This document shows, piece after piece, positions 1 through 64,000 of a stretch of DNA of 64,000 nucleotides. Both the position numbers and the translations under genes were made by a program. The stretch comes from an uncultured Alphaproteobacteria bacterium (GTDB lineage: Bacteria; Pseudomonadota; Alphaproteobacteria; HIMB59; GCA-002718135): positions 150,866 through 214,865 of the forward strand of contig CACILT010000001.1 of the NCBI GenBank assembly GCA_902587565.1, read 5' to 3'. Under the pieces are notes generated by a model. That model did no database searches, had not been told where the DNA came from, and worked only from the letters and a program-made list of their open reading frames with translations. Position 1 is the stretch's first letter, and each line of letters starts with the position of its first letter.

Positions 1-364
1 TCAGATTAGTATCTATAAAAATTAAACGTTTATTATCTATATCCTTAAAGTATTGAATAAATCCATTTGGATCGGTTTCAATATTAGGAAAGTTTATTTT
101 AAACTCATCTCTGTTATCATGATTACCTATAATTAGTTGAGGATTTAAATTCTTTGGCAGACCTGCTTCATCAATTATTTTTAAAAATAACTGATAAGAA
201 TCTTTATCACCTAAGTCTGTAATATCACCAGTGATGGCAAATAAATCTGCATCACCATGATTATTTTTTATATGAGTTAATGCTTTTTTAAATTTACTGA
301 CAGGATCTATGCCATGAATCTTATCTATATAAATATGAGGGTCTGAAAGGTGAATAATTTTCAT
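1..364 (-). CDS. Class III metallophosphodiesterase (GpdQ/CpdA-like), partial
   Basis: This gene starts at 364 and runs off the left edge, so only about the first 121 residues are seen. The protein opens with MKIIHLSDPHI, giving the Asp-x-His metal site (D8, H10). TGDITD follows near residue 50 and GNHDNR near residue 83, which are the remaining N-terminal motifs of the calcineurin-like fold. The GIDP segment and spacing resemble GpdQ and Rv0805-type phosphodiesterases rather than PlcP. The family hydrolyses phosphodiesters such as cyclic nucleotides or glycerophosphodiesters in the cytoplasm. It sits 20 bases downstream of the AllA-like gene, in the phnW operon, so I infer that it opens a phosphonate or phosphate diester. 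The exact substrate cannot be told. Confidence 0.85.
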   Translation of the reverse strand, partial: MKIIHLSDPHIYIDKIHGIDPVSKFKKALTHIKNNHGDADLFAITGDITDLGDKDSYQLFLKIIDEAGLPKNLNPQLIIGNHDNRDEFKINFPNIETDPNGFIQYFKDIDNKRLIFIDTNL

Positions 365-384
365 TATTAAATATAAATTTATAA

Positions 385-1017
385 TTAGATCGCAGTTTTA
401 AAATAAATATACTTATTAAATTCCTCTTTTAAGTCGATGCTAACTCTTGCATGTACTTTACCTTGTTTTCCTTGAAACGATTGTTTTTCTGTAACTGGAA
501 ACACCCCTTCATGCCAAATATTTGGATGAATATACAAACCTTTTGATCCGTCACAATAAAATGCTTTAAAATGTTCTGGTTCAATGTCGTCTGTAGGTAA
601 GGCTAAAGGACAAATAAATGGTTTATTTTCTTCAGGAAAGAAAAGCTGACCTCCATCAGGATGATAATTTGCATGCCATAAAAAAATTTTTGTTGGATCT
701 GAATATTTATCTTTTTGTAATTCTTGATCAGGATTATTGGCATAACCCAGTATATATTTTCCATCTACTTCATAATCGCTCTTATGTTGAACAGCATTAT
801 TTTGCCCATAAAGCACGTCACCTTGCCACCAGGTATCAAAAGAACCTTCGGTAGTTCCACCTTCATTACCAGTTCCCTCTTCTATGTCACGCCATCCTTG
901 TTTTGGCCAAGTAACAATTTCAATATCACTATTTTCAAAACTATCGATTAAATACCCATATCCTTTAAGATTTTCATTTGTTGCTTTAACTAAAGGTATT
1001 TCAATTTCTTTTGTCAT
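385..1017 (-). CDS. AllA-like (ureidoglycolate lyase superfamily) cupin in a phosphonate operon
   Basis: This 210-residue protein carries the signature of the ureidoglycolate lyase (AllA) cupin family: a histidine at 119 followed by PDGGQ, then YIHPNIWHEG with H164 and H169, and a closing RVSIDL strand. Typical AllA proteins are about 160-170 residues, so this one is longer, with an extra acidic and glycine-rich stretch near residues 44-66. AllA converts ureidoglycolate to glyoxylate and urea in purine breakdown, but no purine or urea gene is nearby. It lies 7 bases after phnW and 20 bases before a phosphodiesterase gene, so phosphonate metabolism is the more likely setting. The fold call is firm and the reaction is unknown. 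Confidence 0.8.
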   Translation of the reverse strand: MTKEIEIPLVKATNENLKGYGYLIDSFENSDIEIVTWPKQGWRDIEEGTGNEGGTTEGSFDTWWQGDVLYGQNNAVQHKSDYEVDGKYILGYANNPDQELQKDKYSDPTKIFLWHANYHPDGGQLFFPEENKPFICPLALPTDDIEPEHFKAFYCDGSKGLYIHPNIWHEGVFPVTEKQSFQGKQGKVHARVSIDLKEEFNKYIYFKTAI

Positions 1018-1024
1018 TGTTTTG

Positions 1025-2122
1025 TTAGTTTAATGTTAGTCCCAACTCAGTAACAACTTCTTTTACAGCTTTTATTGTATCCATCATGTCTTGTTCATTT
1101 AAATTACCAATACACCCAATTCTAAAAGTTTCTGCCACTGTTAGTTTTCCTGGATAAATTAAAAAATCTTTTTCACTAAGAGCATTATAAAATTGCTCAA
1201 AGTTAAATTTAGGATCATTAGGTTGTTTAAAAGTAATAATAATTGGTGCTTGTAAATTATCAGGAAGTAGTTGCTCAAATCCCAACTCTTTCATTCCATT
1301 ACAAATAATTTCACAATTTTTTTTATATCTTTTACCTCTTCCTTCTACACCGCCTTGTTCTTTATGTTCTTCAATAGCTTGGTTGAATGCAGCTAATACG
1401 TGTGTTGGAGGTGTAAATCGCCATTGTTTATTTTTTTCCATTGCTTGCCATTGATCATATAAGTCTAGACTTAGTGAGTGACTATTGCCTTTTGCATTTT
1501 GAATAACTTCATTTTTAACAAGAATGAAACCAACACCTGGCACACCTTCTAAGCATTTGTTTGATGAAGCGGCTACAGCATCAAAAGTAATTATTTTAGA
1601 ACTTAAGGGTAATGCACCAAAGGCACTCATTGCATCGATGAATAACGATAAATTTTTCCCTTCAACCAATTTTGCAATGTCTTCAATAGGATTTAAAATA
1701 CCCGATGTTGTTTCACAATATACGGCAAAGACGTGTGTTAAGCTGTTGCTATCAATTAACTCTTCAATTTTATTGATGTCATGAACTTCATGTTCAGCAA
1801 CTTCATATTCAATAAAATCTCTCCCTAAATATGTGCACATTTTTTTCATTCTTTGTCCGTAAGCACCATTGATCAGAATCAGAATTTTAGAATCTTTTTG
1901 AGTAAGAGAGCTCACCATCGACTCTACAGCAAAAGTTCCACTTCCCTGCATTGGAACACATTGATATTTATCTTCACCATCTATTAATTTAACAAGGGAA
2001 TCTCTAATTGATGCATTGAGATCAATAAATTTTGTATCTCTCGAACCCCAATCATGAAGCATAGCCTCTTTTGTTGACATCGATGTCGTGAGAGGTCCAG
2101 GGGTTAATAATTTTTTATCCAT
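1025..2122 (-). CDS. phnW: 2-aminoethylphosphonate-pyruvate transaminase (PhnW)
   Basis: PhnW is a PLP enzyme that moves the amino group of 2-aminoethylphosphonate to pyruvate, giving phosphonoacetaldehyde and alanine. The 365-residue length is normal. The start LLTPGPLTTS, the HDWGSRD segment at 23-29, the PLP-contacting FIDAMS (D163) and the SSNKCLEG lysine (K189) are the family landmarks. It is the first gene of a minus-strand operon with the AllA-like cupin and the phosphodiesterase. The usual next step (PhnX phosphonatase, or PhnY dehydrogenase with PhnA) is not in the window. A related class V aminotransferase is the main alternative, but the motifs favour PhnW strongly. Confidence 0.9.
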   Translation of the reverse strand: MDKKLLTPGPLTTSMSTKEAMLHDWGSRDTKFIDLNASIRDSLVKLIDGEDKYQCVPMQGSGTFAVESMVSSLTQKDSKILILINGAYGQRMKKMCTYLGRDFIEYEVAEHEVHDINKIEELIDSNSLTHVFAVYCETTSGILNPIEDIAKLVEGKNLSLFIDAMSAFGALPLSSKIITFDAVAASSNKCLEGVPGVGFILVKNEVIQNAKGNSHSLSLDLYDQWQAMEKNKQWRFTPPTHVLAAFNQAIEEHKEQGGVEGRGKRYKKNCEIICNGMKELGFEQLLPDNLQAPIIITFKQPNDPKFNFEQFYNALSEKDFLIYPGKLTVAETFRIGCIGNLNEQDMMDTIKAVKEVVTELGLTLN

Positions 2123-2210
2123 TAAATATTTACTTAATAAATATTATTATAAATTTGATCAATCTTATTAAAGTTGGAATTGAATTTATTTTCTAATAAG
2201 TTAATTATAA

Positions 2211-2786
2211 ATGAGAATGGAAGAAAATATTGTAGATTATCTCTTAGATCTTTTGAAAACAAAAGGTGCTGATATTCAATATGGTAATGAGGATGTGACT
2301 CAGCTTGAGCACGCACTCCAATGTGCTGAACTTGCTGAAAAACATAAATTACCAGGACCAACAATTGCTGCAGCATTACTGCATGATGTTGGCCACCTTA
2401 TTTATGAGGACGGCGATCCCATTCATGAAGGGAAAGATGGTCATCATGAAAACTTAGGTGCTGATTTTTTAAAAAAATATTTTGGTGAAGATGTTATTTT
2501 ACCAATAAGAGCACATGTTGATTCAAAAAGATATTTATCAAGTGTTGAAGAGGGTTATTATGATAGCCTATCAGAAGCATCGAAACTTTCGTTAAAAGTT
2601 CAAGGCGGTCCTTTCACAAAAGAAGAAGCAGATGCGTTTATAAGCAAACCTTTTATGGATGAGGCAGTAGAGCTTAGAAGATTTGATGATCTAGCAAAAA
2701 TTCTAGATAAAAAAACTCCCGATGTTGAACATTTTCGCCCCTATTTAGAAGAAGCAAGACAGTCTTTTTTAGCTAAACAAGCGTAA
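2211..2786 (+). CDS. phnZ: PhnZ-type HD-domain mixed-valent di-iron oxygenase
   Basis: PhnZ cleaves the C-P bond of an alpha-hydroxylated aminoethylphosphonate (or, for the TmpB branch, its trimethylated analogue), releasing phosphate and an amino acid. The 191-residue protein has the HD metal set at Y24, E27, H34, H58-D59, H62, H79, H101 and D158. From memory of the marine metagenomic PhnZ, Y24, E27, H34 and H58-D59 fall at the same positions. The VQGGPF and EHFRPYLEEA segments also match. The gene is divergent from phnW, with 88 bases between, and its stop abuts the start of the phosphatase gene downstream. The partner 2-oxoglutarate hydroxylase (PhnY* or TmpA) is not in the window. A start at 2217 (third residue) is possible. 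Confidence 0.87.
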   Translation: MRMEENIVDYLLDLLKTKGADIQYGNEDVTQLEHALQCAELAEKHKLPGPTIAAALLHDVGHLIYEDGDPIHEGKDGHHENLGADFLKKYFGEDVILPIRAHVDSKRYLSSVEEGYYDSLSEASKLSLKVQGGPFTKEEADAFISKPFMDEAVELRRFDDLAKILDKKTPDVEHFRPYLEEARQSFLAKQA

Positions 2787-3311
2787 ATGCAATTTAGCAA
2801 TTATGATTTTATTGACTCTAAGTCATTTGCAGGAAAAATTATATTAACTTCTTTTCCAGGTCTTAACTCTAATGGTTTATTTGAAGAAACAATTTTAGCA
2901 AACGAATTAGAAATATTTAAAAATAATAATTGTAGTTCTATTACTTCTTTTGTTGAAGATAGCGAATTTGAAAAATTGTGTGATAAAACTTTGTTTGTCA
3001 AAAATATTTATGAACATAAATTACATTGGTACCATTTACCCATTTATGACATGGGAGCACCAGATAAAGATTTTAAATATAAATGGGAAACAACAAAAGT
3101 TTTATTAAAGAACGAATTGATAGATGGTAAAAACATAGTTTTACATTGCCGTGGAGGAAAAGGAAGAGCTGGCACTATAGCTGCTATTTTACTTGTTGAA
3201 TTTAATTATGAAAAACAAGAAGCTATTGATCTAGTACGATCAAGAAGAAAAGGAGCTATTGAGTCAAAAATCCAAGAAGATTTTATTTTTTCTTATCGAG
3301 CAGTTAATTAA
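2787..3311 (+). CDS. Dual-specificity / tyrosine phosphatase-like protein
   Basis: This 174-residue protein holds the Cys-based phosphatase P-loop HCRGGKGRAGT at residues 120-130, with nucleophile C121 and R127. A WYHLPIYDMGAPD segment at 81-93 supplies the likely general-acid aspartate. The overall layout resembles the CDKN3-like dual-specificity family found in some bacteria. The start codon follows the phnZ stop directly, so the two genes are almost certainly co-translated. Its end overlaps the end of the convergent pit gene by four bases. The family removes phosphate from proteins or small phosphoesters. Given the neighbour, a small-molecule phosphate ester from phosphonate breakdown is an attractive substrate, but that is inference. 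Confidence 0.85.
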   Translation: MQFSNYDFIDSKSFAGKIILTSFPGLNSNGLFEETILANELEIFKNNNCSSITSFVEDSEFEKLCDKTLFVKNIYEHKLHWYHLPIYDMGAPDKDFKYKWETTKVLLKNELIDGKNIVLHCRGGKGRAGTIAAILLVEFNYEKQEAIDLVRSRRKGAIESKIQEDFIFSYRAVN

Positions 3312-4360
3312 AAAGAGACCGTTAAATTAAAAATATTTTCTAGAATAAATAAAACAATTAAAGAAATTAAAGCTGCAATTATAGGTAGCGTCATCCAACC
3401 CAAAGAAATTCTACCTGCAATTGACCATTGAACCTCTTTTCCTCCTTTTAAAAGACCAATTCCAATTACGCCGCCGACAACAGCTTGGGAACTTGATACT
3501 GGTACCAAAGGTATAGAGGGAAGATTTATAGATTGTAAAAAAGCACTTATACCCTGGGATGCAAATAAAAATAAAACAATAGAATGCGATATAACAACAA
3601 TAAATGCTGCCACTGGTGTCATTTTTAAGAGATCATTACCCACGGTAAACATAACTCTTTTCGAGTAAGTAAAAACACCAACAGCTATTGCTAAACCACC
3701 CAGCAGAAATAATTGTTCTTTTGAGGAAAAGACAAATAAATTTCCAATAGTAACATCAGTAAACGGTGATATAGGTACGAAGACACCCATTACATTGGCA
3801 ATATTGTTTGCACCTAAACTATAAGCACCAAAAGCACCCGCTAAAAGTAAAGCTGTTCTTGTATAGGCATCAAGTCTGAGAATATGTAACTTTCTATTGA
3901 GTATAACTCTTTTTGTAAAAGTAAATAAACCCATTGCAATAACTCCTGCAATGATAGGACAGAGTATCCATGTTCCTAAAATAGTAATTAAAACTTGAAG
4001 ATTAGTTGAAGATCCCGTGTATAAATTCCAACCAACAATTGCTCCAACGATCGCTTGCGTTGTAGAAACAGGCAAGCCAACTTTGGTCATTAAATAAACG
4101 GATATGCCTGCAGCCACACATGCTGCAAAGGCACCAGGTAATGCATTAATAGCACCTAACTTACCTAAAGTTTCTGTTGTTCCTGCTCCACTAATAATTG
4201 CACCTAGAATAACAAAGACACTACAAATAATTGCTGCACTTGTGAAACTAACCATTCGTGTTCCAACAGCAGTTCCAAAAACATTTGCTGCATCATTGGC
4301 GCCAAGTGACCAACCTAAAAAAAGACCACCAAATAAAAAAATTAGAATTGTAATTTCCAT
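3308..4360 (-). CDS. pit: Low-affinity inorganic phosphate transporter Pit
   Basis: Pit is an inner-membrane symporter for metal-phosphate complexes. The 350-residue protein shows about ten hydrophobic segments and the two PiT signature repeats: GANDAAN at 20-26 followed by GTAVGTR, and GANNIANVMG near residue 185. The length suits the shorter bacterial PiT branch. It is downstream of the DUF47 gene with a 6-base gap and is the last gene of that operon. In Sinorhizobium meliloti the equivalent orfA-pit operon is repressed by PhoB when phosphate is scarce. A Pho-box-like site before this operon suggests similar control. The gene converges on the phosphatase gene with a four-base overlap. Confidence 0.93.
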   Translation of the reverse strand: MEITILIFLFGGLFLGWSLGANDAANVFGTAVGTRMVSFTSAAIICSVFVILGAIISGAGTTETLGKLGAINALPGAFAACVAAGISVYLMTKVGLPVSTTQAIVGAIVGWNLYTGSSTNLQVLITILGTWILCPIIAGVIAMGLFTFTKRVILNRKLHILRLDAYTRTALLLAGAFGAYSLGANNIANVMGVFVPISPFTDVTIGNLFVFSSKEQLFLLGGLAIAVGVFTYSKRVMFTVGNDLLKMTPVAAFIVVISHSIVLFLFASQGISAFLQSINLPSIPLVPVSSSQAVVGGVIGIGLLKGGKEVQWSIAGRISLGWMTLPIIAALISLIVLFILENIFNLTVSF

Positions 4361-4366
4361 TGAAAA

Positions 4367-5029
4367 TTAAACGGAGCGTTTAATAGCGTAAATTTGAACC
4401 TCGTCAGCTATGTCTTCTGCTTGATCACAAATACGATCAATCTTTTCTACAAAATATCGAAGATGCATTTTTTGATCTAGAGGTAATTCAGAATCAAAAA
4501 TTCTTCTTGCAAGTGAACTAAATTTTATATCAGATTCTTTTTCATAAAAAGTTACTTTATGAGCATTATCTCTAACAGATTTAATATCTCTAAAAAATGA
4601 TCGGACAGTCAAACAAAGTGACTCAACACAATTTACAACAGTCTCTGTTAACTCAATAAGATCTTCATGAAATTCTTTTGGAAAATTAGGTTTTTGAATA
4701 GAGAAGTGATAGCAATTTCCTTGGTACATTCCAATTAATTCGTCGATGTGTTCTAGAAGTCGTAACACATCACTTCTTGCATCTGGGATTAGTGTTTCTT
4801 CATAAAGAGTATGCTCAACATCTTTTGTAATTTTGTCGGCCTTACTTTCCATTTCTTTAACTTTTTCAACCATTTCCTCAAATTTACCATTGGCGGAATG
4901 ATTGAGATAAGTTGGAACTATCGATTTAAATACTAAGCCCACTTCAGAGACAATATCAACAAACTCATCAATTTCTCTTTCAAGCTTTTTGGTATCACCA
5001 AATAATGATGCACTTTTTAATCCAAACAT
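4367..5029 (-). CDS. DUF47 (PhoU-like) Pit accessory protein
   Basis: This 220-residue, charged, all-helical protein belongs to the DUF47/TIGR00153 PhoU-like family that is encoded next to Pit transporters. Helices with regular acidic clusters (for example ESKADKITKDVEH at about 85-97 and DQAEDIADEVQ near the C-terminus) match PhoU-type metal-binding bundles. There is no signal peptide or membrane segment, so it should act in the cytoplasm at the Pit carrier. The start at 5029 follows a Pho-box-like repeat array about 40-68 bases upstream. It corresponds to OrfA of rhizobial orfA-pit operons, whose deletion or overproduction alters Pit activity. Confidence 0.9.
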   Translation of the reverse strand: MFGLKSASLFGDTKKLEREIDEFVDIVSEVGLVFKSIVPTYLNHSANGKFEEMVEKVKEMESKADKITKDVEHTLYEETLIPDARSDVLRLLEHIDELIGMYQGNCYHFSIQKPNFPKEFHEDLIELTETVVNCVESLCLTVRSFFRDIKSVRDNAHKVTFYEKESDIKFSSLARRIFDSELPLDQKMHLRYFVEKIDRICDQAEDIADEVQIYAIKRSV

Positions 5030-5068
5030 GGCGTGCTTATAGAACTTTTCAAAAAAAAAGAAAGAAAT

Positions 5069-5097
5069 GTTAAATTTTTGTTACAATTTGATTAATA
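5069..5097 (-). promoter_or_regulatory. Pho-box-like direct repeats before DUF47-pit
   Basis: Read on the minus strand, three 7-base units recur every 11 bases: TATTAAT, TTGTAAC and ATTTAAC, separated by 4-base spacers CAAA and AAAA. This is the geometry of a PhoB site (7-base repeats with 4-base spacers). The core AATTGTAACAAAAATTTAA (5070-5088) is identical over 19 bases to the site before phoB. It lies 40-68 bases upstream of the DUF47 start and 56 bases from the divergent small membrane protein gene, so it could act on both. Confidence 0.7.
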
Positions 5098-5152
5098 TCT
5101 TTATCTTTAAGTAAAGTGTAATATTCGCAATATATAGAATTTAGGAGAAGAT

Positions 5153-5380
5153 ATGACAGATTTATCAATTAATAGAATTAAGTGGTTTAGCACCGCGTTA
5201 ATTTTATCAGGAATATTATTAACCAATTTAAATGCGTATCCAATTAACATAATTATTCACGGTACAGGTGCTGTTGGTTGGTCAATTGTTGGTTATATGA
5301 CAAAAGATAGAGCTCTGCTCACAAACTTTGGTTTACAACTCCCACTATTTATTTTTGGATATATTTATTTGCTGACATGA
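5153..5380 (+). CDS. Small membrane protein coupled to arsC
   Basis: I do not recognise this 75-residue protein with certainty. It has a short polar N-terminus, a hydrophobic helix at about 10-32, a second at about 33-47 including the HGTGAVGW stretch, and a third at the C-terminus (about 55-75), so it should be a two- or three-helix inner-membrane protein. A strong ribosome site AGGAG (5143-5147) stands 5 bases before the ATG, which is unusual in this window where such sites are weak. Its TGA overlaps the ATG of the arsenate reductase gene (ATGA), so the two are translationally coupled. A role in the same stress response is inferred only from this. Confidence 0.75.
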   Translation: MTDLSINRIKWFSTALILSGILLTNLNAYPINIIIHGTGAVGWSIVGYMTKDRALLTNFGLQLPLFIFGYIYLLT

Positions 5381-5796
5381 AAAATAAAAATATTCTTTTT
5401 ATGTGTGTTGCTAATTCAGCAAGAAGTCAAATGGCTGAAGGAATTGCAAAAAAATTATATCCTAATTGTATTATTCAAAGTGCAGGATCAGTGCCCAAAG
5501 AAGTTAATCCCAATGCTATCGAGGTTATGGGTGAAATCGATATTGATATATCAAAACATTATTCAAAAGATTTTGAAAGTTTAGACAAAAAATTTAGAGA
5601 TGAATTAAATACCGTTTTTACGCTTTGTAAAGAAGAGGTATGTCCAGTTTTAAATTCCAAAGCTCAGATATTTTCAATACCATTTGATGATCCAGCATCA
5701 GATCATTTTAGTTCAAACCAATTAGATAAATTTAGAGAAGTAAGAGACTCAATTTTTATTAAATTGAAAGAACTAAAAAATTTATTTGAAAACTAA
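5377..5796 (+). CDS. arsC: ArsC-type arsenate reductase (low-molecular-weight PTP fold)
   Basis: The 139-residue protein has the phosphatase-like loop CVANSARSQ with C10 and R16, followed by SAGS at 36-39, and the two extra redox cysteines C84 and C89 (TLCKEEVCP). The thioredoxin-linked ArsC of Staphylococcus uses the same C10/C82/C89 arrangement. The DDPA acid loop is near residue 104. It reduces arsenate to arsenite in the cytosol. No arsR, arsB or acr3 is beside it, so export must be served elsewhere; an AqpS-type aquaporin gene lies at 9496-10152. A plain low-molecular-weight tyrosine phosphatase is less likely because the three cysteines are all present. Confidence 0.87.
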   Translation: MKNKNILFMCVANSARSQMAEGIAKKLYPNCIIQSAGSVPKEVNPNAIEVMGEIDIDISKHYSKDFESLDKKFRDELNTVFTLCKEEVCPVLNSKAQIFSIPFDDPASDHFSSNQLDKFREVRDSIFIKLKELKNLFEN

Positions 5797-5878
5797 TAAA
5801 TTTAAATATTAGTTTAATTTATAAAAATTTAATATTCTATTAATACGTCTGTAAAAAATAAAATTTAAATACTTTTTA

Positions 5879-5927
5879 CCACTCACAGTATTATTTCTTC
5901 CTGCTTATGTCCAATTATTGTGAGTGG
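5879..5927. repeat. Nine-base inverted repeat between arsC and ppk1
   Basis: CCACTCACA (5879-5887) and TGTGAGTGG (5919-5927) form a perfect 9-base inverted repeat around a 31-base loop, inside the 140-base gap between the convergent arsC and ppk1 genes. These bases are GC-richer than the AT-rich surroundings. No T-run follows on either strand, so it is a poor intrinsic terminator. A structured RNA or a protein site are both possible. Confidence 0.55.
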
Positions 5928-5936
5928 GATTAAATT

Positions 5937-8042
5937 CTATTTTCCAATTTTTAAATTAGACTTAGCTCTAGATTTAAGTTTTGCTGAACCCCTCCCAGAC
6001 AAGCTTGGATTTTTGATAAAAAAATTGTGAGAGGAAAATTTTTTCTCTTTGCTTGATATTTCTTTTTTCTGATAATTGCCATTACTTAACATTTGCCAAG
6101 AATTTGTATTATCTGTCATACTGGCAATTAAGATCTGATTTAATATTTGTTCATGTACAGTTTCATTTTCAATAGGAATAAATGTTTCAACCCGCCTATC
6201 TAGATTTCTTTGCATTAAATCGGCAGAAGAAATAAACAAGATATTTTTTCTATGAGGGAATTTATGACCGTTATAAAAACAATATATTCTCGTATGTTCT
6301 AAAAAACGACCAATTATACTTTTAACAACTATATTTTCCGATAGATTTTCTTTACCAGGTATTAGAGAGCAAATTCCTCTTATTAACAATTCAATTTTTA
6401 CATTTTTTTGAGATGCTTTATAAAATTCATCAATAATTTGTTTATCAACAAGAGAATTACACTTACAAACTATTCCAGATGGTTTATTTTTTCCAGCATT
6501 TGTAATTTCATTTCTAATTAGTTCATTTAATTTGTTTCTTGCAGTTATTGGAGAATATACTATTTTTTTTATTGTGGTTGGTTCTGAATAACTAGTTAAA
6601 TAATTAAACATTTTTGCAGCATCATTTGTTAATGTTTTGTCACAGGTGAAGTAAGATAAATCCATATAAACTCTTGCATTTCTCGGGTGATAATTACCTG
6701 TTCCATAATGTGCGTAATTTACAACAGAATTCATTTGCTTCCTTGTTACAAGTGTAATTTTTGCATGAGTTTTCATATCAATATTGCCAAAAACAACTTG
6801 CGCTCCAGCTAATTCTAATTCTTTTGCCCATTTTAAGTTACGCTCTTCATCAAAACGTGCTTGCAACTCTATAATGACAGTTACTAATTTTCCTTTTTGT
6901 GCTGCTCTAACTAAACTTGCTTCTATTGGTGAGTCATCAGTAGTTCGATATAAAGTATGTTTTATTGATAAGACTTTTGGATCATCTGCAGCTTGATCAA
7001 TAAACTGAGTCACTACTTCAAAAGATTCAAAAGGGTGATGAATAACAATATCTTTATTTGCTATAGCTTTAAAATAATCATTTTTAAAATCTTTAATTCT
7101 TTCAGGAAACCGTACCTTAAATTTTGGAAAAAATAATTTTTTAAAATCTTTCAAGAAAATTGACTCTATACTCGAAAGATTAACGGGTATTGGCAGTTTA
7201 TATGTATTTACATCCTTATAGTTAAGTTTTTTATTTATGAATTTAATTAAGTGACTAGATATACTTTCATCAAAATCAATTCTTATTACCTCTTGTCTTC
7301 TTCTCTCAAAAATAGCTTTTTGAAATACTAAAAATAAATCTTCTCCTTCACCTCCTAATTCTAATTCACTATTCCTAATTGGTCTAAAAACACCTTTATC
7401 CAAAACCCTATCACACTGGAAAATTTCTTTTAAAGAAATAAGTAGGGCTGTCTCCATAGATACAAAACGTGTTTTTTTACCAGGTAATTTAATAAATTTT
7501 TCTAATCCCTCTGGCACTCTCAGTATTCCATAAAAAGTTTTTTTATTATTTATTAAACGACATACTAAGGTTGTTTCTTTATTTGGTATAAAAGGAAATG
7601 GGTGAGATGGATCAATAATAATTGGCGTTAAAACCCCCCAATTATTTTCTTCTAAATAATTTTTAATAAATGTTTTATCTTTTGTTTTCAGTGTTTTTTC
7701 TACATCTATATGGATTTTGTTTTCTGAAAGCTCTCTTAGTAAATCTATCCATATTGATTTTATATTTGAAATCATCTTCGATGTTTCTTTATCTATCAGC
7801 TTGAGTTGTTGTTGTGGTGTTAATCCATCAAAACTTTTATTTCGTGAAAATTTTTGAACATTCAATCCTGCTACTCTAACCATAAAAAATTCATCTAAAT
7901 TAGAGAATGCTATTGATAAAAATCTAACCCTTTCTAAAAGTGGAATTTTACTATCAGATGTCTGACTTAAGACTCTTTCATTGAATTTTAGCCAAGACAA
8001 TTCCCTGTTTGCATAGTTATAAGCAGTATTTTTTTTTAACAT
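5937..8042 (-). CDS. ppk1: Polyphosphate kinase 1
   Basis: PPK1 polymerises the gamma-phosphate of ATP into inorganic polyphosphate and can run backwards. The 701-residue length is normal. The N-terminal helical domain starts NRELSWLKFNERVL, the HPFPFIPN and YRTTDD segments are present, and the catalytic histidine sits in KTHAKITL (H426). The C-terminal phospholipase-D-like repeat includes SSADLMQRNLDRR, with a lysine- and serine-rich tail. The gene lies 60 bases downstream of sixA on the same strand, and the exopolyphosphatase gene is divergent from sixA, so polyphosphate making and breaking genes are grouped inside the phosphate cluster. Confidence 0.97.
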   Translation of the reverse strand: MLKKNTAYNYANRELSWLKFNERVLSQTSDSKIPLLERVRFLSIAFSNLDEFFMVRVAGLNVQKFSRNKSFDGLTPQQQLKLIDKETSKMISNIKSIWIDLLRELSENKIHIDVEKTLKTKDKTFIKNYLEENNWGVLTPIIIDPSHPFPFIPNKETTLVCRLINNKKTFYGILRVPEGLEKFIKLPGKKTRFVSMETALLISLKEIFQCDRVLDKGVFRPIRNSELELGGEGEDLFLVFQKAIFERRRQEVIRIDFDESISSHLIKFINKKLNYKDVNTYKLPIPVNLSSIESIFLKDFKKLFFPKFKVRFPERIKDFKNDYFKAIANKDIVIHHPFESFEVVTQFIDQAADDPKVLSIKHTLYRTTDDSPIEASLVRAAQKGKLVTVIIELQARFDEERNLKWAKELELAGAQVVFGNIDMKTHAKITLVTRKQMNSVVNYAHYGTGNYHPRNARVYMDLSYFTCDKTLTNDAAKMFNYLTSYSEPTTIKKIVYSPITARNKLNELIRNEITNAGKNKPSGIVCKCNSLVDKQIIDEFYKASQKNVKIELLIRGICSLIPGKENLSENIVVKSIIGRFLEHTRIYCFYNGHKFPHRKNILFISSADLMQRNLDRRVETFIPIENETVHEQILNQILIASMTDNTNSWQMLSNGNYQKKEISSKEKKFSSHNFFIKNPSLSGRGSAKLKSRAKSNLKIGK

Positions 8043-8102
8043 AATTTTTTTTTATATTTTTTAGGTATAAAAAAAACATGTTCATAAAAAATTCATATTT
8101 CT

Positions 8103-8561
8103 TTAATAATTTTTATTTTTTGGTTTTAAAATTTTATCAATAATCCAGTTTTTTTTAAAGGATATTATAGCAAAAGCACAGGTTGGAAAATGTTCAATAT
8201 TTGAATTACATAAAATATTAATTGAATCTATCAAACTAGGGTTGTGTCCAATGATAAGAGTATTTTTTTTTAATTTTTTAATTTTGCTTACAAGTATATT
8301 TGGTGGGCATTCATAAATATCGTTATCAATTGTAAATTTTACTGAGCGATCAAATGAATTAGAAATTATATCATATGTGCTAGTTGTTCTTTTAGAAGGA
8401 GAACATATTATCTGACCAATTTGAAATTTTCTTTTATCTAATATTTTAGAAAATTGTTTTGCGTTTCTCACACCTCTTTTATTCAGTGGCCTATCAATGT
8501 CATCAAGTTCTAAATTATCCCAACTAGATTTGGCGTGACGTAATAAATAGACTTGTAGCAT
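8103..8561 (-). CDS. sixA: SixA-like phosphohistidine phosphatase
   Basis: This 152-residue protein of the histidine phosphatase superfamily starts LQVYLLRHAKSSWDN, giving the RHA(K) catalytic motif of the SixA branch. DRPLNKRG follows at about 24-31, and the second catalytic histidine is in IIGHNPSL near residue 106. SixA removes phosphate from histidine in phosphotransfer proteins; other members act on small esters. The gene is first in a probable sixA-ppk1 operon and divergent from ppx, with 32 bases between. That neighbourhood suggests a role tied to phosphate or nitrogen phosphotransfer control, which is inference. Confidence 0.85.
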   Translation of the reverse strand: MLQVYLLRHAKSSWDNLELDDIDRPLNKRGVRNAKQFSKILDKRKFQIGQIICSPSKRTTSTYDIISNSFDRSVKFTIDNDIYECPPNILVSKIKKLKKNTLIIGHNPSLIDSINILCNSNIEHFPTCAFAIISFKKNWIIDKILKPKNKNY

Positions 8562-8593
8562 TCGAGTTTAATACTTTAGATGTATACATTTCC

Positions 8594-9499
8594 ATGGCTA
8601 AAAAGAAAAATAAAAATCCCATAACAGTGATTGATCTAGGCTCTAACACATTTAGACTAGTTATATATGCGCAAGCTATTCATCCTTTTCCAATACTTTA
8701 TCAAAAAAGAGAATTCTTAAAATTAGGTGAAAGTATTAAAATAGGTAAACTCCCATCGATAAAAATAAAAGAAGCTATAAAATGCTTAGAAGAATATATT
8801 AAGATTGCAAAAGATTATGAGTCCTTAGATATTCATATAATTGCAACGGCCGCAATTCGTGAAACAATAAATGGAAAAGAAATTATTGAACCTTTCAAGA
8901 AAAAAAAGTCAGTTAGAGTAGAAGTGCTCTCACCAAAAAATGAAGCTAAATGCGGATCTCTAGGTGTAATTAGTTCAATAAAAAATCCAATCGGTTTAGT
9001 TGCTGACTTGGGAGGTGGAAGTTTAGAACTTAGTACTATAAAAAATGAAAACATACTTGAAACTAAAAGTTTAAAAATTGGCATCTTAAGAAGTGAATCT
9101 GAGATGTACAAAACTACTAAAATTAAATTTGGTAATTTTTTATTTTCTAAATTTAAAAACCAATCTCTTAAATTTTCTAAAAACGTAGGAAATATTTATG
9201 TTATTGGAGGCATGTGGCGCAACCTTGCAAAACTTCATTTGCACCTAAATGGAATCAAGAAAAATAAATTACATGGGTACATGATACCATTTTCAGAGTT
9301 AGAAATATTTTATCACAAATTATACTCTATGGAAAAAAAACAAATTCAAAAATTGAATGTTGTCCAACCCAATCGATTAGATAAATTAAAATTATCTACA
9401 TATATTTTATTTAGCCTTGCTTCATTTTATAACATTAAAAATATTATTTTTGTAAGATATGGAATCCGTGAAGGCTACTTGTACGATATGTTGAACTAA
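8594..9499 (+). CDS. ppx: Exopolyphosphatase/GppA family, single-domain form
   Basis: The protein belongs to the ASKHA-fold Ppx/GppA family, which removes terminal phosphate from polyphosphate or hydrolyses pppGpp. The phosphate-1 loop VIDLGSNTFRLVIY is at about 12-25 and the phosphate-2 loop ADLGGGSLEL near residue 137. At 301 residues it ends after the two ASKHA halves and lacks the C-terminal HD-like domain of E. coli Ppx (about 510 residues). It is divergent from sixA-ppk1 and converges on the aquaporin gene, overlapping its stop by four bases. Polyphosphate hydrolysis is favoured by context over a pppGpp role. Confidence 0.9.
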   Translation: MAKKKNKNPITVIDLGSNTFRLVIYAQAIHPFPILYQKREFLKLGESIKIGKLPSIKIKEAIKCLEEYIKIAKDYESLDIHIIATAAIRETINGKEIIEPFKKKKSVRVEVLSPKNEAKCGSLGVISSIKNPIGLVADLGGGSLELSTIKNENILETKSLKIGILRSESEMYKTTKIKFGNFLFSKFKNQSLKFSKNVGNIYVIGGMWRNLAKLHLHLNGIKKNKLHGYMIPFSELEIFYHKLYSMEKKQIQKLNVVQPNRLDKLKLSTYILFSLASFYNIKNIIFVRYGIREGYLYDMLN

Positions 9500-10152
9500 T
9501 TTTTAAAAAACAATCTAACAATAAATGTAGCAATAAGAGCACCAATAATCTGAGCTAAAATAAAACCTAGAACACTTGATGGACTTATTCCACTAAAACT
9601 ATCTGTAAACATTCTTCCTATGGTTACTGCTGGATTTGCAAAACTTGTTGATGAAGTAAACCAATATCCTGCGGTAATAAATAGAGCTACACCAATAGCA
9701 ATTCTTTCCTTGTTTACCTCTTTTAATATAAAAATAGTTAATAATAATCCAACAGTTGCAATTATTTCTGAAAAGAATTTAAATACACCAACTCTTTCAT
9801 TGAGTGACCATTCAATTATAGGATATTCAAAATACCAATTTGCAGTTAAACAACCAAATATACCAGCAATAATCTGAGTAAAAATAAAAATTATTCCGTA
9901 ATTAATAGGAATATTTTTTTGGATAATATCACTTAATACAACAGCAGGATTAAAGTACGCTCCTGAGATATTAATAAACATAGAAATAATTACATATAAA
10001 ATGGCACCTGTTGCGATAGTGTTTCCTAGTAATATTATACCAAGGTCATTTGACATTAACTCTCCCATAATTCCACTACCTACAACTGTTAGTACAAGAA
10101 AATATGTCCCAATAAATTCTGCTAGTATTTTTTGTCTTAAAGAAAATGTCAC
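9496..10152 (-). CDS. Aquaporin, AqpS-like (Val after the second NPA)
   Basis: This 218-residue major intrinsic protein has six hydrophobic helices and both pore motifs: NPA at 68-70 (AYFNPAVVL) and NPA at 173-175 (SFANPAVTIGR). Most aquaporins have arginine just after the second NPA; here it is V176, as I recall for AqpS of the Sinorhizobium meliloti arsenic operon (V177), which conducts arsenite and methylated arsenicals. The gene is 20 bases downstream of agt in a plcP-agt-aquaporin operon. Arsenite exit is plausible because an arsC gene lies about 4 kb away. Glycerol or water passage during lipid remodelling is the alternative. Confidence 0.9.
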   Translation of the reverse strand: MTFSLRQKILAEFIGTYFLVLTVVGSGIMGELMSNDLGIILLGNTIATGAILYVIISMFINISGAYFNPAVVLSDIIQKNIPINYGIIFIFTQIIAGIFGCLTANWYFEYPIIEWSLNERVGVFKFFSEIIATVGLLLTIFILKEVNKERIAIGVALFITAGYWFTSSTSFANPAVTIGRMFTDSFSGISPSSVLGFILAQIIGALIATFIVRLFFKN

Positions 10153-10172
10153 TATAAAATTACCTTAAATAA

Positions 10173-11174
10173 CTAAACTTTTACCATGAATTCTAAAAAT
10201 TCATTCACACATTTGTCCCAAGTTAATTTAAGAGTAAAATTTCTACAATCAACTCTTTTTACTTTAAGTGCCTTCTTAACTGATTGTAACAAGTCATTAT
10301 CTAAAGTGTTAATCTTTTCATCTGTTAATACATCTATGGGCCCGGTTACTGGATATGCAGCAATTGGTGTTCCACTAGCCAATGCTTCAAGTATTACATT
10401 TCCTAAAGTGTCTGTTTTAGAAGGAAAGACAAATACATCTGCGTTTGCATAATATTTCGCTAGTTCATCTCCAGTTTTTACACCGACAAAATTTATTTCA
10501 GGATATTTATTAATATATTTTTGTAATTCGGGACCATCACCCACAACAGTTTTATTATAATTTCCTTTAAGTTTTAAAAATTCTTCAATATTTTTTTCAA
10601 TTGCTACTCTACCAACATAAGTCAGTTGTCTATCTTTACTGTTTGTGTCTCTTTTATTTGGATTAAATAATTCTGTATCAACACCTCTATTCCAAACTAC
10701 TAAATTTTTAAAATTATATTTTTTTAACTCATTTAGCATTGAAACTGATGGAACAAGAACTCTTTCTGAATCACTATGTAGTCTTCTTAATATGGAGTAT
10801 GTAAATCTCTTTGGGATAAAAGCTCTTTGCTTAATGTAGTCAGGAAAACGGGTGTGAAAGGAAGAAGTGTATTGTAGTTTATTTTTAAGACAGTACTTAC
10901 GACCAGCAAAACCTACCGGACCTTCAGTCATTATATGAACAATATCTGGATTAAATTCTTTAAAAAATTTTTCAGTAATTTTTTTAGTATTGTAAGAAAT
11001 TTTTATTTCTTTGTACCAAGGATAACTAAAATTATTAAACATCTCAGGATGTAATATTTTAATTTCAAAACCTTTTTTTTCTAGAATAGGTATAACGCTT
11101 TGAAATGTCGTAACTACGCCATTTACCTGAGGAACCCACGCATCACTAATTAACGCGATTTTTTTAGGCTGCAT
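10173..11174 (-). CDS. agt: Glycolipid glycosyltransferase Agt (GT4 family)
   Basis: The 333-residue GT4 glycosyltransferase opens with the nucleotide-sugar fold KIALISDAWVPQVNGVVTT, and has SSFHTRFPDY near residue 104. The donor site has FPSKTDTLGNVILEALASG near 251-269. In marine bacteria Agt adds sugar to the diacylglycerol made by PlcP, so that glycolipids replace phospholipids under phosphate stress. The start overlaps the end of plcP by 11 bases, the usual plcP-agt pairing, which is what sets this apart from other GT4 enzymes. It has no clear membrane segment and should act at the inner face of the membrane. Confidence 0.88.
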   Translation of the reverse strand: MQPKKIALISDAWVPQVNGVVTTFQSVIPILEKKGFEIKILHPEMFNNFSYPWYKEIKISYNTKKITEKFFKEFNPDIVHIMTEGPVGFAGRKYCLKNKLQYTSSFHTRFPDYIKQRAFIPKRFTYSILRRLHSDSERVLVPSVSMLNELKKYNFKNLVVWNRGVDTELFNPNKRDTNSKDRQLTYVGRVAIEKNIEEFLKLKGNYNKTVVGDGPELQKYINKYPEINFVGVKTGDELAKYYANADVFVFPSKTDTLGNVILEALASGTPIAAYPVTGPIDVLTDEKINTLDNDLLQSVKKALKVKRVDCRNFTLKLTWDKCVNEFLEFMVKV

Positions 11175-11976
11175 CCTCTTTTATTTTTCGTCTTTCTTCA
11201 AAAGAAATTAATTTTAATTTTTCTCTTTCTTCGGGCCAATTAAGAATAGATAAATTTCCAATTTCATCTTCAACGAGTGCTGTGCAACTTTCAATCCAGT
11301 CACCATCATTACAATAGAGAACACCATTTAATTCTTTTATTTCAGGTCTATGTATATGCCCGCATACAACAACATCGGCTTTTTCTCTTCTTGCCCTATC
11401 AGATACAGCAAACTCAAAATTACTAATAAAGTTCGTTGCATGCTTTGTTTTCTTTTTTAAATATTGAGACAGTGACCAGTAAGATAAGCCCATCTTTCTT
11501 CGAATAAAATTAAATACATTATTTAACTTTAGTAAATATTCATAAAGTGCTGATCCCACTTTGGCTAACCATCTTGCATTAATGATCACAGCATCAAACT
11601 CATCTCCGTGTGTAATCAGTACTTTCCTTCCATCAGCTAATTGATGCGTATCTTCATTTTTGATTGAAATTTCTCCAAAGGAAAAATTTGTAAAATCTTT
11701 TAATACTTCATCATGATTTCCTGGGATAAGCACTACCTTAGTTCCATTTTTCGCTTTTTTTAAAACTTTTTGAACTACGTCGTTATGTTCTTGAGGCCAA
11801 TACATTTTCTTACGCATGCGCCATCCATCAACAATGTCGCCTACTAAAAATAAATATTCTGAATCTGTTTCTTCTAAGAATTCTAAAAGCATTTTGCTTT
11901 TACAACCACTGGTTCCTAGATGGGTATCCGAAATCCAAATTGTGCGGTAAAATTTTTTATTACTTTCAAATTTCAT
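11164..11976 (-). CDS. plcP: PlcP-type phospholipase C (metallophosphoesterase)
   Basis: The 270-residue calcineurin-like enzyme carries IWISDTHLG at 13-21, FLVGDIVDGWRM near 43-54, IPGNHDE near 84-90, THGDEFD near 118-124 and VVCGHIHRPE near 203-212, the full metal set of the LpxH-like branch. PlcP removes the phosphate head groups of phospholipids to give diacylglycerol during phosphate starvation. Pairing with agt, inside a phosphate gene cluster, favours PlcP over a lipid A enzyme. It is the first gene of the plcP-agt-aquaporin operon. A weak Pho-box-like site lies at 12044-12061, but I am not confident in it. Confidence 0.9.
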   Translation of the reverse strand: MKFESNKKFYRTIWISDTHLGTSGCKSKMLLEFLEETDSEYLFLVGDIVDGWRMRKKMYWPQEHNDVVQKVLKKAKNGTKVVLIPGNHDEVLKDFTNFSFGEISIKNEDTHQLADGRKVLITHGDEFDAVIINARWLAKVGSALYEYLLKLNNVFNFIRRKMGLSYWSLSQYLKKKTKHATNFISNFEFAVSDRARREKADVVVCGHIHRPEIKELNGVLYCNDGDWIESCTALVEDEIGNLSILNWPEEREKLKLISFEERRKIKEDAA

Positions 11977-12043
11977 TAATTAAAGATTTGTTCTTATACA
12001 TAAAAGTATCATTTTATAATACAATTTATTATTATATGTGTGT

Positions 12044-12061
12044 ATTGTATAAAAATAACAG
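12044..12061 (-). promoter_or_regulatory. Weak Pho-box-like candidate before plcP
   Basis: On the minus strand CTGTTAT, then TTTT, then ATACAAT gives two 7-base units 11 bases apart, the first close to the PhoB half-site. The second unit is poor. It stands 68-85 bases upstream of the plcP start and just before the SET-domain gene start. Treat as a candidate only. Confidence 0.25.
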
Positions 12062-12062
12062 T

Positions 12063-12563
12063 ATGACGCAGAAAATTTGGTTTAAAAAAAAATCACCCCT
12101 TCACGGTTCTGGATTATTTGCAAAAACTAATATTAAAAAAGGCCAGAAAGTAATCCAATATATTGGTGATAAAGTTACTAAAAGAGAGGGTGACAAAAGA
12201 GCAGATAAACAAATCCGTAAAGCAAAAAAAGATAAAAATAATGGCATGGTCTATGTTTTTGAACTAAACAAGCGATACGACATTGACGGTGATGTTGATT
12301 ATAATTTTGCAAAATTTATTAATCACTCATGTAATCCTAATTGTGAAGTAGACATCATAGATAATGAAATTTGGATTTCTTCCATTAAACGAATAAAAAA
12401 AGGTGCCGAACTTTTTTATAACTATGGTTATCCTTTTGATACAGATTTTATGGATCACATTTGTAAGTGTGGTTCTAGAAATTGTGTTGGTTATATTTTA
12501 AGTGATAATGATTGGCCTAAACTAAAAAAATATGAAAAAAAAACTAAGACTAAGTCTAAGTAA
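12063..12563 (+). CDS. SET-domain protein lysine methyltransferase
   Basis: The 166-residue protein is a complete SET domain with a post-SET tail. It shows SGLFAKTNIKKGQ near 15-27, FINHSCNPNCE near 84-94, the GAELFYNYGYPFD catalytic tyrosine segment near 114-126, and a post-SET zinc motif CKCGSRNC near 134-141. These residues bind S-adenosylmethionine and the target lysine. The start at 12063 is chosen because earlier in-frame ATGs (12036, 11940) add sequence unlike the family and the latter overlaps plcP. The last 32 bases overlap phoR in another frame, so both are likely translated from one mRNA. Its protein target is unknown. Bacterial SET proteins are often close to eukaryotic ones. Confidence 0.88.
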   Translation: MTQKIWFKKKSPLHGSGLFAKTNIKKGQKVIQYIGDKVTKREGDKRADKQIRKAKKDKNNGMVYVFELNKRYDIDGDVDYNFAKFINHSCNPNCEVDIIDNEIWISSIKRIKKGAELFYNYGYPFDTDFMDHICKCGSRNCVGYILSDNDWPKLKKYEKKTKTKSK

Positions 12564-13584
12564 GATACCTTCGATTATTATTGCAATTGATACAAATAAG
12601 GAAATAATTTTTTACAATAATGCAGCTAAACAAAAATTTTTATTTATCGATGAAGGAAGAGATCTCAATAATATTATTAGATCAACAGAGTTAAATACTT
12701 TTATTGATAAAGCCTTTAGGGAGAAAGAAGATTTTAAGTTTGAATTCACCCCATCTAATTTTAGTGATATGTATTTTATTGCTGACTTAATATTTGTTGA
12801 AAAAGATTATGAAGAATTATTAATATCACTAAATGATCAAAGTCTTCTTAAAAACTACGAACAAATGCGAACAGATTTTGTGGCTAATGTAAGCCATGAA
12901 TTGAGAACTCCTCTTTCCTCAATTCTAGGCTATGTTGAAACAATTAAAAATTCACTCAATGAAGATAAGACCAATGACAAAACGGTTGGTAAATTTTTAG
13001 ACACAATGGAAGATCAGGCTTGGCGTATGACTAGACTAGTCGAAGATTTATTATTACTAAGTAAATATGAGACTGAAGATAAACCTATAGAATTTCAAGA
13101 AGCGAATATAAGGCAATTAATTGAAGGCGTAGTAGATAATTTACAAAACAAGTTAATGGCCAAAAAAATTGAAGTTCAAATCAAGGATGATTTTGATAAG
13201 TCTACAATATCAGCAAACAAAGATGCTTTGATCCAAGTTTTTTTAAATCTAACTGATAATGCAATTAAATATAGCAGAGAAAATTCTACTATTGAAATTG
13301 AGCTTGAGAGTGTAATTGATGACAATACCACCTTTTGCCAAATAAGTTTTATAGATAAGGGAGAAGGCATATCGAAAGAGCATTTAACTAGACTTACTGA
13401 AAGATTTTATAGAGTAGATAAAAATAGATCTCGAAATCAAGGTGGTACGGGTTTGGGTTTATCTATTGTTAAACATATAACTAATAGGCATAATGGTAAA
13501 TTATCGATAAAAAGCAAGGTAGATAAGGGTTCAACATTTACTATTTCTTTACCAGTATTTCAGCAAACTGTAATAAATACTTAA
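12532..13584 (+). CDS. phoR: Phosphate-regulon sensor kinase PhoR, without membrane segment
   Basis: This 350-residue histidine kinase has a PAS-like segment at about 10-100, the H-box FVANVSHELRTPLSS with H122, an N-box near DNAIKYS, and G-boxes DKGEGIS and GGTGLGLSI. It has no N-terminal transmembrane helix, unlike E. coli or Caulobacter PhoR, so it should be cytosolic or held at the Pst-PhoU complex. It comes directly before pstSCAB-phoU-phoB, which fixes its identity. Its start lies inside the SET-domain gene. A Pho-box-like repeat for pstS overlaps its stop codon. Confidence 0.92.
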   Translation: MKKKLRLSLSKIPSIIIAIDTNKEIIFYNNAAKQKFLFIDEGRDLNNIIRSTELNTFIDKAFREKEDFKFEFTPSNFSDMYFIADLIFVEKDYEELLISLNDQSLLKNYEQMRTDFVANVSHELRTPLSSILGYVETIKNSLNEDKTNDKTVGKFLDTMEDQAWRMTRLVEDLLLLSKYETEDKPIEFQEANIRQLIEGVVDNLQNKLMAKKIEVQIKDDFDKSTISANKDALIQVFLNLTDNAIKYSRENSTIEIELESVIDDNTTFCQISFIDKGEGISKEHLTRLTERFYRVDKNRSRNQGGTGLGLSIVKHITNRHNGKLSIKSKVDKGSTFTISLPVFQQTVINT

Positions 13585-13585
13585 T
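13568..13585 (+). promoter_or_regulatory. Pho-box-like repeat before pstS
   Basis: CTGTAAT (13568-13574), spacer AAAT, ACTTAAT (13579-13585) give two 7-base units 11 bases apart, close to the E. coli Pho box half-site CTGTCAT. The site overlaps the phoR stop and ends 42 bases before the preferred pstS start. It would let PhoB drive pstS from inside the end of phoR. Confidence 0.6.
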
Positions 13586-13627
13586 ATATATTCTGTAAGG
13601 ACAACCTTATTTTAAATGAGGCTTAAT

Positions 13628-14623
13628 ATGAAAAATGTAATCAAATTAATTGCTGTCCTTGCTTTATTTGGAACTACTTCAGTTTCAGCAAGAGACTATA
13701 TTTCAATTGTAGGATCTTCTACAGTTTATCCTTTCGCTACTTTAGTTGCTGAAAAAATGGCATCAGAAGGAATGAAAGCACCCGTAATTGAATCAACTGG
13801 TTCTGGTGGAGGACACAAATTATTTTGTGCAGGTGTTGGAGTTGAACATCCAGATATCACTAACTCTTCAAGAGCACAAAAAGATAAAGAATTCAAACTT
13901 TGCCAAGATGGCGGTGTAACTGATATCATCGAAGTTAGAGTTGGTAATGATGGTATAGCTTTTGCATACGCTGCAGATTATGAATGGAAATATACTAACG
14001 GTGCTACAATGAAAGGTGGCATTGATTTAACTAAAGAAGAAATCTGGCAGGCAATGGCTAGAGATAATGCAAATGCTCCAACAACTTGGTATGAAATAGA
14101 TAAAAGATTACCAAAAGTTGAAATTTCTATCATGGCACCTCCTCCAACTTCTGGAACAAGAGATGCATTTGACTCACTTGTAATGAAAAAGGGTTGTGTT
14201 AAAGATATGTTAGTTGCTGACGGTGATTGTCAAGCGTATCGTGAAGATGGCTATGTTATTGAAGGTGGTGAAAATGATGAACTGTATGTTGAGCATATAA
14301 CTAAAGAACAAGGTGCATTCGGTATCTTTGGTTATAGTTTTGTATCTAATAATTCTGATAAAGTTAAAGCGTCAATGATTAACGGTGTTGAAATCTCTAT
14401 GGAAGGTATCCAAGATTATTCATATCCAATAGCAAGACCTTTATTCTTCTACATTAAAAAAGCACACATTGGTGTTATTCCTGGTTTAATGGATTATGTT
14501 AATGAGTTTGTAAGTGAAGAAGCAACAGAAGGTTACTTACTAGATGCTGGACTTGTTCAACTAAGTCCTGAGGATAGAGCAACTGTTCTTGATGCTATTT
14601 CTAATCAAACAAATTATAAATAA
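13628..14623 (+). CDS. pstS: Periplasmic phosphate-binding protein PstS
   Basis: PstS binds phosphate in the periplasm and delivers it to PstCA. The start at 13628 gives a clean signal peptide (MKNVIKLIAVLALFGTTSVSA, cleavage near residue 21) and has GAGG (13618-13621) 6 bases before it. An ATG at 13616 adds four residues but has no ribosome site. The mature protein opens with the phosphate loop VGSSTVYPF and has STGSGGGH near 56-63 and APPPTSGTRDAF near residue 171. It is the high-expression first gene of pstSCAB-phoU-phoB, followed by a strong hairpin. Confidence 0.96.
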   Translation: MKNVIKLIAVLALFGTTSVSARDYISIVGSSTVYPFATLVAEKMASEGMKAPVIESTGSGGGHKLFCAGVGVEHPDITNSSRAQKDKEFKLCQDGGVTDIIEVRVGNDGIAFAYAADYEWKYTNGATMKGGIDLTKEEIWQAMARDNANAPTTWYEIDKRLPKVEISIMAPPPTSGTRDAFDSLVMKKGCVKDMLVADGDCQAYREDGYVIEGGENDELYVEHITKEQGAFGIFGYSFVSNNSDKVKASMINGVEISMEGIQDYSYPIARPLFFYIKKAHIGVIPGLMDYVNEFVSEEATEGYLLDAGLVQLSPEDRATVLDAISNQTNYK

Positions 14624-14645
14624 AAATCTTAAATTTTTATAAAAT

Positions 14646-14671
14646 GGGGGCATACAAGCCCCCTTTTTTTT
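14646..14671 (+). terminator. Intrinsic terminator/attenuator between pstS and pstC
   Basis: GGGGGC (14646-14651), a 6-base loop and GCCCCC (14658-14663) form a perfect stem followed by eight T residues. It lies between pstS and pstC, 16 bases before the pstC start. Such a site lets most transcripts stop after pstS while some read on into pstCAB-phoU-phoB, giving excess binding protein. Confidence 0.9.
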
Positions 14672-14686
14672 AATACTAAGTTATAA

Positions 14687-16060
14687 ATGTTTTTTTGGTC
14701 TTTAGTTTTAATTGCAGTCGGAATTTTCTCATCCTTTATATACGGAAGATCAAGAATTAAATTAAATTCTAAAAAACAAGGCACGAAAAGCAAATCTCTT
14801 CCCAATTATTACGCACAATACGTTTTAATGTGGTGTTTGTTTCCTGCACTAATTGTTTATTTTTCATGGGCTATTTTTCAAGAACAGATTATTCAAAACA
14901 TAGTTATTAGTAACTTTGAATTTATTGAGGGCGCAGTTTACAACGAAGGATTATTGTTAGCAGAGATTAGAAATGTTTCTAATAACCCTTCTTTTGCTGA
15001 TGGTAAATCTATAGAAATAATTAATGCTGCATCTCATTATTCTTCCTTAAGACAAATAAGTCAAATATCTTTTTATACCTCAATAATCATTATAATGTTA
15101 CTTGGAGCCTTATACGCTTCACAAAAATTAAAACCAGAATTTCATGCTCAACATACAATTGAAAAATATATTCAATATATACTTATATTTTGTTCATCTG
15201 TTGCTATTTTCACTACAATAGGAATAGTTTTTTCACTAATATTTGAAAGCCTTCGCTTTTTTGCAGAAGTATCAATATTTGAATTTTTATTTAGTACTGA
15301 GTGGTATCCTTTTATTCCAATTAGAGAAGGTCAAACAGCTGCAGAGGGATCCTTTGGTGCAGTACCAATATTTGCTGGAACATTTTTAGTAATGGTAGTA
15401 GCCATGTGTGTTGCGGTACCTCTTGGATTATTAACAGCAATTTATTTAGCAGAATACGCAAGTCAAAGAGTTAGAAAAATAGTTAAACCTCTTCTCGAAA
15501 TTTTGGCAGGAATACCAACAATAGTCTACGGTTTCTTTGCTTTTGTTAGTGTTGCACCTTTCGTTAAAGCATTTGGACAATCAATTGGAATTGATGCTTC
15601 ACCAACAAGCGCCCTTGCAGCCGGCATGGTAATGGGGGTTATGATTATTCCTTTTATTTCTTCTTTATCTGATGATGTAATAAACTCTGTCCCACAAAGT
15701 CTAAGGGAAGCATCTCTTGGTATTGGCGCTAATAAAGCAGAAACTATTAAAAAAGTAATTTTACCAGCAGCTTTACCTGGAATTGTTGGAGCATTTTTAT
15801 TAGCAATATCCAGAGCGATAGGGGAGACTATGATTGTTGTAGTTGCAGCAGGCACAGCCCCCAATCTTACGGGCAATCCTTTTGAAAATGTAACAACAGT
15901 TACAGTTCAAATTGTTGTGGCCTTAATAGGTGATCAAGAATTTGATAACCCAAGAACATTATCAGCATTTGCTTTAGGATTAGTTTTATTTGTTATTACA
16001 TTATTTCTTAACATTATAGCTCTACAAATAGTAAAGAGATACAGGGAGCGTTATGAATAA
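14687..16060 (+). CDS. pstC: Phosphate ABC transporter permease PstC
   Basis: The 457-residue membrane protein has a long N-terminal region with about three helices, then the permease core with six helices. The EAA-type loop (SLREASLGIGANKAETIKKV near 343-362) contacts the ATPase. It is longer than E. coli PstC (319 residues), as is usual in alphaproteobacteria. It forms the inner-membrane channel with PstA. Its end overlaps the start of pstA by 8 bases. Confidence 0.95.
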   Translation: MFFWSLVLIAVGIFSSFIYGRSRIKLNSKKQGTKSKSLPNYYAQYVLMWCLFPALIVYFSWAIFQEQIIQNIVISNFEFIEGAVYNEGLLLAEIRNVSNNPSFADGKSIEIINAASHYSSLRQISQISFYTSIIIIMLLGALYASQKLKPEFHAQHTIEKYIQYILIFCSSVAIFTTIGIVFSLIFESLRFFAEVSIFEFLFSTEWYPFIPIREGQTAAEGSFGAVPIFAGTFLVMVVAMCVAVPLGLLTAIYLAEYASQRVRKIVKPLLEILAGIPTIVYGFFAFVSVAPFVKAFGQSIGIDASPTSALAAGMVMGVMIIPFISSLSDDVINSVPQSLREASLGIGANKAETIKKVILPAALPGIVGAFLLAISRAIGETMIVVVAAGTAPNLTGNPFENVTTVTVQIVVALIGDQEFDNPRTLSAFALGLVLFVITLFLNIIALQIVKRYRERYE

Positions 16061-17333
16061 CTCTATTGCTAAAGAAAAAATTATTTCTTTGAGAAAAAAG
16101 AGAAGTTTAGAAGATATGCGATTTAAGTATTACGGCTTCACAGCTATGTGTTTATCTTTAGCAGTTTTAGTTTTTCTTTTGTATACAATATTTTCTAAAG
16201 GATACACTGCTTTTCAAAAAACAATTGTTCTCCTAGAAGTTGATTATAATCAAGAGGTTTTAAAACTAACACCTGACTCTTCAGATGAAGATATGGAAAA
16301 AGGAAAATTTTTTAGAGTTAAAAAACAGGCTATTGAAAATTTTTTCCCTGATCTCTCAAAATCAGATATTAAATTAGTAAAAAAATTATTTTCTATAAAT
16401 GTAGATAAGGAAATTAAAGACTACTTCTTAGATAATCCTGAAGTTATTAATACTAAGCAACAAATTTGGGTAACTGCCCATAGTGATGTGGATCAACTAT
16501 TAAAAGGTAATTCAAGAAGGGATGTGCCAGAAGATAGAAGAAAATTAAATGATATTCAATTAAGTTATGTTGATCAATTAGTTGAAGAAAATAGAGTTAA
16601 ACAAGTTTTTAATAATTTCTTTTTTACTAAAGCAGATTCAAGACATCCTGAAATTGCTGGTGTAGCTGGTTCATTTATGGGATCATTATTTACTCTTTTT
16701 ACTGTTTTTATTTTATCTTTTCCAATTGCTATAGGAGCGTCTGTTTATCTTGAGGAATTTGCTCCAAAAAATAGAATAACTGAATTAATAGAAGTAAATA
16801 TTTCAAATCTAGCAGCAGTCCCATCAATAGTTTTTGGACTACTTGGGTTGGGGGTATTGCTTAATGTTTTTGGTCTTCCAAGGAGTACACCGTTAGTTGG
16901 AGGGTCCGTATTAGCCTTAATGACGTTACCAACCATTATCATTGCCTGCCGAGCTTCATTGAAAGCTGTTCCTCCTTCAATTAAAGAAGGAGCACTTGCA
17001 GTTGGAGCAACAAAAACACAAGCGGTATTTCATCATGTCGTACCCCTTGCACTACCAGGGACTTTAACAGGGACTATTATTGGATTAGCACAAGCATTAG
17101 GAGAAACAGCACCACTAATAATGATTGGCATGATTGCATTTATTCCTAATATTCCAACTGGTTTAACAGAACCTTCAGCAGCACTACCTGTTCAAATATA
17201 TCTTTGGGTGGAAAGTGCAGAAAGAGGTTTTCAAGAAAAATCAGCTGCAGCCATAATGGTAATTTTAATATTTTTGTTTATGATGAATGCCATTGCAGTG
17301 TTCTTAAGAAATAGATTTGAAAGGAAGTGGTAA
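16053..17333 (+). CDS. pstA: Phosphate ABC transporter permease PstA
   Basis: The 426-residue permease has one helix near 28-48, a soluble periplasmic insert at about 50-200, and a C-terminal set of five helices. The EAA loop (IKEGALAVGATKTQAVFHHV near residue 310) is clear. The insert makes it longer than E. coli PstA (296 residues) but matches the alphaproteobacterial form. It pairs with PstC in the inner membrane. It overlaps pstC at the start and is followed by pstB after 3 bases. Confidence 0.95.
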   Translation: MNNSIAKEKIISLRKKRSLEDMRFKYYGFTAMCLSLAVLVFLLYTIFSKGYTAFQKTIVLLEVDYNQEVLKLTPDSSDEDMEKGKFFRVKKQAIENFFPDLSKSDIKLVKKLFSINVDKEIKDYFLDNPEVINTKQQIWVTAHSDVDQLLKGNSRRDVPEDRRKLNDIQLSYVDQLVEENRVKQVFNNFFFTKADSRHPEIAGVAGSFMGSLFTLFTVFILSFPIAIGASVYLEEFAPKNRITELIEVNISNLAAVPSIVFGLLGLGVLLNVFGLPRSTPLVGGSVLALMTLPTIIIACRASLKAVPPSIKEGALAVGATKTQAVFHHVVPLALPGTLTGTIIGLAQALGETAPLIMIGMIAFIPNIPTGLTEPSAALPVQIYLWVESAERGFQEKSAAAIMVILIFLFMMNAIAVFLRNRFERKW

Positions 17334-17336
17334 AAC

Positions 17337-18098
17337 ATGAGTAACTCTAAAATATTGGCAAATGGTGTAGATGTATATTATGGATCCAAACAAGCCCTTT
17401 TTGGAATCTCAATGGATATCAAGGAGAAAGAAGTTACGGCATTAATCGGTCCTTCAGGATGTGGTAAATCAACTTTCTTAAGATGTATAAACAGAATGAA
17501 TGATTTAATTGAAATATGTAAAGTATCGGGATCAATAAAAGTAGATAACGAAGAAATTATTAGTGAAAAAACCGATGTTGTAAGTCTAAGATCTAAAATT
17601 GGAATGGTATTTCAAAAACCAAATCCTTTTCCTAAATCTATTTTTGATAATGTTGCTTATGGCCCAACTATACATGGTTTAGTTGACTCAAAAAATGAAT
17701 TAGAAGAAATTGTACATTCATCATTAAAAAAGGCAGGTCTATTTGATGAAGTAAAAGATCGATTAAATGAACCTGGAACAAGTTTATCAGGCGGTCAACA
17801 ACAACGATTATGTATTGCAAGAGCAATTGCTGTTAATCCTGAAATAATCCTAATGGATGAACCTTGCTCTGCTTTAGATCCAATAGCAACTGCTATTATA
17901 GAAGAATTAATTGATGAGTTAAGACTAAACTATACAATTATTATAGTAACTCATTCTATGCAACAGGCAGCCAGGGTTTCGCAGAAAACATGTTTCTTCC
18001 ATTTAGGAGAATTAATAGAAACGGGTGAGACAAACAAAATTTTTACAAATCCTGATAATACAAAAACACAGGATTACATTACAGGGAGATTTGGATAA
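17337..18098 (+). CDS. pstB: Phosphate ABC transporter ATPase PstB
   Basis: PstB powers phosphate import through PstCA. The 253-residue protein has Walker [10 protein letters not shown] near 37-45, the PstB-specific [10 protein letters not shown], a Q-loop VFQKPNPFP, the signature LSGGQQQR and Walker [14 protein letters not shown]. The length is normal. The TAA/ATG region at its end overlaps the start of phoU by one base. Together with PstS, PstC and PstA it forms the high-affinity carrier, which also signals to PhoR. Confidence 0.97.
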
Positions 18099-18808
18099 TG
18101 AAACAAGAAGGACACATTGTAAAATCATATGATGAAGAAATTAGAGACATTAAAAATAATATTGTTGATATGGGCAGTTTAGTTGAAAATCAACTAAAAG
18201 ACTCACTTCAATGTTTAAAGGATAAAGATACAGAATTTGCCGAAAAAATTATAGAAAACGATAATGTAATTGATAAAGCATATAATACTCTTGATCAAAG
18301 CTTAGTTGAAATACTTGGCAAAAGACAACCGATGGCTGCAGACTTACGAACAATTTTTTCAGCAATTAAAATCAATAAAGATCTAGAAAGAATAGGAGAT
18401 CATGCAACAAATATTGCCAAAAGAGTAGCAGTAGCAGAAATAGTTTTGCCAGAAAAACCTTCGAGAGATATTATTAATATGGGTGCACAAGTAAATATAA
18501 TGATTAGTGAAGTAATAAAAGCTTTTTTAGAATTTTCAGATCAAGCCGCAAAAAAAGTTTGGTTAATGGATAGACAAATTGATGAAGAATATCTTGGAAT
18601 ATTAAGACAACTATTAACCTACATGATGGAAGAACCAAAAAGAATCACAGCATGTACAAGTCTTTTATATATGGTTAAAGACCTAGAGCGAATTGGTGAT
18701 TATGTACAAAATATAGCTGAAGATATTTATTATGCAGTTTCTGGTGAGCCCCTATTTGATGGTAATCCAGACCCAACCTGGGAAGCAATTCTTCCAAAGA
18801 AAAAATAA
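18098..18808 (+). CDS. phoU: Phosphate signalling regulator PhoU
   Basis: The 236-residue protein is two copies of the PhoU three-helix bundle. Each has the metal-binding acidic motif, KINKDLERIGDHATNIAKR near 87-105 and MVKDLERIGDYVQNIAEDI near residue 190. PhoU links the Pst transporter to PhoR and keeps the kinase off when phosphate is sufficient. It sits between pstB and phoB. In this genome it may matter more than usual, because PhoR has no membrane segment of its own. Confidence 0.96.
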   Translation: MKQEGHIVKSYDEEIRDIKNNIVDMGSLVENQLKDSLQCLKDKDTEFAEKIIENDNVIDKAYNTLDQSLVEILGKRQPMAADLRTIFSAIKINKDLERIGDHATNIAKRVAVAEIVLPEKPSRDIINMGAQVNIMISEVIKAFLEFSDQAAKKVWLMDRQIDEEYLGILRQLLTYMMEEPKRITACTSLLYMVKDLERIGDYVQNIAEDIYYAVSGEPLFDGNPDPTWEAILPKKK

Positions 18809-18809
18809 A

Positions 18810-18838
18810 TTGTAATAGAATTGTAACAAAAATTTAAT
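18810..18838 (+). promoter_or_regulatory. Pho-box-like direct repeats before phoB
   Basis: TTGTAAT (18810-18816), TTGTAAC (18821-18827) and ATTTAAT (18832-18838) recur every 11 bases, with spacers AGAA and AAAA. The first two make a good PhoB site. The third may be a further unit or the -10 element (TTTAAT). It starts 1 base after the phoU stop and ends 11 bases before the phoB start, so phoB can be self-regulated apart from the pst transcript. The core is identical over 19 bases to the site before the Pit operon. Confidence 0.72.
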
Positions 18839-18849
18839 AGTAGAGATCC

Positions 18850-19533
18850 ATGAAACTAAAAATGCTTATCGTCGAAGATGAAGAAGCATTACTAGATCTT
18901 CTTAAATTTAATTTTAATAAAGAAGGATATAAAATAGATACTGCAACGGACGGTGAAACTGCTTTAGAAAAAATATTATATAAACCACCTGACATAATTA
19001 TTCTTGATTGGATGTTACCTAAACTATCAGGAATTGAACTTTGTAGAAGAATTAGAAAAAATAAAGAACATAAGAATATTCCTATCATAATGTTAACAGC
19101 AAAAGGTGAAGAAGAAGATAAACTTCGCGGCTTAGAAACTGGAGCAGATGATTACATAACAAAACCTTTTTCGGTTAACGAATTAGTGGCAAGAGTAAAA
19201 GCTGTTCTTCGACGAATTAGACCAATGTTTGTAGATGAAGTTTTAACTTACAAAGGAATAGTAATTGACCTTGTATCTCACTCAGCATCACGAGATGGAG
19301 AAACTCTTCATCTTGGTCCAACAGAATTTAATTTATTAGCTTTCTTTATGGAAAATATTGGTCGTGTCTTTAGCCGTGAACAATTACTAAATCATGTTTG
19401 GAAAAATGATGCCTATGTAGAACCTCGAACAGTTGATGTTCATATAAGAAGACTGCGAAAGGCCATTAATAATGACGTAAAAGAAGATTTTATAAGAACC
19501 GTGAGATCAGCAGGATATTGTTTTGGCTCGTAA
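18850..19533 (+). CDS. phoB: Phosphate-regulon response regulator PhoB
   Basis: The 227-residue OmpR-family regulator has a receiver domain with acidic pair E9-D10, phosphorylated D53 (IILDWMLP), T/K switch residues in MLTAKG and TKPFS, and a C-terminal winged helix from about 130 (LGPTEFNLLAFF through VDVHIRRLRKA). It closes the phoR-pstSCAB-phoU-phoB cluster. Its own Pho-box-like site lies just upstream. It should bind the 11-base repeats noted before pstS, phoB and the Pit operon. Confidence 0.96.
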   Translation: MKLKMLIVEDEEALLDLLKFNFNKEGYKIDTATDGETALEKILYKPPDIIILDWMLPKLSGIELCRRIRKNKEHKNIPIIMLTAKGEEEDKLRGLETGADDYITKPFSVNELVARVKAVLRRIRPMFVDEVLTYKGIVIDLVSHSASRDGETLHLGPTEFNLLAFFMENIGRVFSREQLLNHVWKNDAYVEPRTVDVHIRRLRKAINNDVKEDFIRTVRSAGYCFGS

Positions 19534-19587
19534 TTAAGCCATAAATTTCACTTATACAAATCACTTACCAAACTATAAAACCACCAT

Positions 19588-21135
19588 ATGAAGAGTCTTT
19601 TTAGATCATTCTTTACTGTCAGCTTCTATACATTTTTAAGTCGAGTATTAGGTTTTATTCGTGACATATTAATAGCAAGATACCTTGGATCGACAGTCAT
19701 TGCTGACGCATTCTTCGTAGCATTTCGTATTCCTAATTTCTTTCGCCGTGTCCTCGCAGAAGGAGCATACAGTGCTGCATTAATCCCTGTTTTCTCTGGT
19801 GTTGTTCTCAATCCAAAAGATGAACGCGAGGCTTCTGATTTTGTTGAAAACACGACCTCAATGTTACTATTTGCTACGGTAATTTTAACGATCATTTTCT
19901 TCTTTGGAATGCCTTATATCATTCAAGTTTTAGCACCAGGTTTTACTGATAATAAAGAAGCCTATGAACTTGCTGTACATTTTGGAAAAATAATTTTCCC
20001 CTATATTATTTTTATATCCTTAGCTGCTCACTTTGCTTCAATTAATAATGTTCATGAACGTTTCGCTGCTGGTGCATTTGCTCCTGCGATTTTGAATATA
20101 AGTTTTATTCTATCATTATTCTTTTTAACACCTTTTGTAACTACTGCAGGTCACGCATTATCGTATGGTGTATTAATAGGAGGAGTTTTACAATTTTTAT
20201 ATTTATACAGAGCAGTTTTAAACTTTTATCGACCACGTATTATCCTTCCAGTTTTAAACGAAAAGTTAAAAAAGTTTTTCAAATTATTTTTACCAGGCGT
20301 TGTTGGTTCAGGTGTTATTCAATTAAATATTGTCATTGGAACTATCATTGCTTCTTTTTTACCGATTGGTGCTATTAGTCATATTTATTATGCGGATCGT
20401 CTTAACCAATTGCCACTTGCCATCTTTGGAATAGCACTTGGTATTGTTCTTTTACCAAGTTTATCAAAAGCAATTAAACAATCTGATCAAGAAACAACAA
20501 ATAATATTCAAAATAGATCTATTGAATTTTCATTGTTAATTTCTTTACCATCAGCAATTGGATTATTTATTTTAGCGGAACCTATTATCCATATTTTATT
20601 TGAACGAGGTGCTTTTGTAGAAGATGATACTTTTTATACTGCTAAAGTATTAAGTTACTTTGCTTTAGGTTTACCTGCATACATTATAATTAAAGTTTTA
20701 GTTTCCTGTTTCTTTGCAAGAGAAGATACTAAAACACCACTATACATATCTATTGTCAGTGTGATCACTAATGTTGTGTTATCGCTACTTTTAATTGGAT
20801 CAATGAGAGAAATGGGCATTGCTGTTGCAACAGCAATTAGTGCATGGGTAAATGCATTATTATTGTACCTCTTTTTAGCTATTAGGAATCATATGAAATT
20901 TGATGATTTATTAGTAAGGAATTCCATTAAAATTTTACTAAGTTCATCCCTATTATTTGTAGGAATATACGTATTAAATGGACTATTCTTTATAAATATT
21001 AGTGGTAATTCAGTGTTATTAAATTCAACACTTTTACTTCTCATGATCTTTTTAGCTATAATTATTTATTTTGGATTAGTAATTATGTTAAAAGTCCTAT
21101 CGGTAAATCAATTAAGAGAATATTTAAAAAAATAA
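19588..21135 (+). CDS. murJ: Lipid II flippase MurJ
   Basis: MurJ moves lipid-linked peptidoglycan precursors across the inner membrane. The 515-residue protein has about 14 hydrophobic helices and the conserved start [20 protein letters not shown], followed by [20 protein letters not shown] with the essential arginines. LFERGAF lies near residue 346. The length is normal. It is followed after one base by trpS, an order common in alphaproteobacteria. Confidence 0.95.
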
Positions 21136-21136
21136 T

Positions 21137-22144
21137 ATGGAAAAACCAACAAAAAGAATACTGTCCGGTGTCCAACCATCTGGTGATTTGCATTTAGGAA
21201 ATTATCTTGGTGCTATAAAAAATTTTGTTAGTCTTCAAAAAGAATACGAATGCTTTTTTTGTGTTGTTGATTTGCATGCCATTACTGTTTGGCAAGATCC
21301 AAAAGTGTTAGCAAATAAAACAAGAGAAGTAACAGCTGCCTTTATTGCTTCTGGGATTGATCCAAATCAAAATAATATTTTTGTTCAATCACAAGTTCCT
21401 CAACATGCACAGCTTGGATGGTTGTTCAATTGTGTTGCGAGGATGGGATGGTTAAACCGTATGACGCAATTTAAAGATAAAGCTGGAAAGAATAGTGAAA
21501 ATGTTTCTGTTGGTTTATTTTCTTATCCAACTTTAATGGCGGCAGATATATTAATCTATTTAGCAACGCACGTTCCTGTAGGTGATGATCAAAAACAACA
21601 TTTGGAGCTCACTAGAGATATAGCCCAAAAATTTAATAACGATTTTAAGACAGATTTTTTTCCTATTCCTGAACCATTAATTTTAGGAGAGGCGACAAGA
21701 GTAATGAGTCTACGTGATGGGTCAAAAAAAATGAGTAAATCAGATCCATCTGATTATTCGAGAATAATGTTAACTGATACTGCAGAGAATATTACACAAA
21801 AAATTAAAAAAGCAAAAACAGACCCTGAACCATTACCACAAGATAAAACTGGTTTAGAAAAAAGACCAGAAGCAGAAAACCTAATCTCGATATTCGCTTC
21901 TTTACAAGACACATCTATTGAGAATGTTATTAAAGATTATGCAGGGAAAGAATTCTCTACCTTTAAAAAAGATTTGGCAGATTTATCTGTATCTAAATTA
22001 GAGCCAATTACGAGTGAAATGAATAAACTTATGAATGATGTTTCTTACATCGATTCTATTTTAAAACAGGGTCAAGATAATGCTATTGCAGTAGCAGAAC
22101 CAGTTTTACAGAAAACAAAAGAAATTATTGGTTTTTTAACATAA
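21137..22144 (+). CDS. trpS: Tryptophanyl-tRNA synthetase
   Basis: TrpRS charges tRNA-Trp with tryptophan. The 335-residue protein has the class I signatures [11 protein letters not shown] (HxGN form) near 16-26 and KMSKSDPS near residue 198. [12 protein letters not shown], which belongs to the tryptophan and ATP site, is near residue 153. The length matches bacterial enzymes. The gene follows murJ after one base. An AT-only stem with a T-run after its stop could end the transcript, but it is weak. Confidence 0.97.
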
Positions 22145-22217
22145 AAATTCCCCAAAATTTTTATTTTTTTACAGAAAATTCATACTAAAGACATATTAAT
22201 AACTATATATAAACTTT

Positions 22218-22781
22218 ATGTTTATACAAACAGAACAAACGCCTAATCCTCAAACTTTAAAGTTTTTACCGGGCAAAGTTGTGATGGATAATGGGACAGC
22301 TTTCTTTCAAAATATTGGGGAGGCAGCTAACTCACCATTTGCAAAACGATTATTTGACGTAGAAGGAGTAGAAGGAGTTTTTTTTGGCAGTGATTTTATT
22401 ACTATAACAAAAGGACAATCTCTAGATTGGCAAGTTATGAAGCCATTAATATTAGGCTCAATTATGGATCATTATAACTCAGGTGAAGAAACAATTACGG
22501 TTACAAAGAAAAGTGATGACTCTTTAAAGGTTGATGAAGAAAATGATACCGATATTGTAAAACAAATCAAAGAGTTGCTTGATACAAGAGTAAGACCCGC
22601 AGTAGCGATGGATGGCGGAGATATTATATATGACAGTTTTAAAGACGGTGTCGTCTACCTTCATATGCAAGGCGCATGTTCAGGATGCCCTAGTTCGACA
22701 GCAACACTTAAAATGGGAATAGAAAATATGCTTAAGCATTATGTTCCTGAGGTACAAGAAGTTAGACCTATTGATGCATAA
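22218..22781 (+). CDS. nfuA: NfuA/NifU-type iron-sulfur carrier
   Basis: The 187-residue protein has an N-terminal Nfu domain (QTEQTPNPQTLKFLPG near 4-19) and a C-terminal NifU-like domain (LDTRVRPAVAMDGGDI near 118) with the cluster-binding GACSGCPSS cysteines near residue 155. It carries an Fe-S cluster to target enzymes such as MiaB, encoded about 3 kb on. The two-domain form with an Nfu N-terminal domain is the usual alphaproteobacterial and mitochondrial type. It overlaps the next gene by 8 bases. Confidence 0.95.
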   Translation: MFIQTEQTPNPQTLKFLPGKVVMDNGTAFFQNIGEAANSPFAKRLFDVEGVEGVFFGSDFITITKGQSLDWQVMKPLILGSIMDHYNSGEETITVTKKSDDSLKVDEENDTDIVKQIKELLDTRVRPAVAMDGGDIIYDSFKDGVVYLHMQGACSGCPSSTATLKMGIENMLKHYVPEVQEVRPIDA

Positions 22782-23763
22782 GATTTTTTTATATCCTTTG
22801 GTGGTTATTGGTTTAGCAATTACAATTCCAACTATTGCTTTTGAAGAAAAACCTTCAACATTGGATGTTAAATATAAATTAAATGCAGAATTAGATGAAC
22901 TTGTTTTAAGTTACTGTAAGACTTATGACTCATATACAATCAACAAACTTTATTCAGAAAAAGATATCTTAAAAAATGATATTCTAAATAAACTAAAGAA
23001 AAAAAAATTTTTAGTTAATATTAAAACTAAACCTTTAAACCCAAAGTCATATTCTGGTATTGAAAATAATGTGCGAGTTGATTCAGTTACAAATTTATCT
23101 GAAAAAGACTTTTTGCATTTAAATCAACAAAAACAACAGTTTGTTAAAACAGTTCTACCTTTAATAATAAATGAAAATCAAAAAATCTTATCAAACAGAA
23201 ATGATCTAATTATTTTACGTTCTAAGCTTTCGGAAAATAATTCACTAAATAATTATGAACTAAATAAATTAAGAAAAATTTCTAAAAAATATAAAATAGA
23301 ATTTGATAATGAGCATAAAATGGCAATTATTGATAAACTTCTTTTAAGAGTTGAAATAATCCCAAATTCTATTGTTTTAGCTCAAGCTGCAATTGAAAGT
23401 GGTTGGGGATCATCAAGATTTGCGAAGGAATATAATGCATTATTTGGTGAATACACATATGATAATTCCAAAGGAGTTGTCCCACTGGAAAGAGAAAATG
23501 GTGATACGCATTTAATCAAAGCATTTAATTCTTATAATAATAGTGTTACCTCGTACTTTAATAATATTAATTCTCATTACGCATATGAAGATTTTCGTGA
23601 AATTCGAAATATAATGAGAGAAAGAAATAATTTCTCAAATGTTAATTTACTTGTTGAAAGATTAAGTACTTACGCAGAAGATGAAAATTATATTAGAACT
23701 ATTAAGCAAGTAATTAAAACTAATAACTTCAGTATTTTTGATCAAAAAATTATTACCTATTAA
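22774..23763 (+). CDS. Bax-like glucosaminidase (peptidoglycan hydrolase)
   Basis: The start at 22774 gives a hydrophobic signal (MHKIFLYPLVVIGLAITIP), so the 329-residue protein is exported or membrane-anchored. The C-terminal half is a glucosaminidase domain with QAAIESGWGSSRFAKEYN, whose E208 is the likely catalytic acid, followed by ALFGEYTY. The Bax/FlgJ family cuts beta-N-acetylglucosaminyl bonds in peptidoglycan. The first half is a poorly conserved charged region. It overlaps nfuA by 8 bases and converges on a polysaccharide deacetylase gene with no space between the stops. The pair interrupts the usual nfuA-tsaB order. Confidence 0.85.
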   Translation: MHKIFLYPLVVIGLAITIPTIAFEEKPSTLDVKYKLNAELDELVLSYCKTYDSYTINKLYSEKDILKNDILNKLKKKKFLVNIKTKPLNPKSYSGIENNVRVDSVTNLSEKDFLHLNQQKQQFVKTVLPLIINENQKILSNRNDLIILRSKLSENNSLNNYELNKLRKISKKYKIEFDNEHKMAIIDKLLLRVEIIPNSIVLAQAAIESGWGSSRFAKEYNALFGEYTYDNSKGVVPLERENGDTHLIKAFNSYNNSVTSYFNNINSHYAYEDFREIRNIMRERNNFSNVNLLVERLSTYAEDENYIRTIKQVIKTNNFSIFDQKIITY

Positions 23764-24792
23764 TTATAAATAGAATTGGTGCCCAAACCATCTCCAATTT
23801 CCATCACTATCTTTAACAGTACAATTCATTCTTGATCTTCCAGGAGATAATTTTCTCGCAAGTCTTATCTCAATCCTTTCATTAAATTTATATACTTCCT
23901 TATCAACTTGACCTTTACTATCAAATACAAAACAATCTAGAGATTGAGCCTTCTTTTCATCAAGAAGAGAAAAACCTATGAATGGAGGGTTTTGATTAAT
24001 TGTTGGATTTTGAGGTATAAAGTCATAAACTCCTAAACCCTTGGATGATGCAGCAAACTTAACTCTATCTATTTCTCCATATCTTTCATTTAAGGAGAAC
24101 CTCGGCAGGTAATACATATTTGAAGTTTCATTAATTATTCCAGAATGCTGACCAAATGCAACTTTAAATTTATATTCTTTTACTAATTCAATAATTTCAT
24201 CTGTTGTTTCTCCATAAGGAAATGCAAATAAAGTTGGTATTTCTCCAAGTTCCTTTAAAAAAATTTTATTAGATGTTTCTAATTCATTTCTTATTTCTTC
24301 AATACTAATATCTGGCATATGAGCATGAGTATGTGAGTGTGCTCCAATTATCACACCTTCTTCTTTAAGTTTTCTTATTTGATCCCAGTTAATATATTTT
24401 TGATTATTTGAAATTGTTCCTGTTGTTACAAATAAGGTTACGGGAATATTATTTTTTTTAAATAGAGGCCAACCAACTTCTAGAAAAGATTTATCAGCAT
24501 CATCCACACTTATACCAATAGTATTTTCTGGAAGATCTCCATCATTGAGAATTGTATCAATGATAAAATCTAATGATTTAATAGTATATTTTTCTTTAGT
24601 TAGTTCTTCAATGTGACTGTTAAGTTGATCGATAGTAACACTTGTTGAGGGATATTTTGAAACTCCAAATTTATGATACATAAATACAGTAGCTGAATTT
24701 TTTACCTCATTTGCAAAAGTTCCACTTACTAATAAAAAAGTTAAAGAAATACTTTTTAAAAACAGCAATAAAATGTAGTTATGTAATTTCAT
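23764..24792 (-). CDS. Exported polysaccharide deacetylase (NodB homology domain)
   Basis: The 342-residue protein has an N-terminal signal (residues 1-27, ending TFA) and a NodB domain. ISVDDAD (D97, D98) supplies the base and metal aspartate, and AHSHTHAHMPD (H152, H156) the metal histidines. FAFPYGET is near residue 190. The family removes acetyl groups from N-acetylglucosamine polymers such as peptidoglycan. The C-terminal 90 residues form a separate region with two cysteines that I do not recognise. Its ATG directly abuts the ATG of tsaB, read the other way, so no promoter space exists between them. Confidence 0.87.
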   Translation of the reverse strand: MKLHNYILLLFLKSISLTFLLVSGTFANEVKNSATVFMYHKFGVSKYPSTSVTIDQLNSHIEELTKEKYTIKSLDFIIDTILNDGDLPENTIGISVDDADKSFLEVGWPLFKKNNIPVTLFVTTGTISNNQKYINWDQIRKLKEEGVIIGAHSHTHAHMPDISIEEIRNELETSNKIFLKELGEIPTLFAFPYGETTDEIIELVKEYKFKVAFGQHSGIINETSNMYYLPRFSLNERYGEIDRVKFAASSKGLGVYDFIPQNPTINQNPPFIGFSLLDEKKAQSLDCFVFDSKGQVDKEVYKFNERIEIRLARKLSPGRSRMNCTVKDSDGNWRWFGHQFYL

Positions 24793-25404
24793 ATGATATT
24801 ATTTCTAGATGTTATATCATCAATACCAGAGTTTTGTGTAATTGATGACAACAAAGTAATACTACAGGAGAAAATTATTAAAAACGAAACAGATAGGTTG
24901 AGTGATAATATAATACAATCTTATATAGCAATAGATAAACGTTTAAATTTAACACAAAATCTTAAAAAAATTTCCACAACAATCGGTCCTGGGTCTTATA
25001 CAAGTTTAAGAGTCGGTTCAGCATTTGTGTCTGGCCTCATGATATCACGTAAAATCCCTTATTATCCATTATCTATAGATGACATTTTAAACTTTATTTC
25101 AAAAAAATATTACAAAAAAAATCTTGGAGTTTTTATAACATCATCTAATAATCAGCAATTTATATGTTATAAAAATAACAATAACGTAATGGAATACAAT
25201 AAAATTGAAAATAATAAATACTCAATTCCAAAACATATTGAGCTAATTCTTTTTAATAAGACTGAAATTACTGAAAATAATCAATTAGAACAGATTAAGT
25301 TTTCTTTTTTTGAAGAATTTTACAAAAATTATAATAATTTAAACTTTAAAAAAAATATTATCATTAAACCAATTTATATATCAAATAATCAATTGTTAAA
25401 TTGA
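24793..25404 (+). CDS. tsaB: TsaB, tRNA threonylcarbamoyladenosine factor
   Basis: TsaB is the ASKHA-fold partner of TsaD in making t6A37 in tRNA. The 203-residue protein begins MILFLDVISSIPEFCVI, like other TsaB N-termini, and has TIGPGSYTSLRVGSAFVSGL near 62-82, the family signature. The C-terminal half is degenerate and lysine-asparagine rich. The start is the first possible codon and touches the start of the divergent deacetylase gene. It overlaps rimI by 4 bases. Confidence 0.88.
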   Translation: MILFLDVISSIPEFCVIDDNKVILQEKIIKNETDRLSDNIIQSYIAIDKRLNLTQNLKKISTTIGPGSYTSLRVGSAFVSGLMISRKIPYYPLSIDDILNFISKKYYKKNLGVFITSSNNQQFICYKNNNNVMEYNKIENNKYSIPKHIELILFNKTEITENNQLEQIKFSFFEEFYKNYNNLNFKKNIIIKPIYISNNQLLN

Positions 25405-25880
25405 ACAGTATTAGCCTAATAAATAAAGAGAAGCTATCTTCAATCATTAAGTTTATGGATGATAACAGTAATGAATTTAATTATTTTAAAAAGATAGGAT
25501 GGAATTTAAAAAATATTGAAAGCCAATTTAACAAAGTTAATAATTACTCTCTTGGATATTTTAAAGCTAATAACCTTGTAGGACTTCTAATTGGTGATGC
25601 AATTAAAAATGATAAAGATTATAAATTAGAGTTACATATTTTATTTATATCAAAAGATCAAAGAAGAAAACAAATTGCGACAAAATTATTAAATTATGTT
25701 GAGGCAAATAAAATTAAATTTTCACAGATTTTCATTGAAGTTGCTGAAGATAATTTAGATGCAATAAGTTTTTACAAAAAAAACAACTTTGTTTTTTTAA
25801 ATTTTAGACATAATTATTATAAATATAATAATAGAAATGTTCATGCTAAATGCTTTATAAAAAAAATTAATCATGAGTGA
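25401..25880 (+). CDS. rimI: RimI-like GNAT acetyltransferase
   Basis: This 159-residue GNAT protein has the acetyl-CoA loop SKDQRRKQIATKLL near 83-96 and the closing AISFYKKNNFVFLNFRHNYY, as in RimI, which acetylates the N-terminus of ribosomal protein S18. It starts with TTG at 25401, overlapping the tsaB stop by four bases. No ATG lies early enough to keep the fold. The tsaB-rimI pairing is conserved in many bacteria and supports the call. Confidence 0.85.
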   Translation: MNSISLINKEKLSSIIKFMDDNSNEFNYFKKIGWNLKNIESQFNKVNNYSLGYFKANNLVGLLIGDAIKNDKDYKLELHILFISKDQRRKQIATKLLNYVEANKIKFSQIFIEVAEDNLDAISFYKKNNFVFLNFRHNYYKYNNRNVHAKCFIKKINHE

Positions 25881-27174
25881 TAAGTATATTTATATAAAAT
25901 CATACGGCTGTCAGATGAATGTATACGATAGTAACCGTATTAAAGATTTATTTTCAAATAAGGGATATAAAGTAACTGACGATATTTCAAAGGCAGATTT
26001 AACTGTTTTGAATACTTGTCACATTAGAGAAAAGGCAGTTGAGAAAGTTTATTCTGATATTGGCAGGGTTAAAAAAATTAAAGATAAAAAACAGAACATG
26101 AAATTAGTGGTTGCTGGTTGTGTAGCTCAAGCAGAGGGTCTTGAGATAAAAAAAAGATCACCATCAGTTGATTATGTTGTAGGTCCACAATCTTATCACA
26201 AACTTCCTGACATGATCGATAGAGTAGACGAAGTAGAAAATAGTGAATTTTTACAAAATGAAAAATTTAAAAACTTAATTTTTAAATCTTCAAATTTATC
26301 ATCTGAATTTTTATCTATTCAAGAAGGATGTGACAAATTCTGTTCTTTCTGCGTAGTGCCATATACCAGAGGGCCAGAATTTTCTAGACCAGTTAATAAT
26401 ATTGTAGAGGAGACAAAGAAATATGTTGCAAACGGGATTAAAGAAATAATTTTATTAGGTCAAAATGTTAATGCTTATCACGGAATAGGTAATGATGGGA
26501 AATCAAAAGATCTAGCTTATTTGATAAATAAAATTGGTGAAATCGAAGAAATTAAGAGGATTAGATATATGACATCTCATCCTATTGATATGAAAGATAC
26601 TCTAATCAATGCTCATGCCAATAATTCAAAACTAATGCCATTCCTTCATTTACCTATTCAATCTGGCTCCGATAAAATTTTAAAAAAAATGAACAGAAAA
26701 CATACAGTTGACGATTATTTAAAAATTGTAGAAAAAATAAGAAATGTCCGTCCAGATATTGCTCTTTCATCAGATTTTATTGTCGGTTTTCCAGAAGAAA
26801 CAGATAAAGATTTTGAGGATACAATGAAATTTATTGAAAAAGTTAATTTTGTTATTGCTTACTCATTTATTTATAGTCCGAGACCAGGAACACCTGCTCA
26901 AAATAAAGATAATATTAGTATATTAGATAAAAAAGCACGCTTAAGTGCATTGCAATCTTTACTTACACAACAACAAATAAATTTCAATAAGTCATTCGTT
27001 AATAAAAGTATGGAAATATTATTTGAAAAAATTGGAAGACATAAAGATCAATTTATAGGCCGTACAATTTATAATCAAAGTACATTTATTAATTCCAAAA
27101 AAGATTTACTTAATCAAATTATGAATGTTAAAATTATAAACTCAACTAATTTTGCTCTTGAATGTCAGATATAG
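25873..27174 (+). CDS. miaB: tRNA 2-methylthio-N6-isopentenyladenosine synthase MiaB
   Basis: MiaB is a radical SAM methylthiotransferase acting on i6A37 of tRNA. The 433-residue protein has the three N-terminal cluster cysteines (SYGCQMN, LNTCHIRE, VAGCVAQ) and the radical SAM triad CDKFCSFC near 155-162. A TRAM domain closes the C-terminus and is somewhat short. It overlaps rimI by 8 bases and ybeZ by 13. A fur-type regulator gene often stands before miaB in related alphaproteobacteria and is absent here. Confidence 0.95.
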   Translation: MSDKYIYIKSYGCQMNVYDSNRIKDLFSNKGYKVTDDISKADLTVLNTCHIREKAVEKVYSDIGRVKKIKDKKQNMKLVVAGCVAQAEGLEIKKRSPSVDYVVGPQSYHKLPDMIDRVDEVENSEFLQNEKFKNLIFKSSNLSSEFLSIQEGCDKFCSFCVVPYTRGPEFSRPVNNIVEETKKYVANGIKEIILLGQNVNAYHGIGNDGKSKDLAYLINKIGEIEEIKRIRYMTSHPIDMKDTLINAHANNSKLMPFLHLPIQSGSDKILKKMNRKHTVDDYLKIVEKIRNVRPDIALSSDFIVGFPEETDKDFEDTMKFIEKVNFVIAYSFIYSPRPGTPAQNKDNISILDKKARLSALQSLLTQQQINFNKSFVNKSMEILFEKIGRHKDQFIGRTIYNQSTFINSKKDLLNQIMNVKIINSTNFALECQI

Positions 27175-28121
27175 TAAATAAGAAAGAAAATCTGGAATTA
27201 GAATTAGATGATAATACAATTTTAAGTAATTTATTTGGAATTAATGATAGAAATTTATCTCTTATAGAACAGATTAATCAAGTTAAAATTCAATATCGTG
27301 GAAATAAAATTAAAATCTCAGGTAATAAAAAATCAATTTTTGAAACTAAGAAAACTATTCTTAATTTATTTAAAGAAGCACAAAATGGTGCTGAGATAGA
27401 TGAGGATAGAATAAGAGATAATAAAAGCTTAATATCTATGAATATAAAAACAGACAAACAGATGGATCTATTTATTCAAACTAAAAAAAGAAAAATTATA
27501 CCAAGAACTGAAATACAAAACAAATATCTACAATTACTAAATACTAAAAACATTACATTTGCTATTGGTCCAGCTGGAACTGGAAAAACTTATTTGGCTG
27601 TCGCGAAAGCCGTTTCAGCTCTCCAAGATGGAAAAGTAAATAAAATTATTTTATCCAGGCCAGCTGTTGAAGCTGGTGAAAAATTAGGTTTTCTTCCAGG
27701 GGATTTAAAAGAAAAAGTAGATCCATTTTTAAGACCTATTTATGATGCTTTATATTCAATGCTTCCCTATGAACAAGTGGAAAAAAAATTACTTAATAAT
27801 ACAATTGAAATAGCACCTATCGCATTTATGAGAGGAAGAACTCTTGAAGATTGTTTTATAATTTTAGATGAAGCTCAAAATACAACAAAAACACAAATGA
27901 AAATGTTTTTAACAAGATTAGGTAAAAATAGTCAAATGGTAGTTGTGGGTGATATTACGCAGATCGATCTTGTAAGTGAAAAAGATTCAGGGCTTAAGGA
28001 TGCATTAAAAAAATTAAATAAAGTAAGTGATATAGGTTTTATTGAATTATCAGAAAAGGATGTTATTCGACATGATTTAGTAAAAAAAATTATTAATGCA
28101 TATGAAAAATATAAAAGTTGA
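27162..28121 (+). CDS. ybeZ: PhoH-like ATPase YbeZ
   Basis: The 319-residue protein has a KH-like N-terminal part (about 40-80) and a PhoH P-loop ATPase domain with Walker A GPAGTGKTYLAVAKA near 131-145 and Walker B CFIILDEAQN near residue 224. YbeZ works with YbeY in ribosome and RNA maturation. The name PhoH does not mean phosphate control here; the gene sits in the conserved miaB-ybeZ-ybeY-corC-lnt order. It overlaps miaB by 13 bases and ybeY by about 26. Confidence 0.93.
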   Translation: MSDIVNKKENLELELDDNTILSNLFGINDRNLSLIEQINQVKIQYRGNKIKISGNKKSIFETKKTILNLFKEAQNGAEIDEDRIRDNKSLISMNIKTDKQMDLFIQTKKRKIIPRTEIQNKYLQLLNTKNITFAIGPAGTGKTYLAVAKAVSALQDGKVNKIILSRPAVEAGEKLGFLPGDLKEKVDPFLRPIYDALYSMLPYEQVEKKLLNNTIEIAPIAFMRGRTLEDCFIILDEAQNTTKTQMKMFLTRLGKNSQMVVVGDITQIDLVSEKDSGLKDALKKLNKVSDIGFIELSEKDVIRHDLVKKIINAYEKYKS

Positions 28122-28575
28122 TTTTTTTTCTGAATCAAAAAAATGGCCAAGGCGAATGCCCAAAATTAAAATTATTACAAAAAAAACTATAAATAAGATG
28201 CTATCTTATTTTAAAAAAGATCATAAATTCGAATTAAATATAATCTTAACTGATAAATCAAAAATGATAAGACTTAATAAAACCTATAAAAATACACAAT
28301 CAGACACAGATGTTCTTACTTTTATATCAAAGAATTCAAATAAAAATGTTGGCAAAATTTTATATTGTGATATTTTTTTCTCTATACATACTATTGAAAA
28401 ATTTACACGTAGGAATAATGTTAGCATATATGATCATTTTAACCATTTACTAATCCATAGTTTATTACATGTTAACGGATACGATCACAAAAAAAATTTA
28501 GATTTTAAGAAAATGAAAAAAGAGGAGATAAAAATTTTAGGATCATTTGGAATTAATGATCCTTACACAATTTAA
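28096..28575 (+). CDS. ybeY: Endoribonuclease YbeY
   Basis: YbeY is a zinc enzyme for rRNA 3-prime maturation and 70S quality control. The 159-residue protein ends in the H3xH5xH type motif HSLLHVNGYDHKK near 131-143. SDTDVLTF near 74-81 is the second conserved block. Start codons at 28096 and 28102 are both possible, each inside the end of ybeZ. It abuts corC, with its last base shared with the corC start. Confidence 0.93.
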   Translation: MHMKNIKVDFFSESKKWPRRMPKIKIITKKTINKMLSYFKKDHKFELNIILTDKSKMIRLNKTYKNTQSDTDVLTFISKNSNKNVGKILYCDIFFSIHTIEKFTRRNNVSIYDHFNHLLIHSLLHVNGYDHKKNLDFKKMKKEEIKILGSFGINDPYTI

Positions 28576-29423
28576 TGAATACAAATAACTCTGATAAAAC
28601 ATCAAGCTGGAAAAATTGGATAATTAAAAAATTACTATCTAATGATTCAACAAAAGAAGATATCTTAAATTTTATCGCAAATGATAAAGATGATAAAGAG
28701 CTTGAAGATCTTAATGACAATAATGAAAAAAATCTAATTAAGAATATTGTAAATCTGAATGAAAAAAGCGTAGAAGATTTGATGATACCAAGAAGTGAAA
28801 TAATTGCTCTAGATCATGATAAATCTTATAATGAAATTTTAGAAGTCATTAAAGAAGAAGGACATTCTAGATTTCCAGTATACAAAAAAAATATTGATAA
28901 TGTAATTGGTTTCTTTCACATAAAAGATTTTATTAAATCTTCACAAGGCTCATTTCAAATGAATGAAATTATAAGAGATGTTTTATATGTTGCACCAAAA
29001 TCACCGATTTTAGATTTGCTCAAAACAATGAGATCTTCAAGGATTCATATAGGACTTGTCGTAGATGGAGTTGGAGGTGTAGATGGATTGGTTACAATAG
29101 AAGATTTAGTTGAAGAAATTGTTGGCGAGATAGAAGATGAACATGATGCTGAAGATGAGGAAGAATTAGTTTATAAAAAAACAGATAATTCCATAACTGT
29201 AGATGCTAGTTACAGAGTAGAAGATTTAGAGGAATTTTTTTCTATTAATATTCCTAGAAATGCAGATGATGAATCTTATTCTGTAGGTGGTCTAGTATAT
29301 GAGAAAATAAACAGGATACCAAAAAATAATGAAATTATAGATTTTAATGATGAGCTTAGAATCAAAATTGTTAAATCAAACAATAGAAAAATTGAAATAG
29401 TTGAAGTAAATAAAAATAATTGA
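28575..29423 (+). CDS. corC: CorC/HlyC-type CBS-domain protein
   Basis: The 282-residue protein has no membrane helix. It has a paired CBS module from about 65 (VEDLMIPRSEIIALD, SRFPVYKKNIDNVIGFFHIKD) to about 190, and a C-terminal CorC_HlyC transporter-associated domain. This cytosolic form is linked to cobalt/magnesium efflux or, more generally, membrane ion control. The order ybeY-corC-lnt is conserved across proteobacteria. Its stop overlaps the TTG start of lnt. Confidence 0.93.
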   Translation: MNTNNSDKTSSWKNWIIKKLLSNDSTKEDILNFIANDKDDKELEDLNDNNEKNLIKNIVNLNEKSVEDLMIPRSEIIALDHDKSYNEILEVIKEEGHSRFPVYKKNIDNVIGFFHIKDFIKSSQGSFQMNEIIRDVLYVAPKSPILDLLKTMRSSRIHIGLVVDGVGGVDGLVTIEDLVEEIVGEIEDEHDAEDEEELVYKKTDNSITVDASYRVEDLEEFFSINIPRNADDESYSVGGLVYEKINRIPKNNEIIDFNDELRIKIVKSNNRKIEIVEVNKNN

Positions 29424-30868
29424 GCATTTTAATTTATTTAATTTTAGGACTTCTAACATCGCTTTTATTTCCTCCATATTTTTTCTTACCATTAGGATTT
29501 ATAATTTTCCCTTTTCTTTGTTTTCTCTTAGATTTAAATAGAAAAAATAATAGTGATTTAAATATTTTTAAAAATTTTTCTTTTTTTGGCTTTGGGTTTT
29601 TTATAAGTTATTTATTTTGGGTTCAAAATCCCTTTTTTGTTTTTGAAGAAACAAAAAATTTTTTCCTAATTTTTTTATTATTAATAATTTTATTATCTTT
29701 AATTTTAAGTTTAGTTTTTACATTAATTTTAATGATAGGAAAAAATATTCCAATAATACTTTTAATTCCATTTATGTTTACTATTAGTGAATATATAATT
29801 TCAATAATTTTTTATGGATTTCCTTGGTTTACATTTTCCTTGGTTGCTTCTAGTAATGAATATCTACTTGTTTTTTTAAAGTTTTTCGGAACGTTAATCT
29901 CTAGTTATTTGATAATCCAGATATTTTGTATACCTTTCATTTTTTTTACTAAAGTAAACCTTAAAGGAATAAGAAATTTATCAATTATTATTATTTTACC
30001 AATATTTTTTTTAATGATATCTAATGTTTACTTTAAAAACAATAATTTTAAAACTAACACAATAGATTTAGAAGTTTTCCAATTAAATTTTAAAAATAAT
30101 GATCAATCTTTAACACCAGAAAAAAAACTAAATATAATAATTAATAATATTAAAAAAAGTACTGCAGATTTATTAATATTTGGTGAAAATAATTTCCCCT
30201 ATCTTTTAGATGATCTTGATTTAAAAATATTAAAAGACTTTTTAAAAGAACATCAAGTATTGATTATAGGTGCTACAAGATTTGAAACAAATAAATATTA
30301 CAATAGTTTAATCTATATCACTAAATCAAAGGTATCTTACTTTGACAAAAAAATACTTGTTCCTTTTGGAGAATTCTTACCACTTAGAGAGTCACTAACT
30401 TTTTTAGAAAGTATCGCTGGCTTAGACGATTATTCAAAAGGTAAGCAAGAAAGAATAATTAATTTACCAAATAATATAAGTTTTATTCCTGTAATTTGTT
30501 ATGAAATAGTTTTTTATTGGAAGTTATTGAATAAATCAAATTACAAAAGTAATTTTATTATAAATATAACTAATGATTTTTGGTTTGGTAAATATATAGG
30601 ACCATATCAGCATTTCTATTTAACTAGAATCAGAGCTGCAGAGTTTAACAAACCAATAATACGTGTATCTAATAATGGAATATCTGCTGTGATAGATAAT
30701 AATGGTACTATAATAAAAAAAACTAAACTAAATAATACTGAAAAGTTACAACATAAATTATTTTTTCAAGAAAATATTAATTTTGTTAATCAGCATTTAA
30801 TATTAAAGATTTATTTTTTTATTATATTTATTTTGATTTCTTTCTATTATTTAAGAAAAAATGTTTAG
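29420..30868 (+). CDS. lnt: Apolipoprotein N-acyltransferase Lnt
   Basis: Lnt adds the third acyl chain to outer-membrane lipoproteins. The 482-residue protein has about seven N-terminal helices and a periplasmic nitrilase domain. The catalytic set is E in LIFGENNFP, K in KKILVPFGEFLP and C in PVICYEIVF; a C-terminal helix follows. It starts with TTG at 29420, overlapping the corC stop by four bases. The metK gene that often follows lnt in alphaproteobacteria is absent, and trmB overlaps its end by 8 bases. Confidence 0.93.
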   Translation: MSILIYLILGLLTSLLFPPYFFLPLGFIIFPFLCFLLDLNRKNNSDLNIFKNFSFFGFGFFISYLFWVQNPFFVFEETKNFFLIFLLLIILLSLILSLVFTLILMIGKNIPIILLIPFMFTISEYIISIIFYGFPWFTFSLVASSNEYLLVFLKFFGTLISSYLIIQIFCIPFIFFTKVNLKGIRNLSIIIILPIFFLMISNVYFKNNNFKTNTIDLEVFQLNFKNNDQSLTPEKKLNIIINNIKKSTADLLIFGENNFPYLLDDLDLKILKDFLKEHQVLIIGATRFETNKYYNSLIYITKSKVSYFDKKILVPFGEFLPLRESLTFLESIAGLDDYSKGKQERIINLPNNISFIPVICYEIVFYWKLLNKSNYKSNFIINITNDFWFGKYIGPYQHFYLTRIRAAEFNKPIIRVSNNGISAVIDNNGTIIKKTKLNNTEKLQHKLFFQENINFVNQHLILKIYFFIIFILISFYYLRKNV

Positions 30869-31517
30869 TAGCAAATACACAAATCGATTATTTGGAAGGA
30901 CAAGAGGAAGAAGTAAGAAAAAAATTAATTTAAAAAATTATTATGAAAAAGTTAATAAATATAAGTTTCAAAATTTTAATGAAAGATCAGAATACATTTT
31001 AGATGTAGGCACAGGTTATGGTGAAACCAGTATATTTCTTGCAAAGCAGTTTCCAGATAAAACTGTTATTTCTTGTGAAAAATATATTGATGGAAATATA
31101 CTCTTAATTAAAAAAATCGAAAACAATATAATAAACAATATTCAGTTACATGTTGGAAATGTCTATGACGTTTTAGAAATTACAAATAAAAGATATTTTA
31201 GACTTGTATGGATATTTTTCCCTGATCCATGGCCAAAAAATAGGCACGCTAAAAGAAGATTAATAACTAGTGATTTTTTAATTAAACTTCATGAAATTTT
31301 AAAAGAAAATAGTGAGATATATATAGCTACGGACTCAACAGTTTATATAAGATTTATTTTAAATTCTATTTACAATTGCAAGAACTATTTTCTCTGGGTG
31401 AACCATTCTGAAATGAATTTAGACATAAAAGATTATTTCAATATTGAGACGAAATATTATAAAAAAGCAATTAATTCTTATAGAAAACCATCTTTATTCA
31501 TTTTAAGAAAATTATAA
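30861..31517 (+). CDS. trmB: tRNA (guanine-N7)-methyltransferase TrmB
   Basis: TrmB methylates G46 of tRNA. The 218-residue protein has the SAM loop ILDVGTGYGETSIFLA near 46-61 and the family signature IFFPDPWPKNRHAKRR near 117-132. It overlaps lnt by 8 bases. It is followed not by rimP, as in most relatives, but by two hairpins and nusA. Confidence 0.95.
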   Translation: MFSSKYTNRLFGRTRGRSKKKINLKNYYEKVNKYKFQNFNERSEYILDVGTGYGETSIFLAKQFPDKTVISCEKYIDGNILLIKKIENNIINNIQLHVGNVYDVLEITNKRYFRLVWIFFPDPWPKNRHAKRRLITSDFLIKLHEILKENSEIYIATDSTVYIRFILNSIYNCKNYFLWVNHSEMNLDIKDYFNIETKYYKKAINSYRKPSLFILRKL

Positions 31518-31535
31518 GCTTGAAATTTCCCAAAA

Positions 31536-31558
31536 TATTAATATACGCAATATTAATA
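31536..31558 (+). repeat. Nine-base AT inverted repeat before nusA
   Basis: TATTAATAT (31536-31544) and ATATTAATA (31550-31558) are perfect inverted arms around the loop ACGCA. It directly precedes the G-C-rich terminator hairpin in front of nusA, so the trmB-nusA spacer folds as two tandem hairpins. Confidence 0.7.
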
Positions 31559-31559
31559 A

Positions 31560-31583
31560 GGTGGGTTATCCCACCTTTTTTTT
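31560..31583 (+). terminator. Intrinsic terminator immediately before nusA
   Basis: GGTGGG (31560-31565), loop TTAT and CCCACC (31570-31575) form a perfect stem followed by eight T residues. The T-run ends only 6 bases before the nusA ATG, so transcripts from upstream would stop just short of nusA. It may end the tsaB-trmB operon or act as an attenuator of nusA. TATAAT (31583-31588) overlaps its end and could be a -10 element. Confidence 0.85.
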
Positions 31584-31589
31584 ATAATT

Positions 31590-33122
31590 ATGGCAAAAAA
31601 AAAATATAATGTAATTAGAGAGGAAATGCTCCAAGTTGCATCTAATGTAGCGCAAGAAAAAAATATAGATCAAGATGCAGTCTTTTCTGCAATGGAACAA
31701 GCTTTGGAAAAATCTGCAAGGGTTAAATATGGTCAAGAGATTGATATTAGAATATCAATAAATAGAGAATCAGGCGATATAAAGCTAAATTCGTATCTTG
31801 AAGTAGTTGATCATATTAGTGAGGAAATGCAATCTAGACAAATATTATTAGAGGATGCAAAAAAAATTGACTCAAACATTAGCTTAGGGGAATTTATTAT
31901 AAAAGAACTACCACCAATAGAATTAGGAAGAGTAGCGGCTCAAAATGCAAAAGGTGTTATTATCCAAAAAGTTAGAGAGGCAGATAAAACAAATCAATAT
32001 GAAGAATATAAAGATAAGATTGGTGAGGTAGCTGTTGGAATTGTAAAAAGAATTGAATTTGGAAATCTCATTATTGATTTAGGCAAAAGCGAAGCAATTA
32101 TTAAAAGAGAAGAATTAATACCAAGAGAAACTTTTAAAAATGGTGACAGAATTAGGGCCTACATTTATGAAGTAAAAAATGATGTTAAAGGTTATCAAGT
32201 TTTTTTATCAAGAACACATCCGCAATTCTTAGCAAAACTTTTCTTCCAAGAAGTTCCTGAAATTTATGAAGGTGTAATTACTGTAAAAAGTGTGGCTAGG
32301 GATCCAGGATCTAGAGCAAAAATAAGTGTTTATACAGAAGATTCAACAATAGATCCTGTCGGAGCCTGTGTTGGTATGAGAGGGTCAAGAGTACAGGCTG
32401 TTGTAAACGAACTACAAGGTGAAAAAATAGATATTGTTACATGGTCCGATAATCAAGCAACCTTTTTAGCTAATGCGCTTGCTCCTGCTGAAGTAAGTAA
32501 AATTTTTTTATATGAAGAAAAGAATAAAGTTGAGGTTGTTATTCCTGATGATCAACTTAGCTTAGCAATAGGAAGAAAAGGTCAAAATGTAAAACTAGCT
32601 TCAAATCTTACAGCATTAGAAATAGATATACTAACTGAAGATGAAGAGTCTGAAAGAAGGCAACAGGAATTTAAAGAAAAAAGCTTGCTTTTATCTGAAT
32701 TACTAGATGTTGAAGATGTTATAGCTCAATTACTCGTAACAGATGGTTACACAACAATTGACTCCATAGCTACAGAAACTTTAGAAAATATTGAAAGAAT
32801 TGAAGGATTTGATTCGAATTTAGCGAAAGAGATAATAGAAAGATCAAAGTCATACATAAAAGAAAAAGAAGAAGAAAATCTTAAGCTTATTAATGAAAAT
32901 ATAAGTGATGAAAAACTGAAGAGCCTAAAAGGTATGAGCAATGATATATTAGCTGAGTTAGTCAAAGCTAAAATATACGATGTAAATGCCTTTGCGGATT
33001 TAGCAACATTTGAATTAATTGATAAAGAAGAGGGTATTTTAAAAAATTTAGAATTAGATGAAGAAGTTGCAAATAATATGATTATGGAAGCTAGAAGCTT
33101 TTGGTCAGATAATGAAGATTAA
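31590..33122 (+). CDS. nusA: Transcription termination/antitermination factor NusA
   Basis: NusA binds RNA polymerase and modulates pausing, termination and antitermination. The 510-residue protein has the N-terminal polymerase-binding domain, an S1 domain (VAVGIVKRIEFGNLIIDLG near 145-163), two KH domains (ACVGMRGSRVQAVVNEL near 256; IGRKGQNVKLASNL near 327) and two C-terminal helix-hairpin-helix-rich repeats. The start at 31590 gives the short N-terminal extension usual in alphaproteobacteria. An ATG at 31626 has an AGAGAGGA stretch before it and would fit a promoter at TATAAT 31583-31588. rimP is missing upstream and ylxR downstream. Confidence 0.95.
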   Translation: MAKKKYNVIREEMLQVASNVAQEKNIDQDAVFSAMEQALEKSARVKYGQEIDIRISINRESGDIKLNSYLEVVDHISEEMQSRQILLEDAKKIDSNISLGEFIIKELPPIELGRVAAQNAKGVIIQKVREADKTNQYEEYKDKIGEVAVGIVKRIEFGNLIIDLGKSEAIIKREELIPRETFKNGDRIRAYIYEVKNDVKGYQVFLSRTHPQFLAKLFFQEVPEIYEGVITVKSVARDPGSRAKISVYTEDSTIDPVGACVGMRGSRVQAVVNELQGEKIDIVTWSDNQATFLANALAPAEVSKIFLYEEKNKVEVVIPDDQLSLAIGRKGQNVKLASNLTALEIDILTEDEESERRQQEFKEKSLLLSELLDVEDVIAQLLVTDGYTTIDSIATETLENIERIEGFDSNLAKEIIERSKSYIKEKEEENLKLINENISDEKLKSLKGMSNDILAELVKAKIYDVNAFADLATFELIDKEEGILKNLELDEEVANNMIMEARSFWSDNED

Positions 33123-33131
33123 GGATAAAAA

Positions 33132-35372
33132 TTGGATAAAGATAAGGAAAATAAAAAGAGACCACTAAAACTATCTACGTCTGGTAGATTACAAATAAGA
33201 AAAAATCTTGGACCAACAGGCGACAAGCTAAGAAATTCTGGTAACAAAAAAACTATTCAAATAGTTTTTAAAAATAAAAATAATCAACAAAAAAGTTCGT
33301 CAACAACCCAATCAAATTTTAGAGGATCTTCAAGTTTGAGATCTCCAAGATTAGGGATTAGTACACCACCTGCTAATTTTACAACTCAAAACAAAAATAA
33401 AAACTTTGATAACAAAAATAAAAAAAATCAGGATTTAAAAAAATCTTTACCAAAAAAATCTACCTTAAGACCTATAGAGGATGATTTTAATAAATCTGAT
33501 GCTAAAAAAATTTTAGAGCTAGAAGAGCAGGAATTTGATAAATTTCCTAGCCTTGCAAAAATAAAAAGAGCTAGAGAAAAAGTTAAACAACAAAGTAGCG
33601 AGGATGGAGAAGAGAATAAAATTTCTAGAGAAATTTCAATTCCTGATTTTATCACAGTTCAGGATCTAGCAAATCGAATGGCAGAAAAAACCGCTGATGT
33701 TGTCAAAGCACTGATGAAACTTGGAGTGATGGCAAATGCCACTCAATCACTAGAAGCAGATACAGCTCAACTTGTTGCTGAAGAGTTAGGGCATAAAGTA
33801 ACTGTAGTTAAGGATGATGACGTTTTAAGTGAAATTGAAGATTTTAAAGACAATGAAGATCAGCTAGAAAGAAGACCTCCAGTTGTTACTATAATGGGTC
33901 ATGTAGACCATGGTAAAACAAGTCTCCTAGATGCATTTAGAAAGACAAATGTAGTTTCAGGTGAAGCAGGTGGTATCACTCAGCATATAGGAGCTTATCA
34001 AATTTTTAATAAAAATAAAAAAATTACATTTATTGATACACCGGGCCATGCAGCTTTTTCTAATATGAGAGCGAGAGGATCACAAACTACTGATATTATT
34101 GTTCTAGTAGTTGCTGCAGATGACGGTATTAAACCACAAACAGTTGAGTCAATTGCGCATGCAAAAGCAGCAAAAGTACCTTTAATTGTAGCTATTAACA
34201 AAATTGATCTTCCAAACTCTGATCCTGATAGAATTAGAAACGAATTACTTTCACATGAAGTGATAGTTGAAAAATTAAGCGGAGATGTTCTTGATGTTGA
34301 AGTGTCTGCAACAAAGTCTTTAAATTTAGATAAACTAGAAGATGCTATTCACTTACAATCAGATTTATTAGACTTAAAAGCCAATCCAAATAGAAAAGCA
34401 AGAGGTGTAATTATAGAATCAAAACTTGAAAAGGGAAGAGGATCTGTTGCTACTGTACTAGTTCAAAAAGGTATTTTAAAGGTTAGTGATATTTTTGTGT
34501 CAGGTTCTGAATGGGGCAAAGTTAAGGCTATTATAAACGATAAAGGTACAAATTTAGATACAGCTGCCCCTTCGTTGCCTGTAGAAGTGCTTGGGTTTGA
34601 TGCCAATCCTCTAGCAGGAGATGATTTCATAGTTGTAGATAATGAATCAACAGCTAGAAAAATAGCTGAATATAGATCTAGTAAAGCGCAAATACAAAAA
34701 AATACTGTAGCTAAATCAAATGTTGAGGAAATGTTTGCTCAAATTAATAAAGGTGAAGTAACTAACTTACCTGTTGTAATTAAAACTGATGTCCAAGGTT
34801 CTGCTGAAGCTATAGAGAATTCTATTACTAAATTATCTACAGATGAAGTTAAAGTTAATGTTATTTATAAAGGGGTTGGTGCAATTACTGAAAGTGATGT
34901 AACACTTGCTGGATCAAGTAAAGGTTTTATAATTGGTTTTAATGTCAGAGCTTTGCCACATGCACGAGATATTGCTAAGAGAGATGGAGTAGACATAAAA
35001 TATTATTCAATAATTTATGAATTAATCGATGAGGTTAAGAGTTTATTATCTGGCTTATTATCCCCTGACATATCCGAAAAGGTTACCGGTAATGTTGAAA
35101 TTAGAGAAGTTTTCAACATTTCTAAAGTAGGCAACATAGCTGGGTGTATGGTTAAAGATGGTTACATATCTAGAAAGTCTCAAATTAGGATATTAAGAGA
35201 CAACATAGTTATACATAAAGGTAAAATAAATAGCCTTAAGCGGTTTAAGGATGAAGTTTCAGAAGTTAAAACAGGTTTTGAATGTGGGGTTATGATAGAA
35301 AATTATAACGATATAAAAGTTGGAGATTTTATTGAAACTTTTGAAGAGATATCTACTAATAGAAAATTGTAA
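33132..35372 (+). CDS. infB: Translation initiation factor IF-2
   Basis: IF-2 places initiator tRNA on the ribosome. The 746-residue protein starts with TTG at 33132, with AAGGA (33121-33125) 6 bases before it and overlapping the nusA stop. A basic, low-complexity N-terminal region (1-160) is followed by an IF2_N helix domain, then the GTPase core with GHVDHGKTS, DTPGHAAF and NKIDLP, and domains II-IV. The N-terminal region is short compared with many alphaproteobacteria, in keeping with a compact genome. Confidence 0.96.
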   Translation: MDKDKENKKRPLKLSTSGRLQIRKNLGPTGDKLRNSGNKKTIQIVFKNKNNQQKSSSTTQSNFRGSSSLRSPRLGISTPPANFTTQNKNKNFDNKNKKNQDLKKSLPKKSTLRPIEDDFNKSDAKKILELEEQEFDKFPSLAKIKRAREKVKQQSSEDGEENKISREISIPDFITVQDLANRMAEKTADVVKALMKLGVMANATQSLEADTAQLVAEELGHKVTVVKDDDVLSEIEDFKDNEDQLERRPPVVTIMGHVDHGKTSLLDAFRKTNVVSGEAGGITQHIGAYQIFNKNKKITFIDTPGHAAFSNMRARGSQTTDIIVLVVAADDGIKPQTVESIAHAKAAKVPLIVAINKIDLPNSDPDRIRNELLSHEVIVEKLSGDVLDVEVSATKSLNLDKLEDAIHLQSDLLDLKANPNRKARGVIIESKLEKGRGSVATVLVQKGILKVSDIFVSGSEWGKVKAIINDKGTNLDTAAPSLPVEVLGFDANPLAGDDFIVVDNESTARKIAEYRSSKAQIQKNTVAKSNVEEMFAQINKGEVTNLPVVIKTDVQGSAEAIENSITKLSTDEVKVNVIYKGVGAITESDVTLAGSSKGFIIGFNVRALPHARDIAKRDGVDIKYYSIIYELIDEVKSLLSGLLSPDISEKVTGNVEIREVFNISKVGNIAGCMVKDGYISRKSQIRILRDNIVIHKGKINSLKRFKDEVSEVKTGFECGVMIENYNDIKVGDFIETFEEISTNRKL

Positions 35373-35387
35373 TGCTCATAAAGAGAA

Positions 35388-35756
35388 ATGGAAAGTCAGA
35401 GACAAATTAGATTTGGAGAATTAATCAGATCATTAATTAGTGACTGTTTACTTAAAGAAGAATTTTTTGATACAAGTATAACTGCCACTTCAATCACCGT
35501 TTCATTTGTAAAAATGTCAAAAGATTTAAAAATAGCTAATATTTATTTTATGCCTTTAGGAGGCATAAACAAACTTGAAACTTTAAAAAATTTAAATGAA
35601 AAAAAATATATTTTTCAAAAATTTTTATCTAAAGCCAAAATTAATTCAAAATTTACTCCAAAATTATCCTTTTTTCTAGATGATACATTTGATGAAGCTA
35701 CAAAAATAGAAAAACTTTTACAGAATAAAAAAGTATTGAAAGACATTAAGGAATGA
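35388..35756 (+). CDS. rbfA: Ribosome-binding factor A
   Basis: RbfA helps mature the 30S subunit at the 16S 5-prime end. The 122-residue protein has the KH-like RbfA fold with SQRQIRFGELIRSLISDCL at the start and KMSKDLKIANIYFMPLGG near 43-60. It lies 15 bases after infB and overlaps truB by 4 bases, the conserved infB-rbfA-truB order. Confidence 0.9.
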   Translation: MESQRQIRFGELIRSLISDCLLKEEFFDTSITATSITVSFVKMSKDLKIANIYFMPLGGINKLETLKNLNEKKYIFQKFLSKAKINSKFTPKLSFFLDDTFDEATKIEKLLQNKKVLKDIKE

Positions 35757-36658
35757 ATGTGATTCAAGGCTGGATTAACTTATACAAACCAACAAAAATT
35801 TCATCTTTTCAGGCAATAAATAAGATAAAAAAAAAATTTATGATTAAAAAAATTGGACATGCAGGCACACTAGACCCATTAGCAGAGGGAATTTTACCTA
35901 TAGCTTTAGGTAAGGCCACAAAACTTATTCCCTATGTTAATATTAGATTAAAAACATATATCTTTACAATTTCATGGGGATCTCAAACTTCGACAGATGA
36001 TAGTGAAGGTGAGATAATATTCCAATCTCACATAATTCCAAATTTTCATGAAATTAAAAATAGTATTAAGTACTTCATAGGAAATATTAAACAAGTGCCA
36101 CCCAAATATTCTGCTGTAAAAATAAATGGACATCGAGCTTATGCATTAAAAAGGAAAGAAAAAGATTTTGAAATTCTCCCTAAAATAGTTTTTTTGAATA
36201 ATTTAAAAATAATTAAACATGAAAAATCAAAAACAACATTTATTGCTGAGTGTGGAAAAGGTTTTTATATAAGAAGCTTAGCTAGAGATTTGGCAATACA
36301 TCTTAATACATACGGTCATATATCTTCACTTGAGAGAATAAAAGTAGGTCATTTTGATAAGAAATTTTCGATTTTACTGGACGATCTATTAAAAATAGGA
36401 CAAAGGCAAATGGAAATTAATTGCGTTAAGTCAACAATATCTATGCTGGACGACATCTTGGCTTATGAAATTGTTGAGCAAAATGATATAAAAAATTTAT
36501 CATTTGGCAGGTCAATTAAAATCAATGAGAATTTATTAAAAAATTCTCATTCTAGAAATACAGATAAAAATACAATTTTTTTATCACACAACGGAAACGT
36601 TATTTCTATTGGCAAATTAGTTGGTAATTTGTTCAAACCAAATAAAATTTTAATCTAG
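35753..36658 (+). CDS. truB: tRNA pseudouridine-55 synthase TruB
   Basis: TruB makes pseudouridine 55 in the T-arm of tRNA. The 301-residue protein has GWINLYKPTKISSF at the start and the catalytic loop GHAGTLDPLAEGILPIALG with D41. GFYIRSLARDL is near residue 175. The ATG at 35753 overlaps the rbfA stop. Its TAG stop overlaps the ribosome site of rpsO. Confidence 0.95.
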   Translation: MNVIQGWINLYKPTKISSFQAINKIKKKFMIKKIGHAGTLDPLAEGILPIALGKATKLIPYVNIRLKTYIFTISWGSQTSTDDSEGEIIFQSHIIPNFHEIKNSIKYFIGNIKQVPPKYSAVKINGHRAYALKRKEKDFEILPKIVFLNNLKIIKHEKSKTTFIAECGKGFYIRSLARDLAIHLNTYGHISSLERIKVGHFDKKFSILLDDLLKIGQRQMEINCVKSTISMLDDILAYEIVEQNDIKNLSFGRSIKINENLLKNSHSRNTDKNTIFLSHNGNVISIGKLVGNLFKPNKILI

Positions 36659-36666
36659 GAGTTACG

Positions 36667-36936
36667 ATGTCGATAAATAAAGATAGTAAAAAAAATCTCA
36701 TTGATCAATTCTCAAAAAATGAAAAAGATACGGGATCAACTAGCATCCAAATTGCGGTTATAAGTGAAAGAATAAAAAACTTAACTGAGCATTTTAAAAC
36801 TCACAAAAAAGATAATCATTCTAAAAGAGGTTTGGTAGCACTTGTAAATAAGAGAAAAAAATTACTTAGTTACTTATCAAAGAAAAATAATTCTGAATAT
36901 CTAGAATTAATAAAAAAACTAAATATAAGAGGTTAA
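36667..36936 (+). CDS. rpsO: 30S ribosomal protein S15
   Basis: The 89-residue protein is full-length S15, with NEKDTGSTSIQIAVISERI near 19-37 and HSKRGLVALVNKRKKLLSYL near 50-69. It binds 16S rRNA early in 30S assembly. AGGAG (36657-36661) stands 5 bases before the ATG and overlaps the truB stop. The rpsO-pnp order is conserved. Confidence 0.97.
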   Translation: MSINKDSKKNLIDQFSKNEKDTGSTSIQIAVISERIKNLTEHFKTHKKDNHSKRGLVALVNKRKKLLSYLSKKNNSEYLELIKKLNIRG

Positions 36937-36957
36937 CAAAGAGGATATAAATAAAAT

Positions 36958-39051
36958 ATGTTTGATATTAAAAATATAGAAATTGAATGGGCAGGAAGAA
37001 AACTAAAATTAGAAACAGGAAAAATAGCAAGACAAGCTGACTCAACAGTTATTGCTACTTATGGTGGAACAACAGTTATGTGTAATGTAGTTGCTGCAAA
37101 AGAAGCAAATCCAGATATGGATTTTTTTCCTTTAACAGTAAATTATCAAGAAAAATACTATTCAGTAGGAAAAATACCTGGCGGTTTTTTTAAAAGAGAG
37201 GCTAGACCAACTGAAAAAGAAACATTAGTTTCTCGATTAATTGATAGACCAGTTAGACCTTTATTTCATAAAGATTTTAAAAATGAAACTCAAGTTACTT
37301 GTACAGTATTATCACATGATCAAGAAAATGACTCAGATGTTGTAGCAATGGTAGCTGCAAGTGCTGCATTAACTTTATCAGGTTTACCATTTTTAGGCCC
37401 ACTTGGAGCAATTAAGATCGGTTTAATAGACGGTGATTTTGTTGTTAATCCAAGTAAGAATCAATTATCAAACTCTAAATTAGAACTGGTATTGGCAGGA
37501 ACTAAAGAAGGAGTATTAATGATCGAGTCTGAAGCTCATGAGCTCTCAGAAAAACAAATGCTAGATGCAGTAGTTCTTGGCCAAGAAAATTATAAAACGG
37601 TGATAGAAGCAATAATCTCTTTAGCTAAAAAAGCTGCAAAAGAACCTTGGGAAATTAAAGAAAAAGATGAAGAAATTAAAAGTCTACCATCTAAGATCAA
37701 CTCAGACCATGGTAAAGATTTTATAGATGCATACAAAATAACTGAAAAACAAAAAAGATCAGAAAAATTATCTTCATTAAGAAACGAAATTTCTGAAAAA
37801 TTTGCAAGCGAAACACTCTCACCAGTATTAATTTTAGATGCAATAAAAAATGTAGAAAAAGATATAGTTAGGGGAGAATTAATCAATACTGGTAATAGAA
37901 TTGATGGAAGAGACACAAAAACAGTTCGACCAATTGTATGTGAAACTGGAGTTTTAGAAAGAACTCATGGTTCTGCATTATTTACAAGAGGAGAAACACA
38001 AGCTCTTGTAGTTTCAACATTAGGAACTGGGCAAGACGAACAAAGAATAGATGCTATTGATGGTGAATATACAGAGAATTTTATGTTGCATTACAATTTT
38101 CCACCTTACTCAGTTGGAGAAGTAGGAAGAGTTGGTTCTACTAGTAGAAGAGAAATTGGACATGGAAAACTAGCCTGGAGAGCTATTCATCCAATGTTAC
38201 CTTCTAAAGAAAAATTTCCTTACACCTTCAGAGTTGTATCAGAAATTACAGAATCTAATGGCTCAAGCTCTATGGCCACCGTTTGTGGCACATCAATGTC
38301 TTTAATGGATGCAGGAGTACCTCTAGAAAGACCAGTAGCAGGTATTGCGATGGGTTTAATTAAAGAGAATGATAAATATGTCATATTGTCAGATATTTTA
38401 GGTGACGAAGATCATCTTGGTGATATGGATTTTAAAGTTGCTGGTACTTCTGAAGGAATTACTTCATTACAAATGGATATCAAAATAACTAGTATAACAG
38501 CTGAAATTATGGAAGAAGCATTAGCTCAAGCTAAGGATGGAAGATTCCATATACTTGGTGAAATGGCTAAAGCAATTGATAAACCTAACAAATCAATCTC
38601 CCAATACGCACCAACAATAACTAATCTTCAAATAAACAAAGATAAAATTAGAGAAGTTATCGGTAAAGGAGGAGCAGTTATTAGAGAAATATCTGAAACT
38701 ACTGGAGCTAAAATTGAAATTAATGACGAAGGTTTAGTGAGCGTTGCAGCTGTTGATCAAAAATCTGGAAATGATGCATTAGAATGGATCAAGGGTATAG
38801 TCGAAGAACCAGAGATTGGGAAAATTTATGATGGTAAAGTTATAAAGATAATGGACTTCGGTGCGTTTGTTAATTTCATGGGATCTACAGATGGACTAGT
38901 TCATATAAGTCAATTAAAAAATGAAAGAGTAGAGAAAGTTGAAGATGTTATTAGTGAAGGAGATATAGTTAAAGTAAAAGTACTAGATATCGATTCAAGA
39001 GGCAAAATTAAACTTTCTATGAAAGCAGTTGAAGCAGAAGAAAGCGCTTAA
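36958..39051 (+). CDS. pnp: Polynucleotide phosphorylase
   Basis: PNPase degrades RNA from the 3-prime end using phosphate. The 697-residue protein has two RNase PH domains ([17 protein letters not shown] near 27-43; [19 protein letters not shown] near residue 345), a linker helical domain, a KH domain ([20 protein letters not shown] near 562-581) and an S1 domain ([17 protein letters not shown] near residue 626). The length is normal. Its last 23 bases overlap the next gene. Confidence 0.97.
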
Positions 39052-39784
39052 ATTACCTAAATTAATTGGGCACAGAGGAGTAAAAGATCTGTGTCCAGAA
39101 AACACTTTAGAATCAATTGCTCGTGCATTCGAGATAGGCTTAAATTTTGTAGAGATAGATGTTAAGATCTCTAAAGACAGAGTTCCAATTTTATTACATG
39201 ATGACACACTTGATAGAACTACTAATGGAAGTGGACTTGCAATTGATTATGATTATGAGAACATAAAAAAATTTGATGCGGGAAAATTTTTTTATAAAAA
39301 AAATACAAATATTTTTGTTCCAAAATTACAAGATATTTTAAGCTTGTGTGCTAATATTAATGGTAATTTAAATATAGAATTGAAACCAAATAAAAATTTT
39401 GAAAAAGAAAATACTTATCAAATTTATAAACTTACAAAAAATATTAATCAAATAGATATTTTTTTCTCGTCATTTGATATAATTTCTGTTCTAGAAATTT
39501 CAAAACTTTACCCTCAATCTGTACGTAGTTTCTTGTTAGATGATTTTAGAGAACATAATATTGATGATTTAATTAGCATATCAAATAATCATGATTTAAA
39601 AATTTGCGGATTAAATATAGAACTTGTTACAGCTGATATTATAAAAAAAATTAAAAAATCTAATATTTCAATTACTGTTTATTCAGATAAAAATATAAAT
39701 TTATCAAGCGCTAATGATATTTTCTCTTTAGGTGTAGATAGTATTTTTGTTGATAATCCTCTGGATTTATTAGGAAAACTTTAG
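39029..39784 (+). CDS. Glycerophosphodiester phosphodiesterase
   Basis: The 251-residue GDPD enzyme has [15 protein letters not shown] near 13-27, [25 protein letters not shown] near 42-66 in separate blocks, and an IELKP motif near residue 115. It has no signal peptide, so it is a cytosolic UgpQ-like form that releases glycerol-3-phosphate from glycerophosphodiesters. The only usable ATG lies inside the end of pnp (23-base overlap). It could feed phosphate recycling together with PlcP and the phosphodiesterase at the left edge. It converges on fabI with a 4-base overlap. Confidence 0.9.
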
Positions 39785-40554
39785 GACTTATTGGGCATTC
39801 CTATAATATTGTAACCACAGTCAACATAATGTACTTCACCTGTAACTGCAGAAGATAAATCACTAACAAAGTATAAGGCAGATTTACCAATTTCATCTAA
39901 TTGCGCATTTCGTTTCAATGCTGCATTTTGTTCTGTAAATTTGAATACTTCCCTTGCATTATTTATTGCTGCACCAGCAATTGTTCTCATAGGTCCTGCT
40001 GAGATTGCATTAACACGAATATTTTTTGTGCCTAAATCCACACTCAAGTATTTTACACTTGTTTCTAAAGCGGCTTTTGCAATTCCCATTAAATTGTAAT
40101 TTGGTATTACTTTATTTGACCCGTAAAAGGTAAGGGTTAGAATACTTCCTCCATCATTCATTATAGGTTCAAAATTTCTTGCAAGACTAGTTAAAGAAAA
40201 ACATGATATTTCTAAACAATTAATAAAATTATCCTTCGTAGTATCAACATATCTACCATTTAACTCTGACTTATCTGCAAATGCAACAGCATGAATTATA
40301 AAATCAATTGTGCCCCATTCTTTTTTTATAATTTCTACAGATTTGTTTATTGAGTCATCATTATTAAAATCACATTCTATTAATATTTTTGAATTAATTT
40401 CTTCCGAAAGTGGTTTCACCCTCTTCAATAATATTTCATTTTGGTAACCAATTGCTATTTCAGCACTATTTTCAGCTAGTTGTTTTGCTATTCCCCATGC
40501 AATTGAATGATTATTTGCAATTCCAAATACTAAACCTTTTTTATTTCTAAGCAT
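39781..40554 (-). CDS. fabI: Enoyl-ACP reductase FabI
   Basis: FabI performs the last reduction of each fatty acid elongation cycle with NADH. The 257-residue short-chain dehydrogenase fold has [14 protein letters not shown] near 11-24 and the FabI-type active site Y-x6-K (YNLMGIAK near residue 153). The RTIAG loop is near residue 190. It is last in the fabA-fabB-fabI operon and overlaps fabB by 8 bases. Confidence 0.95.
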
Positions 40555-41764
40555 GATATTTTGAAAATACTAATGTTGCATTTGTACCACCAAAACCAAA
40601 ACTATTCGACATAACATGCTCAATTTCAACATCATTTTCTGTTTTTAAAAGAATATTACAATCCTTGGCACTATCATCAAGTTTATCAATATTAGCAGAA
40701 CCACTAATAAAATTATTTTTCATCATTAATAAACTATAAATTGCTTCATGCACACCAGTTGCTCCTAAAGAATGACCAGTCAAAGATTTTGTTGAGCTCA
40801 TTTTAGGAATATTTGAGCCAAAAACATTTTTGATTGCTTCTAATTCTTTTACGTCTCCTATTGGAGTGCTTGTTCCATGTGTATTTATATAATTAATTTT
40901 TCCATCAATATTTTTTAATGCTTGCTTCATGCATCTTTCTGCTCCTTCTCCAGAAGGCTGTACCATATCGTATCCATCTGAGGTTGCTCCATATCCTGTT
41001 ATTTCACCATATATTTTAGCACCTCTTGCTTTTGCATGCTCTAATTCTTCAAGTACTAAAGTTCCACCCCCACCAGCAATTACAAATCCATCTCTATCTG
41101 CATCATATGCTCTTGATGATTTGTTTGGAGTAGAATTATATTTTGATGACAAAGCACCCATTGCATCAAATAAAATTGATAAAGTCCAATGAAGTTCTTC
41201 TCCTCCTCCAGCAAAAACAATATTTTGTTTTCCCATTTGAATTAGTTCGTATGCATTACCAATACAATGAGAACTTGTAGAACATGCTGAAGTAATTGAA
41301 TAGTTAACTCCTTTAATTTTAAAAGGAGTAGCAAGAGTTGCAGAATTTGTACTAGACATTGCTCTTGGTACCATAAATGGTCCAATTTTTTTTGAACCCG
41401 AACTCTTTCCAATTTCAGAAGACTTAAATAAATTTTGTGTAGATGGACCCCCTGAACCAACAATTATACCAGTCATTTCATTTGAAATATCACTACCTTC
41501 AAGCCCAGAGTCATCTATAGCATCTTTCATTGCAATATAGTTGTACGCTGCTCCATCACCCATAAACCTTAGTAATCTTCTATCAATTTCGTTACTAATA
41601 TCTATATTTGGTTTACCGTGCACAAGACTTCTAAAAGAAAACTCCTCATACTCTTCAGCACTCGTTATTCCAGATTTCAAATTTTTAAGACTGTCTATAA
41701 CATCCGATTGATTATTACCAATACATGATACTATACCTAAACCTGTTACTACTACTCTATTCAT
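40547..41764 (-). CDS. fabB: 3-oxoacyl-ACP synthase I (FabB)
   Basis: FabB elongates fatty acyl chains and is needed for unsaturated fatty acids. The 405-residue protein has the catalytic [11 protein letters not shown] cysteine near residue 162 and histidines in [11 protein letters not shown] and [11 protein letters not shown]. Pairing with fabA identifies it as FabB rather than FabF. The fabI-fabB-fabA block next to rpsO-pnp is typical alphaproteobacterial order. Confidence 0.95.
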
Positions 41765-41767
41765 TAC

Positions 41768-42274
41768 TTATTTCTCAGGTGAAAATAAACCGACTTTCAT
41801 ATCTTTAGCTTCATAAATTGTTTCACCGTCGGCTTTCAAAACGCCGTCTCCAACTCCTAAAATTAATTTTCTTAGTATAAGTCTTTTAAGAGATATATGG
41901 TAGGTTACTTTTTTGACTTTTTGTAGTACCTGACCGGTAAACTTAACTTCACCCACTCCTAAAGCTCTACCTTTTCCTGGTTGGCCAAGCCATCCTAAAT
42001 AAAAACCAAGTAATTGCCACATAGCATCCAAACCTAAACAACCTGGCATTACCGGATCATCTTTAAAATGACATTCAAAAAACCATAAGTCTTCTTTTAT
42101 ATCTAATTCTGCAATAACCTCACCTTTAGAAAATTCTCCACCAGTCTCATTTATTGAAGTAATTCTATCAAACATTAACATAGGAGGCATTGGAAGTTGA
42201 GCATTCCCTTTTCCAAAAAGAACACCTTTTGCACAATCAATTAACTGATTGTAGGTAAATGAATTTTGTTTCAT
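41768..42274 (-). CDS. fabA: 3-hydroxydecanoyl-ACP dehydratase/isomerase FabA
   Basis: FabA introduces the cis double bond at the C10 stage. The 168-residue hot-dog protein has the active-site block [14 protein letters not shown] (catalytic His near 70) followed by [10 protein letters not shown] with the catalytic aspartate. The usual HFPGDPVMPG is changed to [10 protein letters not shown], a small local change. The irr regulator gene often found beside fabA in alphaproteobacteria is absent, and a ThiF-like gene takes its place. Confidence 0.95.
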
Positions 42275-42313
42275 AATTTTAATTAAACTTTTTTTATGTA
42301 TTTATCCATTATC

Positions 42314-43066
42314 TTAAACTGATTTTAAATAACAATCATGTTTACTTTTAATAACAATATTATCAATGCTTAATTTTTTTCCATCAGAGATTGTCATTAT
42401 ATTAGTTTCATCCTTTAAATTTAAATAATAATTAATTATTTTTTGAGCAGCAATTAAACCGGCTAATCCTGCAGAAATACCAGAAATACCTACTACACTA
42501 CACCTGGGAAGATCAACATCATCTTTGTTAGGAAATATACAATTTAAACATATGTGATTATTTTTGTTTGAATTATTGAAAAGAATTATTTGTAAATCGT
42601 GTCTCAATGCAGAGGAATATAAAAAATTGATTGAGTTTTTAAGACAATATTCATTTAATAATTTAGAACTTAACCAATCGTCAGTTGCATCAACAATTAT
42701 AGAACATTCTTTTAAAGAATTTAAATTTAAAGAATTAATATTTTTATCAATAGTATTAATTTTACATTCAGTATTGATTAATTTTAATTTATATTTTGCT
42801 ACATCAACCTTTTTTTTTCCAATATCATTTAAATTAAACAAAATTTGTCTGTTAAGATTACTTTTTTCAACAGTGTCTCCATCTACTATTAACAATTCTT
42901 TAATTCCAGAGTTTACTAAATATTGACTTAAAGGACATCCTATACCTCCCATACCCACAATACCAATTTTTATGTTAGATAATTTTTTTAAATTTTCTTC
43001 AGAAAATTCATTTAAAATAAATAACCTACTAAAAATTTTATATTCTTCCTCAGAGTAATTATTCAT
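42314..43066 (-). CDS. ThiF/MoeB/HesA-type adenylyltransferase
   Basis: The 250-residue E1-like enzyme has the nucleotide loop GIVGMGGIGCPLSQYL near 34-49, DTVEKSNLNRQ near 62-72, VDATDDW near 120 and a likely active cysteine in RCSVVGISG near residue 192. It would adenylate the C-terminal glycine of a ThiS/MoaD-like carrier. The first zinc pair CLNC is near residue 176, but the C-terminal pair is reduced to one cysteine (HDCYLKSV), so the zinc site looks incomplete. No thiS or moaD is nearby. It lies in the ubiE-coaBC-fabA run, four bases after coaBC. Confidence 0.87.
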   Translation of the reverse strand: MNNYSEEEYKIFSRLFILNEFSEENLKKLSNIKIGIVGMGGIGCPLSQYLVNSGIKELLIVDGDTVEKSNLNRQILFNLNDIGKKKVDVAKYKLKLINTECKINTIDKNINSLNLNSLKECSIIVDATDDWLSSKLLNEYCLKNSINFLYSSALRHDLQIILFNNSNKNNHICLNCIFPNKDDVDLPRCSVVGISGISAGLAGLIAAQKIINYYLNLKDETNIMTISDGKKLSIDNIVIKSKHDCYLKSV

Positions 43067-43070
43067 AACT

Positions 43071-44240
43071 CTATATAGTATTATAAATTTGTTTTATTAT
43101 TTGCTTTGCACAATTTACCTTTGTCATTTTCTTAAATTTTTTTATCTTGTTTTTTGTAATAATCGATATTCGATTATAGTCTGATCCAAAAACTTTATTC
43201 CTACTATCAATTTTATTGTAAACAATCATATCACATTTTTTGTCTACTAATTTTTTTTTGGCATTATTAATGCCCCCTGTTTCAGCTGCAAAACCTACTA
43301 AAAATTTAGGCCTTTGAGTTTTACTCTTTCCAATTTTTTCTAAAATATCAATATTCTTATAAAGACTGATACTTATTTTTTTATTTTTTTTAATCTTAGA
43401 TTTACTGATATTTTTATTTTTATAATCAGATACTGCAGCTGTAAAAATCCCTATATCAATTTTTGAAATTTTTCTAATTTTCTGATACATTTCATTTGCT
43501 GACTTTATTTGAATAAATTTCAAATTTGGTGGAGGGTCTAAATTTGTTGGTCCAGATATCAAGGTTACTTTTGCTCCAAATAAAACAAGTTGCGAAGCAA
43601 TTTCATATCCTTGTTTTCCAGAAGATTGATTTGAAATAAACCTAACTGGATCAATCATTTCAATTGTAGGTCCTGCAGTTACTAGACATTTTTTATCTTT
43701 TAATAAATTGATATTTTCTAATCTGCTTAAAATTCTATTTACTATATTTTTTGTGTTATCAATTCTGCCTAGACCAAATTCTCCACATTTTAGATTTCCA
43801 ACTTTTGGGCCAATAAATTCATGACCACTATCTTTTAATAATCTCACATTTTTTTGATTAATTTTATTATGCCACATAAAGCTATTCATTGCAGGAACAA
43901 ATAAAATCTTTTTATTTGAAGCAAGTAATGTATTAGAAGCTAAATTATCTCCATATCCATTAGTAAACTTTGCAATAGAATTGGCTGTAGCTGGGCACAC
44001 AACTATTATATCATTATCTCTTGATAAATTAATATGAAGCATCTTATTTTTTTTCTCATTTTCATCAGTAAATATTCTTTCTTTAAGTAATTTTTTTATA
44101 TCTGATATTTTTACATATTTTTTTGCTTCTTTAGTTAGAATGCAGCTAATTTTTACTTCATTATTATTGAGCAAAGTAATAATTTCTTTACATCTAGATG
44201 CAGCAATAGAGCCAGTTATAATTAACAAAATTTTATTCAT
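43071..44240 (-). CDS. coaBC: Phosphopantothenoylcysteine synthetase/decarboxylase CoaBC
   Basis: CoaBC adds cysteine to phosphopantothenate and decarboxylates the product on the way to coenzyme A. The 389-residue protein has the flavin-binding CoaC half (GSIAASRC at the start, PAMNSFMW near residue 116, catalytic cysteine in NLKCGEFGLGR near residue 151) and the CoaB half (VTAGPTIEMIDPVRFISNQ near 187-205). The length is normal. It overlaps ubiE by 4 bases; ubiB, often between them, is absent. Confidence 0.95.
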   Translation of the reverse strand: MNKILLIITGSIAASRCKEIITLLNNNEVKISCILTKEAKKYVKISDIKKLLKERIFTDENEKKNKMLHINLSRDNDIIVVCPATANSIAKFTNGYGDNLASNTLLASNKKILFVPAMNSFMWHNKINQKNVRLLKDSGHEFIGPKVGNLKCGEFGLGRIDNTKNIVNRILSRLENINLLKDKKCLVTAGPTIEMIDPVRFISNQSSGKQGYEIASQLVLFGAKVTLISGPTNLDPPPNLKFIQIKSANEMYQKIRKISKIDIGIFTAAVSDYKNKNISKSKIKKNKKISISLYKNIDILEKIGKSKTQRPKFLVGFAAETGGINNAKKKLVDKKCDMIVYNKIDSRNKVFGSDYNRISIITKNKIKKFKKMTKVNCAKQIIKQIYNTI

Positions 44241-44971
44241 TTCAGTTTATAACCAGTATGTATTGCTACAATTCCGTTAAATAGGTTAATAGTCTCAACC
44301 TTAGTAAATCCGCAATCACGAAGATTTTTGCTAAGCTCTTCTTGTGATGGAAATAAATCAATACTTTCACTCAAATAGTTATAAGCATTCTTATCTTTAG
44401 CAACTATTTCTCCTAACAGAGGTATAATCTTTGATTTGTAAATTTTATATGAACTTGATATCACAGATGATTTAGGTGTACTAAATTCTAAGCAACAATA
44501 TTTACCACCGGGTTTAAGAACTCTGTAAGCCTCTTTTATAGATATTAAATAATCCGTCACATTTCTTAAACAGAAAGAAATAGTATATTTATCAAAAAAA
44601 TTATTTTCAAAATTTAATTTTTCAGCATTACCAATAAAATATTTTATATTTTTTTCTTTTTTTAATCTTTTTCTTCCTTCTAATAACATTTCTTCATTTA
44701 GATCTAAAAGATAAAGACTGGTTGGTAAATTCTCTTTTAAAATTTCGCTGGCAATATCACCAGAACCAGAACCAACATCTAAGATAATTTCATTTTCTTT
44801 TAGATCCACAGTCTCTACAAATCTTTTTTTCCATAATCGATGCATACCTAAACTCATTAAATCATTCATTATATCGTAGCTTGGAGCTACGCTAGAAAAT
44901 ACATCCTGAACAAGTTTAGTCTTTTGTTTTGAATTTACTTTTGTATAACCAAAATTATAATTTTTTTTCAT
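44237..44971 (-). CDS. ubiE: Ubiquinone/menaquinone C-methyltransferase UbiE
   Basis: UbiE methylates the benzoquinol ring in ubiquinone synthesis. The protein has DVFSSVAPSYDIMNDLMSLG near 23-42, the SAM loop ILDVGSGSGDIA near 63-74 and SFCLRNVTDY near residue 130. The start at 44971 gives MKKNYNFGYTKVNSKQK, matching other UbiE N-termini, and leaves one base before the divergent mutM ATG. An upstream ATG at 45001 would add ten residues and overlap mutM. Confidence 0.93.
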   Translation of the reverse strand: MKKNYNFGYTKVNSKQKTKLVQDVFSSVAPSYDIMNDLMSLGMHRLWKKRFVETVDLKENEIILDVGSGSGDIASEILKENLPTSLYLLDLNEEMLLEGRKRLKKEKNIKYFIGNAEKLNFENNFFDKYTISFCLRNVTDYLISIKEAYRVLKPGGKYCCLEFSTPKSSVISSSYKIYKSKIIPLLGEIVAKDKNAYNYLSESIDLFPSQEELSKNLRDCGFTKVETINLFNGIVAIHTGYKLK

Positions 44972-44972
44972 T

Positions 44973-45791
44973 ATGCCAGAATTACCTGAAGTTGAAACCA
45001 CTGTTAAAGGACTTAGTGTAATATTGAATCAAAAAATATATAATGTCAAAATTCATACATCCAAACTGCGTTTTAAAATTCCTAATAATATAATTAATAT
45101 ACTACGTAACTCCAAGATAGCCAACTTAAGACGCATAGCAAAGTACATTATCATAGATTTAGATATAAATTATTCTTTAGTAATACATTTAGGAATGTCA
45201 GGAAGATTAAAAACTGTCTCATCGAACTACAAAAGAATAAAACATGATCATTTTATTCTATACTTTTTCAATAAAAAGAAACTTATTTATAATGATCCAA
45301 GGAAATTTGGATTTATAGACATAGTAAAGACCAAAGATTTACAAAAACAAAAGTATATTATGGGTTTAGGTATTGATGCGTTGAGTCCAAATCTTACAGC
45401 AGAAATGATATTTAATAAAATTTCAAAATCTGAAGTACCAATAAAGCAGATTTTGCTTAATCAGAAATTAATTGCTGGCATTGGTAATATTTATGCATCT
45501 GAAATACTATTTGATGCTAAAATCTCACCCCTAATATTGGGTAAGAAATTAGAAATTAGTCGCATTATGAAACTAATTAAATCCACAAGAAAAATTTTAA
45601 AGAAAGCAATACAATTTGGAGGTTCGAGTATACGAGATTATAGATCTACTGATGGCACTTTAGGGAATTTTCAATCTAATTTTAAAGTATATAATAAAGA
45701 AGGAAAAAAAATTGGCAATGACAGGGTTAAAAAGATTGTTCAATATGGTAGATCTACGTTTTATTGCCCAAAACTTCAAAATAATAATTAA
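44973..45791 (+). CDS. mutM: Formamidopyrimidine-DNA glycosylase MutM with degenerate zinc finger
   Basis: MutM removes 8-oxoguanine and ring-opened purines and nicks the site. The 272-residue protein begins MPELPEVETT, whose proline and glutamates are catalytic, and has HLGMSGRL near residue 72, NDPRKFGF near residue 105 and the helix-two-turn-helix KLIAGIGNIYASE near residue 165. The C-terminal finger normally has four cysteines in two CxxC pairs. Here the first pair is replaced (GKKIGNDRVKK) and only C265 of the second remains (FYCPKLQ), so zinc binding is unlikely. The GRSTFYC beta-hairpin shape is kept, like zincless fingers of some Nei-type enzymes. Confidence 0.93.
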   Translation: MPELPEVETTVKGLSVILNQKIYNVKIHTSKLRFKIPNNIINILRNSKIANLRRIAKYIIIDLDINYSLVIHLGMSGRLKTVSSNYKRIKHDHFILYFFNKKKLIYNDPRKFGFIDIVKTKDLQKQKYIMGLGIDALSPNLTAEMIFNKISKSEVPIKQILLNQKLIAGIGNIYASEILFDAKISPLILGKKLEISRIMKLIKSTRKILKKAIQFGGSSIRDYRSTDGTLGNFQSNFKVYNKEGKKIGNDRVKKIVQYGRSTFYCPKLQNNN

Positions 45792-45809
45792 TCCAATAAT
45801 AAATATTAA

Positions 45810-45837
45810 TTGACTTAATTTATTTTGAATTTATAGC
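45810..45837 (+). promoter_or_regulatory. Candidate sigma70-type promoter for rpsT
   Basis: TTGACT (45810-45815), a 16-base spacer and TATAGC (45832-45837) resemble -35 and -10 elements. A start site about 7 bases on would fall at the rpsT ATG (45844), which would make the message leaderless; no ribosome site is seen before that ATG. Pattern evidence only. Confidence 0.35.
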
Positions 45838-45843
45838 ACTCAT

Positions 45844-46104
45844 ATGGCTAACCATGTTTCTGCAAAAAAAAGATCAAGACAGAACAAAACTAGAAATACT
45901 GTTAATTCTCAATACTTAACTAAGTTTAGAAACGCTCTAAATAAATTTAATTCTTCTCTAGATACAAAAAATGAGGAAGAAATCCAAAAATCCTTTAGCA
46001 ATGTCAACTCAATAATGGCCAAAGCATCAAAAAAAGGGATTTTTAAAAAAGAATACATATCCAGAAAGTTATCCTCTTTATCAAAACAAATTTCAAAAAA
46101 ATAA
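45844..46104 (+). CDS. rpsT: 30S ribosomal protein S20
   Basis: The 86-residue lysine-rich helical protein begins MANHVSAKKRSRQNKTRNTV, the S20 signature, and has ASKKGIFKKEYISRKLSSL near the C-terminus. It binds 16S rRNA in the 30S body. Its place between mutM and dnaA is the alphaproteobacterial order. The next gene start is 145 bases on. Confidence 0.97.
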   Translation: MANHVSAKKRSRQNKTRNTVNSQYLTKFRNALNKFNSSLDTKNEEEIQKSFSNVNSIMAKASKKGIFKKEYISRKLSSLSKQISKK

Positions 46105-46183
46105 TTTATTTTTAAATTTTTTCACTTTTCTTCTTGCTAAAAATACTTAAAGGGTGTTCATTAAGTAATTAATTTGGTGATTT

Positions 46184-46218
46184 TAATTTTACGACTTTTG
46201 ATTTTTTTCGTAAAATTA
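46184..46218. repeat. Perfect 11-base inverted repeat upstream of dnaA
   Basis: TAATTTTACGA (46184-46194) and TCGTAAAATTA (46208-46218) are perfect inverted arms with a 13-base spacer. The structure ends 31 bases before the dnaA ATG. It has no T-run directly after the stem and differs from DnaA boxes, so a regulator site or a 5-prime UTR hairpin for dnaA is likely. The rest of the 46105-46249 gap is plain AT-rich sequence without a visible gene. Confidence 0.7.
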
Positions 46219-46249
46219 CATATTTAAAAAATCGTTTTGTTGGGGGAAA

Positions 46250-47644
46250 ATGGACAATACATCTACTACGTTTGAAGAAAGTAAATGGTTGTCTTTTAAA
46301 AAAAATCTAAAAAAAAATGTTGGTGATTCAGCTTTTAATAATTGGCTGAAACATCTAAATTATGTTTCACTTGAGGGAACAACAATTACTTTCTCCGTCC
46401 CTACAAAATTTTTACGTGATTGGATCGTTAACAATTACTCTGATAAGATAAAGAGTGAAGCTAAGAACCAAGCTGAAAAAGTAGATACAATTAAATTTGT
46501 TGTAAAACCAACAGGAGGAAGAATTGTACCCGGTACTACAAGAACACTAAAAAGTACTGATAATCATTGGAAATCTTCTATGGATTTAAGATCAAATCAA
46601 TCTTCAACATATCCTAACGAATTTGGAGCTCCACTTGATCCTCGTTTTACATTTGATAATTTTGTTGTTGGAAAGCCAAATGAGCTAGCATTTGCAGCTT
46701 CACAAAGAGTTTCTGAGTCAGAAAAAATCACTTTCAATCCACTGTTCTTGTGTGGTGGAGTGGGGTTAGGAAAAACACATCTAATGCACGCAATTGGCTG
46801 GAAAATAAAAGAGCGACAACCAGATAGAAAAGTAATCTATCTTTCTGCAGAAAAATTTATGTATCAATTTGTTAGAGCTTTACGATACAAAGATACTTCA
46901 GCTTTTAAGGAACAGTTCAGATCTATAGATGTGTTAATGATTGACGATGTTCAATTCATAAGTGGAAAAGATAATACACAAGAAGAATTTTTTCATACCT
47001 TCAATGCTTTAATTGAGCAAAATAAACAAATTGTAATTTCAGCTGATAAAACCCCAACAGATTTAGATGGTGTTCAGGAAAGATTAAAATCAAGACTTGG
47101 GTGTGGCCTAGTTGCAGATATTCATCCAACTACGTATGAATTGAGATTAGGTATATTAATTGAAAAAGCTCACAAAAGAGGTGTAGAAATACCTCCAAAA
47201 GTTTTAGAATTTCTTTCACATAGAATAATTTCTAATGTGAGAGAAATGGAAGGTGCTTTAAATAGATTAGTTGCACATGCTACATTAGTAGGTACTCCGA
47301 TATCTGTTGAAACTGCTCAATTAGTACTTCAAGATTTACTTAAGTCATCAAATAAAAAAATAACTATAGAAGAAATTCAAAAGAAGGTAGCTGAGCATTT
47401 TAATATTAGGATTACAGATATGCATTCACCCAGAAGATCTCGTTCTGTTGCTAGACCAAGACAAATTGCAATGTATTTAGCAAAATCTATAACATCAAGA
47501 TCTCTTCCTGAAATCGGTCGGAAATTTGGCGGCAGAGACCATACTACTGTAATGCATGCAGTAAAAAAAATTGAGGAATTGAAGTTATCTGATTTAAATT
47601 TTAATGAAGATTTAGAATTGTTAAAAAGACTTATAGATTCTTAA
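46250..47644 (+). CDS. dnaA: Chromosomal replication initiator DnaA
   Basis: DnaA binds origin boxes and opens DNA for replication. The 464-residue protein has the N-terminal helicase-contact domain, the AAA+ core (NPLFLCGGVGLGKTHLMHA near 160-178; IDVLMIDDVQFI near residue 225), and the DNA-binding domain IV with GGRDHTTVMHAVKKI near residue 427. The start has GGGGG 3-4 bases before ATGG. It is followed after 24 bases by dnaN. Confidence 0.97.
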   Translation: MDNTSTTFEESKWLSFKKNLKKNVGDSAFNNWLKHLNYVSLEGTTITFSVPTKFLRDWIVNNYSDKIKSEAKNQAEKVDTIKFVVKPTGGRIVPGTTRTLKSTDNHWKSSMDLRSNQSSTYPNEFGAPLDPRFTFDNFVVGKPNELAFAASQRVSESEKITFNPLFLCGGVGLGKTHLMHAIGWKIKERQPDRKVIYLSAEKFMYQFVRALRYKDTSAFKEQFRSIDVLMIDDVQFISGKDNTQEEFFHTFNALIEQNKQIVISADKTPTDLDGVQERLKSRLGCGLVADIHPTTYELRLGILIEKAHKRGVEIPPKVLEFLSHRIISNVREMEGALNRLVAHATLVGTPISVETAQLVLQDLLKSSNKKITIEEIQKKVAEHFNIRITDMHSPRRSRSVARPRQIAMYLAKSITSRSLPEIGRKFGGRDHTTVMHAVKKIEELKLSDLNFNEDLELLKRLIDS

Positions 47645-47668
47645 AACTATTTAACATATATTTGGTCA

Positions 47669-48784
47669 ATGAAATTTCAAATTCATCGCTCAAAATTTTT
47701 TAAAAGTTTATCCCATATTCAGGGTGTAGTTGATAAAAAAAATTCGCTTCCTATTTTATCCAATATTTTAATTGAAGCAGAGTCCAATAGATTATGCTTA
47801 TCCTCTACTGATATGGATATTTCTATTATTGAAGAAATGGATTGTAATATTCTTGAAGATGGATCCACAACTATAAATTCTCAAATTTTATACGATATTG
47901 TTAGAAAACTTGATGAAAATAGTGAAATTGAAGTAATATCCAATAATGGGAAACTGCTTACATTAAGAGCTAGTGGATCAAGATTTTCACTTGCATGTTT
48001 ACCAAAAGAAGATTTTCCCATAATTGAGAGAGAAAATTCTGGTATATCTGTTAAAATTAATTCTCAAATATTTCTTAAATTAATTAATAAGACTAAGTTT
48101 GCAATTTCAAATGAAGAAACACGATATTTTTTAAATGGATTATATTTTAGTATAAACAAAGATAAAGAAAAAAATATATTAACAATAGTAGGTACAGATG
48201 GGCACAGATTAGCAAAATTTAGTCACGAATTAAATCAAAATGTAGATGAGTTTTCTGGTGTTATTATTCCAAAAAAAACTATTTATGAATTATCAAAACT
48301 TTTATCTGAATTAGATGTAGATATAGAAATAGTTATTAGTCCAAACAAAATTATTTTCTATATTGATAATATCATATTACTTTCTAAACTTATAGACGGT
48401 AGTTTTCCTGATTACAAAAGGGTTATTCCAACTGATAATCAAAATATTATTAAAATAAATAGAGAAAACTTGTTAGCTGCAGTCGATAGAGTAAGCACTA
48501 TTGCTAACGAAAAATCTCCAGTTATCAAATTCAATTTTCTGAAAAATATGCTTAATTTGAATACTATTAATAATGAGAGTAGTACAGCTACTGAGGATCT
48601 AAAGCTAGATTATGATGGTGAAGTTATAGAGATTGGTTTTAATTCAAAATATATTATGGACATAGTTAATAATTTAGAAGATGAAAATATTTCTATGTAC
48701 TTAAAAGATAATATTTCACCAATAATTGCACAAGAAAATTCTAATTCAGATCTTGTTTATGTCCTAATGCCAATGAGAGTATAG
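47669..48784 (+). CDS. dnaN: DNA polymerase III sliding clamp beta
   Basis: The 371-residue protein is the three-domain clamp. It starts MKFQIHRSKFFKSLSHIQGV, has NGLYFSINKDKEKN and VGTDGHRLAKFS near residue 175, and ends YVLMPMRV with the usual MPMR tail that contacts partners. It tethers polymerase III to DNA. It sits in dnaA-dnaN-recF-gyrB, three bases before recF. Confidence 0.95.
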   Translation: MKFQIHRSKFFKSLSHIQGVVDKKNSLPILSNILIEAESNRLCLSSTDMDISIIEEMDCNILEDGSTTINSQILYDIVRKLDENSEIEVISNNGKLLTLRASGSRFSLACLPKEDFPIIERENSGISVKINSQIFLKLINKTKFAISNEETRYFLNGLYFSINKDKEKNILTIVGTDGHRLAKFSHELNQNVDEFSGVIIPKKTIYELSKLLSELDVDIEIVISPNKIIFYIDNIILLSKLIDGSFPDYKRVIPTDNQNIIKINRENLLAAVDRVSTIANEKSPVIKFNFLKNMLNLNTINNESSTATEDLKLDYDGEVIEIGFNSKYIMDIVNNLEDENISMYLKDNISPIIAQENSNSDLVYVLMPMRV

Positions 48785-48787
48785 AAT

Positions 48788-52329
<3,542 letters not shown>

Positions 52330-52335
52330 TTTTTA

Positions 52336-53565
52336 ATGAATACAATTTTACTTGGTAACTTAATAAAGATTAGATGGATTGCAATTTTTGGTCAGGTCTT
52401 AGCAATATTTTTTGTTTCATTTGTAATAAAAATTCAAATTCCATTTTTCGAAACTTTATCAATAATTTTATTGTCAGTTGCAGTTAATTTTTATTCTTAT
52501 TATGAAGAAAGAAAAAATAAAAGTAATAGTAATACAAAAGCTTTCTCGTATTTATTATTTGATACATTACAATTAGGTTTTTTACTTTTTCTCACTGGTG
52601 GAATAATTAATCCATTTTCAATTTTAATTTTAGCACCAGTGATTACCTCAGCTTCCTATTTACCAGCACTAATGACAGTTATACTGTCAACAATATCAAT
52701 TTTTATTATAATATTATTAAATTTCTATTTTGTCCCACTTGATTTGGGCCCAAGATTTTTCTTACCAGAGATATATAGTTTTGGATTAATTTCAGCATTA
52801 ATTATTACAGTAATTTTCATAGCTATCTATGCTTATTTATTTGCAAGTTCCTCAAGGCAAATATCAAACGCATTATCAATTTCTAAACTCCAAATTTTAA
52901 ACCAAAAAAAAATGACCGAGGTAGGTTCTCTCAGTGCTGCGGCAGCTCATGAATTAGGAACTCCGCTAAATACAATCTTTTTAATTTTAAACGATTTACT
53001 AAAGGAAAAAAAATTAATTGAAGATAAAAATATTGCTAAAGATATTATACTTTTAAAATCACAAGCAGATAGATGTAAAGAAATATTACAAAGATTTTCT
53101 AAAAACCCTTTAAAATTGAAAGATAAATTTTTAGAAAAAGTTAAAATTTCTGATTTAATTAAAATAAACTTTGATAAATTTAACAAAAATAAAGAATTAA
53201 TATTAGAAATAAGTCCATCAAATTCTGAACCTGAAATAATTTATAAAGATGAAATACTGTATGCTTTAGGAAACATTATCCAAAATGCAATATTTTATTC
53301 AGTAAGTAAAATAAAAGTTAAATTGTATTATCAAAAATCAGTTGTTAATATTACAATTTCTGATGATGGTAATGGATTTTCTAAAGATATAATTGATAAA
53401 TTAGGCGAACCATATGTTTCAAAAAATAAACAGGGAATGGGACTTGGCATATTTATTGCAAAAAACTTGATTGAAAATATGGGCGGCAATATTGTTTATT
53501 ATAACTCTAAAGAAAATAATGCTATTGTTGAAATTACTTTTGATAACTCTATCTTAAATATATGA
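52336..53565 (+). CDS. regB: Redox-sensing histidine kinase RegB/PrrB
   Basis: The 409-residue kinase has six membrane helices (about 12-168). The quinone-binding heptapeptide GGIINPF is at 88-94, and the H-box AAAAHELGTPLNTI has H205. The redox cysteine is C247 in ADRCKEIL, as in Rhodobacter RegB C265. RegB senses the quinone pool and controls respiratory, energy and carbon genes through RegA. It overlaps regA by 4 bases. In many relatives regB is near senC; here it follows gyrB. Confidence 0.93.
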   Translation: MNTILLGNLIKIRWIAIFGQVLAIFFVSFVIKIQIPFFETLSIILLSVAVNFYSYYEERKNKSNSNTKAFSYLLFDTLQLGFLLFLTGGIINPFSILILAPVITSASYLPALMTVILSTISIFIIILLNFYFVPLDLGPRFFLPEIYSFGLISALIITVIFIAIYAYLFASSSRQISNALSISKLQILNQKKMTEVGSLSAAAAHELGTPLNTIFLILNDLLKEKKLIEDKNIAKDIILLKSQADRCKEILQRFSKNPLKLKDKFLEKVKISDLIKINFDKFNKNKELILEISPSNSEPEIIYKDEILYALGNIIQNAIFYSVSKIKVKLYYQKSVVNITISDDGNGFSKDIIDKLGEPYVSKNKQGMGLGIFIAKNLIENMGGNIVYYNSKENNAIVEITFDNSILNI

Positions 53566-54089
53566 ATATGAAATTATTAATTGTAGATGATGATCTGCCA
53601 TTTAGAGAAAGATTAACTAGATCTATGGAAAAAAAGGGATTTGAAGTTACTTCCTCCCCTGGTTTTAAAGATTCATTAACCAAAGTCAATCAGAGCAACT
53701 TTGATTATGCAGTGGTTGATATGAGATTGGAAGATGGATCTGGATTAGAATTAGTAAAAGAATTACAAAAAATAAGTCCAAAAACCAAATCTTTACTTTT
53801 AACGGGTTATGGCAATATTGCTACTGCCGTGGCTGCAATTAAATCTGGAGCTATAGATTACTTACCAAAGCCAGCTGAAATTGATCAGATCTATGATGCC
53901 TTAACTAATTCAAAAGAAGTTCTTCCACCACCACCCGAGAATCCAATGACTGCTGATAGAATTAGATGGGAACATATACAACGAGTGTTCATACAATGTA
54001 ACAGAAATGTTTCTGAAACTGCAAGAAGATTAAGAATGCACAGACGTACTCTACAGAGAATATTAAATAAACATGCTCCAAGAGAATAA
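53562..54089 (+). CDS. regA: Redox response regulator RegA/PrrA
   Basis: The 175-residue protein has a receiver domain with D10-D11, phosphorylated D53 (VVDMRLEDG), a proline-rich linker (VLPPPPENP), and a Fis-type helix-turn-helix at the end (NVSETARRLRMHRRTLQRIL), which is highly conserved in RegA/ActR/PrrA. It is the partner of regB, overlapped by 4 bases. It converges on the ABC ATPase gene with 21 bases between. Confidence 0.95.
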   Translation: MNMKLLIVDDDLPFRERLTRSMEKKGFEVTSSPGFKDSLTKVNQSNFDYAVVDMRLEDGSGLELVKELQKISPKTKSLLLTGYGNIATAVAAIKSGAIDYLPKPAEIDQIYDALTNSKEVLPPPPENPMTADRIRWEHIQRVFIQCNRNVSETARRLRMHRRTLQRILNKHAPRE

Positions 54090-54110
54090 ATAATTAACTT
54101 TTTTTATATT

Positions 54111-55037
54111 CTATTTATTTTTAGTTACCTTAATAAATACATCTTCTAAATCTCCTTCTGATGTATTTATCTCTTTAAAATCCATTTTATTTTTATTCAA
54201 TATATCAATAATTTTTTTTATGTTTGTTTTATTTTTGTCATACCTTAGTTTCAAGATATTATTAGTAAGAATGGGTTTAAACTCATTTAACTGATTAGGA
54301 ACAAGTGGTTTTTTATCAAAAACAAATGAAACTGTTTTGGTAGATATAATACTTAGTAATTCATTCTTGGATCCCTCAATAATTATTTTACCATGATTTA
54401 TAATTGTAATATTATCACAAAGATTTTCTGCTTCTTCTAGATAATGTGTAGTTAAACACACAGTCTTTCCTTTTTTACTTATTTTTTTTATATAATCCCA
54501 AACTGATGTTCTAATGTCAATGTCTACACCAGCAGTAGGTTCATCCAAGATGATAATTTCTGGATTATGTACTAGAGCCTTTCCTATTAATAATCTTCTC
54601 CTCATACCTCCTGACAAGGTTCTAGCATACGCATTTCTTTGATCTGTTAATTTTAGATTTTCTAAAATTTCCTCAGTTATTCTTTTCCTTTTTGGTACAC
54701 CATATAAACCTGCTTGTAGTTCTAATAACTCTGCAGGAGAAAAAAAGGGGTCTATATTAAGTTCTTGGGGAACTATACCAATTTTAAATTTACTTAGTTT
54801 AGTATTTTTGTCTATATCAATACCACAAATACTGACGTTACCTGAATTTTTTTTAACTAAGCCTCCAAGCACATTAATAAATGTTGATTTTCCAGCACCA
54901 TTTGGACCCAATAAACCGTGAATTGTTCCTCTTTTGATAGAAATACTAAAATCTATCAAAGCTTTAACTTCCTGATTTTTTTTTAAGAAAGTTTTATTTA
55001 CATTTTTAGCTTCTATTGAATATTTATAATCTGACAT
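54111..55037 (-). CDS. ABC-2 type transporter ATP-binding protein (orphan)
   Basis: The 308-residue ATPase has Walker A GLLGPNGAGKSTFINVL near 39-55, the signature LSGGMRRRL near residue 143, Walker B IIILDEPTAGVD near 162 and a DUF4162-like C-terminal part with LEDVF near the end. It resembles YadG-type exporters. No permease gene is next to it: regA converges on one side and polA diverges on the other, 31 bases away. It must work with a permease encoded elsewhere. The substrate is unknown. Confidence 0.9.
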   Translation of the reverse strand: MSDYKYSIEAKNVNKTFLKKNQEVKALIDFSISIKRGTIHGLLGPNGAGKSTFINVLGGLVKKNSGNVSICGIDIDKNTKLSKFKIGIVPQELNIDPFFSPAELLELQAGLYGVPKRKRITEEILENLKLTDQRNAYARTLSGGMRRRLLIGKALVHNPEIIILDEPTAGVDIDIRTSVWDYIKKISKKGKTVCLTTHYLEEAENLCDNITIINHGKIIIEGSKNELLSIISTKTVSFVFDKKPLVPNQLNEFKPILTNNILKLRYDKNKTNIKKIIDILNKNKMDFKEINTSEGDLEDVFIKVTKNK

Positions 55038-55068
55038 TTTATTAGAATCTTATATATTTAAATTTACA

Positions 55069-57810
55069 ATGAATAAAAAGAGTAGATTAATATTAGTAGA
55101 TGGTTCTGCCTATATATTTAGGGCTTATTATGGATTGCCACCTATGAATCGTGCAGATGGCACTCCAATCAACGCTGTTTTTGGTTTTACTAATATGCTT
55201 GTTAAACTGATAGAAGATTACAGCGATGATAAAATGATAGTTATTTTTGATGCAGCAAGGGAAAATTTTAGAAATCAAATCTATCCAGAATATAAAGCTA
55301 ATAGAGGAGAAGCACCTGATGATTTAATACCACAATTTCCTTTAATTAGAAAATGTGTAAAAAGTTTTAATATACCACAATTAGAAATAGAGGGATTTGA
55401 AGCTGATGATTTAATAGCTACTTACGTAAGCTTAGCAGAAAAAGATAAAATTGAAACCATCATAGTTTCTTCAGATAAAGATTTAATGCAGCTAGTTAGT
55501 AAAAATGTGACAATGCTTGATCCAATGAAAAATAAAAAAATTGAAATTAAAGATGTTGAAGAAAAATTTGGAGTACAACCAGATAAAGTTATTTTTATTC
55601 AAGCTTTAACAGGAGACAAAGTAGATAACATTCCAGGCGCACCAGGTATTGGCCCTAAAACAGCATCACAACTAATAAACGAATTTAATGATATTGATGG
55701 TTTAATGAAAAATCTAAGTAAAATTAAACAGGAAAAAAGGAGAAATATATTAACAGAAGCAGAAAATGATATTAGATTAAGTTTAGAACTTGTAACATTA
55801 AAAAATGATGTGCAAATACCTGACAGTATTAACAAAATAAAAACTTATAACGAATTAAAAAATGAAAATAATAATATTTTTGAATTCCTAAAAGAGCAAG
55901 GCTTTAGATCAACATCTGAAAGATTAAAATCCAATTCTTTTATATCTAGTGATAGTGATAACATTATTCAAAAAAAAGTAATACAACCAAAGTACCAATT
56001 AATTAATACAAAGAAAAATTTTGAAAAGGTTTTAAGTGAAATTGAAAAAAAAGGTATATGCGCTATTGATACTGAAACTGACTCACTCAATATAGAAAAA
56101 GCTAAATTAGTTGGTATATCAATTTGTTATAGTGAAAACATTTCATACTATATTCCTATAAACCATACTTCTTTAGATGGGTCAAAAAAAATTGATAATC
56201 AGTTAGAGGAAAATTATGTAATTAAACATATAAATAAAATTTGTAAAAATGAATCAATCTTAAAAATTGGTCAAAACATAAAATATGATATTAGAATTTT
56301 AAAAAAGTATGGAGTAACTTTCAATTCAATTGCAGACACAATGTTAATTTCCTACTCAATTGATAATGGGATTTATAAACACAATTTAGATGATCTTTCA
56401 TTTAATCATTTAAATTATACAACTATTAAATACAAGCAAGTTGTTGGTACAGGAAAAAACGAAATTACTTTTGATAAAGTAAGTATTGATAACGCAATTA
56501 ATTATGCTGCCGAAGATTCTCTATTAACATTCAGGCTTTTTCAAAATCTTTACCCTCGTTTAATAAATGAAAAAGCTAATTTTGTTTATCAAAATATTGA
56601 TTTACCTCTTGTAGAGGTATTATCTTCAATTGAAGCAAATGGTATTGAGGTAAATAAAAAGTTTCTAACAAGTCTAAGTAACGAATTTGAAAACGAAAGT
56701 AAAAAACTTGAAAAAAATATTTACAAACTTTCAAAAGAAGAGTTCAATATTGGTTCACCTAAACAATTAGGAGAGATATTATTTGTTAACCTCAAAATAC
56801 CTGGTGGTAAAAAAACAAAATCAGGCACATATTCTACTGATTCTTCAACTTTAAATAATTTAGCCTCAGATGGATTTCAAATTGCACAACTCGTTCTTGA
56901 TTGGAGGGAATTAACAAAACTTAAATCAACTTATACGGATGCATTATTCAGATTAACAGATGATAAAAGTAGAGTTCATACATCATTTGGTTTGGCTAAT
57001 ACTTTGACAGGTAGATTAAGCTCTACAGATCCAAATCTTCAGAACATACCAATTAGAACTGAAAATGGAAAGAAAATAAGAACAGCTTTTGTTAGTGGAA
57101 AAGGGAAAAAATTAGTCAGTTTTGATTACTCTCAAATAGAGCTTAGATTAGCTGCAGAAATTTCTAATGATAAAAATTTTATTAAAGCTTTTAAAAACAA
57201 TGAAGATATTCATGCATCAACTGCTAAGGAAATATTTAATTTAAATGATAGTCAAATAAATAATGATTATAGAAGAAAAGCAAAAGCAATTAATTTTGGT
57301 ATTCTATATGGAATTAGTCCATACGGTTTAGCTAAACAACTTAATATTTCCAATACAGAAGCAAAAGATTATATAAATGAGTATTTTATTAAATATCCAA
57401 AAATTAAAAAATATATGGACGATCAAATTGATTTTGCAAAAACAAATCAATACGTTGAAACAATTTTTAAAAGAAAAATTAATATTAAGGGAATTGCTGA
57501 TAAGAATTTTGCTGTTAGGGGTTTTGCTGAAAGACAAGCTATTAATGCTCCAATACAAGGCAGTGCAGCAGATATTATTAAATTAGCAATGATTGAAATT
57601 CATAATGAAATAAAAATTAAAAATATTGAGGCTGAAATGCTTTTACAAGTACATGATGAGTTAATTTTTGAAGTTGAAAGTAAAAAATATGACAATTTAG
57701 TAAGTAATGTAAAAACTATTATGGAGTCAGTACATTTAAAATATAAAGATTTTTCTGTTCCACTCACCGTTGATTTTGGTGTTGGTGATCATTGGGGAGA
57801 GGCACATTAG
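55069..57810 (+). CDS. polA: DNA polymerase I
   Basis: Pol I fills gaps and removes RNA primers. The 913-residue protein has the 5-prime nuclease domain (VDGSAYIFRAYYGLPPM near 9-25; EGFEADDLIATY near residue 108), a proofreading domain that looks active (AIDTETDSL near residue 334, NIKYDIRIL, YAAEDSLLTF), and the polymerase domain (FDYSQIELRLAAE, RRKAKAINFGILYGIS, QVHDELIFEVE). It has full length and all three activities. It is followed after 10 bases by a 42-codon gene. Confidence 0.96.
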   Translation: MNKKSRLILVDGSAYIFRAYYGLPPMNRADGTPINAVFGFTNMLVKLIEDYSDDKMIVIFDAARENFRNQIYPEYKANRGEAPDDLIPQFPLIRKCVKSFNIPQLEIEGFEADDLIATYVSLAEKDKIETIIVSSDKDLMQLVSKNVTMLDPMKNKKIEIKDVEEKFGVQPDKVIFIQALTGDKVDNIPGAPGIGPKTASQLINEFNDIDGLMKNLSKIKQEKRRNILTEAENDIRLSLELVTLKNDVQIPDSINKIKTYNELKNENNNIFEFLKEQGFRSTSERLKSNSFISSDSDNIIQKKVIQPKYQLINTKKNFEKVLSEIEKKGICAIDTETDSLNIEKAKLVGISICYSENISYYIPINHTSLDGSKKIDNQLEENYVIKHINKICKNESILKIGQNIKYDIRILKKYGVTFNSIADTMLISYSIDNGIYKHNLDDLSFNHLNYTTIKYKQVVGTGKNEITFDKVSIDNAINYAAEDSLLTFRLFQNLYPRLINEKANFVYQNIDLPLVEVLSSIEANGIEVNKKFLTSLSNEFENESKKLEKNIYKLSKEEFNIGSPKQLGEILFVNLKIPGGKKTKSGTYSTDSSTLNNLASDGFQIAQLVLDWRELTKLKSTYTDALFRLTDDKSRVHTSFGLANTLTGRLSSTDPNLQNIPIRTENGKKIRTAFVSGKGKKLVSFDYSQIELRLAAEISNDKNFIKAFKNNEDIHASTAKEIFNLNDSQINNDYRRKAKAINFGILYGISPYGLAKQLNISNTEAKDYINEYFIKYPKIKKYMDDQIDFAKTNQYVETIFKRKINIKGIADKNFAVRGFAERQAINAPIQGSAADIIKLAMIEIHNEIKIKNIEAEMLLQVHDELIFEVESKKYDNLVSNVKTIMESVHLKYKDFSVPLTVDFGVGDHWGEAH

Positions 57811-57820
57811 ACCATAGTTT

Positions 57821-57949
57821 ATGGTAATTAAAAAAAAAATTAAGAGGCGAAATCCCTATGCTCAAGATTTAAAACTGCCTAAGTACAAACAAAGAATTGT
57901 TAGAAGTAAAAAAGCTTACACAAGAAAAGGAAAAAAAAAGGTTATTTAG
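57821..57949 (+). CDS. Small basic ArfA-like protein
   Basis: An ATG at 57821 opens a 42-codon frame ending TAG at 57947-57949. The protein is very basic (about 18 Lys/Arg). It contains NPYAQDLKLPKYKQRIVRSK followed by KAYTRKGKKKVI. The pattern Asn, Ala, Leu, Pro-Tyr/Phe, Arg-Ile/Val, Lys-Lys, Tyr-Thr-Arg-Lys resembles the C-terminal part of the ribosome-rescue factor ArfA and related short basic families. It follows polA by 10 bases and overlaps the end of the opposite glutaredoxin gene by four bases. ArfA function is a guess from pattern; a real short gene is likely from codon use. Confidence 0.6.
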   Translation: MVIKKKIKRRNPYAQDLKLPKYKQRIVRSKKAYTRKGKKKVI

Positions 57950-58188
57950 AATTGTTCATCAAAGGTATTCATTTCAAACCATTTTTCAAGCTCGTGATAC
58001 CCTCCAATTTTTTCACCATTTAAAATTATTTGAGGAAAAGTTCTTGCGTTCGGAAACTTCTCGAAAAAATCTTCTCTCGTATAGTCTTTATCAAGCATAT
58101 AAATCTTTGGATTATATTTAGCTAAACGTAATTTAGCTCTATCACAGTAGCCACAGTTAGTTTTAGAATATATCTCTGCTTCCATCAA
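57946..58188 (-). CDS. grx: Glutaredoxin
   Basis: The 80-residue glutaredoxin has the dithiol site TNCGYCDR (C12, C15), FPNARTFPQIILNGEKIGGY with the cis-proline TFPQ near residue 51, and a short C-terminal helix. It is last in the nrdA-nrdB-grx operon, overlapping nrdB by 4 bases, so it is the likely electron donor for ribonucleotide reductase. The length is typical of small monothiol/dithiol bacterial forms. Confidence 0.93.
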   Translation of the reverse strand: MMEAEIYSKTNCGYCDRAKLRLAKYNPKIYMLDKDYTREDFFEKFPNARTFPQIILNGEKIGGYHELEKWFEMNTFDEQF

Positions 58189-59174
58189 AATGCTTCATCA
58201 AAACTCAAGGCTCTATCTGTTGGTCTTTGATATTCAGATACTCTTTTTTCAAAAAAGTTTGTAACGTTTTGAACGTCTAAAGCTCTCATAAAATCAAAAG
58301 GATTCTCAGTATTAAATACTCTGTCAAATTCAAATAAATCTGCAATTCTATCAGCTACTGCTTCAATATACTGACACATTAAGTCTTGATTCATACCAAT
58401 TAAATCAACTGGTAAGGCATCTCTAACAAATTCTTTTTCAAACGCTACTGCTTCTCTAACAATTTCTTCAAATTGTGATTGAGGAACATCGGAAGGTATC
58501 AAAGATAAATCATTAATATCTGCATCAGTTAATGTTTTATTATTAAACTTGTCTCTCAAAGTTCTAAACATTAACGAGGAGAAGCTAAAATGCATTCCTT
58601 CATCTCTTGCAATCCAATCATTAGATAAAGCTAAACCAGGCAATAAACCTCTTTTTCTAAAATAATATATTGCACAGAAAGAGCCTGCAAAAAATAAACC
58701 CTCAACTAATCCAAATCCTATTAATCTAGTTAGAAGGTTTTGACTCCCATTAAGCCATTTTGATACCCATTGTGCTTTATGATTAATGCATGGCACATTT
58801 TGAATTGCATCAAAAAGCATATCTTTTTCTTTTGTGTCTTTCACATAAGCTTCTATTTGAAGACCGTACATTTCTGCATGAATTGATTCGTTCAACATTT
58901 GTATTGAAATAAAACATCTTGCTTCAGGTATTAGTATTTCTTTGTAGAATCTACTTGCTAAGTTTTCATTAATCATTGCTTCAGAGTTAGCAAAATAAGC
59001 AAGTACATGTTTTATAAAATGCTTTTCACCATCATTTAAAGTTTCGAGATCTCTTAAATCATCTTGTAATGATACTTCCTCTGTTGTCCAAAAGGCTTGA
59101 ATATGTTGTTTATATCTGTCCCAAATTTCTTGGTTTTTAATTGGAAAAATTGATTTAACGCCTTTTGATATCAT
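58185..59174 (-). CDS. nrdB: Class I ribonucleotide reductase beta subunit
   Basis: NrdB carries the di-iron centre and tyrosyl radical for deoxynucleotide synthesis. The 329-residue helical protein has EVSLQDDLRDLETLNDGE near 34-51, the iron ligands in ANSEAMINEN, NESIHAEMYGLQIE and IARDEGMHFSF, and the C-terminal tail SFDEAF that docks in NrdA. It lies 15 bases after nrdA and overlaps the glutaredoxin gene. Confidence 0.96.
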   Translation of the reverse strand: MISKGVKSIFPIKNQEIWDRYKQHIQAFWTTEEVSLQDDLRDLETLNDGEKHFIKHVLAYFANSEAMINENLASRFYKEILIPEARCFISIQMLNESIHAEMYGLQIEAYVKDTKEKDMLFDAIQNVPCINHKAQWVSKWLNGSQNLLTRLIGFGLVEGLFFAGSFCAIYYFRKRGLLPGLALSNDWIARDEGMHFSFSSLMFRTLRDKFNNKTLTDADINDLSLIPSDVPQSQFEEIVREAVAFEKEFVRDALPVDLIGMNQDLMCQYIEAVADRIADLFEFDRVFNTENPFDFMRALDVQNVTNFFEKRVSEYQRPTDRALSFDEAF

Positions 59175-59189
59175 TCTATTACTCTTTCT

Positions 59190-61943
59190 TTATGCACTGC
59201 AAGTTTCGCAATCTTCTGGTTCATTATTTTGTTTAATAGCAGTATTTATATAAGCATCTTTTGCTGCTTTTTCCGATGAAACTGTTACTTTTACAGCATC
59301 AACAGCTGACCTACTTCTTAGATAATACATTCCTGTTTTAAGACCTTTTTTCCAAGCATACATATGCATAGAATTAACCTTTCCAAATGTAGGTGTAGAA
59401 AGCCAAAGATTCATTGATTGGGTTTGATCAATAAATGGTGCCCTATCAGCAGACATATCTATTACAGTTTTTTGTGATACTTCCCAAACAGTTTTATAAA
59501 CCTCTTTTAGTTCACTTGGAATTTCATTAATGTTTTCAACCGATCCATTTTCTAATATTATTTTATCTCTCATATCTTTATTCCACAATCCTCTTTGAGA
59601 AAGCTCATTCACCAAATATCTATTTACTAGTAGGAACTCACCTGAGAGTGTTTGTCTTTTATATATATTGGAGGTTTGTATTTGGAATGTTTCAGTATTA
59701 CCTAATATAATACCCGTTGACGCAGTTGGCATACAAGCTGTGGTTAAAGAGTTTCTTACACCGTACTCTTTAATTTTAGTTCTTAGCGTATCCCAATCCC
59801 ACTTTGATGATGGATTAACGTCCCAAAGATCAAATTGAAACTTACCTTCCGAAATTGGTGAATCTTTAAATGTTTCATAAGCTCCTTTTTCTTTAGCTAA
59901 CTCACATGAAGCTTCTAAAGCACCAAAGTAAATTGTCTCAAAAATTAGTTTATTTATTTCTTTAGCCTGCTCTGATTCATAAGCTATTCCTAGCTTGAAG
60001 TAGACATCCGCAAGACCTTGTATTCCTAAGCCTATTGGTCTATGCTTATTGTTAGATCTTTCAGTTTTATCGGTTGGGTAAAAATTAATATCAATTACTT
60101 CATCTAAGTTTTTTGTAGCTAATTTTGCCGTCTCATAAAGAGCATCATAATCATATGTTAACTTTTTATCTGATTTTTTTACAAACTTTGGTAGAGCAAT
60201 AGATGCTAAATTACATACTGACGTTTCATTCTTATCTGAATATTCAACTATCTCTGCGCATAGGTTAGATGATTTAATGACACCAATGTTTTTTTGATTA
60301 GACTTATTATTGATAGAGTCTTTATAAAGCATATAGGGTTGTCCTGTTTCTATCTGTGCTTCTATAATTTTAGACATTAGATCTCTTGCTTTAATTTTTT
60401 CTAAATGCCTCATTTCGTTTTCATATTTAGTGTATAGTTTTTCAAACTCATCTCCATACACATCTGAAAGACCTGGGCATTCATGCTCACTCATAAGTGT
60501 CCACTCTTCATCGTTTTCTACTCTTTTCATGAATAAATCTGGTATCCATAAAGCGTAGAACAAATCTCTAGCTCTAAATTCTTCTGCACCTGTATTTTTC
60601 CTAAGTTCTAGAAACTTCTCAATGTCGGCGTGCCAAGGTTCTAAGTAAACCGCAAAAGAACCTTTTCTTTTACCTCCACCTTGATCAACTGATTTTGCAG
60701 TCTCGTTAAAAATTTTCAAAAATGGAATAAGACCATTAGATTTGCCATTTGTAGATTTTATTCTACTTCCACTACCTCTGATATTGTGAGCATGCATTCC
60801 AATACCTCCAGCTGTTTTAGATATTAGGGCACAATCTTTTATAGTATTAAAAATACCCTCTATGGAGTCATCCTCCATTCCTATTAAAAAGCACGATGAT
60901 AATTGCTGCATTTTTAATCCACTATTAAACAATGTTGGAGTAGCATGTGTATACATACCAGTTGATAAACTTTTATAAGTCTCTTTTATTTTATCTAAAT
61001 TAAATTCATTACCGGTAACTGTTAAAGTCACTCTCATCCAAAGGTCCTGAGGTCTTTCAATTGTTTTATTATCGAACTTTAATAAATATGCTCTTATTAA
61101 TGTTGTTAGGGCAAAATAATCAAAAGTATAATCTTTGTCATAGTCAATTACAGACTCTATTAAATCTGCGTTCTCCATCACCTTTTTATAATAATCTTCT
61201 CTTAACAATCCATCATCGTATAAATTTTTTGTTGCAATTATGAAACCCGGAGTTTCTTTATGTAGTGAGTTTACTTTTATTCTTGCTGCAAGATAAGAAT
61301 AATCAGGATGTTCAACTGTTAAAGCGGCAGCAGTTTCAGCAAGATAGGTATCAATTTCAACGGAACTAATGTCACTATATAAACCCGGAACAGCTTTTTG
61401 AACAACGACAATTGGGTCAATATTTAAACCTGTAGATAGAACAGAGACTCTATTGGTTATCTTATCCAGTGAAATTGGCTCTTTACTTCCATCTCTTTTA
61501 GTTACCATCATTGAAGAAGCCTTTTCTCCAACTTGTTCTTTTAGTTTTTTAGTGTGATATCTTGAAGCCGCTCTTTGTTCTCTATATAAAACATATGCTC
61601 TAGCGACTTTATGATGCTCATCCCTCATAAGAGCTAACTCCACTTGATCTTGAATATCCTCAATGTGAATCATGTCCCCATCTGCAATCCTTCTAGTTAG
61701 AGCTGAGACAACTTTATGTGTTAAAGCTTCAACAGTTTTATGAATTCCATCTTGTTGTTCTTTTTCCTTATTTTTATCATTTCTAATTTTTGTTTGTGCT
61801 AAGAATGCTTTTTTTATAGCATTTGAAATTTTATCTGATTTGAAAGGAGTAATAGCTCCATCACGACGCACAACACTTAATGTCAAAATATTTACACTTT
61901 TCTCTTCTGAGATTTTTGCTGATACCTGTAGATTGTCTGCCAT
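59190..61943 (-). CDS. nrdA: Class I ribonucleotide reductase alpha subunit, two ATP-cones
   Basis: NrdA reduces ribonucleotides to deoxyribonucleotides. The 917-residue protein is longer than E. coli NrdA (761). An extra N-terminal ATP-cone (VVRRDGAITPFKSDKI near 23-38 to VARAYVLYREQRAASR near 117-132) precedes the usual one (VTKRDGSKEPISLDKI near 147). The catalytic core has NLCAEIVEYS, the loop motif MPTASTGIILGNTE and the C-terminal cysteines CETC. Two cones occur in Pseudomonas-type enzymes and give allosteric on/off control by dATP. It leads the nrdA-nrdB-grx operon, with an NrdR-box candidate upstream. Confidence 0.96.
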   Translation of the reverse strand: MADNLQVSAKISEEKSVNILTLSVVRRDGAITPFKSDKISNAIKKAFLAQTKIRNDKNKEKEQQDGIHKTVEALTHKVVSALTRRIADGDMIHIEDIQDQVELALMRDEHHKVARAYVLYREQRAASRYHTKKLKEQVGEKASSMMVTKRDGSKEPISLDKITNRVSVLSTGLNIDPIVVVQKAVPGLYSDISSVEIDTYLAETAAALTVEHPDYSYLAARIKVNSLHKETPGFIIATKNLYDDGLLREDYYKKVMENADLIESVIDYDKDYTFDYFALTTLIRAYLLKFDNKTIERPQDLWMRVTLTVTGNEFNLDKIKETYKSLSTGMYTHATPTLFNSGLKMQQLSSCFLIGMEDDSIEGIFNTIKDCALISKTAGGIGMHAHNIRGSGSRIKSTNGKSNGLIPFLKIFNETAKSVDQGGGKRKGSFAVYLEPWHADIEKFLELRKNTGAEEFRARDLFYALWIPDLFMKRVENDEEWTLMSEHECPGLSDVYGDEFEKLYTKYENEMRHLEKIKARDLMSKIIEAQIETGQPYMLYKDSINNKSNQKNIGVIKSSNLCAEIVEYSDKNETSVCNLASIALPKFVKKSDKKLTYDYDALYETAKLATKNLDEVIDINFYPTDKTERSNNKHRPIGLGIQGLADVYFKLGIAYESEQAKEINKLIFETIYFGALEASCELAKEKGAYETFKDSPISEGKFQFDLWDVNPSSKWDWDTLRTKIKEYGVRNSLTTACMPTASTGIILGNTETFQIQTSNIYKRQTLSGEFLLVNRYLVNELSQRGLWNKDMRDKIILENGSVENINEIPSELKEVYKTVWEVSQKTVIDMSADRAPFIDQTQSMNLWLSTPTFGKVNSMHMYAWKKGLKTGMYYLRSRSAVDAVKVTVSSEKAAKDAYINTAIKQNNEPEDCETCSA

Positions 61944-61981
61944 TTATATTCTATCCATTTTTAAAAAATTATTGTCGAAAA

Positions 61982-62039
61982 ACACAATATGTAGTGCCGC
62001 CGAAAAGGGACAATACAACATTTGCTCAATATCGCAATA
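61982..62039 (-). promoter_or_regulatory. NrdR-box candidate pair upstream of nrdA
   Basis: ACACAATATGTAGTGC (61982-61997) matches 14 of 16 bases of the NrdR palindrome ACACWATATNTTGTGT as I recall it. A second, weaker AATAT-centred site at 62024-62039 (GCTCAATATCGCAATA) starts exactly 42 bases further, four helical turns, the kind of spacing seen for NrdR pairs. The first box lies 39-54 bases before the nrdA start. The remaining gap (61944-62222) holds no gene. Confidence 0.6.
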
Positions 62040-62182
62040 AGAACAAAATAGGAACATAAATATTTTTTTTATCATGTCAATCCCTTACTTAATTTATATT
62101 TCTATGAGGCAAACAAGTTATTGAAATATTTACATTTACTTATCAACTTAAGTCACATTTTATTAACTGAGTCATTTTTTCT

Positions 62183-62211
62183 TTGAACTTAAATCTGCCA
62201 TAAATTATTAA
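62183..62211 (+). promoter_or_regulatory. Candidate promoter for chvI
   Basis: TTGAAC (62183-62188), a 17-base spacer and TATTAA (62206-62211) fit -35 and -10 elements. The predicted start would be near 62218, leaving a very short leader before the chvI ATG at 62223. Pattern evidence only. Confidence 0.35.
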
Positions 62212-62222
62212 TAAAAAGCAGT

Positions 62223-62936
62223 ATGCCGAAGATAGCATTAGTAGACGACGAGCAGTCGATTCTTACATCAGTATCTCTTTCATTGCAAAGTGAAGGGTTT
62301 AAAGTAGATACGTTTCTTAACGGGGTTGAAGCCTTAGAGGCTCTTGAAAGCAAATCTTATGATTTAGGACTATTTGATATTAAGATGCCTAAGATGGATG
62401 GAAATGAACTTCTTTCAAAAGTACGTTCGAGCAAGATTGAAAATCTAAAAGATCTTCCGATTATCTTTTTAACGTCAAAAGATCACGAACAAGATGAGAT
62501 AATTGGATTAAGAATGGGAGCTTCAGATTATATAAAAAAACCTTTTTCACAAAAATTATTAAATGAGCGCATAAGAACAGTGCTAAGAATTCATAATAAT
62601 AGAAATGAAGAACAAAAGGATAATAATATTAAAAAACAAAATTTTAAAAAAGGTGATTTAATACTAGATGAAGATAAACAATTATGTTTTTGGAAAGGTA
62701 TAGAAATTGAACTTACGGTTGCAGAGTTTAATTTAATTAAATCACTAGCTCAGTATCCTGGAGTAGTAAAGGATAGAAATCAATTAATGGACGCTATGTA
62801 TGGTGATTCTATATACGTTGATGATAGGACTATTGATAGCCATATAAAGAGATTAAGAAAAAAATTCAGATCTTATGATAATTCTTTTGACCAAATAAGA
62901 ACAAGATATGGTTCTGGATATTCTTGGCGTGATTAA
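62223..62936 (+). CDS. chvI: Envelope-stress response regulator ChvI
   Basis: The 237-residue OmpR-family regulator starts MPKIALVDDEQSILTSVSLS, the usual ChvI N-terminus, with phosphorylated D52 (GLFDIKMPKMDG). Its winged helix begins near residue 135 (LTVAEFNLIKSLAQYPG to VDDRTIDSHIKRLRKKF). ChvG/ChvI controls envelope, acid and metabolic responses in alphaproteobacteria. Its end overlaps the GTG start of chvG by 8 bases. It is divergent from nrdA across a 279-base gap. Confidence 0.93.
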   Translation: MPKIALVDDEQSILTSVSLSLQSEGFKVDTFLNGVEALEALESKSYDLGLFDIKMPKMDGNELLSKVRSSKIENLKDLPIIFLTSKDHEQDEIIGLRMGASDYIKKPFSQKLLNERIRTVLRIHNNRNEEQKDNNIKKQNFKKGDLILDEDKQLCFWKGIEIELTVAEFNLIKSLAQYPGVVKDRNQLMDAMYGDSIYVDDRTIDSHIKRLRKKFRSYDNSFDQIRTRYGSGYSWRD

Positions 62937-64000
62937 AAGATTATTTAGCTTATCAAGTTATAATTTAACATTTCAACTCATTATTCTTAACTTAATTATT
63001 GTATTTTTAGGTTTGGTATTTTTATCTTATTTCAATTTCAACTTAATTCAAAATAATAAATTCATAGATAATAGAGATCAATCAATAAGATTAAATTTAT
63101 CCAATATAACAAAATATTTAGAAAATACTTCAATATTAAGAGTCCCAATTTTTCAGTATGATTACCGTTGCAGATACCTTCAAGATATTGAAGCATACAA
63201 GGAAAGTTGTGAGTTGGCAGATAATATTAATCCTATCGAATTGTCAGAACCTGAGTTAGAAAAGTTTACAACTGAACAATTTATATTTCAAAACTTTGGT
63301 GATAAAGATTTTAACACTGTTATTTATAATGAAAATTGGATTAAAATTGCTGACTCAACAAATTTATATCTGAGCTCAGATGTAGAGGAGATAGATTTAT
63401 CAGAAACACTAGAAAATGTAATTGATTTCTCAAATTTTTTTGAGAAAATTTATATTAATAATTTTAATCATATTAATAATTACATTCTTAAAAATAAATT
63501 TACTAAAAATTTAGACAAAAATGTACACGAAATTATTTTGATTATTGACACAATTAAAGAAAAGCAGAAACTCGTTAAAACTTTCGAAGATGAAAATAAT
63601 GATATAACTAGAATTTTAACATCACCTATAATACAAGATAATAACGTCTATGGAGTTGTTCTAATAAAGTATAAATTATTATTAAATAATAATGAGCTAG
63701 CTAGACAATCTTTGAATTTCTTTAATTTTTTTCTTTTATTTGTTGTAGTTACAATTTTACTATCATTTATTTTTTTGAGAGGTCTGATAACACCACTAAG
63801 GCAACTAACTAAAATCACTGTTCTTGAGAGAGATAAAATGAATAAGAAAAAATTAATTTACCCTCTAAGATCTGATGAAATTGGTATTTTATCAAACCAA
63901 ATACAACTTATGTCAAATGAATTGAAATCACAAATCAATCAATTAGAAAAATTTAGCTCTGATGTTGCGCATGAACTAAAAAATCCACTTACTGCAATAA
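62929..64000 (+). CDS. chvG: Sensor histidine kinase ChvG, 3-prime end cut by window
   Basis: A GTG at 62929 opens a frame that runs to the right edge, about 357 residues. It has an N-terminal helix (about 14-36), a periplasmic domain (about 37-260), a second helix (about 263-283), a HAMP-like linker and the start of the kinase core with FSSDVAHELKNPLTAI, where H348 is the phosphorylated residue. The ATP domain lies beyond the window. The periplasmic segment contains RCRYLQDIEAYKESCEL, whose two cysteines could form a disulfide. The overlap with chvI and the H-box identify it as ChvG. Confidence 0.92.
   Translation, partial: MIKRLFSLSSYNLTFQLIILNLIIVFLGLVFLSYFNFNLIQNNKFIDNRDQSIRLNLSNITKYLENTSILRVPIFQYDYRCRYLQDIEAYKESCELADNINPIELSEPELEKFTTEQFIFQNFGDKDFNTVIYNENWIKIADSTNLYLSSDVEEIDLSETLENVIDFSNFFEKIYINNFNHINNYILKNKFTKNLDKNVHEIILIIDTIKEKQKLVKTFEDENNDITRILTSPIIQDNNVYGVVLIKYKLLLNNNELARQSLNFFNFFLLFVVVTILLSFIFLRGLITPLRQLTKITVLERDKMNKKKLIYPLRSDEIGILSNQIQLMSNELKSQINQLEKFSSDVAHELKNPLTAI

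Follow-up and report, generated by a model that had tools for sequence, protein, structure and literature searches.

In the DNA analysed here (64,000 nucleotides, hereafter the window), which comes from a genome of the HIMB59/AEGEAN-169 group, the gene for a SET-domain protein runs into the start of a phoR-type histidine kinase gene. The first-pass annotation read this overlap as a sign of one transcript and coupled translation, and proposed SET-dependent methylation as a new layer in Pho control. The question is whether the arrangement reflects a functional SET-PhoR unit or the way in which the two genes came to lie side by side.

The SET protein and the phosphate island around it

The SET ORF aligned with PF00856 from end to end (profile positions 1-105 of 105, E 6e-23) and carried the GxG (HGSGLFA), NHxCxPN (INHSCNPNC) and ELxxxY (EL.YNYG, here ELFYNYG) motifs of class V SET enzymes as well as a post-SET cluster of the CxCx4C type (CKCGSRNC), which bears out the earlier description of a complete SET plus post-SET protein. 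The motifs were kept in 27 homologues, among which the catalytic and post-SET residues were invariant or nearly so and C134, C136 and C141 were strictly invariant. The AF2 model adopted a SET fold with the SET domain of MLL1 as the top Foldseek match (E 8e-12), and the best matches in sequence searches belonged to the KMT2 group (E 1e-28 to 1e-33). Confidence in the model was only moderate (pLDDT 75.6, pTM 0.66; low in the C-terminal part and below 60 in the post-SET region), which weighs somewhat against the reading developed below. The protein thus resembles the eukaryotic KMT2/MLL enzymes, its best sequence and fold matches, in combining SET with post-SET, but it stands alone and lacks the remaining MLL domains and partners.

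Judging from these features, the protein is most likely a catalytically intact class V methyltransferase of the protein-lysine type with a housekeeping role. Prokaryotic SET proteins are known to methylate the DNA-binding proteins of their own cells, as cpnSET does with Hc1 and Go1-SET with MC1-alpha (reviewed in PMC3980110). The window protein is likewise a small prokaryotic SET protein with histone-methylase motifs, but its organism is presumably free-living. The likeliest class of substrate would be a nucleoid or translation protein. HU is encoded once in the window's genome, and this single occurrence is no sign of its being a SET substrate. Some SET proteins act on non-proteins, and this counts against a lysine methyltransferase: BurB, a proven SET enzyme of 172 aa, converts free methionine to S-methylmethionine (PMC12542666), and the window protein, which is also bacterial, about 170 aa long and made up of SET alone, could be a small-molecule methyltransferase of that kind. 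However, the solved folds and the sequences closest to it are those of histone KMT2-type SETs, it retains the full NHSCxPN and post-SET motifs, and BurB was absent from the best structural matches listed and from the 50-60 best matches listed overall, the two being set apart here by match lists. We therefore regard a BurB-like activity as very improbable.

The kinase gene heads pstSCAB-phoU-phoB, and it was the combination of HisKA and HATPase_c with this pst/phoU/phoB linkage that marked its product as PhoR-like. The best NCBIfam models were of the PnpS/PhoR type, but the curated cut-offs were not reached (303.5 bits against 334.2 for TIGR02966; 306 against 400 for the other model), and the kinase is accordingly called phoR-type rather than a PhoR equivalog. 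Hydropathy gave no predicted membrane segment (max KD19 0.93). The same was observed for the phoR-type kinases of the window's family (f1; window, L091 and L102), overlapping SET or not, while one membrane segment was predicted in PhoR of genus g104 from a second family (L136).

Flexible phosphate islands (fGIp) of the order HIMB59 have been published as variable elements (Molina-Pardines et al. 2023, PMC10734472). According to the accessible portions of that article, the window and fGIp have in common pstSCAB-phoU, PhoR-PhoB, ppk, sixA, ppx, GlpF, a glycosyltransferase and an LpxH-like protein, and the gene order of the window agrees with fGIp version H, in which ppk, sixA, ppx and glpF are upstream and the core glycosyltransferase, LpxH and methyltransferase genes lie within the island. 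The metallophosphoesterase beside SET is named LpxH there; in our searches the LpxH models matched it below threshold. In the same portions, the SET domain is named in a figure legend and the methyltransferase is called core within version H, and no mention of the overlap, the tail switch described below, Pho-box-like sites or SET function was found. The features of the locus are listed in the table.

Table. Features of the SET-phoR region of the window and of SET loci in family f99
Feature	Position	Strand	Details
ppk, sixA, ppx/gppA, aquaporin/glpF (remaining phosphate island)	5937..10152	.	ORFs, Pfam
GT4 glycosyltransferase, Agt-like by context	10173..11174	-	PF13439/PF00534
Metallophosphoesterase, divergent from SET	11164..11976	-	PF00149/PF12850; PlcP-like by context
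plcP-SET intergenic region	11977..12062	.	Pho box absent in the window lineage
SET + post-SET protein	12063..12563	+	166 aa; PF00856, AF2 model, KMT2/MLL1 folds
SET/phoR overlap	12532..12563	+	32 nt; SET tail YEKKTKTKSK spelled by first phoR codons
phoR-type histidine kinase	12532..13584	+	350 aa; HisKA + HATPase_c; no transmembrane segment predicted
pstS, phosphate-binding protein	13616..14623	+	PF12849
pstC, pstA, pstB	14687..18098	+	ORFs and synteny
phoU and phoB	18098..19533	+	ORFs and synteny
Pho-box-like site TGTAATA-GAAT-TGTAACA upstream of phoB	18811..18828	+	14/14, intergenic
Histone-deacetylase-domain gene + SET, f99	L138:4037-5489, L177:4072-5471, L185:4069-5462 and similar		

The probable junction at the A7 tract and the SET loci of relatives

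The 32-base overlap in different frames stood up to inspection: the SET stop lies at 12563 and the phoR ATG at 12532, the kinase start being fixed by an in-frame TAA at 12523-12525. It measured exactly 32 nt in 88/88 rows in which phoR adjoins SET (partly duplicates, as some genomes were retrieved twice; ~60 genomes by coordinates). Overlaps as such were common in the window, where 19 of the 44 adjacent same-strand ORF pairs overlapped, five of them by 23-41 nt (ORFs of >=100 aa with mechanical starts).

The C-terminus of SET switches with its neighbour, reading YEKK... in phoR-adjacent loci and ELKKKK... in the others. At the DNA level both classes were alike through the codons for WPKLKK up to an A7 tract (AAAAAAA), after which they diverged, continuing with TATGAAAAAAAA... 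if phoR follows and with GAACTCAAAAAG... or similar if phoR is absent. Therefore, the last ten SET residues are spelled by phoR's own first codons. A phosphate cassette probably joined at the A7 tract near the SET 3' end, where it took the place of the last ~10 codons and left the fixed 32-nt overlap. Thus, from its sequence context, the overlap looks like the scar of a swappable phosphate island joining an old core gene. Taken alone, it does not show that SET controls the phosphate response. More generally, gene overlap would be poor proof of functional coupling where an island left an identical overlap in every cassette-bearing relative examined. The suggestion of coupled translation is consequently not supported. 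A single transcript is compatible with the co-directional layout, and SET and phoR may share one in lineages that carry the cassette. The cassette may have been either gained or lost at the SET junction, an ambiguity that counts against this account.

The relatives compared were uncultured Alphaproteobacteria, mostly represented by single-cell style assemblies. SET was found, usually in one copy, in 95/110 genomes of the family and 137/162 of the order, and phoR of the window type (E <= 1e-60) in 87/162 genomes of the order. The dN/dS of SET between lineages was low (0.016-0.15); the corresponding phoR comparison was discarded because ungapped pairing fell out of register at indels. In the protein tree SET grouped by organism lineage, several deep branches being weakly supported. 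Among the contig-level loci L031-L101 (genus and family level), phoR overlapped SET in 52 and lay 1.07 kb apart in L091 alone, and in at least 16 SET occupied the same site without adjoining phoR. Where examined, these phoR-less loci had pit-DUF47 or plcP-agt to the left of SET and a PHO4-like gene followed by murJ-trpS to the right; in L109, murJ came directly after SET. Moreover, L042 encoded a SET protein 98% identical to that of the window next to a phoR product just 69% identical, which implies that most of SET takes no part in cassette exchange. In family f2, about 7 kb separated SET from phoR, the two being convergent, and in several loci a divergent plcP-agt-like pair stayed beside SET.

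We consider it probable (roughly 0.7) that SET is a vertically inherited core lysine methyltransferase gene between two variable genome slots, and that the overlap arose from the cassette junction. The right slot carries the phoR-pstSCAB-phoUB cassette in many lineages; elsewhere it is empty or contains a PHO4-like transporter or other genes. The enzyme would methylate lysines of a single endogenous protein or of a small number of them. The SET-phoR layout can be explained without invoking a part for SET in Pho control.

Several loci had contents of their own. In L081 and L084, a short phoB match, possibly a remnant, lay downstream of SET without phoR. A 319-aa protein with sub-threshold similarity to PHO4 phosphate transporters filled the phoR-pst slot in island-free relatives (L079:6495-7454 and homologues), and in L110:5534-8594 and L111:2006-3976 this slot was taken by genes for a metal ABC transporter and a Fur-family regulator. 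The overlap of SET and metallophosphoesterase in odd orientation at a contig start (L097:1-990) is probably a single-cell assembly chimera.

Pho-box-like sites and a possible phosphate role for SET

A scan with the classical CTGTCAT Pho-box gave no match of 11/14 or better. A clade-specific motif, TGTWAMA-N4-TGTWAMA, was picked after repeats had been seen near phosphate genes and is partly post hoc. Besides the site upstream of phoB, the window contained a second 14/14 site at 5068, upstream of DUF47-pit. Such a score was reached by 0/3000 shuffled upstream regions, whereas window sites of >=12/14 were not enriched (12 versus 10.5 in shuffles), so only the 14/14 sites are informative. The SET promoter of the window lineage had no Pho box (best score 11/14, at chance level) and gave no indication of Pho-regulon membership. 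Upstream of SET, 14/14 sites occurred only in L102, L103 and L108, in the plcP/glpF-SET gap; as the motif was picked after inspection, they are suggestive only. A triple Pho-box-like repeat was observed ahead of phoR in L091:7528-7556.

These three sites count against the preferred reading of an independent core gene, as does the recurrence of phosphate genes next to SET in f1, f2 and g104, which goes beyond what one would expect of a neutral docking site. They could mean that PhoB induces SET together with the plcP-agt lipid-remodelling genes and that SET acts downstream in phosphate starvation, not on PhoR; the divergent plcP/agt-like pair that adjoins SET in both f1 and f2 fits this idea. 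However, most loci lack such a site, and SET is present where plcP-agt is absent (L104-L106, L109), making PhoB induction an unlikely, if arguable, explanation.

Direct involvement in phosphate control, in which SET is co-expressed with phoR and methylates PhoR, PhoB, PhoU or a nucleoid protein to tune the Pho response, could draw on the same upstream sites, on the conserved exact overlap and on the phosphate genes that adjoin SET in three lineages. Linkage was one check proposed for the earlier claim, and here the picture was mixed: phosphate genes recur beside SET, so it does not lie among unrelated genes in all relatives, but many relatives have no phoR adjoining it. SET is retained in those relatives, phoR alleles are swapped beside a nearly unchanged SET, the two genes are separated in f2, the window lineage has no Pho box before SET, and SET has other contexts in the second family. 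A SET role in Pho control is thus possible but not favoured, and the tuning mechanism in particular appears highly unlikely.

SET genes in a second family and beyond

In the class sample, a close SET relative was detected in 14/385 genomes: five from the order, counting the window's own, and nine from elsewhere, four of which belonged to one family, f99, which is probably SAR11. Within f99, the gene was found in 201/297 genomes and in 111 of the 127 high-quality ones. It mostly lies directly downstream of a histone-deacetylase-family gene (PF00850, E 2e-91) on the same strand, with a gap of 2-41 nt in 40/57 rows (about 31/44 distinct genomes). In genus g104 of this family, SET adjoins gcrA, and some genomes also have a phosphate island next to it. 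Histone-deacetylase-family genes occur in the HIMB59 order as well, but not near SET in the window's genome.

This little-studied methyltransferase is nearly universal in two streamlined families, one in HIMB59/AEGEAN-169 and the other the putative SAR11, and no paper discussing its role was found in the literature searched. It is conceivable, though we think it rather unlikely, that these streamlined marine Alphaproteobacteria keep a core SET lysine-modification system that marks endogenous proteins, is phosphate-controlled in some lineages and includes the usual placement of SET behind the histone-deacetylase-family gene in the second family.

In the phylum sample, 27/299 genomes gave a SET match, in keeping with how widely bacterial SET proteins are known to occur (PMC3980110); the neighbours of SET genes in other Proteobacteria were left out, since ORF calling is unreliable in GC-rich DNA. 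In f99, the histone-deacetylase-domain gene and SET were seen to follow dapD/dapE-like genes.
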